Shown: piece by piece, positions 1-64,000 of the stretch | Position numbering within the stretch: the first letter of the stretch is position 1 | Layout of the letters: each line of letters opens with the position of its first letter | NCBI GenBank assembly: GCA_034521495.1 | Contig: JAXHMK010000010.1 | Coordinates: forward strand, 682,001-746,000 | From: Balneolaceae bacterium | GTDB lineage: Bacteria; Bacteroidota; Rhodothermia; Balneolales; Balneolaceae | Reading direction: 5' to 3' | Length of the DNA stretch: 64,000 bases | Notes under the pieces: model-generated | Told to the model about the DNA's origin: nothing | Databases searched by the model: none | The model's input: the letters and a program-made list of their open reading frames with translations, nothing else | Program-made: the position numbers and the translations under genes

Positions 1-2103
1 TTCTTCATCCACTGAATTAGTGTACCTGAACCGATACTCGTTCTCTTCCTTAAGATTTACAACCGTTCCATTATACGTATCTTCAAGAGTAATCACCCAT
101 TCATCAGGGAGATCATCACTCAGATTCCAGCGTAGTATTGCACCTCCGGCATCATCGGATACCTCATGGCCCAATCCAAGCTCGTACTCTTTATCAATCT
201 GCTGCGGCAAATGGGTAAAAGAATTAAAACTCTCATCAGAAAGTGTTGAGGTTAAATATAGATGGTGTGGACGTTTCCCACCCTGGTTTAAAACCGACGC
301 CCCCTGGAGTGATAATTTTGGAAGATCGTAGCGATTTTCTTCATATTGAGTCGGACTATCGAAAAATCCAATCATTACTACATCAGAAAGATTAGAATTC
401 AGTTGTTCTTCGGGAAGAATTCCAAACTCAATAAACTGATCTGGCAATGGACTCTGAACCTGATTGTCGGATGCCTCAAGAAGATTAGCAATACTTTCAT
501 GAACCAACACAGGTGTCCAATAATCTGTTTGAACCTGTTCTGTGAGTTTTAAATTAAATTTTTTGTTTTGAGAGTTCCAGACCTGGGTAACAGGAAATGC
601 CTGCAGGTATCTTTGCTTTCCACGCTGAGTTGACCCCCTGCCCTCCAGACCGACCGGAATGGATAAAAACTGTGAATTTTTTGTTAATTGAGTTGAAATA
701 TCCGGTCTTGTATTCTGTTGAGCTTCAACTTCTGCAAAGAGCGTAACAGGTTCGTTATCTGTTTTGCGAATTAAAACAGGTACATGAGGTTCAATTGATG
801 TGACTTCAATTTGTGTTCCATCCAAACTGAAAAATTCAAGTGACCTGTTACGGTTTAACCGCTGTACAGGAGTGCCAGGGAACGACAATAGATAAACACC
901 CCTTTGCTCCACTGTTTTTTTAAACATTGGACTTGTACTTCCCTGAATACCCGGCGATCCATACAAATCCTGAAAATAGGATGTTTGTGCAGCTGTAAAA
1001 TCTTGCATGCTCGAATACCCATCAAAAGCTTGTGATACCCGGGCCAGTTCTACAGCAACACCTGGTTCTGTAGGCTCATAAGTTGCAGAGGCAATTAAAT
1101 TTCCCTCACGCTCCAGTTCTACTCGCCCACCGTTTGATGGTACAATGGTGCCCGAGTAAAAATAGCTGTTGCCAATGTTCTCCAGGCTTGAAATGTCAAC
1201 ATTAGAAATCACTGTAAAATCATATGGTTCAACAAAAACATCTTGCTGAATCACTCTCGATCCGTCTTTAGTTACCAGTTCAACTCCTTTTAACGAGATA
1301 GAAGATTCTCCGGGATTATAAATTTCCACATATTCAAATTCAGATCCGTTAACAGTTGATGCAGGTAAAATTTCAGTAATAATCAGATCCCCTCTGCTTA
1401 AAGAATTTTGTTCAATTCTTTTAGGAAATATTTCCATTCTCTGGAGTGCCATAGGTATACGTTCATCAACCGTTTCTTCCTCGTCAATAATCCACATAAA
1501 ATGGATCGTATCAGACGGACGCAGAAAAACATCATTCACATTAAGGTGCAGAGAAAATGAACTCCATGTATCTTCTGCAGATCTAAGTGATGATTCTTCT
1601 ATCATTCCACTGGGCAAACTACTCCAATTTCCATTATTTACTTTATACATCAACTTAAAATCATGGGCATTTCCATTTTCATAGAAATTGTACATGAAAT
1701 CAAAAACCATTATAAAATTACCAAAACCGTACTCGCTATTATTTTCAAAAGATGCAGCAAAAAATGTTTGATAGGGAGAGTTCTTAAGATGAATCCTTCC
1801 GGGTGCAGTTCCGTAAATCCCGCCCGATACATAGTAATTTTCTTGTTCACCTGCATCCTGATAAGAGTGCCACTGTTCCTTTTGCAGTGCAAATTCAGAT
1901 GAAAAAATGGATTCGATTTCAGACAGTCCGACAGTTATTGAAGATTCAGTTCGTTCTGATGATCCTTGTGAAAATCGAACCTCAAGAGGAGAGTCATTTT
2001 CGAGTGAAATTTGTGCCTTAGATACAGTAAAACCACCCCACATAAAAAATATGGAAACAGTCAATAAAACTGTTAAGAAGAAGGCCTGTAACGATTGTTT
2101 CAT
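1..2103 (-). CDS. Secreted lamin-tail-domain (LTD) protein, C-terminus off the window
   Basis: An open frame of 701 codons runs from an ATG at 2103 to the left edge without a stop, so the C-terminal end is missing. The N-terminus (MKQSLQAFFLTVLLTVSIFF) is a signal peptide with a likely cleavage after KAQ near residue 30. Residues ~236-330 match a lamin tail domain, with DLIITEILPAS followed by EYVEIYNPG, a beta-sandwich fold common in large exported proteins of Bacteroidota. The rest is beta-rich and unrecognised. An extracellular or surface role is inferred; a C-terminal secretion (type IX) domain, if present, would lie outside the window. Nothing here indicates enzymatic activity. Confidence 0.8.
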   Translation of the reverse strand, partial: MKQSLQAFFLTVLLTVSIFFMWGGFTVSKAQISLENDSPLEVRFSQGSSERTESSITVGLSEIESIFSSEFALQKEQWHSYQDAGEQENYYVSGGIYGTAPGRIHLKNSPYQTFFAASFENNSEYGFGNFIMVFDFMYNFYENGNAHDFKLMYKVNNGNWSSLPSGMIEESSLRSAEDTWSSFSLHLNVNDVFLRPSDTIHFMWIIDEEETVDERIPMALQRMEIFPKRIEQNSLSRGDLIITEILPASTVNGSEFEYVEIYNPGESSISLKGVELVTKDGSRVIQQDVFVEPYDFTVISNVDISSLENIGNSYFYSGTIVPSNGGRVELEREGNLIASATYEPTEPGVAVELARVSQAFDGYSSMQDFTAAQTSYFQDLYGSPGIQGSTSPMFKKTVEQRGVYLLSFPGTPVQRLNRNRSLEFFSLDGTQIEVTSIEPHVPVLIRKTDNEPVTLFAEVEAQQNTRPDISTQLTKNSQFLSIPVGLEGRGSTQRGKQRYLQAFPVTQVWNSQNKKFNLKLTEQVQTDYWTPVLVHESIANLLEASDNQVQSPLPDQFIEFGILPEEQLNSNLSDVVMIGFFDSPTQYEENRYDLPKLSLQGASVLNQGGKRPHHLYLTSTLSDESFNSFTHLPQQIDKEYELGLGHEVSDDAGGAILRWNLSDDLPDEWVITLEDTYNGTVVNLKEENEYRFRYTNSVDEE

Positions 2104-2115
2104 AGGCAGTTTAAC

Positions 2116-2132
2116 TACTAATAATATTAGTA
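2116..2132. promoter_or_regulatory. Perfect 8-bp inverted repeat upstream of the LTD gene
   Basis: TACTAATA and TATTAGTA face each other across a single base, ending 13 bases before the ATG of the LTD protein. The spacing and AT-rich palindrome fit an operator or part of a promoter. No cognate regulator is recognised nearby, so the role is a guess. Confidence 0.25.
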
Positions 2133-2157
2133 CCCTCTAAAGTTAGAATTTATTCTA

Positions 2158-3069
2158 TTATTTTCTACTATTTAAAGCTGTTTTTTCGAGTTTAGCTACT
2201 TTTTTTCTGCTTTTTTCGGTAATCAGGTCCAAATTAGGATTATTTTTTTTGATAATTGCCTTATAAACGTACAGTGCCTCCATCCTATTTTCGAGTTTTT
2301 CCAAAATTTCTGCTTTTTTGTACAAAAAGATTACGTTATCGGGCAAGTTTTTTGTGAGCCTGTTTGCATAGTGAAGTGCATCGTTTAATCTCCCCTCTTT
2401 TTCATACAGATACATCAACATCATTTTTGCGTCGTTGCTGATGTAAGTGTCACTTTCTGCAGCCAATTTGAGTTCATGAAATCCATCTTCTATCTCAGCA
2501 TTCAATCCAAAAATATTTGTTGCCCACTTCATTCCGCTTGGCACACTTCCAACCATATAGTAGAACATTCCTTTTCCTATTCGGGCATCCGGCCGGTTGG
2601 AATCAATGGAAAGAAGCTGTCGGGTAAAATTGAATCCCTTAAGTCCGCTTTGCAGTGCAATTCTATGTTCACCCTGCCCTGCCGCAACTAAACCACGGTA
2701 TCCGTATAAGCCACTCAACATCAATACCATCGTGGTATCAGAGGATGTTTGTTCCAGTTTTTGATGGCTCAGTTCAACTGCTTTCTCTGATTTTTCCAAA
2801 AATTCGTTAGCTAAATTCTCGGACTGATCAACAAAAAAATACTTCATAAACGGCATCATACTTTCAAAAAAATATGGAGTTGGGTCGTCGGGATACCGCT
2901 TTTTAATTTGTTCAAAGATACGGTTTGCCCGGTTCCAATCTGTTTGATAAAAGGCCTCAATCCCAGAGCTTAAATGTTCTTCATACCAACTCTTCTCAGG
3001 CAGATCTGGCTCTTTTGAATTGTCTATAAATGGAGCATGAAACAGGAGCAGAAGCAACGCAATGTTCAT
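2158..3069 (-). CDS. TPR-containing exported protein of unknown function
   Basis: About 303 residues from the ATG at 3069; a TTG two codons upstream is also possible but less likely. A hydrophobic N-terminus (NIALLLLLFHAPF) suggests export. The body is alpha-helical with TPR-like helix pairs, for example around GRLNDALHYANRLTKNLPDN near residues 230-250, and the C-terminus is lysine-rich. TPR proteins scaffold protein complexes, and no catalytic motif is visible. It is transcribed in the same direction as the LTD protein downstream, with an ~55-base gap, so co-transcription is possible. The exact function cannot be read from the sequence. Confidence 0.75.
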   Translation of the reverse strand: MNIALLLLLFHAPFIDNSKEPDLPEKSWYEEHLSSGIEAFYQTDWNRANRIFEQIKKRYPDDPTPYFFESMMPFMKYFFVDQSENLANEFLEKSEKAVELSHQKLEQTSSDTTMVLMLSGLYGYRGLVAAGQGEHRIALQSGLKGFNFTRQLLSIDSNRPDARIGKGMFYYMVGSVPSGMKWATNIFGLNAEIEDGFHELKLAAESDTYISNDAKMMLMYLYEKEGRLNDALHYANRLTKNLPDNVIFLYKKAEILEKLENRMEALYVYKAIIKKNNPNLDLITEKSRKKVAKLEKTALNSRK

Positions 3070-3134
3070 ATTCAATTCAGTCTATTATTTTCTTTCATAA
3101 CATTTTATCTAAATGAACTTTTATCAAAAAAGTT

Positions 3135-4442
3135 TCATGCATCATCATCAAAATGCAATGCCCCCAACTTGCCTTCCGTATATGCAACGGCAACAGAAAC
3201 AGCTGCATCACCTGTAACATTTACAGCTGTTCTAAGCATATCAAGAATTCTGTCAACTCCCAGGATTAACGCAATCCCTTCCAGTGGAACTTGTATAGTC
3301 TGTAAAACAATTACCAGCATAATGATTCCGGCACCGGGAACTCCGGCAGCTCCGATTGAAGCAAGAGTTGCTGTTAAAACAATTGTTAATTGCTGTGCAA
3401 ACGAGAGATCTAACCCGAGTGCCTGCGCAATGAATACCGCTGCAACCGCTTGATAAAGACTTGTGCCATCCATGTTGATGGTGGCACCCACCGGCAGTAC
3501 AAAACTTGAGACTTCATCCTCAACTCCTAAATTATTCTCAACCCGTTCCATTGTAACCGGAAGTGTAGCCACACTCGAACTGGTACTAAACCCGAGTAGT
3601 ACAGCGGGTTGAATGGCCCGGAAAAAATCTCTGAGCTTCATTTTGCTGAAAATCTTGAACAAACTTGAGTAAACAACGAGAACATGGACCAATAGCCCTA
3701 TCACTACGGCAATGCAGTACCAGCCAAGTGCTTTTAATAAAATCAATGCCTGCCCGAGATCATCTCCCGCAAGATCAATGATAACGACCGCCATCAAAGC
3801 AAAGACTCCATAGGGGGCAAGTTTCATGATGATATCTACAATCTTAATAATCACATCATTCAATGCCTCGAAAACATTTATGAGAACCTGTGATTTTTGA
3901 AGCGGTATTTGAACAATTCCAATTCCGAGAAGAACAGCCACAAATACAATTTGTAACATATTGCTATTGTCAGATGCGGCTGCAAAGAAATTTTCAGGTA
4001 CAATATCGACAATGAATTGCAACGGACTTTGCTCTAAAAGCTGTTGAGCAGTGTCTCCCCTTTCTTCAACTCCTGCCCCATAACTTTCCATTAAAGATGT
4101 CCTGGTTTCTTCAGGCAGGGTTTTTCCGGGCTGAATAATATTCACAGAAGCGAGACCAATGGTAATGGCAAAAACCGTTGTAATCATATAAATTCCTATT
4201 GTCTTCCCTCCCATTCTGGATAGCTTTGTCATATCATTCAAGCTTGTAACACCTACTACCAGTGAAGCCAATACCAACGGTACAGCAATGAGTTTTAACA
4301 GGGTGATAAAAATATCACCAAATGGGCGTATATAATTACTTGTAAATTCATTGAAGCCAGCTACACTGGAAAGCAATCCCCAAATAAGCCCTAAAATGAG
4401 TCCAATTATAATCTGCCAGTGAAGCTTTCTATACCATTTCAT
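3135..4442 (-). CDS. Dicarboxylate/glutamate:cation symporter (DAACS family)
   Basis: A 435-residue inner-membrane carrier of the GltP/GltT/DctA family, which imports C4-dicarboxylates or acidic amino acids with H+ or Na+. Family signatures are present in order: the serine-rich hairpin GFSTSSSVATLPVT (~residue 283), the unwound NMDGTSLYQ of TM7 (~326), the second hairpin GAAGVPGAGIIML (~365) and the TM8 substrate site VDRILDMLRTAVNVTGDA (~395-412). Length is normal. The start ATG overlaps the stop of the upstream DUF92 gene by ATGA, indicating translational coupling. The substrate (glutamate, aspartate or dicarboxylate) cannot be decided from sequence alone. Confidence 0.93.
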   Translation of the reverse strand: MKWYRKLHWQIIIGLILGLIWGLLSSVAGFNEFTSNYIRPFGDIFITLLKLIAVPLVLASLVVGVTSLNDMTKLSRMGGKTIGIYMITTVFAITIGLASVNIIQPGKTLPEETRTSLMESYGAGVEERGDTAQQLLEQSPLQFIVDIVPENFFAAASDNSNMLQIVFVAVLLGIGIVQIPLQKSQVLINVFEALNDVIIKIVDIIMKLAPYGVFALMAVVIIDLAGDDLGQALILLKALGWYCIAVVIGLLVHVLVVYSSLFKIFSKMKLRDFFRAIQPAVLLGFSTSSSVATLPVTMERVENNLGVEDEVSSFVLPVGATINMDGTSLYQAVAAVFIAQALGLDLSFAQQLTIVLTATLASIGAAGVPGAGIIMLVIVLQTIQVPLEGIALILGVDRILDMLRTAVNVTGDAAVSVAVAYTEGKLGALHFDDDA

Positions 4443-5278
4443 AGAATAAAGAATTGAGTAATTAAATAAACAGCCAGACCGCTAATGCCGGTAGATGCCC
4501 AGTTGATGAAGCTATTTGTAAATGTATTCGTGGTATCACTAAAATCTTCAGGTGCTGTAATATCTATTTTTTTATCAAGAAGTATTGCCCCAAGAGTAGA
4601 ATCAATCAGTAATCCGGCCACGCCTCCAAAAAATATAACTGCAAAACATTTAACGGGTGATAAAATTTCAAGCTGAAAGCTGAAAAGTGCAATTATCAGT
4701 GCACCCAGAATTCCGGCAATTGTTCCTTTCAGGCTGATCCCTCCTTCCGTTCCCGCCTGTACTTTTTCAAACGTTGTAATTTTTCGTGTAACCCCGGGAT
4801 TTCGAGTCCCAACTTCCGTTGCCCATGTATCGGCCGTGGCAGCAGCCAAAACTGCAAAAGCGGCAATTAAAGAGGCAAACGAATGTAAGGCGAACCAAAG
4901 AGTACAGAATACAGCCACCCAAAATCCATTGGCCCAAACCTGGTATCCGTCCCGTCGCCTGTCTTCCGAAATCCGGACAGAGTTGTTAGTTTTATCAGCT
5001 TTCCGCCCGTTCATGATTGTCAGTAAGCTGCTTACTCCAAAAAAGAATGCAACCGCAAACGCCAGTGTCCACCCGCCGAATCCAAGAACTATTGTTCCCA
5101 GAATTATTACAGCTTTTGTCGCTTCAAGCGTTATCCAGTTTGTTAAAAACGTTACATAGGCAACAAATACAGAAACTGCCAAACCGATTAGAATCAGTAC
5201 ATGATCTCCCATTCTTCCTTCAAGGATAAACATGTAGATGAGAGTTAAACCGAATAAGTAGTTTATAAGCCGGTACAA
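4439..5278 (-). CDS. DUF92 family integral membrane protein (VTE6/TMEM19-like)
   Basis: A 279-residue polytopic membrane protein. It shows DUF92 hallmarks: AATADTWATEVGTRN, TTFEKVQAGTEGGIS and the glycine-rich GGVAGLLIDSTLGA. Family members in plants (VTE6) phosphorylate phytyl-phosphate; bacterial members are mostly uncharacterised, so a polyprenyl-phosphate kinase role is only a family-based suggestion. A TTG start at 5278 is used because no upstream ATG exists and it lies 3 bases after the DUF3098 stop; the next ATG would delete the first membrane helix. It overlaps the downstream symporter by 4 bases. Confidence 0.85.
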   Translation of the reverse strand: MYRLINYLFGLTLIYMFILEGRMGDHVLILIGLAVSVFVAYVTFLTNWITLEATKAVIILGTIVLGFGGWTLAFAVAFFFGVSSLLTIMNGRKADKTNNSVRISEDRRRDGYQVWANGFWVAVFCTLWFALHSFASLIAAFAVLAAATADTWATEVGTRNPGVTRKITTFEKVQAGTEGGISLKGTIAGILGALIIALFSFQLEILSPVKCFAVIFFGGVAGLLIDSTLGAILLDKKIDITAPEDFSDTTNTFTNSFINWASTGISGLAVYLITQFFIL

Positions 5279-5281
5279 AAT

Positions 5282-5542
5282 TTATGAGACCCTGTTCGTG
5301 GTTGACGGATCGTTTTCTGTTTTGTGATCTTTCTTGAGGATTGCATATAACACAATGGCATACCCGGCAACAATAATTACAGGTGATATGTAAAGAGACA
5401 CAACCCCCTGCACTTCGTTTTCAATTCTCATTGCAGTAAATCCGATTACCAGAAAAAGTAATCCTAAACCCATCAGTTTGTAGTTTATTGGAGTAAAAAG
5501 AAGCGGTTTTTGATTGTCTTTTTTTCTTTTTTTTGCAGACAT
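5282..5542 (-). CDS. DUF3098 small membrane protein
   Basis: An 86-residue protein with a lysine-rich N-terminus (MSAKKRKKDNQK) and two hydrophobic helices at ~27-43 and ~50-68, ending in AILKKDHK. This pattern matches DUF3098, a short family largely restricted to Bacteroidota and relatives and usually near cell-envelope or division genes. Function is unknown. It begins the run DUF3098-DUF92-symporter with 3-base and 4-base junctions, so the three are probably one transcript. Confidence 0.75.
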   Translation of the reverse strand: MSAKKRKKDNQKPLLFTPINYKLMGLGLLFLVIGFTAMRIENEVQGVVSLYISPVIIVAGYAIVLYAILKKDHKTENDPSTTNRVS

Positions 5543-5639
5543 GTATGCTTATTAAACGGTTCTGTTTTGTAGGTTCGATTGATTAAGTTATCTAATTATA
5601 TTCAACTGAAAAAAAAGTTCTGAACGAAGTATACAAAAT

Positions 5640-6251
5640 ATGAAAGTTATTTTGGCATCTGCCAGTCCCCGGCGGGCAAATCTTCTATCTCAAATAGGTA
5701 TCCATTTTGAGATCGATCCCTCTTCGATAAATGAAACATTCTCAGAAGATCTACCTCCCTTCCAAGTAGTTCAGGAACTTGCCCGACAGAAAGCTGAGGA
5801 TGTTGCCAAAAGGCATCCAGAAAAATTTCTTATTGCCGCTGATACCATTGTTTGCCTTGATGATGAAATCCTTGGAAAACCAACCGATGGAACCCAGGCA
5901 GCAAAATTTCTGCAGCGGCTGAGCGGGAGAAATCATGATGTATTCAGCGGCGTTTATGCCGGACTTACTAACGCATCGGGCGAATTCAGTTCTGTAATCT
6001 CTTTTTTTGAAAGAACAAAAGTAACGTTTGCTTCGTTAACCGAATTAGAAATTAAACAATATATCAACTATGAAAAACCCTTTGACAAGGCCGGTTCATA
6101 TGGTATTCAGGATGATCTCGGTTCTCTGTTTGTAAAAAAAATTGATGGCGATTACTATAATGTTGTCGGATTTCCACTGCATCGATTCTATGATACACTA
6201 AAAAAAGAGATGCCTGATATTTACAATCAACTGTTCTTCCAAACTTCATGA
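5640..6251 (+). CDS. maf: Maf family nucleoside triphosphate pyrophosphatase
   Basis: A 203-residue Maf/YhdE-type protein, which hydrolyses non-canonical or excess nucleoside triphosphates (dTTP/UTP or modified pyrimidines) to monophosphates as house-cleaning. The N-terminal SASPRRANLL motif (residues 7-16), the catalytic AADTIVCLDD (~66-75) and the C-terminal KPFDKAGSYGIQ (~142-153) are intact. Length is typical. Its last four bases overlap the start of the next gene (ATGA), so it is translationally coupled to the TPR protein. Confidence 0.95.
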   Translation: MKVILASASPRRANLLSQIGIHFEIDPSSINETFSEDLPPFQVVQELARQKAEDVAKRHPEKFLIAADTIVCLDDEILGKPTDGTQAAKFLQRLSGRNHDVFSGVYAGLTNASGEFSSVISFFERTKVTFASLTELEIKQYINYEKPFDKAGSYGIQDDLGSLFVKKIDGDYYNVVGFPLHRFYDTLKKEMPDIYNQLFFQTS

Positions 6252-8155
6252 ATACCAAAGCACTTTATCTGCTATTTATATTTTTCCTGTTGATACCTCT
6301 CTCTGTGATAGGACAGACAGACGACTATCAAACAGCTAACCGTCTTATACAACAGCAGCAGTACGAGGAAGCTCTGCCCATTATCCAATCTCTTTATGAA
6401 CAGAATCCGCGTTCATTTGTCTACTTCGACCGTTACACACGCTGTTTAATTAACTTAAAACAATTTGATAAAGCAGAAGAGATTGCACGAAGCCAGGTAC
6501 GGGAAAGCCGTTTTAGGTTACAGGCGTCTACGAAGTTGGCGGAAATTTTACATCTGAAAGGTGAGCGGGAACAAGCTTTAGAGACGTGGAATCAAATTAT
6601 TGAACGGAATACCGGAAATCAGCAAGCATATTACGCCACCGGGAATTCAATGACCAGCCGGCAGGAATATGATGCAGCAATTGAGATGTACAAACAAGCC
6701 CGCGAGGAACTCAATGACAACTCTCTTTTTTTGAATGAACTGGCAAATACCTATCTGCAGGCGGGAAGATTTGAAGAATCTGTAGAAGAGTATTTTCGGT
6801 TGATTGTGCAATCACCTGACCAGATGAGTATTGTACAGCAGCGCTTTTTGAGAATGAGAGATGATAACCTCTATGAGATCGCTGCATTTGAACTGGAAGA
6901 TCAGCTCCTGCAACTGGATACAAATCATCAATCCTATTCTCCTCTATACCAACTACTGATATGGCTTCTACTTGAAACCGATGAACATCAGCGAGCTTTT
7001 GTATTTGCTCGCCGGTATGAAAATAATACCGAGTATACTATCTACTCTTTGTTTTCACTTGGCAATCAGTTGTTATCAGCTCGAAACTATGACCTTGCTA
7101 CACAGGCATATGAATATTACACCGACTCTTCAGAATCTTCTGTACAGTTCAGGGCGATGGAAAATTTGGCAGCAGCTTATCACGAATGGGGACAATATCT
7201 AAAGCAAAATAACATCCAAACATCTGCCCGGCAGGACGAAAAATTTGTAAAATCGTATGAGATCAATCAACAACTTCTGGAAGCTGCACCTAACTACCAA
7301 AACGCTTCAGAAATCTATTCGAATCTGATTGACCTCTCTGTAGATTTTTATAAAGATGTTGAAAAAGCGGAAAGATGGTACAATCAGATGCAGCGGAGAA
7401 TTGCCGCCGGTGAAAATCCTTACTTGTACTATGCTGAAGGAAGAATTGCCCTGTTCAATAAAGATTTTGTAACCACAAGACAAGCGTTAACACGAGCTGA
7501 TAAACAATCGGATGAATCTGAACTATCCGAAAAAACACGATATTATCTGAGCCTGTCTGATTTCTTCGCCGGAGATTTTGAATTTGCTGAAATCCAATTG
7601 AAAACCCTTGAACGACGAAATACTTCTTACTACGCAAACGATGCGATCAAATTGAGAATGTGGATTAAAAATGGCTTACGGGCTGATTCAACCGGAAGTT
7701 TGCTCGAAACTATTGGAAATTCACTTTACTCTATTCACACCGGCAATTATAATAATGCCATTCAAAAACTTGAACCCATACTTGCTCAAGCAAACCATTC
7801 ATTTTCAGATGACCTGATTCTGGAACTATCAGCCGAGCTTCCAGATCAATATAATCGGTTGAAACTTCAACTGATAAGTCGCGCGATCCAGTCTCAGCCA
7901 TACAGCCCTTTAAAAGAACGGCTTTTGTGGGACCAAGCAACACTTGTTGAATACTATATGAATAATATTGACCTTCCTCCTCCACCACCGACTAACACAG
8001 AAACATATTCGTTCCTTAACTCTGACTTTAACTTTGAGTTTACACAACAAAATCTTGTTGATCTCTATGAAGAGCTTCTTATTGAATTCCCTAATGGATT
8101 CTATGCGCCATTTGTAAGGGAAAAACTGGATAATTTAGAAACAACGTCCACCTGA
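6248..8155 (+). CDS. Exported tetratricopeptide repeat protein
   Basis: A 635-residue protein with a clear signal peptide (KALYLLFIFFLLIPLSVIG, cleavage near residue 22) followed by many TPR-like helical pairs, for example QTANRLIQQQQYEEALPIIQ and AIEMYKQAREELNDNSLFLN. Near residue 577 a proline stretch precedes a short C-terminal helix. No catalytic motif is visible. It sits between maf (4-base overlap) and the 'AsnB'-labelled secreted protein (3-base gap), so it probably acts in the periplasm as a scaffold with that protein. The specific role is unknown. Confidence 0.85.
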   Translation: MNTKALYLLFIFFLLIPLSVIGQTDDYQTANRLIQQQQYEEALPIIQSLYEQNPRSFVYFDRYTRCLINLKQFDKAEEIARSQVRESRFRLQASTKLAEILHLKGEREQALETWNQIIERNTGNQQAYYATGNSMTSRQEYDAAIEMYKQAREELNDNSLFLNELANTYLQAGRFEESVEEYFRLIVQSPDQMSIVQQRFLRMRDDNLYEIAAFELEDQLLQLDTNHQSYSPLYQLLIWLLLETDEHQRAFVFARRYENNTEYTIYSLFSLGNQLLSARNYDLATQAYEYYTDSSESSVQFRAMENLAAAYHEWGQYLKQNNIQTSARQDEKFVKSYEINQQLLEAAPNYQNASEIYSNLIDLSVDFYKDVEKAERWYNQMQRRIAAGENPYLYYAEGRIALFNKDFVTTRQALTRADKQSDESELSEKTRYYLSLSDFFAGDFEFAEIQLKTLERRNTSYYANDAIKLRMWIKNGLRADSTGSLLETIGNSLYSIHTGNYNNAIQKLEPILAQANHSFSDDLILELSAELPDQYNRLKLQLISRAIQSQPYSPLKERLLWDQATLVEYYMNNIDLPPPPPTNTETYSFLNSDFNFEFTQQNLVDLYEELLIEFPNGFYAPFVREKLDNLETTST

Positions 8156-8158
8156 ATC

Positions 8159-9436
8159 ATGATCTGTAAACGTTTTTTGAAATTTCTTTTAATCACTTTT
8201 GTGAGCCTCAGCGTGGCTGATCTAAGCAATGCTCAACGAGTTCTAATCCCAATGGATGGCTCGCAGACCAATCACCTGAAAGCGTATGGTGTAATATTCA
8301 ATCATATCGATGCAGGTGAATCCGGAATGTGGTTACTGAACTTTCGCGGCGGCAGTTTTTTAACAACGCAATCAAATGATATTGTTCGAAAAAGCCGTCT
8401 GAAAAATGTACATGTAGAAACCATTTCAGAGTCTGAAGCAGCTTCCATTATATCGGATGTGGAGCAACCGAATGTTAATATGGCGGCCATTAACCTTGAG
8501 AAATCACCAAAAATAGCTGTATACACTCCACCAGATGCCCTGCCGTGGGATGATGCGGTAACTCTGGCTCTTGATTACGCAGAAATTCCCTACGATAAGG
8601 TTTATGATACTGAAGTGTTAAGCGGTGCCCTGGAAGAATATGACTGGCTGCATCTTCATCACGAAGATTTTACGGGCCAACATGGAAAATTTTGGGCAAT
8701 CTATCGTTCCCAACCGTGGTATATTGCAAGTGTACGCGAGCAGGAAAAGTTAGCACGGGAGTTAGGTTTTGGAAAAGTAAGCCAGTTAAAGTTAGAGGTC
8801 GTTCATCAAATCCGGGATTTTGTAATGCAAGGCGGTTTTATGTTTGCGATGTGTTCTGCAACAGATACTTTTGATATGGCACTGGCCAGCGAAAATCTTG
8901 ATCCACTTCCCACCCCGATGGATGGTGATCCTATTGATCCGAATGTGAATGAAAAACTTAATTTCGAAAACACTTTTGCATTCGAAAATTTTGAGATGAT
9001 TACCGATCCTTACGTTTATGAACATTCTGATATTGATATTGAAGTGGACTTAAACAGAATCAGTGAAAGCCTTGACTACTTTACTCTGTTTGATTTTTCA
9101 GCCAAATGGGATCCCGTACCCACCATGCTTACACAAAATCATGTTAGCAGTCTTCGCGGGTTTTATGGACAGGCTACTGCATTCCAGAAAGACAAAGTTA
9201 AGAGCAGTGTGGTAATCTTAGCTGAATCGCCCGGACGAAACCAGGTAAAATACATTCATGGGAATATTGGGCGAGGCACGTTTACATTTTACGCCGGTCA
9301 TGATCCTGAAGATTACACACACCGAGTTGGTGATCCTCCCACCGATCTCAGCCTCCATACAAACAGTCCCGGTTATCGCCTGATTTTAAACAATATTCTA
9401 TTCCCGGCTGCAGAGAAAAAGAAAAAACAAACGTAG
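8159..9436 (+). CDS. Conserved secreted protein commonly mislabelled 'asparagine synthetase B'
   Basis: A 425-residue protein with a signal peptide (cleavage after SNAQ near residue 25). Conserved blocks are IPMDGSQTNHLKAYG (~30), LLNFRGGSF (~60), AVYTPPDALPWDDAVTLALD (~120), WLHLHHEDFTGQHGKF (~162) and GGFMFAMCSATDTFD (~222). I recognise this as a family widespread in Bacteroidota that databases often call 'asparagine synthetase B'. None of the domains of real AsnB is present: no N-terminal cysteine amidotransferase and no ATP-pyrophosphatase loop. The residues HHEDF and CSATD look catalytic or metal-binding, but that is inference. It is probably co-transcribed with the preceding TPR gene. 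Confidence 0.75.
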   Translation: MICKRFLKFLLITFVSLSVADLSNAQRVLIPMDGSQTNHLKAYGVIFNHIDAGESGMWLLNFRGGSFLTTQSNDIVRKSRLKNVHVETISESEAASIISDVEQPNVNMAAINLEKSPKIAVYTPPDALPWDDAVTLALDYAEIPYDKVYDTEVLSGALEEYDWLHLHHEDFTGQHGKFWAIYRSQPWYIASVREQEKLARELGFGKVSQLKLEVVHQIRDFVMQGGFMFAMCSATDTFDMALASENLDPLPTPMDGDPIDPNVNEKLNFENTFAFENFEMITDPYVYEHSDIDIEVDLNRISESLDYFTLFDFSAKWDPVPTMLTQNHVSSLRGFYGQATAFQKDKVKSSVVILAESPGRNQVKYIHGNIGRGTFTFYAGHDPEDYTHRVGDPPTDLSLHTNSPGYRLILNNILFPAAEKKKKQT

Positions 9437-9451
9437 TTTTGTGATCAGTTG

Positions 9452-9482
<31 letters not shown>

Positions 9483-9603
9483 AGATGAATCACTCGATTT
9501 TAATTTTCTCGGTATATGTATATTAGGTTCAAAAAAATCAATGAATCTGGTATCTATTTCAGATTTTAAATTTTTACATTCAAATCGACTTAAAACAGAA
9601 ATT

Positions 9604-9633
9604 GTCAACTGTTTACTGCTAACTGACCACTGA
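9604..9633. repeat. Degenerate inverted partner of the heptamer repeat, abutting mazG
   Basis: GTCAACTG, TTACTGCT and AACTGACC are degenerate complements of the AGTAGGC/AGTTGAC units at 9450-9481. The tract ends within 2 bases of the mazG ATG, so the mazG leader lies entirely inside or beside repeat sequence. The two tracts could pair as an imperfect stem of about 180 bases span. Confidence 0.5.
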
Positions 9634-9634
9634 A

Positions 9635-10399
9635 ATGAAGCCATCCGATAAGTTTGAAGATTTTGTTGAACTGGTATCCATCCTGCGCAAAGAGTGTCCC
9701 TGGGATCGAAAACAGACCCATCATTCCATAAAAGACAATCTGATTGAAGAAGCATACGAAGCCGTTGAAACGATTGACGAAGAGAACTATGATGAACTCT
9801 CAAAAGAGCTCGGTGATCTTCTTCTCCATGTGGTTTTTCACAGCAAGATGGCCTCAGAAACAGATTCATTTACAATTGATGATGTAATCTACAGAATATC
9901 AGAAAAGCTAATCCGGCGACATCCCCATGTATTTGATGATGTTGAAGTAGATGATGATAAAGATGTGGCTTCAAACTGGGAGTCTATCAAACTGAAAGAA
10001 GGAAAAGAATCAGTGTTAGATGGTGTACCTAAGCATCTGCCTGGACTGATACGAGCCCAGCGGATGCAGGAGAAAGCCGGAAATGTTGGATTCGACTGGG
10101 CGGAGTGGCAACTTGCATGGAAAAAACTGGATGAAGAGCTTGATGAATGGCGCCACGCCGTTGACAATCAATCGAAAAAAGATCAGCGTGAAGAGTTTGG
10201 AGATCTTCTTTTTAGCCTCGTAAATGTTGGACGGCTCCTGGATTTGAATGCAGAAGATTCACTACGAATGGCAAATAAAAAGTTTAACGACCGATTTAGA
10301 TATATCGAAAAAAAACTTAGCGAACAGGGAAAGTCTATCACAGACTCAAACCTCGAAGAGATGGATAAATATTGGGAAGAGTCTAAAACTAAACTATAA
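9635..10399 (+). CDS. mazG: MazG nucleoside triphosphate pyrophosphohydrolase
   Basis: A 254-residue two-domain MazG that converts NTPs/dNTPs to monophosphates plus pyrophosphate, a house-cleaning and stringent-response-modulating activity. The N-terminal domain has ECPWDRKQTH and the metal-binding EEAYEAVETID...ELGDLLLH acidic helices (~residues 17-75). The second domain carries DEELDEWRHA and EEFGDLLFSLVNVGRL (~168-205). Length is normal for the full-length enzyme. The ATG directly abuts a repeat tract, with no Shine-Dalgarno sequence. Confidence 0.95.
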   Translation: MKPSDKFEDFVELVSILRKECPWDRKQTHHSIKDNLIEEAYEAVETIDEENYDELSKELGDLLLHVVFHSKMASETDSFTIDDVIYRISEKLIRRHPHVFDDVEVDDDKDVASNWESIKLKEGKESVLDGVPKHLPGLIRAQRMQEKAGNVGFDWAEWQLAWKKLDEELDEWRHAVDNQSKKDQREEFGDLLFSLVNVGRLLDLNAEDSLRMANKKFNDRFRYIEKKLSEQGKSITDSNLEEMDKYWEESKTKL

Positions 10400-10605
10400 T
10401 TTATTCTGTTTGTTAAATAAGTTTACAGACGCGTTAATACTTCTATTATCGTGTGCTCTTTTGTATTTTGTTTGGATAAAGTAACAAACCTGCAAAAGCA
10501 GAATTTATTTAATTCTCTCTTTTTTTCTGGATAGAGCTGGAAAAGCTTGTTTCAAAAAAATGAATAACAAAGATATCAAAACTAAAAAAGACTATAGATA
10601 ATATA

Positions 10606-11760
10606 ATGGCGGAGCAAAACTTAGATAATATTGACCTGGAACAATACCCTCATATAAATAAAGGACTTGCAGGTATTGTTGCCTTCTCAACAACAAAAAG
10701 TTTTATTGACGGGCAGTCGGGCGACCTTATTTATGCCGGGTATCATATTGATACACTTGCAGAAAATGCCACCTTTGAGGAAGTCTGTTTCCTGCTTTGG
10801 AATGATCGACTTCCTAATCAAGAAGAGTTAGACGAGTTGCACAAAAATTTTCGAAGTGAAAGAGAGTTGCCTGAGCCGGTACTGGATTATATTAAAAACA
10901 CAAGAAAAGATGCCGAACCGATGGCAGTTCTCAGAACGGCGGTTTCCATGCTTGCGGATTTCCAGGAAGATTCCAACGATACTGAACATGCAATAGCGGT
11001 GACCGCTCAAATTCCAACAATTATTGCCGCTTTTGATCGCGTTCGGAATGGGAAAGATATTGTACCGCCTCTTGATGAGGGAAGTACAGCTTTTAACTTT
11101 CTCTATATGCTGAATGGAGAAAAACCGGGGCAGGCCGCTGAGAAAACAATGAATCTCTGTTTAGTGCTTCATGCTGAACACGGGATGAACGCTTCCACCT
11201 TTACCTGCCGAACGATCTGCGCTACAGAATCGGATATGTTCTCTGCCGTGACCGGTGCTATTGGAGCACTAAAAGGCCCTCTGCACGGAGGAGCCAACAC
11301 TGCCGTTATGAACATGCTGCTCGACCTGAAAGAAACCAAAGGTAAAGACGCTGATCCTGTTGCTTTCACGAAAGAGAAACTCAACAAGAAAGAGAAGATC
11401 ATGGGCTTTGGCCACAGGGTGTACAAAACCTTTGACCCGCGTGCTGTTCACCTTCGAAAAATGTCGAAAGAACTTTCTGAAGAAACCGGACACGAGTATC
11501 TCTACGAGTGGTCTGAAGCGATGGTAAAAACGATGAAAGAAGACAAAAATATTGACCCGAATGTAGATTTCTTCTCAGCCTCCGTGTACTACTCCATTGG
11601 AATTCAGCCGGATCTTTACACCTGTATATTTACGATGAGCCGAATTTCCGGTTGGACAGCTCACTTCTTTGAGCAAAAAGCCAACAACCGATTGATTCGG
11701 CCAAGAGCTCTTTATGTAGGTGAGAAAAATTTGGATTGGGTACCGGTTGAAGAGAGGTAA
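10606..11760 (+). CDS. gltA: Citrate synthase
   Basis: A 384-residue citrate synthase that condenses oxaloacetate and acetyl-CoA as the entry step of the TCA cycle. Active-site blocks are present: GPLHGGAN (~residues 224-231), GFGHRVYKTFDPRA (~267-280) and the catalytic aspartate in NVDFFSASVYYSIGI (~318-332). The length (~380 residues) fits the short type I form found in Gram-positives, archaea and Bacteroidota; 2-methylcitrate synthase has similar motifs, so some ambiguity remains. It stands alone and is followed by a strong terminator. Confidence 0.93.
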   Translation: MAEQNLDNIDLEQYPHINKGLAGIVAFSTTKSFIDGQSGDLIYAGYHIDTLAENATFEEVCFLLWNDRLPNQEELDELHKNFRSERELPEPVLDYIKNTRKDAEPMAVLRTAVSMLADFQEDSNDTEHAIAVTAQIPTIIAAFDRVRNGKDIVPPLDEGSTAFNFLYMLNGEKPGQAAEKTMNLCLVLHAEHGMNASTFTCRTICATESDMFSAVTGAIGALKGPLHGGANTAVMNMLLDLKETKGKDADPVAFTKEKLNKKEKIMGFGHRVYKTFDPRAVHLRKMSKELSEETGHEYLYEWSEAMVKTMKEDKNIDPNVDFFSASVYYSIGIQPDLYTCIFTMSRISGWTAHFFEQKANNRLIRPRALYVGEKNLDWVPVEER

Positions 11761-11774
11761 AAAGTCGTAATTCT

Positions 11775-11820
11775 AAAAAAGCCCTGTTTGATCGAATCAT
11801 TCAGGGCTTTTTTATTTTTT
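11775..11820 (+). terminator. Rho-independent terminator after citrate synthase
   Basis: A perfect 12-bp stem, AAAAAAGCCCTG with CAGGGCTTTTTT, encloses a 15-base loop and continues into a T-rich tail. The A-rich left arm makes it usable in both directions, so it may also serve alanine dehydrogenase, which converges from the other side. Confidence 0.93.
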
Positions 11821-11890
11821 AGACGTAAGAGGATTCTCGCCTTTCATTTAAAATGGAATCTCCCACTGTTACCTTTTTTTAAAAAGAGGA

Positions 11891-13003
11891 TTACAGGAGC
11901 TCCTCAACAGGCGTGTAGCTCATATCAAACGCTTCTGCAACGTCTTCGTACACAACTTTTCCATCTACTATATTCAGACCTTTTCGAAGTTCAGAATCAT
12001 CGCTCAGCGCTTGTTTCCAGCCTTTATTCGCGATCTGTACAGCATACGGCAGCGTAACATTTGTCAGCCCCATTGTTGATGTATATGGAACTGCACCCGG
12101 CATATTTGCCACACAGTAATGAACAACATCATCGATAATATAGATCGGATCATCATGAGTTGTGGGTTTGGATGTTTCAAAGCAGCCACCCTGGTCAATG
12201 GCCACATCCACCATAACTGTTCCGGGTCTCATCAGTCCAAGCATATCTTTTCGAATCAAATATGGAGCTTTTGCGCCCGGAATAAGAACGGCACCAATAA
12301 TCAAATCGGTATTTCCAAGTAGATTTCGAATATTTCCTTCTGTAGAGAAGAGTGTTCGGACGTTTTTGGGCATCACATCATCCAGGTACCGAAGTTTTTG
12401 AACGTTGATATCCAAAATGGTTGTATTGGCTCCCATGCCCGCTGCAATTTTTGCCGCGTTTACTCCTACAATTCCGCCACCAAGAACAATTACATTAGCC
12501 GCCTGTACACCTGGAATTCCCCCCATCAGAATCCCTCTTCCTCCACTTGATTTTTCAAGATACTTGCCACCTTCCTGCGCTGCCATTCGTCCGGCCACCT
12601 CACTCATAGGAATCAAAAGAGGAAGTGAGCCATCTTCCTTCTCTACTGTTTCGTACGCAATAGCAACCACTCCGGAATCCTTTACAGCTTCGGTCAATTC
12701 CCGGCTCGCGGCAAAATGAAAATAGGTAAAGATGATCTGTCCCTCTCTCATCCTGGGATATTCAACAGCAATCGGTTCTTTCACTTTCATAATCATCTCC
12801 GACTGTTCCCAGACTTCTTCAACATCACCTACTATTTCTGCTCCTCTCTCTTTGTACATCGCGTTAGTAAATCCGCTGCCAAGCCCTGCATCTTTTTCAA
12901 TCAAAACTTTGTGGCCTTGCCTCTTCAATTGAAGAACACCCGCCGGTTGAATTGACACCCTGTTTTCTTGTGATTTGATCTCTTTTGGAACTCCAATAAC
13001 CAT
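11891..13003 (-). CDS. ald: Alanine dehydrogenase
   Basis: A 370-residue NAD-dependent alanine dehydrogenase (L-alanine + H2O + NAD+ to pyruvate + NH3 + NADH). MVIGVPKEIKSQENRVS starts the protein in the family manner. The catalytic Lys75 (KVKEP) and His96 (TYFHFA) fall at the family positions, and the Rossmann loop VIVLGGGIVGVNAAKIA begins near residue 172. The family forms cytoplasmic hexamers. It is monocistronic, faces citrate synthase, and shares the bidirectional terminator region. It links alanine and pyruvate pools. Confidence 0.96.
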   Translation of the reverse strand: MVIGVPKEIKSQENRVSIQPAGVLQLKRQGHKVLIEKDAGLGSGFTNAMYKERGAEIVGDVEEVWEQSEMIMKVKEPIAVEYPRMREGQIIFTYFHFAASRELTEAVKDSGVVAIAYETVEKEDGSLPLLIPMSEVAGRMAAQEGGKYLEKSSGGRGILMGGIPGVQAANVIVLGGGIVGVNAAKIAAGMGANTTILDINVQKLRYLDDVMPKNVRTLFSTEGNIRNLLGNTDLIIGAVLIPGAKAPYLIRKDMLGLMRPGTVMVDVAIDQGGCFETSKPTTHDDPIYIIDDVVHYCVANMPGAVPYTSTMGLTNVTLPYAVQIANKGWKQALSDDSELRKGLNIVDGKVVYEDVAEAFDMSYTPVEELL

Positions 13004-13155
13004 ATTTATTACCTTGATTTGATGATAATTTTATACATAAAAGGTAGCAAAGTTTAGGCTAAAAAATTAGAACTCAGTTTTATATTTCCTTGGTTCGAGG
13101 ACGGATTAAACCCGGCTATTCGCAACCTGTCTCCGGAATACCGTTACTTTGAAAT

Positions 13156-13428
13156 CTATTTTTTATTATTCAGAGCTTTTATTTTTGCAACTCCCTTATC
13201 AGTCAAAGTCATATGGCCGTATAGAAAAGGTCCCCCGATGGTGGTAAGTTCAATCAGTTTTTGGTCGTTCATATATTCAAAGTAATAGCGAATCTCTTTC
13301 CTCCCGAATCCCAGGTTTTTATTGAGCTCTTCAACCGATATGGTATATCCAGGTTCAAAATCACTGATCTCCGCGGCTTCTCTGAGTATATCTTCACACT
13401 TTTTATTGAATCCTTTGCCTATTAACAT
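13156..13428 (-). CDS. Small winged-helix-like protein
   Basis: A 90-residue protein predicted to fold as a winged helix: helix 1 at 5-18, a putative recognition region around SVEELNKNLGFGRKEIRYYF (31-50) and a beta wing TTIGGPFLYGHMTLTDKG (62-79). The C-terminus is basic (KIKALNNKK). A small DNA-binding regulator is the natural reading, but no family name can be assigned. It lies divergently upstream of the DUF58 gene with a ~180-base gap, so it might regulate itself or that gene; this is inference. Confidence 0.6.
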   Translation of the reverse strand: MLIGKGFNKKCEDILREAAEISDFEPGYTISVEELNKNLGFGRKEIRYYFEYMNDQKLIELTTIGGPFLYGHMTLTDKGVAKIKALNNKK

Positions 13429-13610
13429 GAAGAAAAATTATAAACCAGATTTGAGTTTCTTTACGTTATAACAATCATCAATTTAGCTTATGGAAAGGTT
13501 ACCTAACTATTAAGCTATTGTTAAGAATCCGGACATTTAATCTGATATTTCATCTCTTTATTTTGAGTTCAACTAAAGAAGATGGTATTATCTGAACCTA
13601 TTGAACTATT

Positions 13611-14486
13611 ATGATTTCAAAAGAAATATTATCGAAAATCCGCAAGCTCGAAATTCACACCAAAGGATTGGTGAATAATATATTCAGCGGCGAATACCAA
13701 TCGGCTTTTAAGGGGCGAGGAATGGAATTTTCGGAAGTTCGTAAATATACATTTGGTGATGATGTACGCCAGATCGACTGGAATGTAACCGCCCGAAGTT
13801 CGGAACCCTATATTAAAGTGTTTGAGGAGGAGCGAGAGCAAACCCTGATGCTCTGTGTGGATATCTCACCCAGTGGATTTTTTGGCAGCCATTCTCAAAC
13901 TAAAATGGAATTAGCCATTGAAATCTGTGCGGTATTGGCGTTCAGTGCCATCAAAAATGGCGATAAAGTTGGTTTGGTTCTTTTTACGGATCAAATAGAA
14001 AAAGTGGTTCCGCCCAAAAAGGGGCGTACTCATGTTCTTCGGCTGATTCGTGAATTGTATACAACCGAACCTGAAGGAACCTCAACGAACATTGCCGAGG
14101 CTCTTTCATATGTTAACAGGTTACTCAATCGCCGGGCAATCCTGGTACTGGCTTCCGATTTCCAGGATCAAAACTTCGAGAAACAGCACAGAATTACCAC
14201 TCAAAAACACGATCTTGTGAACCTGGTAATTAATGATAAGCTTGAAGAAGATCTTCCGGATATTGGTATTGTTCCATTCAGAGATGCAGAAACGGGTAAA
14301 GAATCGCTCGTGGATACCTCCAGCAAAAAAGTACGTGAAGCATACAGAGAGAGAGTTCGGGAGAGAAAAAAATCGCTTCAGGAATACTTCCTTAAAAACA
14401 AGATGGATTCCATCGATGTGTACACAAACAGATCTTACATCAAGCCGCTTATCAACTTTTTCCAGCGACGAATCAGCAGATTTTAA
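13611..14486 (+). CDS. DUF58 domain protein (Bat/MoxR-associated)
   Basis: A 291-residue cytoplasmic DUF58 protein. The hallmark block GEYQSAFKGRGMEFSEVRKY (~residues 27-46) and GDDVRQIDWNVTARS (~49-63) is followed by a vWA-like fold (MLCVDISPSGFFGS). DUF58 proteins usually sit next to a MoxR AAA+ ATPase and the Bat vWA proteins. Here no MoxR gene lies within the window and the Bat partners resume only at 16279. Its TAA overlaps the stop of the convergent M23 peptidase (TTAA). No enzymatic role is known for the family. Confidence 0.9.
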   Translation: MISKEILSKIRKLEIHTKGLVNNIFSGEYQSAFKGRGMEFSEVRKYTFGDDVRQIDWNVTARSSEPYIKVFEEEREQTLMLCVDISPSGFFGSHSQTKMELAIEICAVLAFSAIKNGDKVGLVLFTDQIEKVVPPKKGRTHVLRLIRELYTTEPEGTSTNIAEALSYVNRLLNRRAILVLASDFQDQNFEKQHRITTQKHDLVNLVINDKLEEDLPDIGIVPFRDAETGKESLVDTSSKKVREAYRERVRERKKSLQEYFLKNKMDSIDVYTNRSYIKPLINFFQRRISRF

Positions 14487-15751
14487 TTTATCATCGCCAG
14501 ATCATCCGATTCTGAAACGGAATCGAGCATATTGTCTAAACGCTTTGCTTTCATTTTAAACTCCTCCATGTAGACATCCTGAAGTCCTTCAGACGGTGGA
14601 AAATCATACGTTACAGAATTTACAGGAGATCCGTGTTTATAGAGCCTGTAGCAGAGATGAGGACCTGTTGCCAAACCAGTTTGCCCCACATATCCAATCA
14701 CTTGCCCTTGCCTGACCGATGAACCAGCACGTATTCCTCTCGCAAACCGGCTCATATGTAAATAGGCCGTTTTGTAAACACTATTGTGTTTAATTTGAAC
14801 AATATTTCCGTTCCCGCCCCTTCGCTGAGCTTCCGTTACAACACCATCACCTGCAGCTAAAATTGGAGTGCCTGAGGGAGCAGCGTAGTCCGTTCCATAA
14901 TGAGGCCGGTTGCGTTTAAGAATAGGATGATAACGATTTCTTGAAAAGCTTGAACTGATTCTCGGATTATATTCAAAAGGCACACGCATCATTTCACGGC
15001 GCATGCTGTTCCCCTCCGGATCATAATATCCGCTGTCTTCTCCGTAATTATAATAATAGGCCCGCAGCTCCTTTCCCCGGTGGATAAATTCTGCTGCACG
15101 AACTTTTCCTATCCCGATATATTCACCGTTCACATAACGATCTTCATACACGGCCTTAAACTGATCTCCCATTTGAAGTGCGTAGAAATCAACCGTCCAG
15201 GCATAAATATTCGCCAGTTCTACTACCAATCGTTGCGAAACCTCTTGTTCCATCAAAGAGCTGGCCAATGAACTTTGAATGGTTCCGCTTACTGTTCGAA
15301 CCACTGTTTCTACAGGAATAGAGCCATTTTCAATTGTAACACCATCCTTCCAATTAAAGGTTGTATACTCTGTGGCCGATTGATGCCATACAAATGCAAA
15401 TACTCCCGAATCATCTCTGTATAATCGATATTTCTGACCGGGAATCATTCGGTTGAGCCTGACAATACCTTTCGCCTCCTGCTGAATTTCGTGAATTTTC
15501 TCCGGTGATACTCCCTGTCTGTTTAAAATGATATAGAGAGACTCATTTCGGTTGATTTTATCATCCAAAATTTCAAGATCAGCGGTTTTTACACCATATT
15601 CATCAACTTCCGGTGCAGGAGGTATCTCACTGAGATTTTGAATTGTTACGGATTCTTTTTCAGGAAAGTATATTGTATTACTGCTCCATTTTATGATCAA
15701 GAAGATTGATACACAAAAAAGAAAAATGAGAGCAAAAAGTTTTTTCGACAT
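14483..15751 (-). CDS. M23 family metallopeptidase, membrane-anchored, with HxC variant motif
   Basis: About 422 residues from the ATG at 15751; an in-frame TTG at 15784 is considered less likely because MSKKLFALIFLFCVSIFLI is a proper signal or anchor sequence. Residues ~55-260 form an N-terminal domain seen in MepM-like endopeptidases, and the LytM domain spans ~270-395. The zinc-site motif HYGTD gives His284 and Asp288. The usual HxH is here HLC: His365 is kept but the metal ligand His is Cys367. The family cleaves peptidoglycan cross-links, so this copy may be active with Cys as ligand, or regulatory. It lies inside the Bat gene set in reverse orientation. Confidence 0.88.
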   Translation of the reverse strand: MSKKLFALIFLFCVSIFLIIKWSSNTIYFPEKESVTIQNLSEIPPAPEVDEYGVKTADLEILDDKINRNESLYIILNRQGVSPEKIHEIQQEAKGIVRLNRMIPGQKYRLYRDDSGVFAFVWHQSATEYTTFNWKDGVTIENGSIPVETVVRTVSGTIQSSLASSLMEQEVSQRLVVELANIYAWTVDFYALQMGDQFKAVYEDRYVNGEYIGIGKVRAAEFIHRGKELRAYYYNYGEDSGYYDPEGNSMRREMMRVPFEYNPRISSSFSRNRYHPILKRNRPHYGTDYAAPSGTPILAAGDGVVTEAQRRGGNGNIVQIKHNSVYKTAYLHMSRFARGIRAGSSVRQGQVIGYVGQTGLATGPHLCYRLYKHGSPVNSVTYDFPPSEGLQDVYMEEFKMKAKRLDNMLDSVSESDDLAMIN

Positions 15752-16278
15752 ACAACAATTTATTTTTGGAGGGCCTGGCTGCAAATGGTTCTTTTAAAAA
15801 TAAGGTAAATCGGTTTTTATTCATAATTCAATCGCCCAAATAGATGGATTAACATAGCTGTCCAAGACATTTTAAAGAATGAGAAGAAATCTGTCTTTTT
15901 TATCTCTGAGAGAAGGTATTTATAAGATAACAAAACCAAACCCCTGAATTGAGGTTTTCTAACACCTAATCATATTGATCAGCATTGTATCTGTTTGGCG
16001 ATCTGTAGATAAAAATCGAATCACTGTAAAACCGGTGTGTCACCCTCACCCCTTCGCCCCTCTCCCGCGGGAGTGGGGTTGGGGAAGAGGGCGAAACGAT
16101 GAATGGTCTTGAACCGAGCGTTTTTTCGCGCTAAATAAGTACTACGCATTCGCTGATCAGGGAGAAACGTTTTGGACAGACGTGATGGATTAAATAAACT
16201 GTTTCCACTTTCGTTCATGCATTCGTTATCTTATGCACTTATAATTTTTTAAGTATAAACTGAATCTCAATAATCTAC
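15752..16278. other. Intergenic region without a recognisable gene
   Basis: The stretch separates the M23 peptidase from the BatD-like gene. It contains a GC-rich palindromic repeat at 16036-16093 and a short hairpin AGCG-TTTTTTCG-CGCT at ~16118-16133. A 65-codon frame across it on the minus strand is driven by the repeat and has no protein-like features. Promoters for both flanking genes should lie here but none could be pinned down. Confidence 0.6.
16036..16093. repeat. GC-rich palindromic (REP-like) repeat
   Basis: The core pairs CCCCTCTCCCG with CGGGAGTGGGG across the centre with one mismatch, and outer ACCCTCACCCC pairs loosely with TTGGGGAAGAGGG. It is much more GC-rich than the surroundings. 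Elements of this text are frequent dispersed repeats in bacterial genomes; only one copy is in this window. Confidence 0.65.
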
Positions 16279-17271
16279 GTGAAACCGGCAAGTTTTACTG
16301 TTCTGCTAATCTCTTTCCTGTGCTATTCTGTTTCCGCTGTGGCTCAACAAGTTCACACCTATGTGGGCAGTGATTCTCTGCAGGTTGGCGATGAGTTCAC
16401 CTACACCATTGTTTTTGAGGGAAATTACAACACTATTCAGTTTCCCGGCGATGAAGATTTTGAAGAAGATCTGTCCGTTAATTCCATTCAGAGATATCAA
16501 TCTCCGGCAGGAAGAGACAGTATTGTTTACAACCTTCAGTTTTTTGCAATTGAAAATTTAACGATCAGCGAGAAAGAGATCGCCGTGCAGACGGAGGAGA
16601 AGGATACCACTTACACCACAGCGCCTGTCCCCCTTTTCTTCAAAACTTCACTGGCCGCTGAAGACGATGAATTCCGGCCCATGAAACCGATTTTTGATTT
16701 TGCCAGGAATTGGTGGCCCTGGATTCTTGGGGTGATTGCCCTGCTGATAGCCGGCTATTATTTCTACCGGTTTTATACCAATCGCGAAATTCCTGAAGAA
16801 ATTGAAACCGAAGAACCTGCACCTCCTCCTCCGTTTTCGAGCCCTCTTGATGAACTCAAAGAGACTATTTCTAATCTTCCAAACGTTGATAGCCTGGAAA
16901 CAGAAGAACAATTTGAGCAGTTTTATATTGATCTTGGAGATGCAATCCGTCTTTATATAAAGCGAGTGTACGAGTTCCAGGCCCTGGAAATGACAACATC
17001 GGAAATCACTCTTACTCTACAGGAAGAACTTGCTCCTCCAAAACTTATTTCCATCACCCGAAAAGTGTTGAATGAAGCAGACATTGTAAAATTTGCCAAC
17101 TTCAATCCCGGAACTAAGGGTGCCAGATCTGCCCTGGAGACTGCAGAAACATTTATTGAGACGGCCGAAGTTGTAAACTATGAGCAGATCAAATACATGA
17201 AATACAAGTACGAAGTAGAGCATGGAATTCGAAAAGATAATATTATACAAACAACCGATCAGCCGACATGA
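16279..17271 (+). CDS. BatD-like membrane protein
   Basis: A 330-residue protein with a GTG start at 16279, required to keep the signal peptide (SFTVLLISFLCYSVSAVAQQ). Residues ~22-125 form an Ig-like BatD-type domain (SLQVGDEFTYTIVFEGNY). A membrane helix lies at ~146-167 (WWPWILGVIALLIAGYYFYR), then a proline-rich linker and a cytoplasmic helical domain. BatD proteins work with vWA proteins in aerotolerance or envelope-stress complexes, by family knowledge only. Its stop overlaps the BatA start by 4 bases, so the two are co-translated. Confidence 0.75.
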   Translation: MKPASFTVLLISFLCYSVSAVAQQVHTYVGSDSLQVGDEFTYTIVFEGNYNTIQFPGDEDFEEDLSVNSIQRYQSPAGRDSIVYNLQFFAIENLTISEKEIAVQTEEKDTTYTTAPVPLFFKTSLAAEDDEFRPMKPIFDFARNWWPWILGVIALLIAGYYFYRFYTNREIPEEIETEEPAPPPPFSSPLDELKETISNLPNVDSLETEEQFEQFYIDLGDAIRLYIKRVYEFQALEMTTSEITLTLQEELAPPKLISITRKVLNEADIVKFANFNPGTKGARSALETAETFIETAEVVNYEQIKYMKYKYEVEHGIRKDNIIQTTDQPT

Positions 17272-18266
17272 CCTGGGCAAATCCTGAATTTTTTTGGCTG
17301 TTGATTTTAATCCCGATCTACATTGGGTATAAGGTTTGGTTTGTACTTACAAAAAATGATCCGTCTCTCACCTTTTCATCGACCAATTTTTTAAAAGATC
17401 TTCCGGGAAACTATCGCGCTTATCTTTTGTGGTTAACGCCAATTCTTTACATCGCAGCATATTCCCTGTTTGTGGTGGCTTTGGCTCGTCCGCAGTTAGA
17501 AAACTCTACCGTTGAGAGAAATGCCGAGGGTATTGATATCATAATGAGTATCGATATTTCATCGTCTATGCTTGCTGAGGATATTTCTCCAAACCGTTTA
17601 TCAGCGGCAAAATCTGTTGCATCTGATTTTATCAAGGAGCGAATTTCAGACAGAATTGGCATTAATGTTTTTGCCCGGGAAAGTTTTACGGTAGTTCCGC
17701 CAACTCTCGATCATGACCTGGTTAATAATATGCTTGAAACCATTGACGTAGGAACTGTTCGGGACGGTACAGCTATAGGCATGGGCATTGCCACGTCAAT
17801 CAACAGGCTGAGGGACAGTGAGGCTGAAAGTAAGGTCATCATCCTGCTGACGGATGGTATGAACAACGCCGGGGAGATCGATCCGATTACAGCCGGGGAG
17901 ATGGCAGCCACGTTTGGAATAAGAATTTATACGCTCGGTATCGGAACAAGGGGAACAGCCCCCTACCCTGTTGATGACCCGGTTTTTGGCCGGCGATATC
18001 AAAATGTGGAGGTAAATATTGATGAAGAGATGCTTACCCAAGTGGCCAATCAAACCGGCGGACAGTATTACAGGGCAACAGATCTGCAAGAACTAATTGC
18101 AATCTACGATGAAATTGACAGACTCGAACAATCAGAAATTGAAGAGATTATATATATCGACCGTGAAGATCTGTACCCCTGGTATCTTGGATCCGGACTC
18201 CTGCTTTTATTAGTAGGTTTTTTAAATGAACGATTCTATACACGGTCTCCATTATTCTACTCCTGA
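17268..18266 (+). CDS. batA: BatA-type von Willebrand factor A membrane protein
   Basis: A 332-residue protein: two N-terminal membrane helices (~8-26 and ~57-75), a vWA domain at ~85-290 and a C-terminal helix (WYLGSGLLLLLVGFL). The MIDAS is complete: DISSSM (~95-100), the threonine in RDGTAIGMGIA (~162-172) and LLTDGMNNAGEI (~188-199). BatA/BatB proteins bind metal-dependently to partners in Bacteroidota and spirochaetes. It follows the BatD-like gene with a 4-base overlap. A BatB or BatC gene does not follow; mfd does. Confidence 0.88.
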   Translation: MTWANPEFFWLLILIPIYIGYKVWFVLTKNDPSLTFSSTNFLKDLPGNYRAYLLWLTPILYIAAYSLFVVALARPQLENSTVERNAEGIDIIMSIDISSSMLAEDISPNRLSAAKSVASDFIKERISDRIGINVFARESFTVVPPTLDHDLVNNMLETIDVGTVRDGTAIGMGIATSINRLRDSEAESKVIILLTDGMNNAGEIDPITAGEMAATFGIRIYTLGIGTRGTAPYPVDDPVFGRRYQNVEVNIDEEMLTQVANQTGGQYYRATDLQELIAIYDEIDRLEQSEIEEIIYIDREDLYPWYLGSGLLLLLVGFLNERFYTRSPLFYS

Positions 18267-18288
18267 GTTCTAAGAATTGTAAAAAGAA

Positions 18289-21200
18289 ATGATTAAACAG
18301 GTAACATCCGCAATTCAGCAAAATATGGGGATAAACTCCTCAAAAATAGCTGAACGATTACAACAGAAAAGTATCCTTGAATGGAAGGGGTTTACCGGGT
18401 CTTCAGCAAATTTCCTTCTTTCCGATCTTCAAACAGAAGAAAATACAGTTCTGTATATTGCAAAAGATTTTGAAAAAGCCGCATCCGTTGCGTCCGATTT
18501 TGAAGAGATGGGAGTCTCGAATATCTACCTGTTTCCACCCACCAGAAATAAGCCTTACGATGAGGAAAAAGTGGTGGATATGTCGATTATGGTTCAGCGT
18601 TCAGAAGTACTGGAAATGCTGAATGAAAAACCTTCATTAACGATCATTGCATCGGTCGATGCGATTACGGAGAAACTTGTTCCCGCAAATCAGTTTTACG
18701 AGTCGTCCATTCATCTTCAGAAAGGCGATGAATATCCGCCAAACGAACTTTCCGAAAAGCTTGCGGATCAGGGGTATCGAGCGACCCGGTTTGTGGATGC
18801 TCCCGGTGAATATGCAATCCGCGGGGGTATATTTGATGTATTTCCGTTTTCGGGTGAATATCCCGTTCGGCTTGAGTTTTTTGGTGATGAGATCGACTCA
18901 CTTCGAGAGTTTGATCCCGATTCCCAGCGTTCGATCTCTTTCCTGAATGAAACCCGGCTGGTTCCAAATGCATCTTCTTCTGAAACTGGTGAGAAAGACA
19001 GCCTGATGTCGTATCTGCCGGTAAATACATTTATTGCAGCAGAAGATTCTGACCTGATTCGTGAAGAGATCCAGGAACATTTTGAGAAGGCAACTGAAAT
19101 TTATGAGAGCATTGATCAAGAAACGCATTCAAAGCCATCATCTGAATATCTGACGGTTGATGAATGGGATCATACTGTCCAGAATTTTGGCATGATTCTG
19201 CTTGGATCATTTAATAAAAATATTCAGGCCGACGAAACGATCACGTTAAATGCGTCACCTCACCCTTCATTCAATGGAAGTTTCAAGCTGCTTCGGGAGT
19301 TTATAGCCGGGCAAACACAAAAACAAGTTCATACATACATTCTCACTGATCATGATAATCAGAAAGACCGGTTTGAAAATATTTTAGGTGAACCGGGAGA
19401 TGATTTTCAATACAGTGTACTTATTCAGAATCTCCAGGAAGGGTTTCTGCTTCCTGAGAATAAACTTGCCATTCTCACTGATCACCAGATTTTTAATCGG
19501 TATCACCGGCCTCGAATCAAACGAAAACGAGTACGCGGCGGTATCTCTTTTAAGGAGCTAAAAGACCTGAATATTGGCGATTATGTTGTCCACGTTGATT
19601 ACGGTATCGGTAAATTTGCGGGATTCAAAAAGATTAAAGTTCGCGGTGCCGTACAGGAAGCTGCCGTTCTGAGATACAAGGAAGATTCTATTCTTTATGT
19701 AAATGTTTCCAGCCTGCACAAGCTTCAGAAATATTCCGGTAAGGAAGGCAAAGTTCCCCGCATCACAAAACTTGGTTCTGGCGAATGGGCCCGCAAAAAG
19801 GCCAGTACGAAGAAGAAAGTAAAAGATATTGCGAAAGATCTGATTGAACTCTATGCCAAAAGAAAGGCACAAGATGCTTTTGAATTTTCTGCTGATAACG
19901 CCTGGCAAACCGAGATGGAGGCGCGTTTTGAATTCGAGGAAACACCCGATCAGATGGACGCTATCAATGCTGTAAAAAATGATATGGAATCTTCACAGCC
20001 GATGGATCGCCTGATCTGCGGCGACGTTGGATTTGGCAAAACAGAGGTTGCCATCCGCGCCGCTTTTAAAGCGGTAATGGATCAGAAACAGGTAGCCGTA
20101 CTGGTTCCCACAACTATTTTGGCCGATCAGCACTTCAAAACATTCAGCAAACGAATGGAGGAGTTTCCGGTTAACGTAGAAGTCATATCGAGATTCAGAA
20201 CCAGGGCCGAACAGAAGCAGATTATCAAAGATCTGAAAGAGGGTAAAACGGATATCCTGATCGGAACACATCGAATTGTATCGAAAGATGTGAAATTTAA
20301 GAATCTCGGGTTGATGGTGATTGACGAAGAGCAGCGGTTTGGTGTATCAGTAAAAGAAAAGTTAAAAGAGTTCAGGGCTACGGTTGATGTGCTGACTCTT
20401 ACAGCTACACCAATCCCAAGAACACTGCAGTTCTCCCTGATGGGGGCACGGGACCTGAGTATCATTAATACTCCTCCCCAAAACCGGCAGCCTGTATACA
20501 CCGAAATTCACAGTTTTGATGAGTCTTTGATTCGCGATGCCATTGGGCAGGAAGTTTCCCGTGGCGGCCAGATCTTTTTTATTCATAACCGAGTGAAAAA
20601 TATCGAAGAAGTAGCCGGGATGATTCGTGAACTTGTACCCGATATTCGCGTTCGATTTGCTCATGGGCAGATGTCAGGAAAAAAGCTCGAAAAGATTATA
20701 CAAGACTTTTATCTCAACAAATTCGATGTACTCGTTTCCACCAATATTGTTGAAAATGGAATTGATATTTCTAATGCAAATACCATGATTATCAACAATG
20801 CAAATAATTTTGGACTGTCTGAACTACACCAGTTAAGAGGACGTGTGGGGCGGTCTAACCGAAAAGCATATTGCTATTTAATTACACCTCCTGTGAATAC
20901 TCTCTCGCCGGAAGCTCGAAAACGCCTGACCGCACTCGAGGAATTTTCAGATTTGGGATCGGGCTTTAACATTGCCATGAGAGATCTCGATATTCGCGGC
21001 GCAGGTGATATTTTGGGGGCTGAGCAAAGTGGCTATATCTCGGATATTGGTTTTGAACTCTACACTAAAATCCTGGATGATGCAGTTCGCGAACTGAAAG
21101 AAACAGAATACAGTGCACTCTTCAAGAACGAAGAAAAACAAGTAGATTACCCTGATACTAAAGTGGAATTCGACCTTTCTGCCTATCTCAAAAACTCTTA

Positions 21201-21639
21201 TGTGCAAGACAGTGTCGAGCGGCTGAACCTCTACCGGAAGCTCTCTGAGGTTGAAAATCTTGAACAGATTGATGAGTGGAAAGATGAACTGGAGGATCGG
21301 TTTGGTGAGGTGCCCGACAGCGGTTTAAACCTGATGAAAGCTGCAAAAATTAAGTTACTTGCATCACGGTTATTTTTCAAAAAAGTAACTGTTCGGTCGG
21401 ACAGAATGTGGCTGCTCTGTCCTAAAAACAAAAGTAATCTCGGGGAACATTTTTACGATGAGGGACATTTCCAAAACACAATGAAAAAAATCCAAAGTCT
21501 TGAGTCCTACCCGTACCAGGTTGTTCAAAAGAATGATGCAGTTACATTTGTCATATCAAATATTGCTGATGTTGATGAGGCGATTGAATATCTGAAAACG
21601 CTTCGAAACACAAAAGTTGCTGAAACGGAACCGGCATGA
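18289..21639 (+). CDS. mfd: Transcription-repair coupling factor Mfd
   Basis: A 1116-residue DNA translocase that removes stalled RNA polymerase and recruits UvrA for nucleotide excision repair. Domains in order: a UvrB-like region with YAIRGGIFDVFPFSGEYPVR (~180), the CarD-like RNA-polymerase-interacting domain IGDYVVHVDYGIGKF (~427), the helicase with Walker A GDVGFGKTEVAIRAAF (~579), the DEEQRFG box (~679), TLTATPIPRTL (~703) and the TRCF domain at the C-terminus. Length is close to the E. coli protein (1148). Its stop overlaps the next gene by 4 bases. Confidence 0.97.
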   Translation: MIKQVTSAIQQNMGINSSKIAERLQQKSILEWKGFTGSSANFLLSDLQTEENTVLYIAKDFEKAASVASDFEEMGVSNIYLFPPTRNKPYDEEKVVDMSIMVQRSEVLEMLNEKPSLTIIASVDAITEKLVPANQFYESSIHLQKGDEYPPNELSEKLADQGYRATRFVDAPGEYAIRGGIFDVFPFSGEYPVRLEFFGDEIDSLREFDPDSQRSISFLNETRLVPNASSSETGEKDSLMSYLPVNTFIAAEDSDLIREEIQEHFEKATEIYESIDQETHSKPSSEYLTVDEWDHTVQNFGMILLGSFNKNIQADETITLNASPHPSFNGSFKLLREFIAGQTQKQVHTYILTDHDNQKDRFENILGEPGDDFQYSVLIQNLQEGFLLPENKLAILTDHQIFNRYHRPRIKRKRVRGGISFKELKDLNIGDYVVHVDYGIGKFAGFKKIKVRGAVQEAAVLRYKEDSILYVNVSSLHKLQKYSGKEGKVPRITKLGSGEWARKKASTKKKVKDIAKDLIELYAKRKAQDAFEFSADNAWQTEMEARFEFEETPDQMDAINAVKNDMESSQPMDRLICGDVGFGKTEVAIRAAFKAVMDQKQVAVLVPTTILADQHFKTFSKRMEEFPVNVEVISRFRTRAEQKQIIKDLKEGKTDILIGTHRIVSKDVKFKNLGLMVIDEEQRFGVSVKEKLKEFRATVDVLTLTATPIPRTLQFSLMGARDLSIINTPPQNRQPVYTEIHSFDESLIRDAIGQEVSRGGQIFFIHNRVKNIEEVAGMIRELVPDIRVRFAHGQMSGKKLEKIIQDFYLNKFDVLVSTNIVENGIDISNANTMIINNANNFGLSELHQLRGRVGRSNRKAYCYLITPPVNTLSPEARKRLTALEEFSDLGSGFNIAMRDLDIRGAGDILGAEQSGYISDIGFELYTKILDDAVRELKETEYSALFKNEEKQVDYPDTKVEFDLSAYLKNSYVQDSVERLNLYRKLSEVENLEQIDEWKDELEDRFGEVPDSGLNLMKAAKIKLLASRLFFKKVTVRSDRMWLLCPKNKSNLGEHFYDEGHFQNTMKKIQSLESYPYQVVQKNDAVTFVISNIADVDEAIEYLKTLRNTKVAETEPA

Positions 21640-22583
21640 ACGTGACTCTCAAAAAAGCTGCGGAATTAATCAATAAAGGAGAGACCGTTGCAATCCCTAC
21701 CGAAACTGTCTACGGGCTGGCTGCCGATGCGTTTAATGTAAACGCCATAAAAAAAATATTTGACCAAAAAGAGCGCCCTGCTGACAATCCCTTAATTGTT
21801 CACATCTCTGAGTTGGAACAGTTGAAAAATCTCGTTATTGAAATTCCGGATGACCTGCAGAAACTGGCCGATCATTTTTGGCCGGGACCCATAAGCATGG
21901 TTCTGAAAAAGAAAAACAGCGTTCCCGATATCGTTACCGGCGGCTTAGATACAGTAGCTGTGCGTATGCCGGATCATTCATTGACACTCTCTCTCATCAA
22001 ACAAACCGGCCCGTTAACGGCTCCGAGTGCTAATAAATCAGGCAGACCCAGTCCAACAAACCCCAAACATATCGTTGAGGATTTTGGGCCGGACCTGCCT
22101 ATTCTTGATGGTGGCTCATCCAAACTGGGGCTGGAATCCACTGTACTTGATTTAAGCAGTGATTCAATAACGATTTTGCGTCCCGGATTTATCGATGCAA
22201 AAATGATTGAAAAGGTGCTTGGAAAAAAAGTAAATATGTTAGATGCGACTGATAAAACTTCAGGTAAGAAAAGTCCCGGTACCCGATTCACGCATTATAA
22301 ACCCAGGGCATCGGTGCGTTGGTTAGATCATCCCATTTCAGAAATCAATAATTCAGAGAGTTATATTCTTCTCCATTCTAACGAGATTGAATCATCCAAT
22401 CTTAATAATATTTACTCGTACAATAAGGATTATTCATCCCTTGCCCGAGATCTATATGATCATTTTCGAACGGCCGATCATCTTGGTTGTAAAACGATCT
22501 TTATTGAACCGTTTGAAGAAGATAAAATTCACCATATAATCCCCGCTCTCAAAGACAGGATTGAACGGGCTGTAAGCTCCTGA
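21636..22583 (+). CDS. tsaC: L-threonylcarbamoyladenylate synthase (Sua5 type)
   Basis: A 315-residue Sua5/YrdC protein that makes threonylcarbamoyl-AMP for the t6A37 modification of ANN-decoding tRNAs. The YrdC domain (~1-195) has IPTETVYGLAADAF (~20-33), KERPADNPLIVHI (~45-57) and SANKSGRPSPTNPKHIVED (~130-148). The linker PGTRFTHYKPRA (~210-221) leads into the Sua5 C-terminal domain, so this is the long form rather than short TsaC. It overlaps mfd by 4 bases and converges on the CrtC-like gene. Confidence 0.95.
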   Translation: MNVTLKKAAELINKGETVAIPTETVYGLAADAFNVNAIKKIFDQKERPADNPLIVHISELEQLKNLVIEIPDDLQKLADHFWPGPISMVLKKKNSVPDIVTGGLDTVAVRMPDHSLTLSLIKQTGPLTAPSANKSGRPSPTNPKHIVEDFGPDLPILDGGSSKLGLESTVLDLSSDSITILRPGFIDAKMIEKVLGKKVNMLDATDKTSGKKSPGTRFTHYKPRASVRWLDHPISEINNSESYILLHSNEIESSNLNNIYSYNKDYSSLARDLYDHFRTADHLGCKTIFIEPFEEDKIHHIIPALKDRIERAVSS

Positions 22584-22602
22584 ACATCTGCTGAAGTTAA
22601 TT

Positions 22603-23664
22603 TTACCATGTCCAGCGATACAAAACCGGACTTTTCTGTACCCAGTGTTGCTCATCCGGATATGCAATTCTCATATTGACTATCGGCCAGTACTTCTTGT
22701 CATAAATTCTTTCCGGTTTAATATATTCTGATATTCCCCTGGATTCTTGAACACCTTCAGTAGATTTCATCAGCAATCGTCCGCCAAATCGTTGATAGAA
22801 AGGACCACTGTCCAGTGTTTCATCTAATTGAACATAGAGTTCAGAACCCTTCGATTGAGCCTGAATGACACGTGCAGTCCTGAGTCCAAAAATGGATAAA
22901 CCGTGATTCGACATCCGAACATCATTACATCGTACGATCTCCCCTCTTTTATCAATCAGCCATGCCTTTTTCTCCCATTTATCTTTTTTATTCATCAAAT
23001 AATAGACAAAGGTTGAGTTTTCCAGATGATAACGCCCCCAATACCACTCCTTAAAACTCTCTTTCATTGGCTCAAAACCTACATTATGATCATGATATCC
23101 GAGCCCCTTAAACTCGATATCTTCTTTATAATAACCGGAAAGATGAATATCTCCTTTTACATAGCTTGATGGCATCACAAGATTCCACTCATGATTTTCG
23201 CTATGCTTCTCGGATGAAGGGTAGAATGGTTGAGACTCCTGATCGGCACTAAAAATCAAATTTGCCTTGATTGAATCACCATTTGAAAGAGTTTGATTTA
23301 GATGAATATAATATTCAAGCCGAGTCTGATTCTTACTACTTTCAAACTGATTTTTTCCAACATTCCCTTTCGGCAGTTCACTGGAAAATTTCGCTGCTTG
23401 AAAATTTGTCTCTGTGAATGAATAGTAGATTGGCTTATCATCTTTATAAACTGAGATACTTATTGCCGGATATTGTTCAGCTACTACTGAAGAATCATTT
23501 TCCTGAGCGAGTATATATCTTCGCGAAAATGGATTGCCTTCATAAAATATGATTACAAATTTATACCCGTCTGATGATTGGGCATCAAAATACCACCATT
23601 CATAACTACCAGGTACCTTTTTTTCTGTTTTCGTATCCTTTGAGTAATTCGATATTATATTCAT
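22603..23664 (-). CDS. CrtC-like carotenoid 1,2-hydratase family protein
   Basis: A 353-residue protein with the family start GSYEWWYFDAQSSDGYKFVI (~residues 19-38), the strongly conserved GLGYHDHNVGFEPM (~190) and EWYWGRYHLENSTFVYYL (~207-224). These match hydroxyneurosporene synthase/CrtC, which adds water to the C1,2 double bond of acyclic carotenoid ends. No signal peptide is seen. The divergent neighbour is a membrane family 2 glycosyltransferase, and together they could hydroxylate and glycosylate a carotenoid. That the substrate is a carotenoid is inferred from family and context. Confidence 0.75.
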   Translation of the reverse strand: MNIISNYSKDTKTEKKVPGSYEWWYFDAQSSDGYKFVIIFYEGNPFSRRYILAQENDSSVVAEQYPAISISVYKDDKPIYYSFTETNFQAAKFSSELPKGNVGKNQFESSKNQTRLEYYIHLNQTLSNGDSIKANLIFSADQESQPFYPSSEKHSENHEWNLVMPSSYVKGDIHLSGYYKEDIEFKGLGYHDHNVGFEPMKESFKEWYWGRYHLENSTFVYYLMNKKDKWEKKAWLIDKRGEIVRCNDVRMSNHGLSIFGLRTARVIQAQSKGSELYVQLDETLDSGPFYQRFGGRLLMKSTEGVQESRGISEYIKPERIYDKKYWPIVNMRIAYPDEQHWVQKSPVLYRWTW

Positions 23665-23732
23665 AGCAAAAAAAGAATGGTAAATGTACCGGTTTCGTTC
23701 TGTACCGTATATGATATTTTAACTACTATACC

Positions 23733-24905
23733 ATGGCATTACAAATAATAACCTGGCTTCTCTTTTTCGCTTTATTTTATCTGCTTGTTACTTCATTGAT
23801 TTTTATTCGAAATCGGTTTGAACTGACGCCACTCTCAGCATCTCCAGCATCCGGCGATAAATCTAAGGTTTCTGTCTGTATTCCCGCCAGAAATGAAGAG
23901 GAAACCGTTGGGAACTTACTCTCATCTCTCGAAAATCAAACATGGTTAAATTATGATGTACATGTTTTGGATGATCAATCCACAGACCGGACGTTCGAAA
24001 TTGCTGACTCTTATCAAAAAAAGTATCCTGATAGATTTTTCGTCCGCCGCGGTAAAGAGAAACCCGATGATTGGCTGGGTAAACCCTGGGCTTGTCATCA
24101 GTTGGCAAAAAAGTCAGACGGAGAGCTTCTTGTATTCCTCGATGCCGACACTGAGGTAGAACCACATTTCCTGGAACATACAGTGTATTCAATGAATCAC
24201 TACAGATTGGATATGCTCACAGTGTGGCCCCGTCAAAAACTGGTTACATTTTGGGAACAGACCGTAATACCAGTCATATTTTATACACTGTTTACCCTTC
24301 TTCCCTCTATTTATGTATACCGAAACCCGCGCTGGATGCCAAAAAAGCTTAGAAAAAAAATGGCACCTAAATTTGCAGCCGCTTGCGGACAATGTCTTGC
24401 CTTCAGGCGTAATATTTATGAAAAAATAGGCGGTCATAAATCTGTAAAAACAGAAGTCGTTGAAGATGTTGAACTCGCAAAAATCATCAAGAAGAATGGG
24501 TACACCTTACGTATGTTCAACGGTATCGGCTCCATCGCCTGCCGGATGTACCACAACGGAAAGGAAATTTTTGAAGGACTGAGAAAAAACTTTCTATTGG
24601 GATTCAATAACAACATTCCCTTATTCATTGCATCAGGTCTTCTGCATTTGATAGTTTTTGTACTCCCCTTTGTTACATTTTTCATATCGTTCTTTATTTT
24701 CGATCCGGCTGTTTTTTTCCTCTCTGTAGCATGTATCTCTGTTATTCTTTTAGAAAGATTAACCCTTTCACTTTGGTATCAAATAAATCCATTATTTGCA
24801 TTTACACACCCATTGGCTGTTTTTTGGTTTCAAGTGTTGGCAATTGTAAAAATCAGGGATTATTATAGTGGCAGAACAACTTCCTGGAAAGGACGAGAGG
24901 TATAA
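23733..24905 (+). CDS. Membrane-bound family 2 glycosyltransferase (CrtQ/CruC-like)
   Basis: A 390-residue protein with an N-terminal helix (~5-24), a GT-A domain and three or four C-terminal helices. Motifs are SVCIPARNEEETVGNLLSS (~47), the nucleotide-binding DDQSTD (~78), LVFLDADTEVE (~132, DxD), a QCLAFRR acceptor block (~216) and the catalytic VEDVELAK (~245). This layout resembles glycosyltransferases acting on carotenoids such as CrtQ/CruC. It is divergent from the CrtC-like gene with a ~68-base shared upstream region, supporting a joint carotenoid-tailoring role; other lipid acceptors are possible. Confidence 0.75.
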   Translation: MALQIITWLLFFALFYLLVTSLIFIRNRFELTPLSASPASGDKSKVSVCIPARNEEETVGNLLSSLENQTWLNYDVHVLDDQSTDRTFEIADSYQKKYPDRFFVRRGKEKPDDWLGKPWACHQLAKKSDGELLVFLDADTEVEPHFLEHTVYSMNHYRLDMLTVWPRQKLVTFWEQTVIPVIFYTLFTLLPSIYVYRNPRWMPKKLRKKMAPKFAAACGQCLAFRRNIYEKIGGHKSVKTEVVEDVELAKIIKKNGYTLRMFNGIGSIACRMYHNGKEIFEGLRKNFLLGFNNNIPLFIASGLLHLIVFVLPFVTFFISFFIFDPAVFFLSVACISVILLERLTLSLWYQINPLFAFTHPLAVFWFQVLAIVKIRDYYSGRTTSWKGREV

Positions 24906-24961
24906 AATCAATCTTATCAAAGTTGTTTATTTTTATTAATTAAGGTTGCATATTAAAGTAG

Positions 24962-25885
24962 ATGGAGGAGCTGATCAGGAAATATCTTAAGTATTTGAAA
25001 ATAGAACGCAATTCTTCCAATCACACCATCACCTCGTACCAAAATGATCTCAATCAGCTCCTTGATTTTGCATCCCGTGACCTAAGCAAAGAAGCTGATA
25101 AACTGGATATATCGGAGATTGACAGGTTGATCATCAGGCTTTGGCTGGGAGAGCTTACGGAAAAAGGGATGGCCAGAAATACCATTGCAAGAAAGGTAGC
25201 TGCCGTTCGTTCTTTTTTTAAATACTGCTATAAAAGAGGCTATATTTCAAAAAATCCTGCGCACTTATTGATCATCCCAAAAAAAGAACAGCGGTTGCCT
25301 ACAACCATCCAGGCCAGCGAAATTAATGAAATGATGGAACTTGCCAATGAGAAAGATCCAGCCACAATCCAGGAACGAGCCATTCTGGAACTCTTTTATT
25401 CAACCGGGATACGATTAAGTGAACTTACGAATTTGAATGTGAAGGATATACAAGTGCATCAAAAACAATTAACCGTTTTTGGCAAGGGGAGCAAACAGCG
25501 TATTGTACCTCTTGGGAAAAAAGCATTAGATGCTATTGAAAATCATTTGGAACAAAGAGGACTACTTTTTACTTCTGATACTACAAACGAAGACAAGAAA
25601 GCACTTTTCTTGTCTGTTGGCGGCAAAAGAATATATCCGCGAATGGTTCAGAGAATCATCAAAAAATATTTATTAAAAGTTAGTGAAGTGACTCAAAAAA
25701 GTCCGCATACGCTTCGCCACAGTTTTGCAACTCATATGCTGGATGCCGGAGCAAACATACGTTTAATTAAAGAGTTTCTTGGGCATGCAAATCTTGCATC
25801 AACCCAAATATATACACATACAAGTGTAGAACGATTACAAAAAATCTACAGTCAAGCCCATCCAAGGGCAGAAAACAAATCCTAA
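24962..25885 (+). CDS. xerC: Tyrosine recombinase XerC/XerD
   Basis: A 307-residue site-specific recombinase. The N-terminal SAM-like core-binding domain spans ~1-95 and the catalytic domain ~110-300. The catalytic set is complete: Arg in STGIRLSELTNL (~150), HTLRHSFATHML (~248), GHANLASTQIYTH with the second His (~275) and the nucleophile Tyr (~284). Length and the absence of extra domains fit chromosome-dimer-resolving XerC/XerD rather than an integrase. The choice between C and D is not firm. Its stop codon overlaps the ribosome-binding site of the HPF gene 12 bases downstream. Confidence 0.9.
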   Translation: MEELIRKYLKYLKIERNSSNHTITSYQNDLNQLLDFASRDLSKEADKLDISEIDRLIIRLWLGELTEKGMARNTIARKVAAVRSFFKYCYKRGYISKNPAHLLIIPKKEQRLPTTIQASEINEMMELANEKDPATIQERAILELFYSTGIRLSELTNLNVKDIQVHQKQLTVFGKGSKQRIVPLGKKALDAIENHLEQRGLLFTSDTTNEDKKALFLSVGGKRIYPRMVQRIIKKYLLKVSEVTQKSPHTLRHSFATHMLDAGANIRLIKEFLGHANLASTQIYTHTSVERLQKIYSQAHPRAENKS

Positions 25886-25892
25886 AGGAGGT
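25884..25892 (+). promoter_or_regulatory. Strong Shine-Dalgarno sequence for the HPF gene
   Basis: AAAGGAGGT ends 4 bases before the ATG at 25897 and overlaps the xerC stop codon. It is near-perfect to the 16S anti-SD and stands out in a genome where most starts have no SD, pointing to high or coupled translation. Confidence 0.85.
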
Positions 25893-25896
25893 AACT

Positions 25897-26196
25897 ATGA
25901 AAACTACATTCACAGCAAGACACTTTCAGAGCAGTCCGGATTTAAAGGAATTTTGCTTGAGCGCAGTAGAAAAACTCGATCAGTTTTTCGATAAAATAAT
26001 TATGTGCGATATTATCCTGAAACCCGGCCATGATGATGACAATCCCTCAATTGCTGAATTGAATGTAAAAGTACCCGGAACACTTATTAATTTATCTGAA
26101 GAAGCACCCAGCTACGAACAAGCGATGGGTGCCGCCGTGGATAATGCAGTAAGACAATTAAGAAAATACAAAACCAAACATTACGAACATCAATAA
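25897..26196 (+). CDS. hpf: Ribosome hibernation promoting factor, short form (HPF/RaiA)
   Basis: A 99-residue protein of the S30AE/HPF fold, which binds the 30S decoding centre and keeps ribosomes inactive in stationary phase. It shows the beta-alpha-beta pattern MKTTFTARHFQSSPDLKEF, a conserved ELNVKVPGTLINLSEE strand pair (~54-69) and the basic helix AVRQLRKYKTKH (~85-96). It lacks the C-terminal dimerisation domain of long HPF. It is preceded by a strong SD and followed by a long terminator hairpin, then hprK. Confidence 0.88.
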   Translation: MKTTFTARHFQSSPDLKEFCLSAVEKLDQFFDKIIMCDIILKPGHDDDNPSIAELNVKVPGTLINLSEEAPSYEQAMGAAVDNAVRQLRKYKTKHYEHQ

Positions 26197-26214
26197 GATA
26201 TTGATCTTTGAATG

Positions 26215-26268
26215 ACCGCACGCTCAGGTAGCTACTATAGAAGTGGCACTTGACGTGCGGTTTTTAAT
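26215..26268 (+). terminator. Extended hairpin terminator after hpf
   Basis: Three stacked stems pair in register: ACCGCACG with CGTGCGGT, TCAGGT with ACTTGA (one G-T), and GCTAC with GTGGC (one T-G), separated by single-base bulges, with a 7-base loop and a T run after 26260. It separates xerC-hpf from hprK. Confidence 0.88.
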
Positions 26269-26303
26269 TATTAAATAATGACTTTGAACCGGAAATAGAG
26301 CCA

Positions 26304-27332
26304 ATGTCTTTATACAACCAGGAAGCCATACCCATTCGTGAAGATATCCAGGTATCCTACCTGGTAGAGAAACTAAGAGAACGAATTCAGATTGATATAG
26401 AAGCCTGTGCTGGTGACTCTTATTCCGAAAAAAAATTAGTAAAAGAGGCTGATTTACATCGTCCGGGCTTGGCTCTTGCCGGTTATACAGATCTTTTTAC
26501 CTACCAACGAATCCAGATTATTGGAAATACTGAATGTAATTTCCTTAGAAATTTAACCGATACTGAACGATCCAAATCGTTCAATAAATTAATTTCATTC
26601 GACCTGCCTGTCATTTTCATTACAAGTGGAAATGAACTTAATAAAGAACTTCTTAAAATGGCGGAAGACAAAAAAATACCTGTTTACAGTACAGAGTTGG
26701 AAACCACCAAATTTATGTACTTGCTCCGTGATTTCCTGGAAGACTATTTTGCTGTTCAAACCATGCTACACGGTACCATGGTGGATGTTTACGGAATTGG
26801 AATCCTGATTAGTGGAAAATCCGGTTTAGGGAAAAGTGAAGTGGCATTGGATCTGGTTGAACGTGGCCATCGCCTGGTTTCGGATGATGTTGTAATGCTT
26901 ACCAAAAAAAGAAATGTATTGCTTGCTTCCGCCACCGAAATGAATAAGCATTTTATGGAAATTCGCGGGCTGGGCATTATTGATGTTATGAGCATGTTTG
27001 GAATACGCTCTATTCGGTACCAGAAGCGGCTTGAAGTGATTTTAGAACTTTCCCTGTGGGAAGATACAGAAAACCTGAACCGAACAGGGCTTGATCATGA
27101 TACGGTTGAAATATTAGGAACGGAAATTCCACTCATCCATCTACCAATTACTCCGGGAAAAAATATAACCGTTATAGCCGAAGTAATTGCTATGAACTAT
27201 CTTCTAAAACATTACGGTTATGATGCAGCAGAAGAATTTCAGAAAAAAATAAAAAAACACATAGCTGATAAAAACAACAGGCACGATATGCCAAGACGTG
27301 CTGTTGAATATTTTGAAGGCGATTTTGAGTAG
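26304..27332 (+). CDS. hprK: HPr kinase/phosphorylase HprK
   Basis: A 342-residue bifunctional enzyme that phosphorylates and dephosphorylates a serine of HPr or a similar phosphocarrier. The N-terminal domain is followed by the P-loop SGKSGLGKSEVALDLVERGH (~170-189), the second acidic block VSDDVVML and the HprK signature EIRGLGIIDVMSMFGI (~218-233). C-terminal helices carry KNNRHDMPRR. Length is slightly above the usual ~310. No PTS gene is in the window, so its target cannot be deduced. It is next to hpf, a neighbourhood seen in other phyla near rpoN/hpf. Confidence 0.93.
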   Translation: MSLYNQEAIPIREDIQVSYLVEKLRERIQIDIEACAGDSYSEKKLVKEADLHRPGLALAGYTDLFTYQRIQIIGNTECNFLRNLTDTERSKSFNKLISFDLPVIFITSGNELNKELLKMAEDKKIPVYSTELETTKFMYLLRDFLEDYFAVQTMLHGTMVDVYGIGILISGKSGLGKSEVALDLVERGHRLVSDDVVMLTKKRNVLLASATEMNKHFMEIRGLGIIDVMSMFGIRSIRYQKRLEVILELSLWEDTENLNRTGLDHDTVEILGTEIPLIHLPITPGKNITVIAEVIAMNYLLKHYGYDAAEEFQKKIKKHIADKNNRHDMPRRAVEYFEGDFE

Positions 27333-27418
27333 TATATTGGATAATACTCATTTTTATTTTACGGCCTAAAAGGCTAACTTTTAAAATCTAACTGGATCTC
27401 TTTGTTTTTATTTTTTCT

Positions 27419-28405
27419 ATGGCCAAAAAAAATCACTACTACTACGACTCGGAACGCTGCGAGTTTGTACCTATAGAATACAACCTGAAAAAAAAGCTCA
27501 TTCACTCTATCTCTTTTTGGCTAATTAATGGGATTGTTTTAGCCACATTTGGTATTGCATTACTTACCTATTTTGTGGGCACTCCGGCCGAAATTATGCT
27601 GAAAGATGAAAATCGAGCTCTTGTTGAGCAGTTAGAGAGAGCTGAATCTTCCATCACAGAGATTGAACAACAACTCAAGACAATTTCGGAACTCGATAAT
27701 GAAATGTACCGAACAATTTTAGGACTCGATCCTATAACTGAGGATCTCAGAATGGCGGGTACCGGTGGTTCTGATTCATATTCCGAATTTGACTATTACA
27801 GCGAAGATACGTCCGAGATATTGAGAAGTACGGCATCCAAATTAGACCGTTTGGAGCGAAGACTGGGGATACAAAAAGTATCTTTCACCGAGGTAAAAAA
27901 TTATTACAATACAAACCAAAAGCGTTTAAAAAGCATACCAGCTATCCGTCCGGTAAACGGAATTATTCTAAGTGGTTACGGAATGAGAATTCACCCGGTT
28001 CTGCGCTATAAACGGATGCACGAAGGTATTGATTTTCGGGCAGATGTTGCCACAGAAGTATATGCAACCGGTGATGGAGTGATTAAATTTGCGGACCGAA
28101 AAGGAACATTTGGAAACCTTATTGAGATTGATCACGGATTTGGCTTTGTCACCCGTTATGCTCATTTATCTAATTTTGTTAAAAACTTGCGGGCTGGTCA
28201 AAAAATAAAACGAGGAGATCTAATTGGGTATACAGGAAATTCGGGTCTGACTGAAGGGCCTCATCTTCATTATGAAGTGCTTGTTAATGATCGTCCGATT
28301 GATCCCCTAAACTATCTGATAGCTGATGTAACTCCGGAAGAATATTTACTCTTTAAACGTAATAAACCCACATCAGTAGACGAGCCTCTCTCTTACATTA
28401 ACTAA
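27419..28405 (+). CDS. M23 family metallopeptidase with coiled coil
   Basis: A 328-residue envelope protein: basic N-terminus, one membrane helix at ~33-53 (WLINGIVLATFGIALLTYF), a coiled coil at ~60-105 (EQLERAESSITEIEQQLK), then a LytM/M23 domain at ~185-300. The zinc-site residues are canonical, with His201 and Asp205 in HEGID and His282/His284 in HLHYE. It should cleave peptidoglycan cross-bridges in the periplasm, which contrasts with the HLC variant at 14483. It converges on the response regulator gene. Confidence 0.92.
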   Translation: MAKKNHYYYDSERCEFVPIEYNLKKKLIHSISFWLINGIVLATFGIALLTYFVGTPAEIMLKDENRALVEQLERAESSITEIEQQLKTISELDNEMYRTILGLDPITEDLRMAGTGGSDSYSEFDYYSEDTSEILRSTASKLDRLERRLGIQKVSFTEVKNYYNTNQKRLKSIPAIRPVNGIILSGYGMRIHPVLRYKRMHEGIDFRADVATEVYATGDGVIKFADRKGTFGNLIEIDHGFGFVTRYAHLSNFVKNLRAGQKIKRGDLIGYTGNSGLTEGPHLHYEVLVNDRPIDPLNYLIADVTPEEYLLFKRNKPTSVDEPLSYIN

Positions 28406-28451
28406 GATTCTTAAGAATTTATTGAATTTTTAAGATTGGTGAGGTACAGGG

Positions 28452-29171
28452 CTATGACTCATCTTCATCACTATCCGGCCCACATACTACTTTAAATCCT
28501 TTCTTTCGAACTGTTCGGATATATTCAAATTCTGAATGTTTCCTGATTTTCTTCCTCAGGTAACTGATGTAAACATTGATGTAATTGGTTTGCGTATTGA
28601 AATCAATTCCCCAAACATTTTCTGCCAACTCCTCTTGCGATATAGTCCGTCCACTATTACGAACAAGGTAAACCAGTAAATTGAACTCACTGTTGGTTAA
28701 ATCAACTTCGGCATCGTTAATTACCATCTTTCTTTCAATAAGATCAATTTCCATTTCGTAACAATTCAACTCTCTTTCATTGCCCTCTTGCGAGTTTGCA
28801 CGCCTGTGGATTGCTTCAATACGCGCTAAGAGCTCTTCAACACTAAATGGTTTTGTAAGGTAATCATCTGCACCAACATTCAATATTTTAACCTTCATAT
28901 TGGTTTCCTGCTCGGCAGACAGAACTAAAATTGGTGTAGTTATATCGTTTTCCCGCAGATCTACACAAACATCATAACCGGTACCATCCGGCAGGCGTAA
29001 GTCCAAAACAATCATGTCGAAATCGTTTTTATTGGCCTTTTCTACACCTTTTTTAACAGTATCTGCCTCAACTATATCTCCCCCATGATTTTCGAGAGCT
29101 TTTTTTACGAGTAGCCTGACAGTTGGATCATCTTCAATTACGAGAAATCTTAGCCCTTCTAATTTTTCCAT
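28452..29171 (-). CDS. OmpR-family response regulator (orphan)
   Basis: A 239-residue two-domain regulator. The receiver domain (~6-125) has the acidic pair Glu13-Asp14-Asp15, the phospho-acceptor Asp57 in VLDLRLPDG and the conserved lysine in YLTKPFS (~106). The C-terminal winged-helix DNA-binding domain (~140-230) shows LTNSEFNLLVYLVRN and NYINVYISYLRKKI. The acidic C-terminus ends DSDEDES. No histidine kinase gene is adjacent, so its signal and targets are unknown. Confidence 0.93.
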   Translation of the reverse strand: MEKLEGLRFLVIEDDPTVRLLVKKALENHGGDIVEADTVKKGVEKANKNDFDMIVLDLRLPDGTGYDVCVDLRENDITTPILVLSAEQETNMKVKILNVGADDYLTKPFSVEELLARIEAIHRRANSQEGNERELNCYEMEIDLIERKMVINDAEVDLTNSEFNLLVYLVRNSGRTISQEELAENVWGIDFNTQTNYINVYISYLRKKIRKHSEFEYIRTVRKKGFKVVCGPDSDEDES

Positions 29172-29209
29172 ATATACATCGGAATTTTAATCATTGATGA
29201 ACAGATTAG

Positions 29210-29941
29210 TTAATCTACATGATTGTATTTATGAATCAGCGATTTTTGCAGCCAATCACAAATCAAACTAATGAAATCATCATTAAAAATATGTTTTTGA
29301 TCAATCAGTTTAAAGTCTGCATGAATGCCATGATCAACCATTTTTTTAATTTCGCTTCTTTGCGGTTTATAGTCAACTAATTTATCACGTTTACCGTGAA
29401 GTGCAAGTATATTTAAATGCGAAATTAATTCCCAATCTTCATTTAAAATTTCTGTTTTTATTCTGGCACCTGCAACAATCAAATCATGTACAGATTTAGT
29501 TCTTGTCATTGCATAATATCCAGCCAGATATCCACCCATGGAATATCCAATTAAACAAAGGCGCTTATAATCAACTGAATTTTTCAATTCATCAATAACA
29601 TGATCAAGGAATCCTGAGGTTTTTTCCAGGGATGATAAAAACTGCTTTTGATCCCCATCGTAAAGATACCAGGATGCTCCCCAATCTTTTGCCTTCTTTG
29701 CACTTCGTTTCTCATACAATGGATATGGGCCTCGGATGAATAGATGATACGCTTCAAATTTGCGAACAATTTGGGAACACCTACTCCTGAAACCCTCAAT
29801 ATTATCATTAAATCCGTGCAGATAAACAATCAGAGGTTTTGCTGTATTCTTTTGTCCCGTTTCAATTAATTTATATGGAACGTCAATACAAAATGGAGTA
29901 TTCCCTGAGATAAGAAATTCATCTTTTTTGTTAATATTCAT
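29210..29941 (-). CDS. Alpha/beta hydrolase (esterase-like)
   Basis: A 243-residue alpha/beta hydrolase. The oxyanion strand YLHGFNDNIEGF (~40-51), the nucleophile elbow GYSMGGY (~131-137) and late acidic/His residues LHGKRDKLVDY (~191) and KHIFNDD (~224) make a plausible Ser-Asp-His triad. It resembles the phospholipase/carboxylesterase and dienelactone-hydrolase-like groups. No signal peptide is seen, so it is cytoplasmic. The substrate is unknown. It lies 38 bases upstream of the response regulator on the same strand. Confidence 0.8.
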   Translation of the reverse strand: MNINKKDEFLISGNTPFCIDVPYKLIETGQKNTAKPLIVYLHGFNDNIEGFRSRCSQIVRKFEAYHLFIRGPYPLYEKRSAKKAKDWGASWYLYDGDQKQFLSSLEKTSGFLDHVIDELKNSVDYKRLCLIGYSMGGYLAGYYAMTRTKSVHDLIVAGARIKTEILNEDWELISHLNILALHGKRDKLVDYKPQRSEIKKMVDHGIHADFKLIDQKHIFNDDFISLICDWLQKSLIHKYNHVD

Positions 29942-30040
29942 CCTCAGAAAAGTTATTTTGAAGAAAGCAGAATATCATCGATAATATAACTCATTTAACA
30001 GCCTAACCTACACTATATAAAACCTATTTCCCAAAGAAAT

Positions 30041-31021
30041 ATGAACACAATAAGAAATGATTGGTCACTGTCCGAAATTGAAGAGATCTACCACTCCCCA
30101 CTTTTAGAACTTATTTACAGATCTGCAACTGTTCACCGGGAATACCACGAAACCGGAGAAGTTCAGGTGTGTACTCTTTTGTCGATAAAAACCGGCGGAT
30201 GCCCTGAAGATTGTGCCTACTGTCCTCAATCAGCCCGCTACCAAACAGAAGTGGATGCTGAAAAAATGCTTGATTCAGAAGTGATTCTATCTGCAGCTCA
30301 AAAAGCCAAGGATGCCGGAAGCACACGATTTTGTATGGGAGCTGCATGGCGCAATGCACGTAAAAATAAAGATTTTGATCGAGTAATTGAGATGGTCAGA
30401 GAAATTACTGATATGGATATGGAGGTTTGCTGTACACTTGGTATGCTAACCGATGATCAAGCCTCAAAGCTGAAAGATGCCGGCCTGTATGCATACAATC
30501 ATAACCTGGATAGCAGCGAAGAGTTTTATAATCGAATTATTTCTACCCGAACTTATCAGGATCGACTTGACACGCTCCAAAAAGTTCGTGACAATAATAT
30601 TTCCGTGTGTTGTGGGGGTATCATTGGTATGGGAGAAACCCATCGGGATCGAATTGAGTTAATACACAACCTGTCTACTATGCCCATACATCCGGAATCT
30701 GTTCCAATTAATGCTTTGATTGCTGTAGAAGGAACTCCGATGGAAGATCAACCGAAAGTACCTTGGCATGAGATGGCACGTATGATTGCCACAGCTCGAA
30801 TTACTATGCCAAAATCTATGGTTCGTCTTTCAGCAGGGCGAGTAAATATGAGCATGGAGGAGCAAGCACACTGCTTCATGGCCGGGGCCAATTCCATATT
30901 TACAGGCGAGAAACTTCTTACCACTTGCAATAATGACCTGAGTGAAGATCAAGTGATGTTTGAAACTCTTGGCCTGACTCCTCGAGAAGCTTTTAAAGAT
31001 GAAAAAGTACCGGTAGCTTAG
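30041..31021 (+). CDS. bioB: Biotin synthase
   Basis: A 326-residue radical SAM enzyme that inserts sulfur into dethiobiotin. The SAM cluster motif CPEDCAYCPQ (Cys at ~53, 57 and 60) is followed by FCMGAAWRNARKN, YAYNHNLDSSEEFYNRII (the His/Asn/Asp substrate block), GGIIGMGE and RLSAGRVNM (the Arg ligand of the second cluster). Length is normal. No other bio genes are adjacent, so the pathway is scattered or depends on imported precursor. No SD sequence precedes the ATG. Confidence 0.97.
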   Translation: MNTIRNDWSLSEIEEIYHSPLLELIYRSATVHREYHETGEVQVCTLLSIKTGGCPEDCAYCPQSARYQTEVDAEKMLDSEVILSAAQKAKDAGSTRFCMGAAWRNARKNKDFDRVIEMVREITDMDMEVCCTLGMLTDDQASKLKDAGLYAYNHNLDSSEEFYNRIISTRTYQDRLDTLQKVRDNNISVCCGGIIGMGETHRDRIELIHNLSTMPIHPESVPINALIAVEGTPMEDQPKVPWHEMARMIATARITMPKSMVRLSAGRVNMSMEEQAHCFMAGANSIFTGEKLLTTCNNDLSEDQVMFETLGLTPREAFKDEKVPVA

Positions 31022-31080
31022 ACCGAATTAAGCAAGAATAGATAAATATATCACTTCAGGTAATTGGTGGGTGAACCGGA

Positions 31081-31815
31081 TTAGTAATTAACATTTGTTA
31101 AAGTAAGGCCTTTTGCCGGTGCAGTATGGCCTTTTCGGTTTACCTCCTTTGCGGATAGAAGATTGCCGAATTGTTCCTTCGAAATTGTTCCAACTGAAGC
31201 TTGAATCATTGCGCCGACTAAGCGACGTACAAGATGTCGCAAAAAACGATTCGCTTCAATTTCATAGGTCAGTTTGTAATCTTCCTTTTTCCAAATGCTT
31301 TTGTTGATGGTACAGATTGTGGTCATCTCAGATTCATCGGGCGGAATACAAAAATTGATAAAATCGTGTTCTCCCAGAATCACTTCTGCACATTCAAATA
31401 GTAATTCAAGCGAAATAGGCTTGAATACGTACCATGAAAAATTTCTCAATAACGGAGAGGGCCTTTCCAAAACCAGGTATTCATACTGTCGGGTTTTCGC
31501 ATAAAAGCGTGCATGAAAATTGTCATTAACCTTTTCTGCTTTAATAAGAGCTACATCTTTTGGCAGAAGCCCACTTAAAGCTCTGTGAAGGCGAGATATG
31601 CTGTATGATGCTGGTAAATCAGCATGTGCAACCTGAGCCCTTGCGTGTACACCTGAGTCCGTTCTGCCTTGCCCTTTGATAACAATTTCCTCTTGGTAAA
31701 AAATTGTCAAAGCTTTTTCTATAACTTCCTGAACTGTTCGTCCTTCGGGTTGCTTTTGCCAGCCATTAAAATTCGTACCATCGTATTCAAATGTTAATTT
31801 ATAACGGTTGGCCAT
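31081..31815 (-). CDS. truA: tRNA pseudouridine(38-40) synthase TruA
   Basis: A 244-residue pseudouridine synthase that modifies U38-40 in the tRNA anticodon arm. The catalytic aspartate is Asp53 in GQGRTDSGVHARAQ. The family start YKLTFEYDGTNFNGWQKQPE and the C-terminal NRFLRHLVRRLVGAMI block (~184-199) are present. Length matches the short form of the family. It is followed upstream by the DUF5683-like gene on the same strand with a 16-base gap. Confidence 0.96.
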   Translation of the reverse strand: MANRYKLTFEYDGTNFNGWQKQPEGRTVQEVIEKALTIFYQEEIVIKGQGRTDSGVHARAQVAHADLPASYSISRLHRALSGLLPKDVALIKAEKVNDNFHARFYAKTRQYEYLVLERPSPLLRNFSWYVFKPISLELLFECAEVILGEHDFINFCIPPDESEMTTICTINKSIWKKEDYKLTYEIEANRFLRHLVRRLVGAMIQASVGTISKEQFGNLLSAKEVNRKGHTAPAKGLTLTNVNY

Positions 31816-31831
31816 CTGTACTAATCAGTAA

Positions 31832-32482
31832 TTAAAAGTTCAGGGTTAACCTGGCAGTAACTCCTACCTTTTTTTCATCTATCATTACAGGCATAAGTGT
31901 CATTTCAGGAACATTTAGTTGTGTCTTGGCACGATTGTATGCACTTAATGCACTTATAACTCTATTCACGACCATCAATCCTAAAATTGCCGGTAACTGA
32001 TTTTCAACACGGTCTACATCTGAACGGAGATCATTATATTTATTACGGTCTTCTGTGGTTTTCCAATTCCACCTGTTTTCTGTTTGATCCTCATAAAGCC
32101 TGTTCCAGTTTCTGCTTCGCAATTGATACTCATTGTATTCCCTGAGTGTATTAAAATCACCCATTGCTAATTGAAAGGAACGGCTGCGATCTGAAATCGA
32201 AACACCTGCTTTTAATAATGCCAATGTTTCATATTGATTTTCAAGATTTTTAGCCCGGGTTGAGAACCCAAAATAAGAGGCAATCAGAGCTATTTCAGCA
32301 CCGAGGTGAACCTGTCCTCTCCTCCATTTTTCCTGATTTACATAGTAATGTCCCCAACCGGGTACAACCAAAGAGCGAATAAAAGCACCCTCCCGGCTTT
32401 TCCCATCCTGTGCCACGGATACGGTAATCTGCAGGAACATCAACATAAAAAGAATCAGGCAGCCAATGATCTGTTTATACAT
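31832..32482 (-). CDS. DUF5683-like exported protein
   Basis: About 216 residues from the ATG at 32482, chosen because it begins a clean signal peptide (IIGCLILFMLMFLQITVSVA); an upstream TTG would bury it. The conserved block FIRSLVVPGWGHYYVNQEKW (~35-54) resembles DUF5683/TM2-like proteins of Bacteroidota, where a PGWG-type turn precedes a helix. A long polar helix (~75-150) and a beta end (VGVTARLTLNF) follow. The alternating end suggests outer-membrane association, but this is speculative. Function is unknown. Confidence 0.65.
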   Translation of the reverse strand: MYKQIIGCLILFMLMFLQITVSVAQDGKSREGAFIRSLVVPGWGHYYVNQEKWRRGQVHLGAEIALIASYFGFSTRAKNLENQYETLALLKAGVSISDRSRSFQLAMGDFNTLREYNEYQLRSRNWNRLYEDQTENRWNWKTTEDRNKYNDLRSDVDRVENQLPAILGLMVVNRVISALSAYNRAKTQLNVPEMTLMPVMIDEKKVGVTARLTLNF

Positions 32483-32510
32483 AACATTCAGATTTGAGTA
32501 GCAATAGCCT

Positions 32511-32549
32511 AAAATAAAAAAAAGCGACTCCAAATATTGAAGTCGCTTT
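32511..32549 (-). terminator. Rho-independent terminator after pnp
   Basis: On the minus strand AAAGCGACT pairs with AGTCGCTTT around an ~11-base loop and continues into a long T run (32513-32520 on the plus strand is A-rich). It lies just past the pnp stop at 32576. Confidence 0.9.
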
Positions 32550-32575
32550 GAAATAAGTACTAAATGGCTGATTTA

Positions 32576-34690
32576 TTATTCGCCATCTTTTGGAAGCAGT
32601 GCTTTCCTTGAAAGTCGAAGTTTACCGCCATGCTCAACTTTCAGAAGTTTTACTTTAACGGTATCCCCTACTGAAAGAATATCTTCAACTTTGTTCACAT
32701 GGCTGTGGTTCAACTCAGAAATATGAAGCAATCCTTCTTTTCCGGGTACTATTTCAACAAATGCCCCGTACTCTTTAATCGCTTTCACTGTTCCTTCATA
32801 AGTTGCTCCTTCATCAAGCTCACCAGCAATTGCCTGGACTCGTTTCTTGGCATTTTCAGCTTTTTCCAGGCTGTCGGCAGATATTGTAATCTGTCCTTTG
32901 CCCTCTTCGTCTTCTTCGATCCAGATCTCTGTATCTGTTTCTTTCTGAAGGGTTTGAATCACTTTACCACCAGGTCCAATCACCGCACCGATACTGTCGC
33001 CGTCAATTGTCATGTTGATAAATTGGGGTGCATAGTCAGAGATAGATTCTCGACCTGTGGAAATTGTTTCAGCCATTTTTTCGAGGATATGCAATCTGCC
33101 AGTTCTGGCTTGCTCAAGTGCTTCTTCGAGAATTTCAAAGCTGATACCCTGAACTTTCATATCCATCTGGGTAGCGGTAATACCGTCAGCTGTTCCGGCT
33201 GTTTTGAAGTCCATGTCTCCCATGAAATCTTCTTCGCCGCGAATATCAGAAAGTACTACGCTGTTGTCATCTCCAACAATCATACCCATTGCAATTCCAG
33301 CAACCGGTTTTGGTAAGGGAACTCCCGCATCCATCAAAGCCATGGAACCACCACAAACAGATGCCATAGAGGATGAACCGTTAGATTCTAAAATGTCTGA
33401 ACGAACCCGAATTACATATCCGAAGTCTTCAAATTTCGGAAGCACCATCTTCAATGCACGTTCTGCAAGATGACCATGACCAATTTCTCTTCGGCCGGGT
33501 CCTCTCATAAAACCTGATTCCCCAACACAAAATGGCGGGAAGTTATAGTGAAGATAAAAGGTCTTGTCTTTCTCAAAGTAAAGCGTATCGACCGATTGAG
33601 CATCTTGTTTGGTACCAAGAGTAACTGAAACCAGTGATTGTGTTTCTCCACGTGTAAAGACAGCTGATCCATGAGCACGAGGCAGATATCCCACTTGAGT
33701 CCAGATATCACGAATATCTTCAGGTGATCTTCCATCAATACGTCGTTTTTTCTCCAGGATCATATTACGGAGTTCCCGCTTCTCTATTTTGCTGAGAAGA
33801 TCTGAGATTTCATCCCCCGCTTCCTCATACTCTTCAGTTGCCGTCAACTCCTCAATAACTGCATCTTTAACCTCTTTAAGACGACCGTTGTACTCCTCCT
33901 TGCCAAGGCCAATATTAACGATCTCGTTAATTTTATCAGCAGCCAATTCTTCAACTTTAGTTTTCAGGCTCTCATCAGCAACCGGAGCCTCAAACTCTCG
34001 TTTTTCCACTCCAAACTCATTTCGGAGTTCTTCCTGGAATTCACATAGCTTGGCAATTGCCTTATGCCCTTCTTTTACGGCAGCCAGCATCTCACCTTCA
34101 CTAACTTCTTCCATCTCTCCTTCAATCATAATCACGCTTTCGGCTGTACCGGCAACAATCAGATCCATCTCGCTCTCTTTCAGCTCATCGATGGTTGGAT
34201 TGATAATAAATTCACCATCAATTCGGCCAACTTTCACTTGTGCCATTGGTCCGGCATAAGGAATATCTGAAATATGAATTGCAGCAGACGCACCCAGTGC
34301 TCCCAGTACATCGGCTTCGTTTTGTCCGTCAGATGAAAATACCTGACAAATTACCTGGGTATCGTTGTAGTATCCGTCTGGAAACAGAGGTCGTAAACTC
34401 CTGTCAATCAAACGGCTGGCAAGTGTCTCTCCTTCTGATGGACGACCTTCCCGCTTAATAAATCCACCCGGAAATTTTCCGCCGGCTGAAAAGCTTTCTC
34501 GTAAGTCTACAACCAATGGAAACCAGTCTTGTCCGGGTTTTGGTTCTTTTGCACTTACAACTGTACACAACACCATCGTATCGCCCATGCGAACCATTAC
34601 AGCTCCATCAGCTAACTTTGCAAGTCTTCCCGTTTCAACAGATAGTGTTTTTCCGGGTGCAAACTCAACACTTTTAAAATCTTCTTTCAT
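32576..34690 (-). CDS. pnp: Polyribonucleotide nucleotidyltransferase (PNPase)
   Basis: A 704-residue 3'-5' phosphorolytic exoribonuclease of the degradosome type. Order: RNase PH domain 1 with VRMGDTMVLCTVVSAKEPKP, the alpha-helical linker, RNase PH domain 2 with FTRGETQSLVSVTLGTKQ and DMDFKTAGTADGITATQMD (catalytic Asp residues), the KH domain (IGPGGKVIQTLQKETDT, ~560) and the S1 domain (GTVKAIKEYGAFVEIVPGKE, ~628). Length is standard. It follows rpsO, the widely conserved rpsO-pnp order, but has its own leader after the rpsO terminator. Confidence 0.98.
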   Translation of the reverse strand: MKEDFKSVEFAPGKTLSVETGRLAKLADGAVMVRMGDTMVLCTVVSAKEPKPGQDWFPLVVDLRESFSAGGKFPGGFIKREGRPSEGETLASRLIDRSLRPLFPDGYYNDTQVICQVFSSDGQNEADVLGALGASAAIHISDIPYAGPMAQVKVGRIDGEFIINPTIDELKESEMDLIVAGTAESVIMIEGEMEEVSEGEMLAAVKEGHKAIAKLCEFQEELRNEFGVEKREFEAPVADESLKTKVEELAADKINEIVNIGLGKEEYNGRLKEVKDAVIEELTATEEYEEAGDEISDLLSKIEKRELRNMILEKKRRIDGRSPEDIRDIWTQVGYLPRAHGSAVFTRGETQSLVSVTLGTKQDAQSVDTLYFEKDKTFYLHYNFPPFCVGESGFMRGPGRREIGHGHLAERALKMVLPKFEDFGYVIRVRSDILESNGSSSMASVCGGSMALMDAGVPLPKPVAGIAMGMIVGDDNSVVLSDIRGEEDFMGDMDFKTAGTADGITATQMDMKVQGISFEILEEALEQARTGRLHILEKMAETISTGRESISDYAPQFINMTIDGDSIGAVIGPGGKVIQTLQKETDTEIWIEEDEEGKGQITISADSLEKAENAKKRVQAIAGELDEGATYEGTVKAIKEYGAFVEIVPGKEGLLHISELNHSHVNKVEDILSVGDTVKVKLLKVEHGGKLRLSRKALLPKDGE

Positions 34691-34790
34691 AAATCTATTT
34701 TTTCTTTCGTCTTAATTTTCAAATGTAATATCCTTTTTTAAAGCAAATCAAACAAATACCGAGTGGTAAGCTGGTGATATTTGAGGATAT

Positions 34791-34820
34791 AAAAAAAGGC
34801 ACGTTAATAAAACGTGCCTT
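34791..34820 (-). terminator. Terminator between rpsO and pnp
   Basis: On the minus strand a perfect 10-bp stem AAGGCACGTT/AACGTGCCTT with a 5-base loop is followed by a T run. It lies 12 bases past the rpsO stop and separates rpsO from pnp, so pnp expression needs read-through, processing or its own promoter. Confidence 0.92.
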
Positions 34821-34831
34821 ATTGGAGATGC

Positions 34832-35101
34832 TTATTTTCTAATACCAAGTTCCTTAATCAATTCCCGGTATTTAACGATATCAGTATCTTTCAGGTAATT
34901 GAGAAGACGTCTTCTTTTACCAACCATTTTTAGCAGGCCGCGTCGTGATGAGTGATCTAATTTATTTTCACTCAAGTGCTCCGTTAAATCGTTAATTCGA
35001 GCAGTAAAAATTGCAATCTGTGCTTCAGTTGATCCCGAATTTTCTGCGGAACCACCAAAATTATCAATAATTTCTTGTTTCTTTTCTTTTGTAATACTCA
35101 T
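34832..35101 (-). CDS. rpsO: 30S ribosomal protein S15
   Basis: An 89-residue ribosomal protein that binds 16S rRNA in the central domain and nucleates platform assembly. The family sequence is clear: [20 protein letters not shown] (~15-34), [20 protein letters not shown] and the basic C-terminus with [16 protein letters not shown]. Full length. It sits between ribF and pnp and has its own terminator. Confidence 0.98.
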
Positions 35102-35151
35102 TTCAGGTTTATAAAATTTTACTTGGTCTAATATAGCTTTTTAAAATAAAG

Positions 35152-36118
35152 TTATTTCAAGTGTTTTGCAATATTCGGAGAGCTATTTTCTAAAACAGAA
35201 AGTACAGCCTGTTTATCCTTTTCAAGTTGATTTATTAAATCCTTTACTCCCTCAAACTGTTGTTCATCCCGGATGCGTTGTACAAACTGTAACTGTATCT
35301 CTTTACCATAAATCTCTTTGTCAAAATCAAGAATATGTACTTCAAGTGTTATGGTGTCATCCTCAAATGTTGGACGCTGCCCAATATTCATCATTCCCTT
35401 ATAGAAATGAGTCTTCATATCGTACCCAAACAGCATATACACCCTTTTTTGGAATAACTTTTTTGTCGTTTTGAGGTTTTATATTCGCCGTAGGAAATCC
35501 AATTTTTTTACCGCGTTTATCACCATGAACTACTGTACCATTAAGAATATAATATTTATCCAAAAGTGAAGCTGCCAATTCCATATCACCCTTTTCATGA
35601 ATGGCATTTCGTATGGCTGTACTGCTAACTGTTCTATCACCAACTTCCTGCTTAGACACTATATGAGTTTTAAACCCTAACTCTTGTCCCAATTCCTGAA
35701 CTGTATTAATCGTACCTTCTCGATTTCGGCCAAACTGATGATCGTATCCAATTACAAAATCAGATACACCAATTTTCTCCCAAATGATCTCTCTTACAAA
35801 TTCTTCAGATGTCAATAGCGAGAAATCACGGTCAAATGGAATAACGACCATCTCATCAACTCCCAAATCAGCCAGTAATTCACTGCGTTCATCAAGAGAG
35901 CTCAACAACTTTATACCGGCCTGGCCCGGGTTGATTATATCTCTTGGATGAGGATCAAACGTAACGATTACACTTCTTGCATCCTCTTCCTTTTCAGCCA
36001 GATCTATCACGCGGTTCACAAGTACTTTATGGCCTGCATGTACGCCATCGAATGTGCCCACAGTCAACACCGTTTTTGGATCTCTTTGAACATCATTAAG
36101 AAATACAATTTTAGCCAT
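35152..36118 (-). pseudogene. ribF: RibF bifunctional riboflavin kinase/FAD synthetase, frameshifted
   Basis: Two overlapping frames together make one RibF of ~321 residues. The first (36118 to 35399) carries the FAD synthetase domain, with VGTFDGVHAGHKVLV (~20), FDPHPRDI and YDHQFGRNREGT, plus the start of the flavokinase domain GKKIGFPTANIKPQ, and stops early. The second (to 35152) continues exactly where homology breaks, with THFYKGMMNIGQRPTF and the catalytic-type EVHILDFDKEIYGKEI. Removing one base at or near 35416 restores the frame with normal spacing between GVYAV and GMMNIG. RibF makes FMN and FAD and is usually essential, so a sequencing or assembly error is as likely as a true mutation. 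Confidence 0.85.
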
Positions 36119-36122
36119 TTTT

Positions 36123-36857
36123 CTATTCTATGCGTTCATCAAATTGTTTAGGAGTGAGTGCACTGTCAACTGAAAATTCTCCGATATCAATTCTTCTGAG
36201 CCGTTTAATATGTGCGCGGCTGTTCAGTGCGATTCCCAGATCATGTGCAAAAGATCGAATATATGTGCCTTTACCACAATGAATGCAAACCGAAATTTCG
36301 GGGAGGGAAACCTCTTCTATTTCTACGGAATGAATCGATATCTGACGTGGTGGTAATTCAACCTCCTCCCCTTTTCGCGCTTTTTTGTAGAGTCGCTGCC
36401 CCTTCACGCGTATAGCTGAGTATGCCGGAGGAAATTGAGTAATGGTACCTGTAAATTGTTCTTTAATTGCTTTTTTTATCGCTTCTACTGTAATATGGCG
36501 CCATTCAGCATGCTCATCGGGTTCGGTTTCTGAATCGTAACTCGGAGTTGATGCTCCAAATTGAATCGTAGTACGATATGTTTTTGGGAGAGCTTGAATT
36601 TGAGATATGGTTCGCGTGGCTTTACCGGTACATAAAATCAGGAGTCCGGTAGCTAAAGGATCGAGGGTTCCGGCATGGCCTACTTTTTTAACCGGTAATC
36701 TGTTTCGAACATATTTAACAACATCAAAACTGGACCATTCAAGAGGTTTATCCAAAAGAATTGCAGCACCGCTTTTAAAAATATCTTTATTAGAAATGGA
36801 ACTGCTTTCTTTATCGATCACTGGCAAATCAGAAAGCGGAATAATGTTTTTTGCCAT
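36123..36857 (-). CDS. truB: tRNA pseudouridine(55) synthase TruB
   Basis: A 244-residue enzyme making pseudouridine 55 in the T-arm of tRNAs. The catalytic Asp66 is in KVGHAGTLDPLATGLLI; the KxxYRTTIQFG block (~96) and QFPPAYSAIRVKGQRLYKKA follow. It is short at the C-terminus and lacks a full PUA domain, which is common in Bacteroidota. It lies in the conserved infB-rbfA-truB-ribF order with tight spacing. Confidence 0.97.
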   Translation of the reverse strand: MAKNIIPLSDLPVIDKESSSISNKDIFKSGAAILLDKPLEWSSFDVVKYVRNRLPVKKVGHAGTLDPLATGLLILCTGKATRTISQIQALPKTYRTTIQFGASTPSYDSETEPDEHAEWRHITVEAIKKAIKEQFTGTITQFPPAYSAIRVKGQRLYKKARKGEEVELPPRQISIHSVEIEEVSLPEISVCIHCGKGTYIRSFAHDLGIALNSRAHIKRLRRIDIGEFSVDSALTPKQFDERIE

Positions 36858-36872
36858 GGACTGATTAGAGAA

Positions 36873-37262
36873 TTAAGACATGTCTTTTTCAGAATTTGAG
36901 CCATCATTTGTATCGGCTCTGCCCTCTCGCGCTTTTTTAAAAAGCCGCTCCATCTTATTTACATATTCAGCGGTGTCATCCTCATAAAAAAGGAGTTCCG
37001 GAATTCGCCGAACCTGGTTCCTTATTTTTGATGCAAGTTGATATCGAATCTCATCTTGTGCATCATCAATCGCTTCATAGATGGCTTTTACATCTCTGTC
37101 TGGTGAAAAAACGCTCAGATAAATCTTTGCAATTGAGAGATCCTGTGTCATGCGTACCTGGGTTACCGTAATAAACGTTCCCGTGGGCTGATAATCCTGT
37201 TGAAGAATCTTACCAATATCTTTTTGAATAACTGAGCTGAGTCTCTCTGTTCGAATACTCAT
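36873..37262 (-). CDS. rbfA: Ribosome-binding factor A
   Basis: A 129-residue KH-fold protein needed for late 30S maturation and cold adaptation. The family start RTERLSSVIQKDIGKILQQD, the central LSIAKIYLSVFSPD (~38-51) and the RRIPELLFYEDDTAEYVNKM C-terminal block are present. The tail is charged and disordered. It lies between infB and truB. Confidence 0.95.
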   Translation of the reverse strand: MSIRTERLSSVIQKDIGKILQQDYQPTGTFITVTQVRMTQDLSIAKIYLSVFSPDRDVKAIYEAIDDAQDEIRYQLASKIRNQVRRIPELLFYEDDTAEYVNKMERLFKKAREGRADTNDGSNSEKDMS

Positions 37263-37327
37263 AATTCACCACATTTAATTGAGAGTTAAAACTTCTACTT
37301 GGTCAGGTAAGAATCTTTATAACCTGT

Positions 37328-40255
37328 TTAGCGGGCATCTTCAAGCTTCCGCTTCTCTTCAACAACTTCATAGCTTTCAAACTCGTCACCTACTTTTATG
37401 TCATTGAAGTTCTCAATACTGATACCGCATTCATAACCGGCCTGTACCTCTTTTACATCATCCTTAAACCGTTTAAGAGTATCTATATTTCCATCATAGA
37501 TTACAACTCCATCGCGGATAATACGGATTGGATTATTACGGTGTATTTTGCCTTCATTAACATAACAGCCGGCGATGGTTCCAACTCGTGATATTTTAAA
37601 TATCTCACGCACTGTCACCAGGCCTTTCATCTCTTCTTTAATTTCAGGACTGAGCATACCTTCAAGTGCATCATGGACTTCATCAACCGCATCGTAAATA
37701 ACACTGAACAACCGAATATCAATACTTTCGGTCTCAGCAAGTTTACGGGCTGTGGATGTTGGACGAACCTGGAATCCAATGATAATTGCGTCAGACGCAG
37801 AGGCAAGCAAGACATCACTTTCGGTTATAGCACCTGAGCCTGTATGAATGATGTTGACTGAAACCTCGTCGGTACTAAGTTTCTGCAGAGCACCGGAAAG
37901 TGCTTCAATAGAACCGTCCACATCAGCTTTTATAATGATATTCAATTCAGAAACTTCTCCGAGAGCCATTCGCCTGGAGAGATCGTCCAGTGTAAGATGT
38001 TTAACTTGCCTGAGTGATTGCTCACGACGTATTTGCTGCCGTTGATTTGCAATATCTTTTGCAGTTTTCTCATCTTGTGGAACAATCAATCGGTCACCTG
38101 CCTGCGGTGTATCATCAAAACCGGTTAACTGGATAGGTGTTGATGGACCAGCTGATTCTAAACGTTGACCGTGTTCATTTTCCATTGCCCGTACACGCCC
38201 AAAAACAGGTCCGGCTACAAATGGGTCGCCAACTTCCAGCGTCCCGTTCTGAATTAAAATATTCGCTACAGTACCTTTTCCTTTATCAATTCTGGATTCA
38301 AGTACAATTCCCTGTGCCAGTCGGTCAGGATTTGCCTTCAGTTCCATCAATTCAGCTTCAATCAATACTTTTTCAAGAAGTTCGTCTATGCCTTCGCCGG
38401 TCTCAGCAGAAACTTCAGCAACCTGGTTTTTGCCGCCATACTCCTCAACAATTACATCGTGTTCTGAGAGCTGACTCTTAATCTTATCAGGATTTGCTCC
38501 CTCTTTGTCCATCTTGTTAATAGCAACCACAATCGGTACTCCGGCCGCTTTAGAGTGGTTAATCGCCTCAATAGTCTGAGGCATCACGGCATCGTCAGCG
38601 GCTACAACAAGAATTACAATATCTGTTGCCTGCGCACCACGACTCCTCATAGCTGTAAACGCTTCGTGACCCGGTGTATCAAGGAATGTAATTTTCTTGC
38701 CGGAATCTGTTTCAACTTCGTAAGCACCTACGTGCTGTGTAATTCCACCCGCTTCACCGGCTGCTACCTTCGCTTTACGGATATAGTCAAGAAGCGATGT
38801 CTTACCATGGTCAACATGCCCCATAACAGTAATAATGGGAGATCGTGGTTTGAGATCTTCAGGATCATCCTCCTCAACTTCGATCTCCTCTTCAATCATC
38901 TCTTCGGCATCAACAAACTCTACATCGTAATTATATTCTTCAGCTACCAATTCAATCGTTGCAGCATCTAACCTCTGATTGATAGAAACCATCATACCAA
39001 GCGACATACATGTTGTAATCACATCGTTGGTTTTTACTCCCATCAGGTCAGCAAGATCACTTACAGTAATAAATTCTGTAACCTCGAGCACTGATTCTTC
39101 GAGCTCTTCAAGTTCCTCCTTCTGAGCACGTTCTTCCTCTCTCTCCTCTCTGCGCTGCTTACGTCGTTTTTGACGTTTGCTTCCAACAGTCTCTCCACCT
39201 TTAATTCTCTGGAGAGTTTCACGCATTTTCTTTTCAACATCCTCCTCATCTACCTTGCTGCTTCTGCGTGATTTTTTCTTCTTAGATTTTTTAGAAGATT
39301 TACCCGAGCTATCGTCGTCTTTCTTCGATTTCTTTTTCTTGTCTTTTCTTGAATAATTCTCATCGGGATCGAGGCGGTCTTTCCGGCGTTTTCTCTTTTT
39401 CCTTTTTTTCCTGTTTTCCCGAGAAAACTCAACTTTACCCAGAACTTTCGTTCCGCTCAGTTTATTTGCACGGCCCCGGACAATTTTTTCATCATCTTCT
39501 TCTTCCTCATCTTCTTGATCTTCTTCATCTTCTTCATCATCTTCATATTCTTCATCTTCTTCTTCGTCTTCGTCTTCGTCTGCTTCTTGCTCTGAGTCTC
39601 CCTCCTCTTCTTCTTCTTCATCTGATTCATCTATAACTTCCTCATCATCGTCTTCTTCTTGCTCTTTAGAGACCTCTTCTTGCTGAGTTTCCTTTTCTTC
39701 TTTGTCTTCACTTACTGTCTTTTTCTCAGCTGCTACTTCATCTGTTTTATCCTCTTCGTCCTCATCCGAATCTTCTTCTGCAGCAACAACATCTTCCTGT
39801 TTATCTGCTTCTTCTTCAGTTTCAGTAACTTCTTCCTTAGCCTCAGAAACCTGTTCTTCTTCCTTCTCTTTTTTCTCTTTCTCCTCTTCTTTCGGAGATT
39901 CATCTTCTTCCGGTTCAAGTTCTGCTTCTGGCCCTTCATCCTCCTCTTCGGGCTCAAGTGGCAGATCATCTATTGGTTCAAGATGACTATCAATCGTCAC
40001 ACTTTCATTCCGGCTCGACATGATTTGATTCCGGCGACTTTCATATTCTTCTTTCGCCTTCTCATGTTCAAGACTTTTCTCCTTATCATCACCATAAACA
40101 CCCTCAAGCACATCATACATCTCCTCGGTGATGCTGGAGTTTGGACGATTGGTTACATCGAACCCGTTCTCACTCAATGTATCTACAATGGATTGAGTGG
40201 CAACATTGAATTCAGATGCTACCTTAAATAGCTTTTTTGGTTTTTGCTTCGTCAT
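37328..40255 (-). CDS. infB: Translation initiation factor IF-2, with extreme acidic N-terminal region
   Basis: A 975-residue GTPase that places initiator tRNA on the 30S subunit. The N-terminal winged-helix-like motif ([20 protein letters not shown]) is followed by an extremely acidic segment (~95-260, almost all Glu/Asp), then a lysine/arginine-rich segment (~270-370). The second IF2N domain is [20 protein letters not shown] (~397-416). The G domain has [14 protein letters not shown] (~481), DTPGHEAF and NKMDKEG; domains II-IV complete the protein. The C-terminal half is canonical. The acidic/basic block is not part of the conserved fold and is longer than in most homologues I know. Confidence 0.97.
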
Positions 40256-40319
40256 AAATGGGTGTTACGTGTTTATATACTATAAAAAGTGAAAAATCTT
40301 TTAGAATCTAAAGGTACGA

Positions 40320-41579
40320 TCAATCTTCTTCGTCCTCAAATTCATATGCAATGATATCGATAATCCTTTCTGCTTCTTCTTCGGTAATTTGGCCTTCTGT
40401 TCGTCGTACCAGTTCCTCCTCATTTAATTCAAGTACGGCCCGGGCACTATCGCAACCGATTTCCCGAAGAACATCAATGGTTTCAGCCCCGAAATCAATT
40501 TCAAATTCTGCGATGTCAATATCATCTTCCTCTTCAACTTCACGGAATACATCAATTTCGGCATCCACAAGTTTCGACGCCAACCGGATATTAACCCCAC
40601 CCTTTCCAATTGCTTTGGACACTTCATCAGCAGGAACAAGAACACTGGCACGTGACCCGTCTTCATTCAATTCAACTTTTAAAACTTTAGCCGGTTGAAG
40701 TGCACGTTTAATGAATTCAATCTTGTCGTCGCTATAGTTGATTACGTCGATATTCTCATTTTGAAGCTCACGCACTACAGCATGAATTCGAATTCCCTTC
40801 ATTCCAACACATGCCCCTACAGGATCAACCCGTTCATCATGAGAGATAACCGCAACTTTCGAGCGATCCCCCGGTTCCCGGGCTATCCGCCTCAGTTCAA
40901 TGATACCGTCAAAAACTTCGGGAATTTCATTTTCAAACAGCCTTTCAAGAAAAAGAGGCGACGTTCTTGAAATAATTACAGTTGGATTCCCGCTGTAGCG
41001 TTTTACTTCTACAACAACAGCACGGATGGTATCTCCTTTATGAAATCGGTCCTTATAGATTTGTTCGTTTTTGGGAAGTAATAATTCCACACCATTATGA
41101 TTGACCAGGATATCTTTATTGTTTCGTACCTGGTATACATCCCCTAAAACAATTTCACCGATTCTGTCGGAGTAATCTTCAAAAATATTATCTTTCTCAA
41201 TCTCACGTATTCGTTGTGCCAACTGCTGGCGAGCCATTGTAACGGCTCTTCGACCAAAATCCTGAATTGAAATCTCCTGCGCATACTCATCATACAATTC
41301 AAGATCCGGATCATGCTTTTGAGCTTCTTCAAGTGCAATTTCAGTGACCTCATCCGTCAACTCATCTTCCGGAACAACTTCCCTGATATGCAGAATTTGA
41401 ATCTCTCCCCGATCTGCATTTAAAATAACTTCAAAAGCCTCATCTGATTCATATTTCTTTCGGATCATGGTCCTGAAAACATCCTCAAGAATAGATAGCA
41501 GCAGGTCCTTATCAATTCCTTTGTCTTTTGCTATTTCAGCAAAAGACTGAATAATGAGCTTAGAAATATCGTCTTGCAT
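40320..41579 (-). CDS. nusA: Transcription termination/antitermination protein NusA
   Basis: A 419-residue RNA-polymerase-binding factor controlling pausing, termination and antitermination. The N-terminal domain (~1-130), S1 domain (GEIVLGDVYQVRN), KH1 (VGACVGMKGIRIHAVVREL, ~252) and KH2 (IGKGGVNIRLASKL, ~318) are in order. A short acidic C-terminal domain (~370-419) has a single helix-hairpin region, so it lacks the two AR repeats of E. coli NusA, as usual in Bacteroidota. It lies between rimP and infB. Confidence 0.96.
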   Translation of the reverse strand: MQDDISKLIIQSFAEIAKDKGIDKDLLLSILEDVFRTMIRKKYESDEAFEVILNADRGEIQILHIREVVPEDELTDEVTEIALEEAQKHDPDLELYDEYAQEISIQDFGRRAVTMARQQLAQRIREIEKDNIFEDYSDRIGEIVLGDVYQVRNNKDILVNHNGVELLLPKNEQIYKDRFHKGDTIRAVVVEVKRYSGNPTVIISRTSPLFLERLFENEIPEVFDGIIELRRIAREPGDRSKVAVISHDERVDPVGACVGMKGIRIHAVVRELQNENIDVINYSDDKIEFIKRALQPAKVLKVELNEDGSRASVLVPADEVSKAIGKGGVNIRLASKLVDAEIDVFREVEEEDDIDIAEFEIDFGAETIDVLREIGCDSARAVLELNEEELVRRTEGQITEEEAERIIDIIAYEFEDEED

Positions 41580-41606
41580 CAGAAATTTTCTTTAAAAAGT
41601 TAAAAA

Positions 41607-42065
41607 CTAAATTTTAGGGATAATTTTTGTTTCTACAATATTTTCGAATGAAATATCTACCACGTTATTATCGTCCGTTTCTACGGATATCTTATTCTCA
41701 TCTACTTGCCTGATAACGCCTTCCACCTTATGATATTGATCGTCCTGCTTAAATTTAACTCTTGCCGTTCGACCTTTGTTTTTCAGATATTGTCGCATAT
41801 CAGACAATGGCCGGGACAATCCGGGAGATGAAACATTGAGCCTGTACTGGTTCGGAAATATATTTTCATCTTCCAGCAGATCTCCAATTTTCTTGCTCAT
41901 TGCAGAAAATGTTTCCAAAGAGATACCTTTGCTTTCAGAATCAACCAACACCCACACTTCGGGTACTTTCTGATGTTTAATTTCTACATCTACAAGAAAT
42001 GTATCCCCTTGTTCTACAATGGGATAAGCAATTTCTTTAATTTTTTCTATTGACTCGTTTTGCAT
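41607..42065 (-). CDS. rimP: Ribosome maturation factor RimP
   Basis: About 152 residues from the ATG at 42065 (MQNESIEKIKEIAYPIVEQG); a TTG at 42089 is in frame but would read back towards the hairpin. Typical blocks are FLVDVEIKH, CDS-like core ISLETFSAMSKKIGDLLEDE (~58-77) and YRLNVSSPGLSRPLSD (~86-101). RimP is required for 30S maturation. It heads the operon rimP-nusA-infB, with a terminator-like hairpin in its leader. Confidence 0.92.
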   Translation of the reverse strand: MQNESIEKIKEIAYPIVEQGDTFLVDVEIKHQKVPEVWVLVDSESKGISLETFSAMSKKIGDLLEDENIFPNQYRLNVSSPGLSRPLSDMRQYLKNKGRTARVKFKQDDQYHKVEGVIRQVDENKISVETDDNNVVDISFENIVETKIIPKI

Positions 42066-42087
42066 CCGTATCACTACCTGTAAGTAC

Positions 42088-42119
42088 AAAAAAAAGTGAG
42101 AACCTCGCGGCGCTCACTT
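42088..42119 (-). terminator. Terminator-like hairpin in the rimP-nusA-infB leader
   Basis: On the minus strand AAGTGAG pairs with CTCACTT around a GC-rich loop (GCGCCGCGAGGTT is in the centre) and runs into 8 T residues, ending 22 bases before the rimP ATG. Because it precedes the first gene rather than following one, it may act as an attenuator. In E. coli the same operon has leader terminators that NusA helps to regulate (established knowledge); conservation of that role here is inference. Confidence 0.7.
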
Positions 42120-42244
42120 CACAGACTTGAAAAATAACCTAAAATGTAGAAAATTACAACTAAGCTGATCTTCAAATAGTTGTTAACAAGTATGCTTCAT
42201 TGCCGGCTTAAAATTTGTATTAACATCCACAAGAACCAATTTAA

Positions 42245-42751
42245 ATGAACCGAATACTCCTATTTTTCTTGTTTACCCCTGTACTTCCCTTATTATTTAT
42301 TTCATCATGCAACGATACCAATCAACAATCTGAAAATCAGATCAAAGAAACCGGTCGGGAATTAGAATTTATTGGCGAAGTTTCATTTATCAGAGCCGAA
42401 AATGATACCATTTCAACTATAGATGTTGCCGTGGCTGATGATAATAATTCCCGAAGTGAAGGCCTTATGAATGTAACAGAGCTACCTGATGATTCCGGAA
42501 TGCTTTTTATCTTTTCAAATGACAGTCCCAGAAGTTTTTGGATGGCGAATACTCCCCTTCCCCTTGATATTATTTTTGTGAATTCTGACATGGAGATCGT
42601 TCGTATTCACAGAAATACCCAACCCTTTTCGCAGCAGAGTATTCAGTCAGAAGCTCCGGCTCGTTTTGTGGTAGAAGTAAGTGCAGGATATACACTTGAA
42701 CATGATATTCGTGAAGGAATGGACATCAAAATTGAAGGTGTAAATTTCTAA
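42245..42751 (+). CDS. DUF192 lipoprotein
   Basis: A 168-residue lipoprotein: signal peptide with lipobox FISSC, Cys22 as the lipidation site. The DUF192 domain (~55-160) has NSRSEGLMNVTELPDDSGML, FSNDSPRSFWMANTPLPLDI and ARFVVEVSAGY, all family-typical. The fold is a small beta barrel of unknown biochemical role; an envelope function is inferred from lipidation. It stands alone, divergent from rimP and convergent with coaE. Confidence 0.88.
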   Translation: MNRILLFFLFTPVLPLLFISSCNDTNQQSENQIKETGRELEFIGEVSFIRAENDTISTIDVAVADDNNSRSEGLMNVTELPDDSGMLFIFSNDSPRSFWMANTPLPLDIIFVNSDMEIVRIHRNTQPFSQQSIQSEAPARFVVEVSAGYTLEHDIREGMDIKIEGVNF

Positions 42752-42784
42752 TCTCGCTTATCTAATCCTGCATAAAGCAGGCAA

Positions 42785-43387
42785 TTACTCGCCGTACTTT
42801 TCCAAAATATTATAAAATAATTGAATAGACTTCTCCCTCAGCTGTTTGAGTGTCCCATCATTTTCAATTGTGTAATCAGCAAGATGTAAGAGTTCTTCAA
42901 AGTCTGGTTGTTTTTTAAGCCTGTCTAATACTTTTTCACTGGATACTGAATCTCTTTTCACGACTCTTTTTACACGATTTTCTCGGTTACTTCTCACAAT
43001 TACAATCACATCAAAACCTGGTGGCCTGCCCTTATTCAATAGTAAAGCAGCTTCTTCAACAACTACTTTTTTCCCTTCTTTTTCAGCCACCATGCTAATC
43101 TCCCTGAATTTCCTGGCCACAGCCGGGTGAACAAGTTCATTCAGCTTTTCAACCCTTTCCTCCTCAAAAGCTTGCCGGATTAGATGTTCCCGATTTAAAC
43201 TGCCATCCTCTCGATACGTTTCATTTCCAAAAGCTTTTATCAATGATTTCTTAAGCTTTTTATCCGACACCATCAGCTCTTTGGCCAGATCATCAGCGTA
43301 AACAACTTTGGCACCCAGTTTTTCCCATTCTTTACAGACAGTTGTTTTTCCTGAACCTATTCCTCCTGTTACGCCGACGGTAATCAT
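42785..43387 (-). CDS. coaE: Dephospho-CoA kinase
   Basis: A 200-residue P-loop kinase for the last step of coenzyme A synthesis (dephospho-CoA + ATP to CoA). The Walker A GVTGGIGSGKTTVCKEWEKL starts at residue 5; ADDLAKELM follows (~32-40), and the lid region RVVKRD and CoA-binding ENRVKRV are near 138-146. Length is normal. Its start ATG overlaps the prfB stop by 4 bases, indicating translational coupling. Confidence 0.96.
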   Translation of the reverse strand: MITVGVTGGIGSGKTTVCKEWEKLGAKVVYADDLAKELMVSDKKLKKSLIKAFGNETYREDGSLNREHLIRQAFEEERVEKLNELVHPAVARKFREISMVAEKEGKKVVVEEAALLLNKGRPPGFDVIVIVRSNRENRVKRVVKRDSVSSEKVLDRLKKQPDFEELLHLADYTIENDGTLKQLREKSIQLFYNILEKYGE

Positions 43388-44509
43388 GTGGAGACTGTTG
43401 CAGTATTCATCAACAGGTAGGCTTTCATAAACTCGTCAAGATCCCCATCCATCACACCCTGTACATCGCCTGTTTCATGATTTGTTCTGTGGTCTTTAAC
43501 CATATTATATGGATGAAACACATACGAACGGATTTGCGAACCCCATTCATTGCTGCTTTTAGAATCTTCAAGTTTTTGTTTTTCTCTCTCTTTGATGTTT
43601 TTCTCAAGCTCATAGACCTTCGATCTCAGCATCGTCATAGCTTTTTCACGATTCTGCATCTGGGAGCGTTCCTGCTGACATTCAGCCACTACTCGTTCCT
43701 CTGTTCCATCTGAGAGTGTACCGGTCCAGATGAGCCGTACACCGGTTTCCACTTTGTTTACATTCTGCCCACCGGCACCACTGGCATGAAATCGTTGAAG
43801 TTCAATATCCGAATCATTCAGATTTACTTCGATGGTGTCATCAACAATGGGCGAGACAAAAACGGAACAAAATGATGTGTGGCGCCTGGAATTACTGTCA
43901 AACGGAGAGATTCGAACCAATCTGTGTACCCCGCTTTCTGATTTTAAAAACCCATAGGCATTCGGCCCTTTCACCTCAATAGTGGCACTTTTCAAACCGG
44001 CTACATCACCATCCTGATATTCAACAACAGAAAGATCATACTCTTTTTTTTCAGCCCACCGGGAGTACATTCTAAATAGCATAACTCCCCAATCCTGGCT
44101 TTCAGTTCCACCGGCTCCGGGATTGAATGTTATGATCGCATTTCTATGATCATCCTGATCGCTAAGCATATTTTGCAGTTCAAGATCTTTCAGTTTCTCC
44201 CGAAATCGCAAAATTTCTTCTTCAAGTTCGTCGATTACATCTTCACCTTCATCAAGAAACTGTTTATATACCTGAATGCTATCGCGCAATTCATCGAGCT
44301 CATCCCATTTTTCAATAATCTCTTTTTCGAAATCCAGATCCCGCATTACCTGCTGGGCTTTATCCGGATCATCCCAAAAATGTGGATCCTGGGTTTGCTC
44401 CTGTAATTCTATAATTCGAACTTTTCGTTTCTCATAGTCAAAGATACCCCCTGAGCGCATCAAGGCGCTCAAAGAGTTCTTTAACTTTATCAAATTGTAT
44501 CTGACTCAT
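43384..44509 (-). CDS. prfB: Peptide chain release factor 2, expressed by +1 programmed frameshift
   Basis: RF2 recognises UGA and UAA. The true start is the ATG at 44509 (MSQIQFDKVKELFERLDALR), which ends at an in-frame TGA after 23 codons. Reading then shifts +1 at 44440 to continue DYEKRKVRIIE for 351 more residues, giving a 374-residue protein. The GGQ motif is HASGAGGQNVNKVETGVRL (~240), and the codon-recognition region holds the SPF motif (RISPFDSNSRRHTSF). It overlaps coaE by 4 bases. Confidence 0.97.
44437..44452 (-). promoter_or_regulatory. prfB: prfB autoregulatory frameshift site
   Basis: The minus strand reads AGG GGG TAT CTT TGA C. This is the classical element: an SD-like AGGGGG 3 bases before CTT, then the in-frame TGA read by RF2 itself. 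Low RF2 favours the +1 shift to GAC and restores synthesis. All parts are intact. Confidence 0.96.
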
Positions 44510-44515
44510 TAATCT

Positions 44516-44767
44516 TTATTTGTTAAAAAGTTTTGCGATGGCAAAACCTAAGAGTAATCCACCGGCTAATGCAACTCCAACGCCTGTTTCAGGATTTTTT
44601 TCTACATAATCCCTGGCATGAGAGTATTCCTTTTGGAGTTCTCCCTGGAGTCGATCACCTTCGGATTTTAGCTTCTTGCGGATATCCGCATACGTATTTT
44701 TTAGTTCTTTTCTTTCTTTTTCCAGAGTTTCTTTCAACTCTTCTTCTTTTGCTTTCAAATCAGCCAT
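44516..44767 (-). CDS. DUF883/ElaB-YqjD-like membrane-anchored coiled-coil protein
   Basis: An 83-residue protein with a heptad-rich helical N-terminus (~1-55, KAKEEELKETLEKERKELKN) and a C-terminal glycine-rich membrane helix preceded by YVEKNPETGVG. That layout matches DUF883 proteins such as E. coli ElaB/YqjD, which tether ribosomes to the inner membrane in stationary phase; similarity here is by pattern only. An SD (AAGGAG) lies 5 bases upstream. It is just upstream of the prfB start. Confidence 0.7.
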   Translation of the reverse strand: MADLKAKEEELKETLEKERKELKNTYADIRKKLKSEGDRLQGELQKEYSHARDYVEKNPETGVGVALAGGLLLGFAIAKLFNK

Positions 44768-44794
44768 TTTATCTCCTTTTTTTAATTATTGCGT

Positions 44795-46582
44795 TCAAGC
44801 AATTGTTTTTGAATTTACAGCTTGGTCTCTGTATTGTAACTCGTATAATTTTCGATAAATTCCACCATCTTTTTGCACCAATTCCTGGTGTGTACCGGTT
44901 TCACGGATCTGTCCTTTATGCATCACCAATATTTTATCTGCACCCTGAATGGTTGACAACCGGTGAGCAATAACAATGGACGTTCGCCCCTGCATCATCT
45001 TCTTGCAGGCAAGCGAAACAAGTTCTTCCGTTTCGGAATCAACACTCGATGTCGCCTCATCTAAAATTAAAATTTTTGGATCATAAACCATAGCCCTTAC
45101 AAAACAAATTAATTGCCGCTGTCCCATTGATAACGATGCTCCCCGTTCCTGAAGTACAAAATCATAAGTACCCGGTAATTTTTTTATAAACTGGTGAGCT
45201 TCCACAGCTTTAGCAGCTTCAATCACCTGTTTCCGCGTTATATCTTTGTGCCCAAGGGTAATATTTTCTAAAACAGTACCTGAAAATAGAGCATTATCCT
45301 GGAGTACCAGGGCAAATTGTGAACGCAACTCTTTCAAAGATACATTCTTAATATTTGTTCCATCGAGCAATATTTTACCTTCCTGGATATCATAAAATCG
45401 TAATAAGAGATTAATCAGTGTTGTTTTTCCGGCACCCGTTGCGCCCACAACTGCAAGCAACTCACCGGGTTGCACATCGAATGATACATTATCAATAATA
45501 AGCTCTTCATCTGCATTATACCGGAAAGACACATTCTCAAACTCGATTTCTCCTTTAGCATTCTTCAGAGATTTACTCTTTGAGCTGTCTTTCACTTTTT
45601 TGGGCGTATCTAATACATCGAAAATGCGTTCGGATGAAGCCAGTGCGGATTGAAGTGTATTATATTTTTCCGAAAGTCCGCGAATGGGATTGAAGAATTG
45701 TCGAACGTATTGGATAAAAGCCAGGAGCACACCGAATGTAACATCTCCCATCAGCGCGCGTCCACCGCCGTACCAAACCACCAATGCCATCGCAAGGCTT
45801 GCAAACACTTCAACCAGCGGCCAGAATATGGAAAAATAAAATATGGTTTTGATGTGGGCTTTTCGGTGGTCCGCATTGATATCTACAAACTTCTCTTTCT
45901 CTTTTTCTTCACGGTTAAAAAGCTGAACCACGGACATCCCATTAATGTGCTCCTGCACAAAGGAATTCAGCCTGGCAATCTGGTCCCGAACTTCGAGGAA
46001 CGCGATACGAACCTTCCCTTTAAACCAAAACGTTGCATAAAACAGCATCGGGAGTACAAGTATGGAAACAACGGTCAGTTCCCAACTCATACTGAGCATA
46101 AAGAAAAGAATGAAGAATATCCGAAACAGATCCCCCACCATATTTACAATCCCATCAGAGAGAAGCTCACTCAGAGCTTCAATATCACTTGTAGTACGAG
46201 TAATCAACCGGCCGATGGGATTTTTGTCGAAAAACTGAACGTGGAGAGATTGAATTTTTTCAAATACAGCGTTCCGAATATTAAACAGAACTCCCTGCCC
46301 AAACCATCTTGTAACGTAGGTGTTGATGATGAGTACTAAAAATTCGCCTACCAGGGCTAACACCAATAATGTTATAATCCACATCAACCCTTCAATATCA
46401 CCGTCAACAATATAATCATCGACAGCAATCTGGGTTAACTTCGGACGTACCGTTCCCAGGTATGAGGCTGTAAGTGTAAGCGCAATGGCAAACACTGCCC
46501 ACCAACGGTAAGGTTTAAAAAAGTAATAAAGCCGCCGAATCAATACAGAGTCGACGGCTTCAGTTTCACGTTTAGATCTCAA
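44795..46582 (-). CDS. ABC exporter half-subunit with canonical catalytic glutamate
   Basis: A 595-residue type IV ABC exporter half: six membrane helices (~20-320), then a nucleotide-binding domain. Walker A is GATGAGKTTLINLLL (~384), the signature is the variant LSMGQRQ (~489) and Walker B is ILILDEATSSVD with the catalytic Glu. The LSxGQRQL signature resembles the YheH/BmrD side of heterodimeric multidrug exporters. A TTG at 46582 is used because an in-frame stop precedes it and no ATG lies nearby. The likely partner is the half-subunit at 47878. Confidence 0.92.
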   Translation of the reverse strand: MRSKRETEAVDSVLIRRLYYFFKPYRWWAVFAIALTLTASYLGTVRPKLTQIAVDDYIVDGDIEGLMWIITLLVLALVGEFLVLIINTYVTRWFGQGVLFNIRNAVFEKIQSLHVQFFDKNPIGRLITRTTSDIEALSELLSDGIVNMVGDLFRIFFILFFMLSMSWELTVVSILVLPMLFYATFWFKGKVRIAFLEVRDQIARLNSFVQEHINGMSVVQLFNREEKEKEKFVDINADHRKAHIKTIFYFSIFWPLVEVFASLAMALVVWYGGGRALMGDVTFGVLLAFIQYVRQFFNPIRGLSEKYNTLQSALASSERIFDVLDTPKKVKDSSKSKSLKNAKGEIEFENVSFRYNADEELIIDNVSFDVQPGELLAVVGATGAGKTTLINLLLRFYDIQEGKILLDGTNIKNVSLKELRSQFALVLQDNALFSGTVLENITLGHKDITRKQVIEAAKAVEAHQFIKKLPGTYDFVLQERGASLSMGQRQLICFVRAMVYDPKILILDEATSSVDSETEELVSLACKKMMQGRTSIVIAHRLSTIQGADKILVMHKGQIRETGTHQELVQKDGGIYRKLYELQYRDQAVNSKTIA

Positions 46583-46595
46583 AACACACTACTAA

Positions 46596-47813
46596 TTAGA
46601 AACGGTCAAAATTATCGAATGGAGTTCGCGGCGTAATGTGCTTTGGCGGCCTTGATGAGCCTTGATTTTCATCATTATCATTTCTCTTTCGGTCTGGCCG
46701 TTTACGCTTTCGTTCGCTCGAGGAACTGCTGCTTTTACTTCGTCTTTTCCTGTCGGAGGAAGAACTCTTGCGCTTTCTGAATCGCTTCTTACTTTTATCA
46801 GATTTGCGGCTGCGTTTCTTACTCTTCTTACCACCGCCCGAACTGCTGTTCGCTTCTTTGATATAGACCTTCTGTTGCACAATGCCTTTTTCTTGCGAAG
46901 GATTGGTGTAGATAGGCCGTAATTCAGTAGCAAGCCAGGCTGGAAAGAATTTATCGCGTGCTTCACGTAACAGGACAAACGGATTGGTATACCGGGCTGA
47001 AAAATGGCCGATAACCAAAAGTTTTGTCTGAGCTTCATTAGCTACCCGAGCTGCATCTGCTGACGTTGAATGCCCCGTTTCGGCAGCTTTTTCAGCCAAT
47101 GACTCACTGAATGTTGCTTCGTGATAAAGGATATTCGTATTCTTAGCCAATTCCACAGCATTGGGATGATATTTCGTATCCGTCACATAGGCAAAGCTAT
47201 CACCGGGGCGTGGGTGACCTACAATATCGTAGGACTTCACTATGGTGCCGTCTTCCAGTTCTACATCTTCGCCGGCTTTGAGAGCTTTATATTGTGCATC
47301 TTCACTAATTCCCATCGCTTCAGCTTTTTCAGCATCCACTTTTCCGGGCCTGTCTTTTTCCTGGAACCGGTAGCCAATACAAAAAGTGGTATGGTTTAGC
47401 GGTCGGGCTTCTACATAATATTCATCTTCATCTACCACCCGTTCTTCCTCAAAATCTTCCTCAACTTCAACAAAGTTAATGTCAAAATTTAGGTGAACAT
47501 TTGCGAAATTCAGGTTCCACTCAACATAATCTTTAATTCCTTTCGGACCTATGATATTGAGTGATTTTTCCCGCCGTTGTAACTGCAGAGTAGAAAGAAG
47601 TCCTAACATTCCGGAGTAGTGATCCATATCGAAATGGGAAATGAAGATATTTTCAATCTTCGACCGTTTGAGCCCGGCCTGTAACATCCTCATTTGAGCG
47701 CTTTCACCACAGTCGAAAAGATGTACATCTCCTTCTCTCCAAAGTGCAACGGATGGTAAGTGTCTGGTTGCAGTGGGCGTTGCAGATGCAACACCTAAGG
47801 GTACAATAATCAT
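46596..47813 (-). CDS. rnz: RNase Z with altered metal motif and basic disordered tail
   Basis: A 405-residue metallo-beta-lactamase nuclease family member; RNase Z cuts tRNA 3' trailers. Residues 1-~305 form the catalytic domain: LGVASATPTATRHLPS at the start, then SHFDMDHYSGMLGL, the exosite-like region, TDTKYHPNA (~203), GHSTSADAARVANEA (~240) and GHFSARYTNP (~262). The canonical HxHxDH is here HFDMDH, so the second metal-ligand His (position 62) is Asp. The last ~80 residues are almost all Lys/Arg/Ser (KKSKKRSRKSDKSKKRFRKR), which is unusual. It lies between two ABC half-subunits. Confidence 0.9.
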   Translation of the reverse strand: MIIVPLGVASATPTATRHLPSVALWREGDVHLFDCGESAQMRMLQAGLKRSKIENIFISHFDMDHYSGMLGLLSTLQLQRREKSLNIIGPKGIKDYVEWNLNFANVHLNFDINFVEVEEDFEEERVVDEDEYYVEARPLNHTTFCIGYRFQEKDRPGKVDAEKAEAMGISEDAQYKALKAGEDVELEDGTIVKSYDIVGHPRPGDSFAYVTDTKYHPNAVELAKNTNILYHEATFSESLAEKAAETGHSTSADAARVANEAQTKLLVIGHFSARYTNPFVLLREARDKFFPAWLATELRPIYTNPSQEKGIVQQKVYIKEANSSSGGGKKSKKRSRKSDKSKKRFRKRKSSSSDRKRRSKSSSSSSERKRKRPDRKRNDNDENQGSSRPPKHITPRTPFDNFDRF

Positions 47814-47877
47814 TGTTTATCTCCCGTATGTTTTATGGGCTTTTGCCGTTCAAACAAAAGGTCCCCGTTTTTGTGTT

Positions 47878-49680
47878 TTATATTTGAGCCAATTCTTGTT
47901 CAAGAAGTTGCTTGCGGTACATATCAGAGTAACGTCCTTCGCCATCTATTAATTCATCATGAGTACCGGCTTCAATAATTGAACCATCTTGAATATAAAA
48001 AATTGTATCGGCGTTTTTAACAGTAGAAATTCTATGTGATATCATAATTGTTGTTACGTGTGACAGCTCCACCCTCAAATGCTCCAATATGGCATCTTCT
48101 GTTTTTGTATCAACGGCACTGAGCGAATCGTCGAAAATAACTATGCCGGGTTTTTTTATAATAGCCCTGGCTATTGCCGTCCTCTGTTTTTGACCCCCTG
48201 AAAGAGTAATACCTCTTTCTCCAACAAGTGTCTCAAATTTTTTCTCAAAATCCAAAATATTCTGCAATACTTCTGCACTATCTGCCGCTTCTTCAATCTG
48301 TTTCATCGATGCATCTTCAACACCGAAAGCTATATTTTCTTTCACCGTTGTTGAAAATAAAAATGTTTCCTGGGGAACATACCCGATCAGATCTCTCAAA
48401 TCCCGAAGCCTCCACTCTTTTATATTTACCCCGTCTATGAGAATCTCTCCCTCGGTTGGATCAAACAACCTGGGAATTAAATTTACAAGTGTTGTTTTAC
48501 CTGCACCGGTTCGTCCTACAATAGCAACATTACTTCCAGCCGGAATTTTCATACTTACATCCTTAATTGCGTATTCATCAGTTCCGGGATATTTAAAACT
48601 CACATTCCTGAACTCTATCTCACCGTTAACTTCTCCTATTGTTCTCTTCGGAGATTCATCTTTGTCCAGTATTTCAATCGGTTCTGATAGCATATTATTG
48701 ATTCTCTCCCAGGAAGCCAGAGATTTTTGAAGTGTATTTACGGTATATCCCAACGCAGCAACCGGCCAGGTTAAATACGCAACATAAATCACAAACTCCG
48801 CAATGTTACCGATGGTAATGGCATCGTCTATCACCATTATACCACCTTTCCAAACCACAATTACAACGGACAGACCAATTAACAAATTAAGTGTGGGATG
48901 AAATAGTGATTCTACAAGATCGAGACGAAGTTTCTTTACGCGATAATCATCACTTTCTTTTTCAAACTTCTCTTGCTCGTATTCCTGGCGGTTGTAGGCT
49001 TTAATAAGCCGGATACTGTTGAACGCCTCATTTGCTTTGCCTGCAATTCTGGAATATTGTTCCTGAATGATTACCTGGTATTTATTGATATATCCGCTCA
49101 CCCAGTAAGCAAAAGCTGAAAGAAATGGCAGCGGTAACAGTGCCCAAAACGTTAGCGTGGGGTTTACAATAATCATCATTGCGATAATAAATCCAGCTCT
49201 TGTAAAAGTGTTGATGGTATACATCAGAACGGGTCCAAAATACTCACGAACCCGTGCAACATCTTCTGTAGCCCGGGTGTAAGTTTCACCTGATGTATTT
49301 GTAGCAAAATAACGTTGCGGAAGCTCAAGTAACTTATCCATCACCTTATTCCGAATATCAAACTCAATTTTTCTTGAGCTTACAATGAGAGTTTGCCGGG
49401 TGGCGAAAAGAAGAATGCCGTAGAGCAGAACAGTACCTACCAGCAATAAAGAATTATAAGCAAGAATTTCACCTGCTTCGCTTGAAAAAAGAATTTCCAT
49501 CATGGAATCATACTCAGCCGAGTATTCTTCTCCCAACAACTCGACTTCATCCATTGTCCGACGTATAAGTACCGGTATCCAGATTAGAAAGAAATTAGAT
49601 CCGGTTAGAAAGAGTGCTCCAAGAAGGAGAATCCATTTATACTTTTTTAAATACCGGTTAAGTTTTTTAAAGGAGTCCAA
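47878..49680 (-). CDS. ABC exporter half-subunit with degenerate Walker B
   Basis: A 600-residue type IV ABC exporter half: six membrane helices (~15-320), then the nucleotide-binding domain with Walker A GRTGAGKTTLVNLIP (~394), canonical signature LSGGQKQ (~498) and Walker B IVIFDDSLSAVD. The catalytic Glu is replaced by Asp, the hallmark of the degenerate site in heterodimeric exporters such as TM287/288 and BmrCD. A TTG start at 49680 is forced by an upstream in-frame stop. A heterodimer with the subunit at 44795 is strongly suggested, with drugs or lipids as candidate substrates. Confidence 0.93.
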   Translation of the reverse strand: MDSFKKLNRYLKKYKWILLLGALFLTGSNFFLIWIPVLIRRTMDEVELLGEEYSAEYDSMMEILFSSEAGEILAYNSLLLVGTVLLYGILLFATRQTLIVSSRKIEFDIRNKVMDKLLELPQRYFATNTSGETYTRATEDVARVREYFGPVLMYTINTFTRAGFIIAMMIIVNPTLTFWALLPLPFLSAFAYWVSGYINKYQVIIQEQYSRIAGKANEAFNSIRLIKAYNRQEYEQEKFEKESDDYRVKKLRLDLVESLFHPTLNLLIGLSVVIVVWKGGIMVIDDAITIGNIAEFVIYVAYLTWPVAALGYTVNTLQKSLASWERINNMLSEPIEILDKDESPKRTIGEVNGEIEFRNVSFKYPGTDEYAIKDVSMKIPAGSNVAIVGRTGAGKTTLVNLIPRLFDPTEGEILIDGVNIKEWRLRDLRDLIGYVPQETFLFSTTVKENIAFGVEDASMKQIEEAADSAEVLQNILDFEKKFETLVGERGITLSGGQKQRTAIARAIIKKPGIVIFDDSLSAVDTKTEDAILEHLRVELSHVTTIMISHRISTVKNADTIFYIQDGSIIEAGTHDELIDGEGRYSDMYRKQLLEQELAQI

Positions 49681-49746
49681 ATCGAAGGTAGTTTACGAGC
49701 CTCTTCTCACTTTGATATTTTTCAACGAACCTGATTAAGATTTCAT

Positions 49747-50775
49747 TCAGAATTTTTTCACCCAGTCATTGGCTAACATATACCCGGATCGATAAGAGTC
49801 ATCCACTGTATTTCCGTTCAGGTAATCACCTGTTAGCGCCAGGGGTGCATCCTCATCTTCCAGCTCCAGGTAGGGACTGTTTATTACTTTTTGAGCACGA
49901 CTATAACGCCAGAAATGTAGTTGCTGCCATTCGGGAGAGGCAGCCCAACCTCCGGCAATCTCGGCAAATTCGCCCAGCATTTTTTTGCTTATTGTGTCTT
50001 CATCACTATCTCTGTATTCCTTTGTAAAGCCACCGGACGTTTGAAGCACAAATGAGGTTTCCTGCGTATCTCGTTTCAAACTTTCGTTGGATATAAACTC
50101 CAGCGGACTGTTTCTGCAGATTACTCCTTCCCAATCGGGTGCTTCCTCACTTCCATAACCCGCCATCAAAGAAAATGCCGGTTGGTACGAAACTTCATCA
50201 ATCTGTCGGACAATCTTCAGAGTATTGGTTTCATCGATGGTTGATGAGATTATTCCATACGCCTGCGGTGCGGGAAGGGCTATAATCACAGCATCGGCTT
50301 CGAAAGTATTGCTGGATGTCAGGTTCATCATCCAGGAACGTTTTTTTGAACGATTGGTTCCAAAATATGTGAGTCCGCCCACTTTCGTTTCTGTGCGAAT
50401 ATCCACCCATCGGGCCAGGTATTTGCCAATTTTATTCATTCCTCCAGTGGAGGTGTAGAGCGCCTCGCTGGATTGATTTGGGGCTGATTCAAGGAATTTT
50501 TCGCCATCATAAGCTGCAAAATTATCGCCCCAGGTTTGAATCAAACCCTGGTCCAGCAGTTCTGCAGTAAACTCACGAAATTCGTTCGATTTTACACCAA
50601 AATAGGAGAGCCCATGATCCATTTTTGAGGAGTTCTCTTTACCGGCATAGCGGGTTGCCATACGCCCGCCATATCCCCTGCTCTTTTCAAATACTGTAAC
50701 TTCGTGTCCCGCCCTGGCTAAAATTCTGCCGGCTGTCAAACCGGAAAGTCCTGCTCCAATTATTCCAATAACCAT
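49747..50775 (-). CDS. FAD-dependent oxidoreductase, renalase/amine-oxidase-like
   Basis: A 342-residue flavoprotein. The dinucleotide motif GIIGAGLSGLTAGRILARAG (~4-23) and VTVFEKSRGYGGRMATR (~26-42) are typical, and KMDHGLSYFG (~51) matches the renalase-type substrate side. The C-terminal ALTGDYLNGNTVDDSYRSG (~313-331) is the FAD-contacting end. Related proteins oxidise NAD(P)H isomers or act on amines; the reaction here is not decided. It stands alone on the minus strand. Confidence 0.85.
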   Translation of the reverse strand: MVIGIIGAGLSGLTAGRILARAGHEVTVFEKSRGYGGRMATRYAGKENSSKMDHGLSYFGVKSNEFREFTAELLDQGLIQTWGDNFAAYDGEKFLESAPNQSSEALYTSTGGMNKIGKYLARWVDIRTETKVGGLTYFGTNRSKKRSWMMNLTSSNTFEADAVIIALPAPQAYGIISSTIDETNTLKIVRQIDEVSYQPAFSLMAGYGSEEAPDWEGVICRNSPLEFISNESLKRDTQETSFVLQTSGGFTKEYRDSDEDTISKKMLGEFAEIAGGWAASPEWQQLHFWRYSRAQKVINSPYLELEDEDAPLALTGDYLNGNTVDDSYRSGYMLANDWVKKF

Positions 50776-50928
50776 ACTCTATGCTAAATTCTTTTTGGAT
50801 GAAATTAGATTTAATACTGTGGTGCAGAAGTTAATGAATGATTCACTCTACTTCTTGTTTTTTTCCATTTTGATACGCACGAATAGATCGAATCCCTTTT
50901 TTATTTTTTAAATCTGTTTACAGAACCA

Positions 50929-52296
50929 CTACACTTCGTACAAATTCACGTTGGGTTGAACCGCTTTTTTATCGAGCAGAGCCGGCCAGTAAGCAACCAC
51001 TTCGCTCGCTTTTGGTCGCCCTCCGGCAAATCCCGTTACACCACTCGGACCGGTTAAAATCAGGGGAGCAATTTCTTTCCCAAATCGATCCAGGTCATCC
51101 TTTGAATCACCATGCACCGAAATTCTCAACTGTACTTCATTTAAATCACTTTGATCTTTTTTCAACTCAGACGCGTCTTCATTACATGCGTTTACACCGA
51201 CAAATTCAACATTGGTTTCTCTGAATGTGATTCCAAGATTTTCTGCCCGCCTCAATAAAATATCACCTGCTCTTTTCGCTTTCTTCAACGCATCCGGCCA
51301 ACTGTAAACCAGCGTTGAGGAGAGTTTATAACCATCGTAATAACTTGCTGATATTTTATAGGTGGGCGTATCGGGCTGCCCCTGAATTCCCCAAACTTTT
51401 ACCCGGTCCTTTTCATCCTGTTTGATACGAACACTGGTAAAATCGGCAATGCAATCGGGAGTTATATATTCTTTTGGATCTCCTATTTCATACAGGAGCT
51501 GTTCTTTCACCGTCATCTCAGATATGAGTCCTCCTGTTCCTTCATGTTTGGTCACATAAAATGACCCGTCCGGAATCGCCTCGATTATTGGAAATCCAAT
51601 ATTCACAAAATCCTCAACAGTTTTCCAATCGGTAAAATTACCACCGCTAACCTGCGCACCGCACTCAATAATATGTCCGGCAATGGTTCCTGCTGCCATT
51701 AGATCGTAATTCTCATAATCCCAATCGAATTCATATACCATCGGAGCAAGTGTGAGCCCCGTATCCGTAACCCGGCCTGTAATCACAATATCTGCTCCTT
51801 TTTCAAGAGCTTCTACAATCGGTCGGCATCCGAAATAAACATTTGCACTCAGCAGATCATTTTTTATTGTCACGATCGATTCACCGGTCTCCATGTTTTT
51901 CAATTCATGACCGGCTTCAATGAACTCTTCCAAATTTGGCAGGATGTCATCCCCATCCACAACAGCAACCTTTAAACCACGAATCCCGGCTTTATCTGCA
52001 ACTTCAAGAATTGCATCTTTGCACGCCACCGGATTCACCCCGCCGGCATTGGAGATCACTTTCACTCCATTATGTTTAATCTCTTGTAAAGTCGCCTCAA
52101 TGACATCCACAAAATCACGTGCATATCCATACTTCTCATTTCTCATACGCTGTTTTTGCATGATAGACATAGTTACCTCTGCCAGGTAATCCATCACCAG
52201 GTAATCAATCTCTCCATTTTTTACCTGATCGATGGGGGCATTCGGCAGATCACCCCAAAAACCCTGTCCAGATGCAATTTTGATCTTTTCTTTCAT
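50929..52296 (-). CDS. DUF1446/AtuA family protein
   Basis: About 455 residues from the ATG at 52296 (MKEKIKIASGQGFWGDLPNA); an upstream ATG at 52338 adds a repeat-derived tail and is less likely. Family blocks are IDYLVMDYLAEVTMSI, VKVISNAGGVNPVACKDAI, ADIVITGRVTDTGLTLAPMV (~180), GAQVSGGNFTDW and GVTGFAGGRPKASEVVAYWP near the C-terminus. AtuA is required for acyclic terpene (citronellol/geranyl) use in Pseudomonas, biochemical role unknown. A carboxylase beta subunit of the related leucine/geranyl pathway lies ~8 kb away on the same strand. Confidence 0.88.
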   Translation of the reverse strand: MKEKIKIASGQGFWGDLPNAPIDQVKNGEIDYLVMDYLAEVTMSIMQKQRMRNEKYGYARDFVDVIEATLQEIKHNGVKVISNAGGVNPVACKDAILEVADKAGIRGLKVAVVDGDDILPNLEEFIEAGHELKNMETGESIVTIKNDLLSANVYFGCRPIVEALEKGADIVITGRVTDTGLTLAPMVYEFDWDYENYDLMAAGTIAGHIIECGAQVSGGNFTDWKTVEDFVNIGFPIIEAIPDGSFYVTKHEGTGGLISEMTVKEQLLYEIGDPKEYITPDCIADFTSVRIKQDEKDRVKVWGIQGQPDTPTYKISASYYDGYKLSSTLVYSWPDALKKAKRAGDILLRRAENLGITFRETNVEFVGVNACNEDASELKKDQSDLNEVQLRISVHGDSKDDLDRFGKEIAPLILTGPSGVTGFAGGRPKASEVVAYWPALLDKKAVQPNVNLYEV

Positions 52297-52349
52297 ACTT
52301 ATTTTTTTGTTTTTCGTGGCTCGTTGTTTGTAGTTCATCGCTCTTTACT

Positions 52350-52375
52350 CGTTCCGAAGGTCCTCCTTCGGAACG
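52350..52375. repeat. Perfect 11-bp hairpin with TCCT loop (REP-like)
   Basis: CGTTCCGAAGG and CCTTCGGAACG form a perfect stem around TCCT. It lies in the divergent gap between the AtuA-like and DUF819 genes. The TCCT loop recurs in the hairpins at 59099 and 60496, which suggests a common repeat style. It is not followed by a T run, so a terminator role is unlikely. Confidence 0.75.
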
Positions 52376-52410
52376 CACATCCGGAAGCTATTGCTCCATT
52401 TAGTGCTCGC

Positions 52411-52457
52411 GCAAGTTTGTAACTTGTGCGGTGTAGATGTACAAGTTACAAACTTGC
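52411..52457. repeat. Perfect 17-bp inverted repeat (REP-like)
   Basis: GCAAGTTTGTAACTTGT and its exact complement at 52441-52457 enclose a 13-base spacer. Each arm is also internally palindromic (AAGTT/AACTT). This is REPIN-like architecture: two imperfect palindromes facing each other. No transposase gene accompanies it here. Confidence 0.8.
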
Positions 52458-52585
52458 ATCAGTAGAGAATAAACATTTTTGGCTCACTACAATCAACTGA
52501 TAACAAATATTTCATATTAACATGAATTTTATCTGATTTATATTCATTTTCCGCCAGTTCAATCATAAAATAACGAATATCTTCA

Positions 52586-53836
52586 ATGCTATTTCCCGTT
52601 GCCGCACTTATTGCTAACGATGCTGTTATTTTTGGAATTCTCATGGCTATTCTCGCCGCCATTTTTATCACCTCAAACAGCAAACACCCATTTTGGCAAA
52701 AATTTTACACATTTGTCCCGGCATTGCTGCTCTGTTATTTTATCCCCTCACTTCTCACAACATTTGGCATAGTAAACGAAGCGGATTCCAACCTATACTT
52801 CGTAGCTTCAAGATATTTACTTCCCGCCTGTTTGGTTCTTTTGACTCTTAGCATCGACTTTAAAGGAATTCTGAATTTGGGGCCAAAAGCCATCATCATG
52901 TTTGTCACGGGAACCGTTGGAATCCTCATTGGTGGCCCACTCGCCATTATTATTGTCGGATTTTTCAATCCTGAAGTAGTTGGCGGAGCCGGACCTGAAG
53001 CGGTTTGGCGAGGACTCTCAACCGTGGCCGGAAGCTGGATCGGCGGCGGTGCCAACCAGGCTGCAATGTATGAAGTATTTGATCCAAGTGATGAACTGTT
53101 CGGAGCTATGGTTACGGTTGATATTATTGTTGCTAACATCTGGATGGCATTTTTGCTCTACGGCGCCGGGATGTCAGACCGGGTAGATGGATGGTTTAAA
53201 GCGGATTCATCAGCTATTACAGAACTCAAAGACAATATCGAGGCGTATCGTGAGAGTATTGCCCGCGTACCCACTTTTTTGGACCTGGTGAAACTTGGAG
53301 CCGTGGCGTTTGTCATTACGGCTTTAGGTCATCTGGCCGGTGATACCATTGCACCCTGGATTTCTGAAAATGCCCCTCTGCTCAAGCAATTCAGTCTTGA
53401 CTCCGCTTTCTTTTGGATTATTGTGGTTGCCACAACCGGCGGACTCATTGCATCCTTCACCAAAGTTCGCAAGCTGGAAGGTGCCGGAGCATCCAAAATC
53501 GGCAGTATCTTTATCTATATTTTGGTGATGACCATCGGCATGAAGATGGATATCTCCTCCATGCTTGATGCGCCCGGATTTTTTATCGTGGGAGCCGTCT
53601 GGATTTTAATTCACATTATCCTGCTTCTCTCTGTTGGGAAACTGATTAAAGCCCCTTTCTTCTTTACGGCTGTGGGAAGCCAGGCAAATATTGGTGGAGC
53701 AGCGTCTGCGCCAATTGTTGCCTCAGCGTTTCACCCGGCACTTGCACCCGTTGGTGTTTTACTTGCTGTCTTGGGATATGCTCTCGGAACGTATGCAGCC
53801 TACGTTTGTGCATTGTTAATGCAGGCGGTGAGTTGA
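52586..53836 (+). CDS. DUF819 family membrane transporter-like protein
   Basis: A 416-residue polytopic membrane protein, roughly 10-11 helices, of the DUF819 (YjcL-like) family. Diagnostic blocks are GLSTVAGSWIGGGANQAAM (~150-168), where a conserved Gly-rich loop breaks a helix, and GSQANIGGAASAPIVASAFHP (~370-390), its second-half counterpart. The two repeats suggest inverted-topology transport like the sodium:solute or bile acid carriers, but the substrate is unknown. It is divergent from the AtuA-like gene across a repeat-rich gap. Confidence 0.88.
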   Translation: MLFPVAALIANDAVIFGILMAILAAIFITSNSKHPFWQKFYTFVPALLLCYFIPSLLTTFGIVNEADSNLYFVASRYLLPACLVLLTLSIDFKGILNLGPKAIIMFVTGTVGILIGGPLAIIIVGFFNPEVVGGAGPEAVWRGLSTVAGSWIGGGANQAAMYEVFDPSDELFGAMVTVDIIVANIWMAFLLYGAGMSDRVDGWFKADSSAITELKDNIEAYRESIARVPTFLDLVKLGAVAFVITALGHLAGDTIAPWISENAPLLKQFSLDSAFFWIIVVATTGGLIASFTKVRKLEGAGASKIGSIFIYILVMTIGMKMDISSMLDAPGFFIVGAVWILIHIILLLSVGKLIKAPFFFTAVGSQANIGGAASAPIVASAFHPALAPVGVLLAVLGYALGTYAAYVCALLMQAVS

Positions 53837-53843
53837 AATACAA

Positions 53844-53876
53844 ACCCGTCAGACCGCTCCAAGCGGTCAGACGGGT
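53844..53876. repeat. GC-rich imperfect palindrome after the DUF819 gene
   Basis: ACCCGTCAGACCGCT pairs with AGCGGTCAGACGGGT (14 of 15 positions) around a 3-base loop, starting ~8 bases after the stop. It may terminate transcription, although no clear T run follows (TACTTTCTCTTT is pyrimidine-rich), or be a REP copy. Confidence 0.7.
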
Positions 53877-53909
53877 ACTTTCTCTTTAGGCAGCATTTCA
53901 GCCAATAAA

Positions 53910-54003
53910 AGACATGGTATTTTTCGTTTTGATTCAACAGGCTTTGTGAGCACTTCATCAAAAACCAGCAGAGAATTTCATGCTATCAAAAAATACCCTG
54001 TCT
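53910..54003 (+). repeat. Dispersed ~95-bp TIR repeat, copy 1
   Basis: Ends are AGACATGGTATTTTT and AAAAAATACCCTGTCT (one mismatch to perfect inversion). The interior AGCACTTCATCAAAAACCA is shared with copy 2. It lies directly 3' of the first toxin gene and ends 14 bases before its stop on the convergent side. Confidence 0.9.
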
Positions 54004-54017
54004 CAAATCACAACTCC

Positions 54018-54326
54018 TTAAACAAAATTTTGAATATTCAACGAATCAGGATCCTGCCGAGTGTCCCAAAATCGAAGAATTATAATTCTTTCAGAATCAG
54101 CTCTGTAAAAAAGTTTGAAATGCTTGTCTATTAAATGGAATCGAATCGGTTTTGAATCAGTAGATAATCCAGCTTCGGGGTAATATTTCGTCAGTTCAAC
54201 CTTCTTTTGGATTTGCTGATTTAGCTTTTTGGAATATTCCCTTGAACCGTTGTGCTCATTCCAAAATTCAAAAACTTTCTCTCTATCAAATTGCGCAGTT
54301 TTTGTCCAAACTACTGTTAAAGCCAT
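54018..54326 (-). CDS. RelE/ParE superfamily toxin
   Basis: A 102-residue type II toxin. The VVWTKTAQFDREKVFEFWNE start, YYPEAGLSTDSKPIRFHLID and KLFYRADSERIIILRFWDTR (~70-89) with the DTRQDPDSL ending are the classic ParE/RelE beta-sheet pattern. RelE members cut ribosome-bound mRNA, ParE members poison gyrase; which applies cannot be told. Its ATG overlaps the antitoxin stop by 10 bases, the usual antitoxin-first order. Direct copies of one repeat lie on both sides of the module. Confidence 0.88.
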   Translation of the reverse strand: MALTVVWTKTAQFDREKVFEFWNEHNGSREYSKKLNQQIQKKVELTKYYPEAGLSTDSKPIRFHLIDKHFKLFYRADSERIIILRFWDTRQDPDSLNIQNFV

Positions 54327-54553
54327 TCTTTAATTTTTTCATTGGCTTCTTTTTCACTCATCAAATTATCTCTTTCAACGTCCCTTTCTGCAACTTTAAT
54401 AGCATCTTTTTCCATTTCGGTTAATGGATAGGGCTCTCCTTTCTTTCGCTCCATTTCAGCATCAATGAATTGCAACAAATGTTGAATCAGATCGGAGTCA
54501 TCAATCTGTTGAATTTTATTCAGCAATTTCTCTTTTTTTTCTTCAGTAGTCAT
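54317..54553 (-). CDS. Antitoxin of the first toxin-antitoxin module
   Basis: A 78-residue acidic/basic helical protein (EEKKEKLLNKIQQIDDSDLI, then TEMEKDAIKVAERDVERDNL and a terminal SEKEANEKIKEWL). The C-terminal repeating charged helix is typical of antitoxins that wrap ParE/RelE toxins. No ribbon-helix-helix motif is evident. It is the first gene of the pair, overlapping the toxin by 10 bases, with a palindromic candidate operator upstream at 54575. Confidence 0.8.
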   Translation of the reverse strand: MTTEEKKEKLLNKIQQIDDSDLIQHLLQFIDAEMERKKGEPYPLTEMEKDAIKVAERDVERDNLMSEKEANEKIKEWL

Positions 54554-54574
54554 AACTGAATTTTTATTAATGAC

Positions 54575-54595
54575 GTTTTGGTATTATAACAAAAC
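54575..54595 (-). promoter_or_regulatory. Candidate operator/promoter of the first TA module
   Basis: GTTTTG and CAAAAC form a 6-bp inverted repeat 22 bases upstream of the antitoxin ATG. On the minus strand the spacer contains TTATAAT, which resembles a -10 element. Autorepression by antitoxin-toxin complexes at such palindromes is the family norm. Confidence 0.4.
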
Positions 54596-54631
54596 GGACT
54601 CATTCTTCAAATATTTATCGTTGAGGCAAAT

Positions 54632-54728
54632 AGACATGGTATTTTTCGTGATGATTCATCACTCTTTGTTAGCACTTCATCAAAAACCAACGAAGAATTT
54701 CTTGCTGACAAGAAAAAATACCATGTCT
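54632..54728 (+). repeat. Dispersed ~95-bp TIR repeat, copy 2
   Basis: Perfect inverted ends AGACATGGTATTTTT and AAAAATACCATGTCT. It lies between the antitoxin and the downstream end of the first amidohydrolase gene (stop at 54739), in the same orientation as copies 1 and 3. Confidence 0.92.
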
Positions 54729-54738
54729 CAATTCTAAC

Positions 54739-56052
54739 TTACCGATTCACCGCATCCCGATTTAAAAACTGTTCATAAAGCTGATCGTGGCGGCTGGTCA
54801 TTGGAATTTTGTATCCGTTGATGAAGACATGTTCGATGTGTGTCGTTGGCTCGAACGGATCTCCATCAGAAATAAACAGATTAGCTTTTTTTCCCTGTTC
54901 AATACTGCCGAGTTGATCATCAACTCCAAACGCTTCTGCCGGATTGATGGTCACCGCTTTCAATGCCTCCTCTTTGCCCATTCCATAAGTGGCGGCATAT
55001 CCTGCGTGGAATCCAACATTTCGTACATTTTCCACACCTTCACCGGTTGAGATCATCACTTTCACTCCGGCTTCTGCCATTAAACCGGCATTCTGATAGG
55101 GACGCTGGTAATTATCATAATCACGTGTAGTAGTATACAGACTCGATGCGATCACCGGAATCTCTGCTTCAGCCAGTTCATCAGCCATCCGCCATCCTTC
55201 AGCAACTCCGGCAAAAATGACGTTCAAGTCTTCCTTTTCGTTCGCCCAATCCAGTGCATTTTTGATGTTCTTCTCACGGTTCACAGAAATGATAACCGGA
55301 ACATCTCCCGCTACAACTTCTCGCATCGCTTCCATTTTGATGTTTTTATCCGGCTGCGATCGGCCTTCGGGATCAAGCTCGTACTGCTTCATCATCTCAT
55401 CATAAAACTCGGCTTGTTTCCAGAAATCATTCAGTTCTTTCAGGTCTTTTTCGTACTCTTTCTGAACTTCTTCATCCGGTCGATCATCCCATGAGCCGCC
55501 TCTCATTGCATTTGGCCACTCAATATGAAGTCCCGCCGACTCTTTGACCGCCATATCATCGGGAGTGTATCCCCACAGATCAAGTAACACCGCTTTTCCT
55601 GCAATGACACCAGATGATGGAATGGAGACTACATTCGTGATTCCATTCACCCGGGTTACAGGAATAGATACCGAATTTGGGTTGACGGCCGTAAAGGCTT
55701 TCATATGTGGATTAAAATCACCGACTTCAGCATAATCTTGAGTTAATGAAACGGAAGAAACCTCCTCGAGGCCAAGGCGAGTGTTAGCATCAAAAAATCC
55801 GGGGTATACATGCTTGCCGGATGCATTGATTACTTCGTAATCACTTGGGATTTTTGCATTATCACCAACAAATGTGATCGTATGATTCTCAATCAAAACG
55901 ATGCCGCCTTTAATGGTTCCTTTGGTTACGGTGTGGATTGTACCATTCGTTATCGCAAACTTTCCGAATCTCGGCTTCTCTGTGATCTGGGCGAAGAGCA
56001 ACTGGGCGCCCATACATATCATAAAAAACGTTAATAGAATTGCTTTTTTCAT
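54739..56052 (-). CDS. Secreted amidohydrolase-like protein lacking the HxH motif
   Basis: A 437-residue exported protein (ILLTFFMICMGAQLLFAQ signal). It has the amidohydrolase layout: beta domain FAITNGTIHTVTKG at the start, GKHVYPGFFDANTRLGLEEV (~70-89), the barrel and AVTINPAEAFGVDDQLGSIE (~375-394) at the end. The first metal site normally reads DAHTH; here it is DANTR, so both histidines are gone. A VGFHAGYAATYG segment remains (~352). It may be a non-catalytic or altered-metal relative. Three such genes are tandem with 8-base and -11-base junctions, suggesting a complex. Confidence 0.85.
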   Translation of the reverse strand: MKKAILLTFFMICMGAQLLFAQITEKPRFGKFAITNGTIHTVTKGTIKGGIVLIENHTITFVGDNAKIPSDYEVINASGKHVYPGFFDANTRLGLEEVSSVSLTQDYAEVGDFNPHMKAFTAVNPNSVSIPVTRVNGITNVVSIPSSGVIAGKAVLLDLWGYTPDDMAVKESAGLHIEWPNAMRGGSWDDRPDEEVQKEYEKDLKELNDFWKQAEFYDEMMKQYELDPEGRSQPDKNIKMEAMREVVAGDVPVIISVNREKNIKNALDWANEKEDLNVIFAGVAEGWRMADELAEAEIPVIASSLYTTTRDYDNYQRPYQNAGLMAEAGVKVMISTGEGVENVRNVGFHAGYAATYGMGKEEALKAVTINPAEAFGVDDQLGSIEQGKKANLFISDGDPFEPTTHIEHVFINGYKIPMTSRHDQLYEQFLNRDAVNR

Positions 56053-56060
56053 GGTACTGG

Positions 56061-57575
56061 TTATTTAATTTGATTGTGAAATTCCTGGTGAAGAGACTGC
56101 CGGTTTTCCTGCGAATCGAAAAGCATAAATACATCTTGCATGCATGCGTCAGCTTCTCTTCCGTGGGAATTCTGGTATGCTCTGGATTGAGTATCTTCGT
56201 AATTTTCTGTAGGGCTGATGGCCCGATCCAATCTCATATCATCGGCATCATTTTCACGGTCGAAGTAAACCACACCATCGATAAGCGTCATTTCATTCAC
56301 GCTATAAATACTCAGCGGATGGCCATTCCAAATTGAAATATCAGCATGTTTTCCTACCTCGATGGATCCTACGTGCTCATCAATTCCAAGCTGAATAGCC
56401 GGGTTAATAGTGATCATTTTCAGCGCATCGCTTTCTGTTGTATTTCCATACCGAATGGTCTTGGCTGCTTCGTGGTTCAGATGGCGGATGAGCTCGTTAC
56501 TGTCTGAGTTAATGCTGGTTACCACACCATTTTCATTCAGGATTGATGCGTTGTACGCTGTACTGTAATACACTTCAAACTTGTATGCCCACCAATCCGA
56601 GAAAACAGATGCATATGCGCCATGTTCGGCCAGCTCTGGAGCCACTTTAAAAGCTTCATTGGCATGCTGGAATGTATAATTTTCAATACCGTAATCTTCA
56701 AAAATTTGAACCAGCATCAGGATCTCATCTGCACGGTACGAGTGACAGTGCACGAGAATATTTCCCTCAATGATATCCGCAATCACTTCCAGGCGGAGAT
56801 TTTTTGCTACGGGTATGGGAGGCGTTCCTTCACCCGTATGATCATACTCCTCTTTGGCTTCGAGATATTCCGTTCGATTCCTTCGGTAGTCGATAGCCGC
56901 GTCAAAATATTCACGAATCACCATTTCCACTCCCATTCGGGTACTTGGATGAATTCCTGAACTTTCTCCATGAACCCGCATCGGGTTTTCACCCAACGCA
57001 AATTTTACGGTCTGTGGTGCATCCTCAAAAATCAATCCATGCTGATCTTGTCCGTACCGTAATTTCAGCGTTGCATTTCGTCCGCCAATCACATTTGCAG
57101 AACCATGCATTAGGTTGATGGATGTAACTCCACCAGCTAACGCCGCATAAATTCCCACATCATTTGGATCGATCGATTCCTTCATTGTAACCTGGGGTGT
57201 TGCGGGAGACGTTGCCTCATTGATATCTACACCATTCAGATGAGAATGTGCATCAATAATTCCGGGCATCACGTATTTTCCGGTTGCATCAATTCGGTCG
57301 ATGCGTTGCGGAGCATCTATATTTTCCCCGATTTCTGTGATGATTCCATTCTCAACCAGCACATCGGTATTCTCCAGGTTCTCACCGGTGATGGTGAGAA
57401 CCGTTCCATTTTCGATTAGAACTGAACCAGTTTCCTGAGCAAGAGCCAGGTCAAATTGACTACTGATAAAAACCATCATCAAACCGAAAAGTCCGATCAC
57501 TGATTTCATCGTTCTCCAAAGATTCGATTTCCTTCTGTTCATTTTTTCTGATAAAAAGTTCTCTTTAAAATTCAT
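56061..57575 (-). CDS. Secreted amidohydrolase with intact metal site
   Basis: A 504-residue amidohydrolase superfamily protein with imidazolonepropionase-like architecture. The N-terminus carries a long polar stretch and then SVIGLFGLMMVFISSQFDLA, so the true start may be an internal ATG at 57542 or 57509. The metal motif PGIIDAHSHLNGVD (~105) is intact, as are VHCHSYRADEIL (~280), GIENYTFQHANEA and TSINSDSNELIRHL (~360, the Asp ligand). The C-terminus ends the fold with ITINPAIQLGIDEHVGSIE. The substrate is unknown; it overlaps the upstream gene by 11 bases. Confidence 0.87.
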   Translation of the reverse strand: MNFKENFLSEKMNRRKSNLWRTMKSVIGLFGLMMVFISSQFDLALAQETGSVLIENGTVLTITGENLENTDVLVENGIITEIGENIDAPQRIDRIDATGKYVMPGIIDAHSHLNGVDINEATSPATPQVTMKESIDPNDVGIYAALAGGVTSINLMHGSANVIGGRNATLKLRYGQDQHGLIFEDAPQTVKFALGENPMRVHGESSGIHPSTRMGVEMVIREYFDAAIDYRRNRTEYLEAKEEYDHTGEGTPPIPVAKNLRLEVIADIIEGNILVHCHSYRADEILMLVQIFEDYGIENYTFQHANEAFKVAPELAEHGAYASVFSDWWAYKFEVYYSTAYNASILNENGVVTSINSDSNELIRHLNHEAAKTIRYGNTTESDALKMITINPAIQLGIDEHVGSIEVGKHADISIWNGHPLSIYSVNEMTLIDGVVYFDRENDADDMRLDRAISPTENYEDTQSRAYQNSHGREADACMQDVFMLFDSQENRQSLHQEFHNQIK

Positions 57576-58881
57576 GAATCTCTCCGTTTGAGATGACCAT
57601 TTTCACGGCTGCTTTCTCCTCCAAAAAAGGAGAATTAAATACAGCAAAACTTGCGTTGAATCCTGCTTTCAACTGTCCAAGCGTTTGGCCGCTGTCCAAA
57701 ATTTCTGCTGTGTTAACCGTGAGAAGCTGTAAAATTTCATCATCACTGAGACCTCCCTCCTCTCTGAGTCCTCGCAGATGTTCGTGCAATTTATCAGCCT
57801 CCAGGCCAATACTTGCAAAACCAACTTTTACTCCTTCATCAAGAAGCGTTCGGATATTTTCGGCCGCGGCCTGATACGCTTCCGTCTGTCGCTCTCGATA
57901 TCGTTCTTCCTCTGATTCGAGCTCTTCAGATTTTTCATCATCCTTCATCCAATCAGGTTTTTCAGGAAGTTCGATGGAAGCCAATACCGGTATGCCGATC
58001 TCACTTAATTCTGATGATCTATATTGAATTGACTTTCCCGAAACCAAAATAAAATCCAGATCAAATTCTTCGTCCAGAATCATTAATCGTTCAAAATTCT
58101 CTGGCGTATTTACATTGGCAAATAGTTTTGCATCGCCATTTAGTACTGGAAATAATGACTCAATGACTTCGTCTCTTTTCGGGGGTTGAATGGATCCGTC
58201 TGCATCAGCGAAATACTGCATGTGATCCTGAAGCGCTTGAGCATCGTACATCAACTGTCGAAACTGCGCCATCACGCCCATCGTGGTTGATGGATACGCA
58301 CGACTTGTCCATCCTCCCGGCGCTCCTTCAAAAGCAAACTGGTAACCGGTTGCTTCTTTAAAGAGATAATCAGGAGTCTCTTCACCGTTCAAAAAATAAA
58401 GATCAGGCTGCCCGGCGAGCATATATCCTTTCAAACCAAGATTGGCAGTCGTGATTCCGGTTTTCATCACATCTGTGATTGTATTGCCGGACGCATCCAG
58501 GTGATCATTTGCAGATCGGTCGGGTTGAATTCCCGCACGATCATAGCCAGGATTTCCGGGATCGTCCGGTTGCTTGGGGTTTTCCGGCGGCTCGGGACTT
58601 CCCCAAGTACCAAGCCCATCAATAAAACCGGGATAAACGTGGAGGGAATCGCCACCATCGATTACGGAATAAGCATCAAACGGAATTTCAGCGTCTGAAC
58701 CAACGGCCTCAATCACGCCGTCTCGCCAGATAATTATACCGGACTCAATAATTGAGCCATCACTGTGATGAATCGTTACATTTTCCAATGCGTAAGCCGG
58801 CGGGCTTTGTGCAAGAAGTGAATTCGGTAGCAAAAAACAACTCAAAACAAGTGCCACCGACAGGTAGTAGATGTTTTTCAT
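57565..58881 (-). CDS. Secreted amidohydrolase-like protein lacking the HxH motif (second)
   Basis: A 438-residue exported protein (VALVLSCFLLPNSLLAQ signal). It keeps the amidohydrolase frame: YALENVTIHHSDGSII, LHVYPGFIDGLGTWGSP (~75-91), a helical insertion rich in Glu (~310-330), LQLLTVNTAEILDSGQTLGQ and GFNASFAVFNSP at the end. The usual DAHTH is GLGTW, so the first metal site is absent, as in the third gene of this run. It heads the three-gene cluster, with repeat copy 3 about 100 bases upstream. A scaffold or accessory role is inferred. Confidence 0.83.
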   Translation of the reverse strand: MKNIYYLSVALVLSCFLLPNSLLAQSPPAYALENVTIHHSDGSIIESGIIIWRDGVIEAVGSDAEIPFDAYSVIDGGDSLHVYPGFIDGLGTWGSPEPPENPKQPDDPGNPGYDRAGIQPDRSANDHLDASGNTITDVMKTGITTANLGLKGYMLAGQPDLYFLNGEETPDYLFKEATGYQFAFEGAPGGWTSRAYPSTTMGVMAQFRQLMYDAQALQDHMQYFADADGSIQPPKRDEVIESLFPVLNGDAKLFANVNTPENFERLMILDEEFDLDFILVSGKSIQYRSSELSEIGIPVLASIELPEKPDWMKDDEKSEELESEEERYRERQTEAYQAAAENIRTLLDEGVKVGFASIGLEADKLHEHLRGLREEGGLSDDEILQLLTVNTAEILDSGQTLGQLKAGFNASFAVFNSPFLEEKAAVKMVISNGEIHEF

Positions 58882-58977
58882 AGTAATGAATTACAGTTTA
58901 AAGTTTGGCTTGAATTATGAAAAGATTTGCAGAGGGTCAAGGTAAAATCGGATAAAGGTTGTAAAGGGTATCGTACA

Positions 58978-59074
58978 AGACATGGTATTTTTCGTGCTGA
59001 TTCAACATTCTTTTTAAGTACTTCAACAAAAACCCATACAAAGTTTCTTACTGACAAGAAAAAATACCATGTCT
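58978..59074 (+). repeat. Dispersed ~95-bp TIR repeat, copy 3
   Basis: Perfect inverted ends AGACATGGTATTTTT and AAAAATACCATGTCT and an interior close to copy 2 (TTTCTTACTGACAAG). Homology to copy 4 extends a further ~60 bases downstream through CCAGCT and the hairpin at 59099. It lies 5' of the second TA module in the same orientation as the other copies. Confidence 0.92.
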
Positions 59075-59098
59075 CCCAGCTTACACCTGAATTTTGAT

Positions 59099-59122
59099 GG
59101 CGTAAACGTCCTCGTTTGTGCC
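59099..59122. repeat. TCCT-loop hairpin (REP-like), first copy
   Basis: GGCGTAAACG pairs with CGTTTGTGCC around TCCT. The text CTCGTTTGTGCCCGAGGTGT that covers its right arm recurs at 60508-60527. Confidence 0.75.
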
Positions 59123-59327
59123 CGAGGTGTTGTTATGATATCATCCACACAAAAGCTGGCGATATTTGAAATTCATCAGACGAGTAGAATTATTGGTAGT
59201 ACCAACTCAGAAGGGAGCATCCACATTTACACTAATATTGGGCGTAACCGGATCGGGATCACTAACCCGCGGCAAGCTGGGCAAGCACTATGATGAATAG
59301 ATGAAAGTACAATCGGTTTATGCAGGA

Positions 59328-59360
59328 AGTTTAGCTCCGGGAGGGTAAAAAAAGGCAACC
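59328..59360 (+). repeat. Short direct repeat flanking the second TA module, left copy
   Basis: AGTTTAGCTCCGGGAGGGTA followed by an A run and GGCAACC. A close copy, AGTTTAGCACCGGGTAGGCA followed by AAAAGGCAAGG, lies at 60220-60250, so the pair brackets the second TA module inside the larger TIR repeats. Confidence 0.65.
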
Positions 59361-59487
59361 TTCCTTCGCTAAAGCTTCGGAGGACAGGCATTTTTTTGTC
59401 AAGGTTTCGGAGGATAGGATCATTGCCGGTATATTTTCGATTGTTTTTTTGTTACATTTATCTATTGAATTTACTTAAAAATTGATT

Positions 59488-59721
59488 ATGAAAACCCATA
59501 TAAACAAACAGGAGTTGATCGACTGGATTGCCAATTTAAACGATCCTGAGAGTCTTGTGAATGTCCAGATTTTGAAAGAAAGTTTAGAGAGTAACGGAGA
59601 TTGGTGGAATGAAATTTCAGAGACAGAAAAATCCGGAATTAACCGTGGCCTTGATGATGTGAAAACAGGCCGGGTGATCTCTAATGAAGCCTTCTGGAAA
59701 AAGCATGAACACCGGCTTTAA
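59488..59721 (+). CDS. Antitoxin of the second toxin-antitoxin module
   Basis: A 77-residue protein from the ATG at 59488 (a TTG two codons upstream is in frame). Helical N-terminus (KQELIDWIANLNDPESLVNV) then DWWNEISETEKSGINRGLDD and the conserved VKTGRVISNEAFWKKH ending. The ISETEKxGIxxGLxDxKxGRVxSxE type of C-terminus is typical of ParD-like antitoxins of ParE systems. It overlaps the toxin start by 17 bases and differs in sequence from the first module. Confidence 0.85.
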   Translation: MKTHINKQELIDWIANLNDPESLVNVQILKESLESNGDWWNEISETEKSGINRGLDDVKTGRVISNEAFWKKHEHRL

Positions 59722-60004
59722 TGTAGTTTGGACGGAGGAAGCAGCCCGTAATGTGGATTCAGTTATTGACTATTTGCAAGAAAATTGGAGCCAACGAGAG
59801 GTCCAGCGTTTTTTGGGCAAGCTTCGCGAGCGGGTTTGGTTGATTTCACAGAATCCAGAACTGTTTCCAGAGTCAAAAGTTGTCCAAAATACCCGCCGGT
59901 CTGTGCTGAGCAAACAAATAACGATCTACTATCGGGTTGAGAGCCTGCAAATAGAAATTCTTCATGTATTTGATACCCGCCAAAACCCCCATAAATTAAA
60001 ATAA
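59705..60004 (+). CDS. ParE/RelE superfamily toxin of the second module
   Basis: About 99 residues from the ATG at 59705 (MNTGFNVVWTEEAARNVDSV); an ATG at 59684 adds 7 residues inside the antitoxin. The ParE pattern is clear: WTEEAARNVDSVIDYLQENW, RERVWLISQNPELFPESKVV, RRSVLSKQITIYYRVESLQI and HVFDTRQNPHKLK. The DTRQNP end matches ParE/RelE members; gyrase or ribosome is the likely target class. Flanked by direct copies 3 and 4 of the TIR repeat. Confidence 0.88.
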   Translation: MNTGFNVVWTEEAARNVDSVIDYLQENWSQREVQRFLGKLRERVWLISQNPELFPESKVVQNTRRSVLSKQITIYYRVESLQIEILHVFDTRQNPHKLK

Positions 60005-60219
60005 TACACCCTATAAACCTGGATGTTTGTGGAATAGCTTCATTCAATAACCGCACACATATACTCCTGCCCCTTATGAAAAAAATTATTTAGGCAAGCC
60101 CATAACTATATCAACATAAGCTGGAGTACAAATATCACGGGTATCAGGTTTAAAAAGCACATTCTACAACCTCTTTTATTTAAAAACTGTGACCTGCTGA
60201 TTTTTATTTTGATCCAAAG

Positions 60220-60250
60220 AGTTTAGCACCGGGTAGGCAAAAAGGCAAGG
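60220..60250 (+). repeat. Short direct repeat flanking the second TA module, right copy
   Basis: AGTTTAGCACCGGGTAGGCA with the following AAAAGGCAAGG corresponds to the element at 59328-59360 with a few mismatches and shorter A run. Confidence 0.65.
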
Positions 60251-60373
60251 CAGGAATTCATCGGGTAAGTGTGGGTTCTTCCGAAGTGTGCTGCTTGAAA
60301 AACTCATCCACTGATTAAACTTAACTCTACCTACACTTGAATCACTTCCGTCTCAACCTGATGGAGGAAAATA

Positions 60374-60471
60374 AGACATGGTATTTTTTCGAGCCATTTT
60401 ATGATTTTAGATTAGCTCTGAACAGAAAATCAATTCATTATCTTGTGCCGCCAAGAAAAAATACCCTGTCT
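60374..60471 (+). repeat. Dispersed ~95-bp TIR repeat, copy 4 (diverged interior)
   Basis: Ends AGACATGGTATTTTTT and AAAAAATACCCTGTCT are kept, but the interior differs strongly from copies 1-3. Its downstream extension is the same as for copy 3: CCAGCT, then GATGGCG and a TCCT hairpin. Confidence 0.85.
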
Positions 60472-60495
60472 CCCAGCTCAAAACTGGATTCTGAT

Positions 60496-60553
60496 GGCGC
60501 AAACGTCCTCGTTTGTGCCCGAGGTGTTGTGGCACAAGCGGGACGCATGCGCC
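60496..60553. repeat. Pair of REP-like hairpins
   Basis: GGCGCAAACG/CGTTTGTGCC around TCCT (one mismatch) is followed 11 bases on by GGCACAAGCG/CGCATGCGCC around GGA (two mismatches). Two similar palindromes in close tandem is the REPIN-like arrangement. They end ~25 bases before the stop of the carboxylase gene. Confidence 0.7.
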
Positions 60554-60577
60554 ATCCTCTTATGTTGAAGTTCATGG

Positions 60578-62189
60578 CTAAACCTGAATCACCCCAGTTT
60601 TAAATTCCGGAATTTCCGGATTGTGATTGGCGCATTCGATAGCATGTGAAATTCGATTCCGGGTGTCTTCGGGTTTGATGATATCATCTACCCAGAGACG
60701 GGCTGCCGCATACTTTACATCGGTCTGTTTGTCGTACCGGTCTTTGATTTTCTTCAGGATTTTAGCTTTTTCTTCATCCGTAATCTCTTTGCCTTTCTTT
60801 TCGAGGGATGACACCTTGATTTGAGTCAGAACTTTAGCGGCTTGCGTTCCTCCCATAACGGCAATTTGGGCAGTCGGCCATGCATAGATGAATCTCGGAT
60901 CGTAGGCTTTGCCACACATCGCATAATTTCCTGCACCATAGCTGTTACCAATAATTACCGTGATTTTTGGTACTATAGAGTTTGCAACGGCATTTACCAT
61001 TTTGGCTCCGTCTTTGATGATTCCGCCATGTTCACTCCGCTTACCGATCATAAATCCGGTCACATCCTGCAAGAACAGTATTGGGATTTTTTTCTGATTG
61101 CAGTTCATCACAAAACGAGCGGCTTTATCGGCACTATCGGAATAGATCACACCGCCAATCTGCATCTCACCGGTTTTACTTTTTACAATCTTTCTTTGAT
61201 TCGCCACTATCCCAACACTCCATCCATCAATTCTGGCATAACCGGTAATGAGCGTTTGTCCATATCCTTTTTTAAACTCCGTAAAGCTGTTCGCGTCCAC
61301 CATCGATTTAATGATCGCCATTGTATCATACGGTTTACTTCGGTCTTGTGGAAAATCAGACAGAGCCTCGCTCATATCCAATTCCGGCTGAACAGATGAT
61401 TCCCGATTGAAATCAGCTTTTTCCAGCGGCCCCAGCTTGCCAACTAAATCCCGGATTGTAAGAATACATTCAGAATCATCTTCCATTTTATAATCGGTCA
61501 CGCCACTGATTTCCGTGTGAGTAGTGGCACCGCCCAGTGTTTCACTGTCCACATCTTCCCCAATGGCCGCTTTCACCAAATAACTTCCGGCTAAAAATAC
61601 GCTCCCCGTTCCATCCACAATCAGGGCTTCGTCACTCATAATCGGCAGATAAGCTCCGCCCGCCACACAACTTCCCATAATGGCTGCAATCTGTGGGATG
61701 CCTTTTGCACTCAACTGAGCATTATTTCTAAAAATTCGTCCGAAATGTTCTTTATCGGGAAAAATCTCGTCCTGCATGGGCAGATAGACACCGGCAGAAT
61801 CAACCAGGTAGATAATTGGCAGATGATTTTCGAGGGCGATCTCCTGGGCTCTCAAATTCTTTTTGGCCGTCATTGGAAACCAGGCTCCGGCTTTTACGGT
61901 AGCATCGTTCGCAACGATCATACATGTTCGTCCGCTTACCGAGCCAATTCCGGTCACAACTCCGGCCGCCGGGACATCCTCCCTCCTCTTCGTACATCTT
62001 GTATGCGGCCCAAATTCCGAGTTCATGGAATTCTGTATCATCATCCAGGAGCAAATTGATCCGCTCCCTGGCCGTCAGTTTGCCTTTTTTATGCTGCTTT
62101 TCAATTCTTTCGGGACCACCCCCTTTTTCAATCTTTTCTTTCTCATTTTCTAACGATTCGATAAGCTCCCGGAACCAATCTTCTTTCAT
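60578..62189 (-). pseudogene. Acyl-CoA carboxylase beta subunit (methylcrotonyl-CoA type), frameshifted
   Basis: Two frames together give a ~536-residue carboxyltransferase. The first (from 62189) holds KGKLTARERINLLLDDDTEF and GIWAAYKMYEEEG, then runs out of homology. The second resumes with DVPAAGVVTGIGSVSGRTCM and continues to 60578. Deleting one base at 61979 joins them. Family blocks are VDSAGVYLPMQDEIFPDKEH, IMGSCVAGGAYLPIMSDEAL, GGATTHTEISGVTDYK and QIGGVIYSDSADKAARF. The sequence most resembles methylcrotonyl/geranyl-CoA carboxylase beta subunits. No biotin-carrying alpha subunit is in the window. Sequencing error or true mutation cannot be separated. Confidence 0.88.
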
Positions 62190-62317
62190 TATGCTTGATA
62201 TTAGATTAATTTGTTGAGTTGATAATACCGATTGTGATTACCACGTTCCAATAGGGTAAAATAAAAACCGCTGAATGCGTTATAAATGAAGTATATCATT
62301 ACTTAAACTTTTTCAAA

Positions 62318-63757
62318 ATGATAAAACAAATATCTATTCTAACCCTGCTTTTTTTCCTTCTCACTACCACCATTTATGGTCAAAGACAAGAACAACAGCG
62401 CAGTAGTGCCTACCAGGCATTGTTAGTGCGTACAGATCGTCCACACGCATACTTTGATCATGTTACTTTTCCTGCAAATGATGGAACTTCACAATTCGCA
62501 TTCCTTTTTCGGCTCGATTACGATTCTGCAAACTTTTTAAAAACCAGTGCCAACATGGAGGCGCCACAACCCGATGCTGAATATTATGCCAACGTCCAGA
62601 TCGGTCTTGAAATTTTTGAAGGCCCGGTTTCCAGGTCAAGAAACTCTTCACGCATTCCCACATCCATACACAGAGATAACTGGCAGGATACGCTTTGGGT
62701 TGATTCCTTCGAAAAAACCAAATCAAGAACAGATTATTTCCAGGGTTTGATGAATACTCATCTCGATACCGGTGACTATCACTATAAAGTACAGCTACCA
62801 CGAACAGAGTTGCCTGCTGCATCAGGAAGCCGATCATCACGAAGAACCGGTTCAACGATGCCGAATACTACACGAAATGTTACCATAACAGGTTTAGATG
62901 GTAATGAGAAACCTGATTTTATTCTCTTAAAATCCTTTCAACCGAATGCAACTTCTTTCTCAGCTACTTTTTTGAATTACGGGGATAATGTTCTTTATGG
63001 TGAAGATTACAGCATTTTGATTCGATTACCTTCAGATTCAGAGTCCAATTCCCTGAATTTGAATTTATACCGATTAACTGGAGGAGCAAATACCGATTCG
63101 GAGGAACTACGTCATTCACAAGAAATATCTGCTGAAAATATTGTACAACTTGGTGATATCAGCCTGACAAATACGAATGGTGAAATTGGTTTTGAAGCAA
63201 GCATCTCGGATGAAGGAAACAACTACGCTTATATACAGATTCCAAATAAAAATTTTGAAAACTCCATGTACAGGCTGGCCCTTGAGGACAGTGAATCGGA
63301 TGAGGTGATTGGTGAAAAAAGAATCACCTCCCAATGGTTAGATATGCCGGTTAGCCTTTATAATCTCGATGTGGCTATTAATATGCTGCGGTTTATTGTA
63401 AGCAATGAAAAACTGAGCGAATTAAACTCCGGATCTGATTCTGCACGAGAACGAAAATTCAGAGAATTCTGGGCGCAGAGAGATCCCTCTCCAGATACCG
63501 AATTCAATGAATTGATGACGGAATATTATAACCGTATTGATTATGCCTATAAAGAGTTTTCATCTCTCCAGGTACAAGGTTTCAACACGGATCAGGGCAA
63601 AGCTTATATTCTGTACGGGCCACCAGATCAGATAAACCGCCAATTACCTACGAATGCTCCCACACGCGAAATCTGGGAATATCCAAACAAAACCCTCATT
63701 TTTGAGGCTACAACAGGCTTCGGCGATTTTAAACTGATTTCAGAGCAGCAGTCGTAG
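62318..63757 (+). CDS. Secreted GWxTD domain protein
   Basis: A 479-residue exported protein (ISILTLLFFLLTTTIYGQ signal). The C-terminal ~120 residues carry the GWxTD-type domain: RKFREFWAQRDPSPDTEFNE (~377-396), EYYNRIDYAYKEFSS, then AYILYGPPDQINRQLP and REIWEYPNKTLIFE. The domain is common in Bacteroidota and Acidobacteria exported proteins; its role is unknown. The N-terminal ~350 residues are beta-rich and unrecognised. It is followed by pdxA about 100 bases on, in the same direction. Confidence 0.85.
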   Translation: MIKQISILTLLFFLLTTTIYGQRQEQQRSSAYQALLVRTDRPHAYFDHVTFPANDGTSQFAFLFRLDYDSANFLKTSANMEAPQPDAEYYANVQIGLEIFEGPVSRSRNSSRIPTSIHRDNWQDTLWVDSFEKTKSRTDYFQGLMNTHLDTGDYHYKVQLPRTELPAASGSRSSRRTGSTMPNTTRNVTITGLDGNEKPDFILLKSFQPNATSFSATFLNYGDNVLYGEDYSILIRLPSDSESNSLNLNLYRLTGGANTDSEELRHSQEISAENIVQLGDISLTNTNGEIGFEASISDEGNNYAYIQIPNKNFENSMYRLALEDSESDEVIGEKRITSQWLDMPVSLYNLDVAINMLRFIVSNEKLSELNSGSDSARERKFREFWAQRDPSPDTEFNELMTEYYNRIDYAYKEFSSLQVQGFNTDQGKAYILYGPPDQINRQLPTNAPTREIWEYPNKTLIFEATTGFGDFKLISEQQS

Positions 63758-63863
63758 GTGTGTTCAGCGGATGAGTGTATAGGATCAAATTTTGTATCTG
63801 TTCACATCACCCATCCAATGAATTGGCATTTTCTCATCGCCATTGACTTTTCTATTTTCTGAT

Positions 63864-64000
63864 ATGATACCAACAATAGCAATTAGTATGGGAGATCCCA
63901 ACGGAATTGGGCCTGAAGTGACACTGAAATCTCTTCAGAGAACTGATCTCGGTAATTCAATCCCAGTGTGGATTGGCAGTCAAAATGTGTTTGAATACTA
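63864..64000 (+). CDS. pdxA: 4-hydroxythreonine-4-phosphate dehydrogenase PdxA, 5' end only
   Basis: The ATG at 63864 begins TIAISMGDPNGIGPEVTLKS, the unmistakable start of PdxA, and the frame stays open to the window edge (45 codons). PdxA oxidises 4-phosphohydroxy-L-threonine in the DXP-dependent pathway of vitamin B6 synthesis. The remainder lies beyond the window. Confidence 0.92.
   Translation, partial: MIPTIAISMGDPNGIGPEVTLKSLQRTDLGNSIPVWIGSQNVFEY

Follow-up and report, generated by a model that had tools for sequence, protein, structure and literature searches.

The window, a stretch of 64,000 nucleotides from a Balneolaceae bacterium, encodes a ribonuclease Z (RNase Z) in which a histidine of metal-binding motif II is replaced by aspartate and the chain continues into a long charged tail. 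Is this protein a working tRNA 3′-processing enzyme, and what could the two changes mean for its metal and its partners? The metal-site residues of RNase Z are, to our knowledge, generally treated as fixed. The gene, its arm region and its neighbors are listed here.

46596..47813, minus strand: RNase Z gene, 405 amino acids, ATG to TAA, from the open reading frame, TIGR02651 and its being the sole protein match in its own genome.
47199..47357, minus strand: flexible arm (exosite) region, presumably about residues 153-205, full length by gap-free alignment to 1y44.
44795..46582, minus strand (same strand as RNase Z): downstream ABC exporter half, Pfam PF00664 and PF00005.
47878..49680, minus strand (same strand as RNase Z): upstream ABC exporter half, Pfam PF00664 and PF00005.

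Against NCBIfam TIGR02651 (ribonuclease Z, equivalog; cut-off 292.95) the window protein reaches 315.3 bits, and it is homologous to the B. subtilis RNase Z (1y44) over residues 3-296 with an E value of 3.9e-53. When its own genome (97.4% complete) was searched with the protein, a single match was found. The TIGR02651 profile gave five, the window gene at 3.1e-94 and four others that lie beyond the matches listed, which extended down to about 7e-12. The window protein is the only RNase Z-scale match of this genome. Among named genomes the closest locus was from Rhodohalobacter sulfatireducens, and the named-genome loci belonged nearly all to Balneolaceae or Balneolales. The two same-strand ABC exporter halves flank RNase Z (44795-49680 in the window) in each of the 47 loci examined, which include 39 distinct ones. 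Like the RNase Z enzymes of B. subtilis and E. coli (TIGR02651; 1y44, 2cbn, 4gcw), the window protein has the other metal and catalytic residues and the flexible arm. However, it reads HxDxDH where they read HxHxDH, and it carries an 85-residue tail beyond residue 320. Judged from its sequence, it belongs with RNase Z as a variant and differs from the canonical HxHxDH form. An AlphaFold model from 10 sequences was weak (mean pLDDT 59.2, about 30 in the tail) and uninformative on docking or metal geometry; its C-terminal helix (pLDDT about 30) was left out of the argument. The best Foldseek match to the model, 2fk6 (E 2.3e-25), merely repeats the family assignment.

The active-site positions and their B. 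subtilis counterparts are as follows.

47619..47636, minus strand: motif II HFDMDH, residues 60-65, in which the Asp62 codon (47628-47630) replaces that of the metal-ligand His.
47391..47393, minus strand: His141, metal ligand (B. subtilis His140).
47178..47180, minus strand: Asp212, which we take to be the bridging metal ligand (B. subtilis Asp211).
47070..47072, minus strand: His248 of GHST, probably the catalytic His by analogy with PNGM-1 (B. subtilis His247).
47004..47006, minus strand: His270 of GHFSARY, metal ligand (B. subtilis His269).
47700..47702, minus strand: residue 38 of the DCGE-x loop, Ser in the window, also in a conserved motif and likewise switched in Balneolales.

Asp62 aligns with His65 of the B. 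subtilis enzyme, a ligand of the M1 metal site, bearing out the initial report, made from the sequence-only reading, that the second His of the metal motif is Asp. The same reading listed GHST and GHFS as later ligands that remain. Both are present and His270 of GHFS is a ligand, but His248 of GHST would be catalytic rather than a ligand; its counterpart in PNGM-1, His257, is described as the catalytic His in the accessible parts of two papers (PMC6882493, PMC7404133). We aligned 152 sequences, 79 from Balneolales and 73 from other Bacteroidota. The columns of His60, Asp64, His65, His141, Asp212, His248, and His270 are invariant (152/152). Column 62 is Asp in all 79 Balneolales versus His in all 73 of the other Bacteroidota. 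Residue 38, presumably near the metal site, is Asn in 78 of 79 Balneolales versus Gly in 72 of 73 outgroup sequences. Residues 2, 77, 172, 197, 293, and 303 also switch along with column 62.

The protein had been framed as a single oddity. This was wrong, as motif and tail together are the fixed state of the whole order Balneolales. All 99 RNase Z sequences read from Balneolales have HxDxDH (79 distinct ones from five families and 20 from further genomes), as H[L/M]DGDH in the deep families of the order and mostly as HFDVDH, HFDTDH or HFDMDH in Balneolaceae. RNase Z from other Bacteroidota, sampled within the class and across the phylum, has HxH[G/A]DH in 93 out of 93 cases (HxHGDH in 33/33 and 40/40, HxH[GA]DH in 20/20). 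The long charged tail accompanies the motif in all 98 Balneolales sequences whose ends are not lost at a contig border, so the co-occurrence in relatives that had been proposed as a check was found throughout. The outgroup lacks both the Asp motif and the tail (0/93 for each); neither is common elsewhere among the Bacteroidota read, and the refuting condition named earlier, that motif and tail are common in other RNase Z, failed on these sequences. Matches came from 100 Balneolales genomes, of which 98 were read; the 99th sequence is from a named MAG (L075). A partial sequence lacking the motif region (L077) is omitted from the motif counts, two genes split over contigs (G001 and G009) were unread, and the genomes without a match (G022, G051, and G055) have assemblies 81-89% complete. 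At the class level, matches at E values of about 1e-13 to 1e-4 (for example in family f10) are other metallo-β-lactamase proteins by score and were left out, as were some strong matches (for example G087, G105, G134, and G179).

On a tree with 112 rows, the Asp group corresponds to one change with a branch support of 100/100. Repeating the tree with the trait column masked again gave one change (SH-aLRT 100). The nearest outgroup consists of two genomes from a neighboring family (f6), with His at motif II and no tail. Long branches meet at the node of the Asp group, so which family is its sister can be stated with less confidence than that there was a single change. By this phylogeny the variant RNase Z appears to have arisen once and to be lineage-wide in Balneolales. 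The enzyme is a known one; what is new is an order-wide variant of single origin with a changed metal ligand and a docking-type tail. A literature search, with most subscription literature outside its scope, found no paper joining 'Balneolaeota' with 'RNase Z' or 'Balneolales' with 'ribonuclease', and among the matches listed nothing on point was found for a C-terminal extension or disordered tail of a bacterial RNase Z.

The tail has two parts, a charged linker and a conserved tip.

46638..46853, minus strand: basic low-complexity linker, residues 321-392, with Lys, Arg and Ser at 50 of 72 positions and a net charge of +23.
46767..46787, minus strand: semi-conserved KRFRKRK element in the linker (F[RK]x[RK]), recurring across Balneolales linkers.
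46599..46637, minus strand: conserved C-terminal peptide ITPRTPFDNFDRF-COOH, residues 393-405, near-invariant in Balneolales.

Among 339 open reading frames of at least 120 amino acids from the window and a further 400 kb of its genome, the window RNase Z ranks first for Lys, Arg and Ser in its last 80 residues (fraction 0.61, the next being 0.40). The description of the final ~80 residues as almost entirely Lys/Arg/Ser fits the 72-residue linker but not the last 13 residues, which form the distinct conserved peptide. Beyond the column of residue 314, Balneolales sequences extend by 57-235 residues (57 in a contig-cut sequence) versus 0-16 in 33 outgroup sequences. Counted from the H-x-S-x-R-Y landmark, the window protein has 130 further residues and 20 further Balneolales have 130-175, versus at most 50 in the outgroup. 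The latter lengths were measurable in 37 of 40 and 20 of 20 outgroup sequences; three of the 40 had no landmark match and their ends were read by eye. Balneolales linkers are rich in Arg, Ser, Gly, Asp, Lys, and Asn, with net charges from +8 to +40 and a median of +17, and in some families they turn into YDNRGGGG-like repeats. Across the order the linker ranges from about 60 to more than 200 residues while the tip stays fixed; it evolves fast and its detail is not conserved. The F[RK]x[RK] element is present in 68 of 78 Balneolales linkers versus a mean of 11.8 in shuffled linkers.

The Balneolales RNase Z chain ends in ITPRTPFDDFDRF-COOH or a near variant. In 77 uncut tails, Arg is found at -10 and at -2 in all 77 and Phe at -1 in 76 (Leu in one), with the full pattern in 72. 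This count omits one sequence cut at a contig end (L048) and one that ends in DRL on inspection (L075). The 20 further Balneolales sequences all end in [DN]RF, giving a [DN]R[FL] ending in 97 of 97 uncut sequences counted. Six of these 97 complete tails (L107-L109 and L249-L251) have lost the ITPR part and end in SSYRDQDRF or SSYRDHDRF, so the docking element can erode; this, like the variable length and detail of the tail, speaks against the docking reading. The ITP part is lost in L111 and L254 as well. At the DNA level the codons of the tip vary while its residues stay, with the Arg at -2 using all six Arg codons across 80 rows, in which the window is present twice. Between the window gene and its relatives, nucleotide differences fall almost solely at third codon positions in both the core and the peptide. 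A loose DNA pattern for the tip had exactly one match in 17 of 19 Balneolaceae genomes; a reversed control pattern had none. In 14 of the 17 genomes, where the locus is known, the match is the end of RNase Z; the other three are G313-G315. The two genomes without a match (G034 and G061) have RNase Z tips that diverged. No other protein with the C-terminal peptide was seen in the genome of the window.

We give slightly better than an even chance to the reading that this is a working tRNA 3′-processing RNase Z whose M1 ligand was swapped toward a harder metal and whose tail tip docks on a partner. The enzyme would cut 3′ trailers from pre-tRNAs by the usual two-metal mechanism. With a carboxylate in place of one imidazole, the M1 site would favor a harder metal, likely Mn2+ (or Fe2+), over Zn2+. 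The basic linker may add non-specific RNA contact and reach, and the C-terminal peptide, whose terminal Phe is free, would dock in a pocket of a specific partner, keeping RNase Z on a tRNA-processing or ribosome-linked complex.

An effect of Asp62 on metal choice is plausible, supported by ComEC, the flavodiiron proteins and the Mn2+ rescue of a PNGM-1 mutant. ComEC has Asp in place of the same motif II His and, in the accessible part of the report, its domain is stabilized by Mn2+, not Zn2+, and the nuclease domain is active with Mn2+ or Co2+ (PMC8579336). The C-terminal domain of ComEC resembles the window RNase Z as a metallo-β-lactamase-fold nuclease with Asp at that position, the Mn2+ dependence being ComEC's. 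It differs in family, in its DNA substrate and in motif III, where the same text gives Asn in place of His (PMC8579336). The ComEC-type Asn is absent from all 152 sequences aligned, all of which keep His141. Because motif III also differs, the preference of ComEC for Mn2+ does not come from the Asp alone. Flavodiiron proteins have Glu at the same motif II position and bind two irons, as far as the accessible text describes them (PMC6033852). They share the acidic residue and a two-metal site in the same fold, but are redox enzymes, not nucleases, and have no RNase Z features. In the tRNase Z-like PNGM-1, the corresponding His93 binds Zn1; the available portions of two reports give weak Zn1 density for H93A (PMC7404133) and partial restoration of its RNase activity by Mn2+ (PMC6882493). 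A shift toward Mn2+ or Fe2+ is our best guess. The shift could be small because Mn2+ is often used in assays of canonical RNase Z too, according to part of another paper (PMC12663964).

The substitution could instead be neutral: the enzyme would be a di-zinc RNase Z of the ordinary kind, with Asp62 binding Zn much as His65 does, and its tail would only raise general RNA affinity. Asp ranks among the normal ligands of Zn, none of the other ligands has changed, and the linkers are strongly basic. The site may also tolerate change, as a B. subtilis H65A mutant is said, in the part of the source seen and citing other work, to retain residual activity (PMC12663964). However, the lack of any reversal in 99 sequences and the second switched position (residue 38, Gly to Asn) suggest a selected change, and a general RNA-binding tail leaves the near-invariant C-terminal peptide unexplained. 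We find a neutral swap rather unlikely.

The sequence-only reading proposed that the tail tethers tRNA precursors or other RNAs. The basic linker could do this, but the proposal leaves out the near-invariant C-terminal peptide, and this peptide speaks for a protein as the partner. A linker of changing length with a near-fixed tip suggests docking on a partner protein. The C-terminal tail of SSB is likewise a disordered linker with a short conserved tip and a terminal Phe; in E. coli SSB, according to an abstract, the linker is 56 residues long and the tip 9. The RNase Z tip, FDDFDRF with its conserved Arg, is not DDDIPF, and the likeness would be one of function, with no homology claimed. Mimicry of SSB by homology was considered and rejected. 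The SSB of the same genome ends in DDMDDDLPF and shares just an FDD-like stretch with the RNase Z tip; SSB is kept as an analogy.

Alternatively, the basic tail serves RNA binding alone, and the C-terminal peptide folds back on the enzyme itself or acts as a signal for its stability rather than docking on a partner. The basic RGG or YDNRGG-like repeats of some families fit such a role. In human ELAC2, the accessible part of the source describes a C-terminal helix that both contacts the tRNA acceptor arm and tethers the enzyme to TRMT10C. It offers a precedent for RNA contact as well as for a C-terminal RNase Z element tethering to a tRNA-processing partner, though ELAC2 is a long-form enzyme that uses a helix, not a charged linker with a tip. 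Against a tail that serves RNA only, a fixed tip on a linker of variable length suits a docking tether at least equally, and we regard the alternative as unlikely.

It is also conceivable that the ligand change disabled the nuclease, leaving an RNA-binding or regulatory protein while exonucleases finish the tRNAs. Mutation of the changed residue is a known route to inactivation; in our alignment the tRNA-bound 2fk6 chain carries Ala at the B. subtilis His65 position. Yet in the genome of the window an encoded CCA is absent from 31 of the 36 distinct tRNA genes read, and CCA-less tRNAs are the class matured by RNase Z, which is established knowledge and is stated in the accessible part of a paper (PMC8549757). 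The catalytic Asp64 and His248 are likewise invariant. Because the protein is the sole RNase Z, its catalytic residues are invariant and most tRNA genes lack CCA, loss of function is unlikely and the enzyme should be active; a non-nuclease role seems quite improbable. A sequencing or frame artefact, or a pseudogene, is ruled out with next to no doubt remaining, as the same frame, motif and tail recur in 99 Balneolales without stops inside the matches of relatives and with differences at third codon positions, so that the frame error put forward earlier as a possible source of the tail did not hold.

The tRNA genes gave some further observations. Among 121 tRNA genes from seven Bacteroidota genomes (36 from the genome of the window, 43 from three other Balneolales and 42 from three outgroups; loci L149-L178 and L280-L287 for the window's genome, L288-L317 and L318-L347), a C directly follows the discriminator base in all 121 and CCA is encoded in 15. 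ARAGORN still reports five test tRNAs after the base following the discriminator is changed. The C may reflect a 3′-end rule common to Bacteroidota, in which RNase Z perhaps cuts after C74 or needs it. The C does not follow the Asp switch, as the three outgroup genomes with HxHxDH have it too, and the idea that the switch is tied to the tRNA 3′ end was rejected. The rRNA operons of the window's genome have tRNA-Ile and tRNA-Ala between the SSU and LSU genes (L153, L167), and a small SRP RNA (RF04183) lies directly after a tRNA-Ala gene (L153, L167). Several near-complete Bacteroidota genomes (class families f8, f10, and f18 and phylum family f27) are without a strong RNase Z match. Most f27 genomes, which are 1.8-3.0 Mb in size and 98-100% complete, have no RNase Z match at all.

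Returning to the active enzyme with a harder metal and a docking tip, we tentatively extend this reading to a one-step rebuild into an Mn2+ (or Fe2+) RNase Z that is handed its substrates in a dedicated tRNA-maturation complex, the tip sitting on a partner and the linker bridging to RNA. This extension is possible but doubtful. Candidate partners for the tip would be the RNase P protein, the CCA-adding enzyme, an exonuclease, or the ribosome. The interest of the Balneolales RNase Z lies mainly in the fact that both changes are directly testable. It is a needed enzyme with a natural metal-ligand substitution across an order, where the Asp enzymes of Balneolales can be compared with the His sister enzymes of Rhodothermia, and such natural sisters let the metal choice of metallo-β-lactamase-fold nucleases be tested. 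The near-invariant C-terminal peptide is a ready bait for a bacterial tRNA-processing partner. If the maturation-complex reading is true, Balneolales would have a bacterial tRNA-processing assembly built on an RNase Z docking peptide, together with a naturally re-metalled active site.
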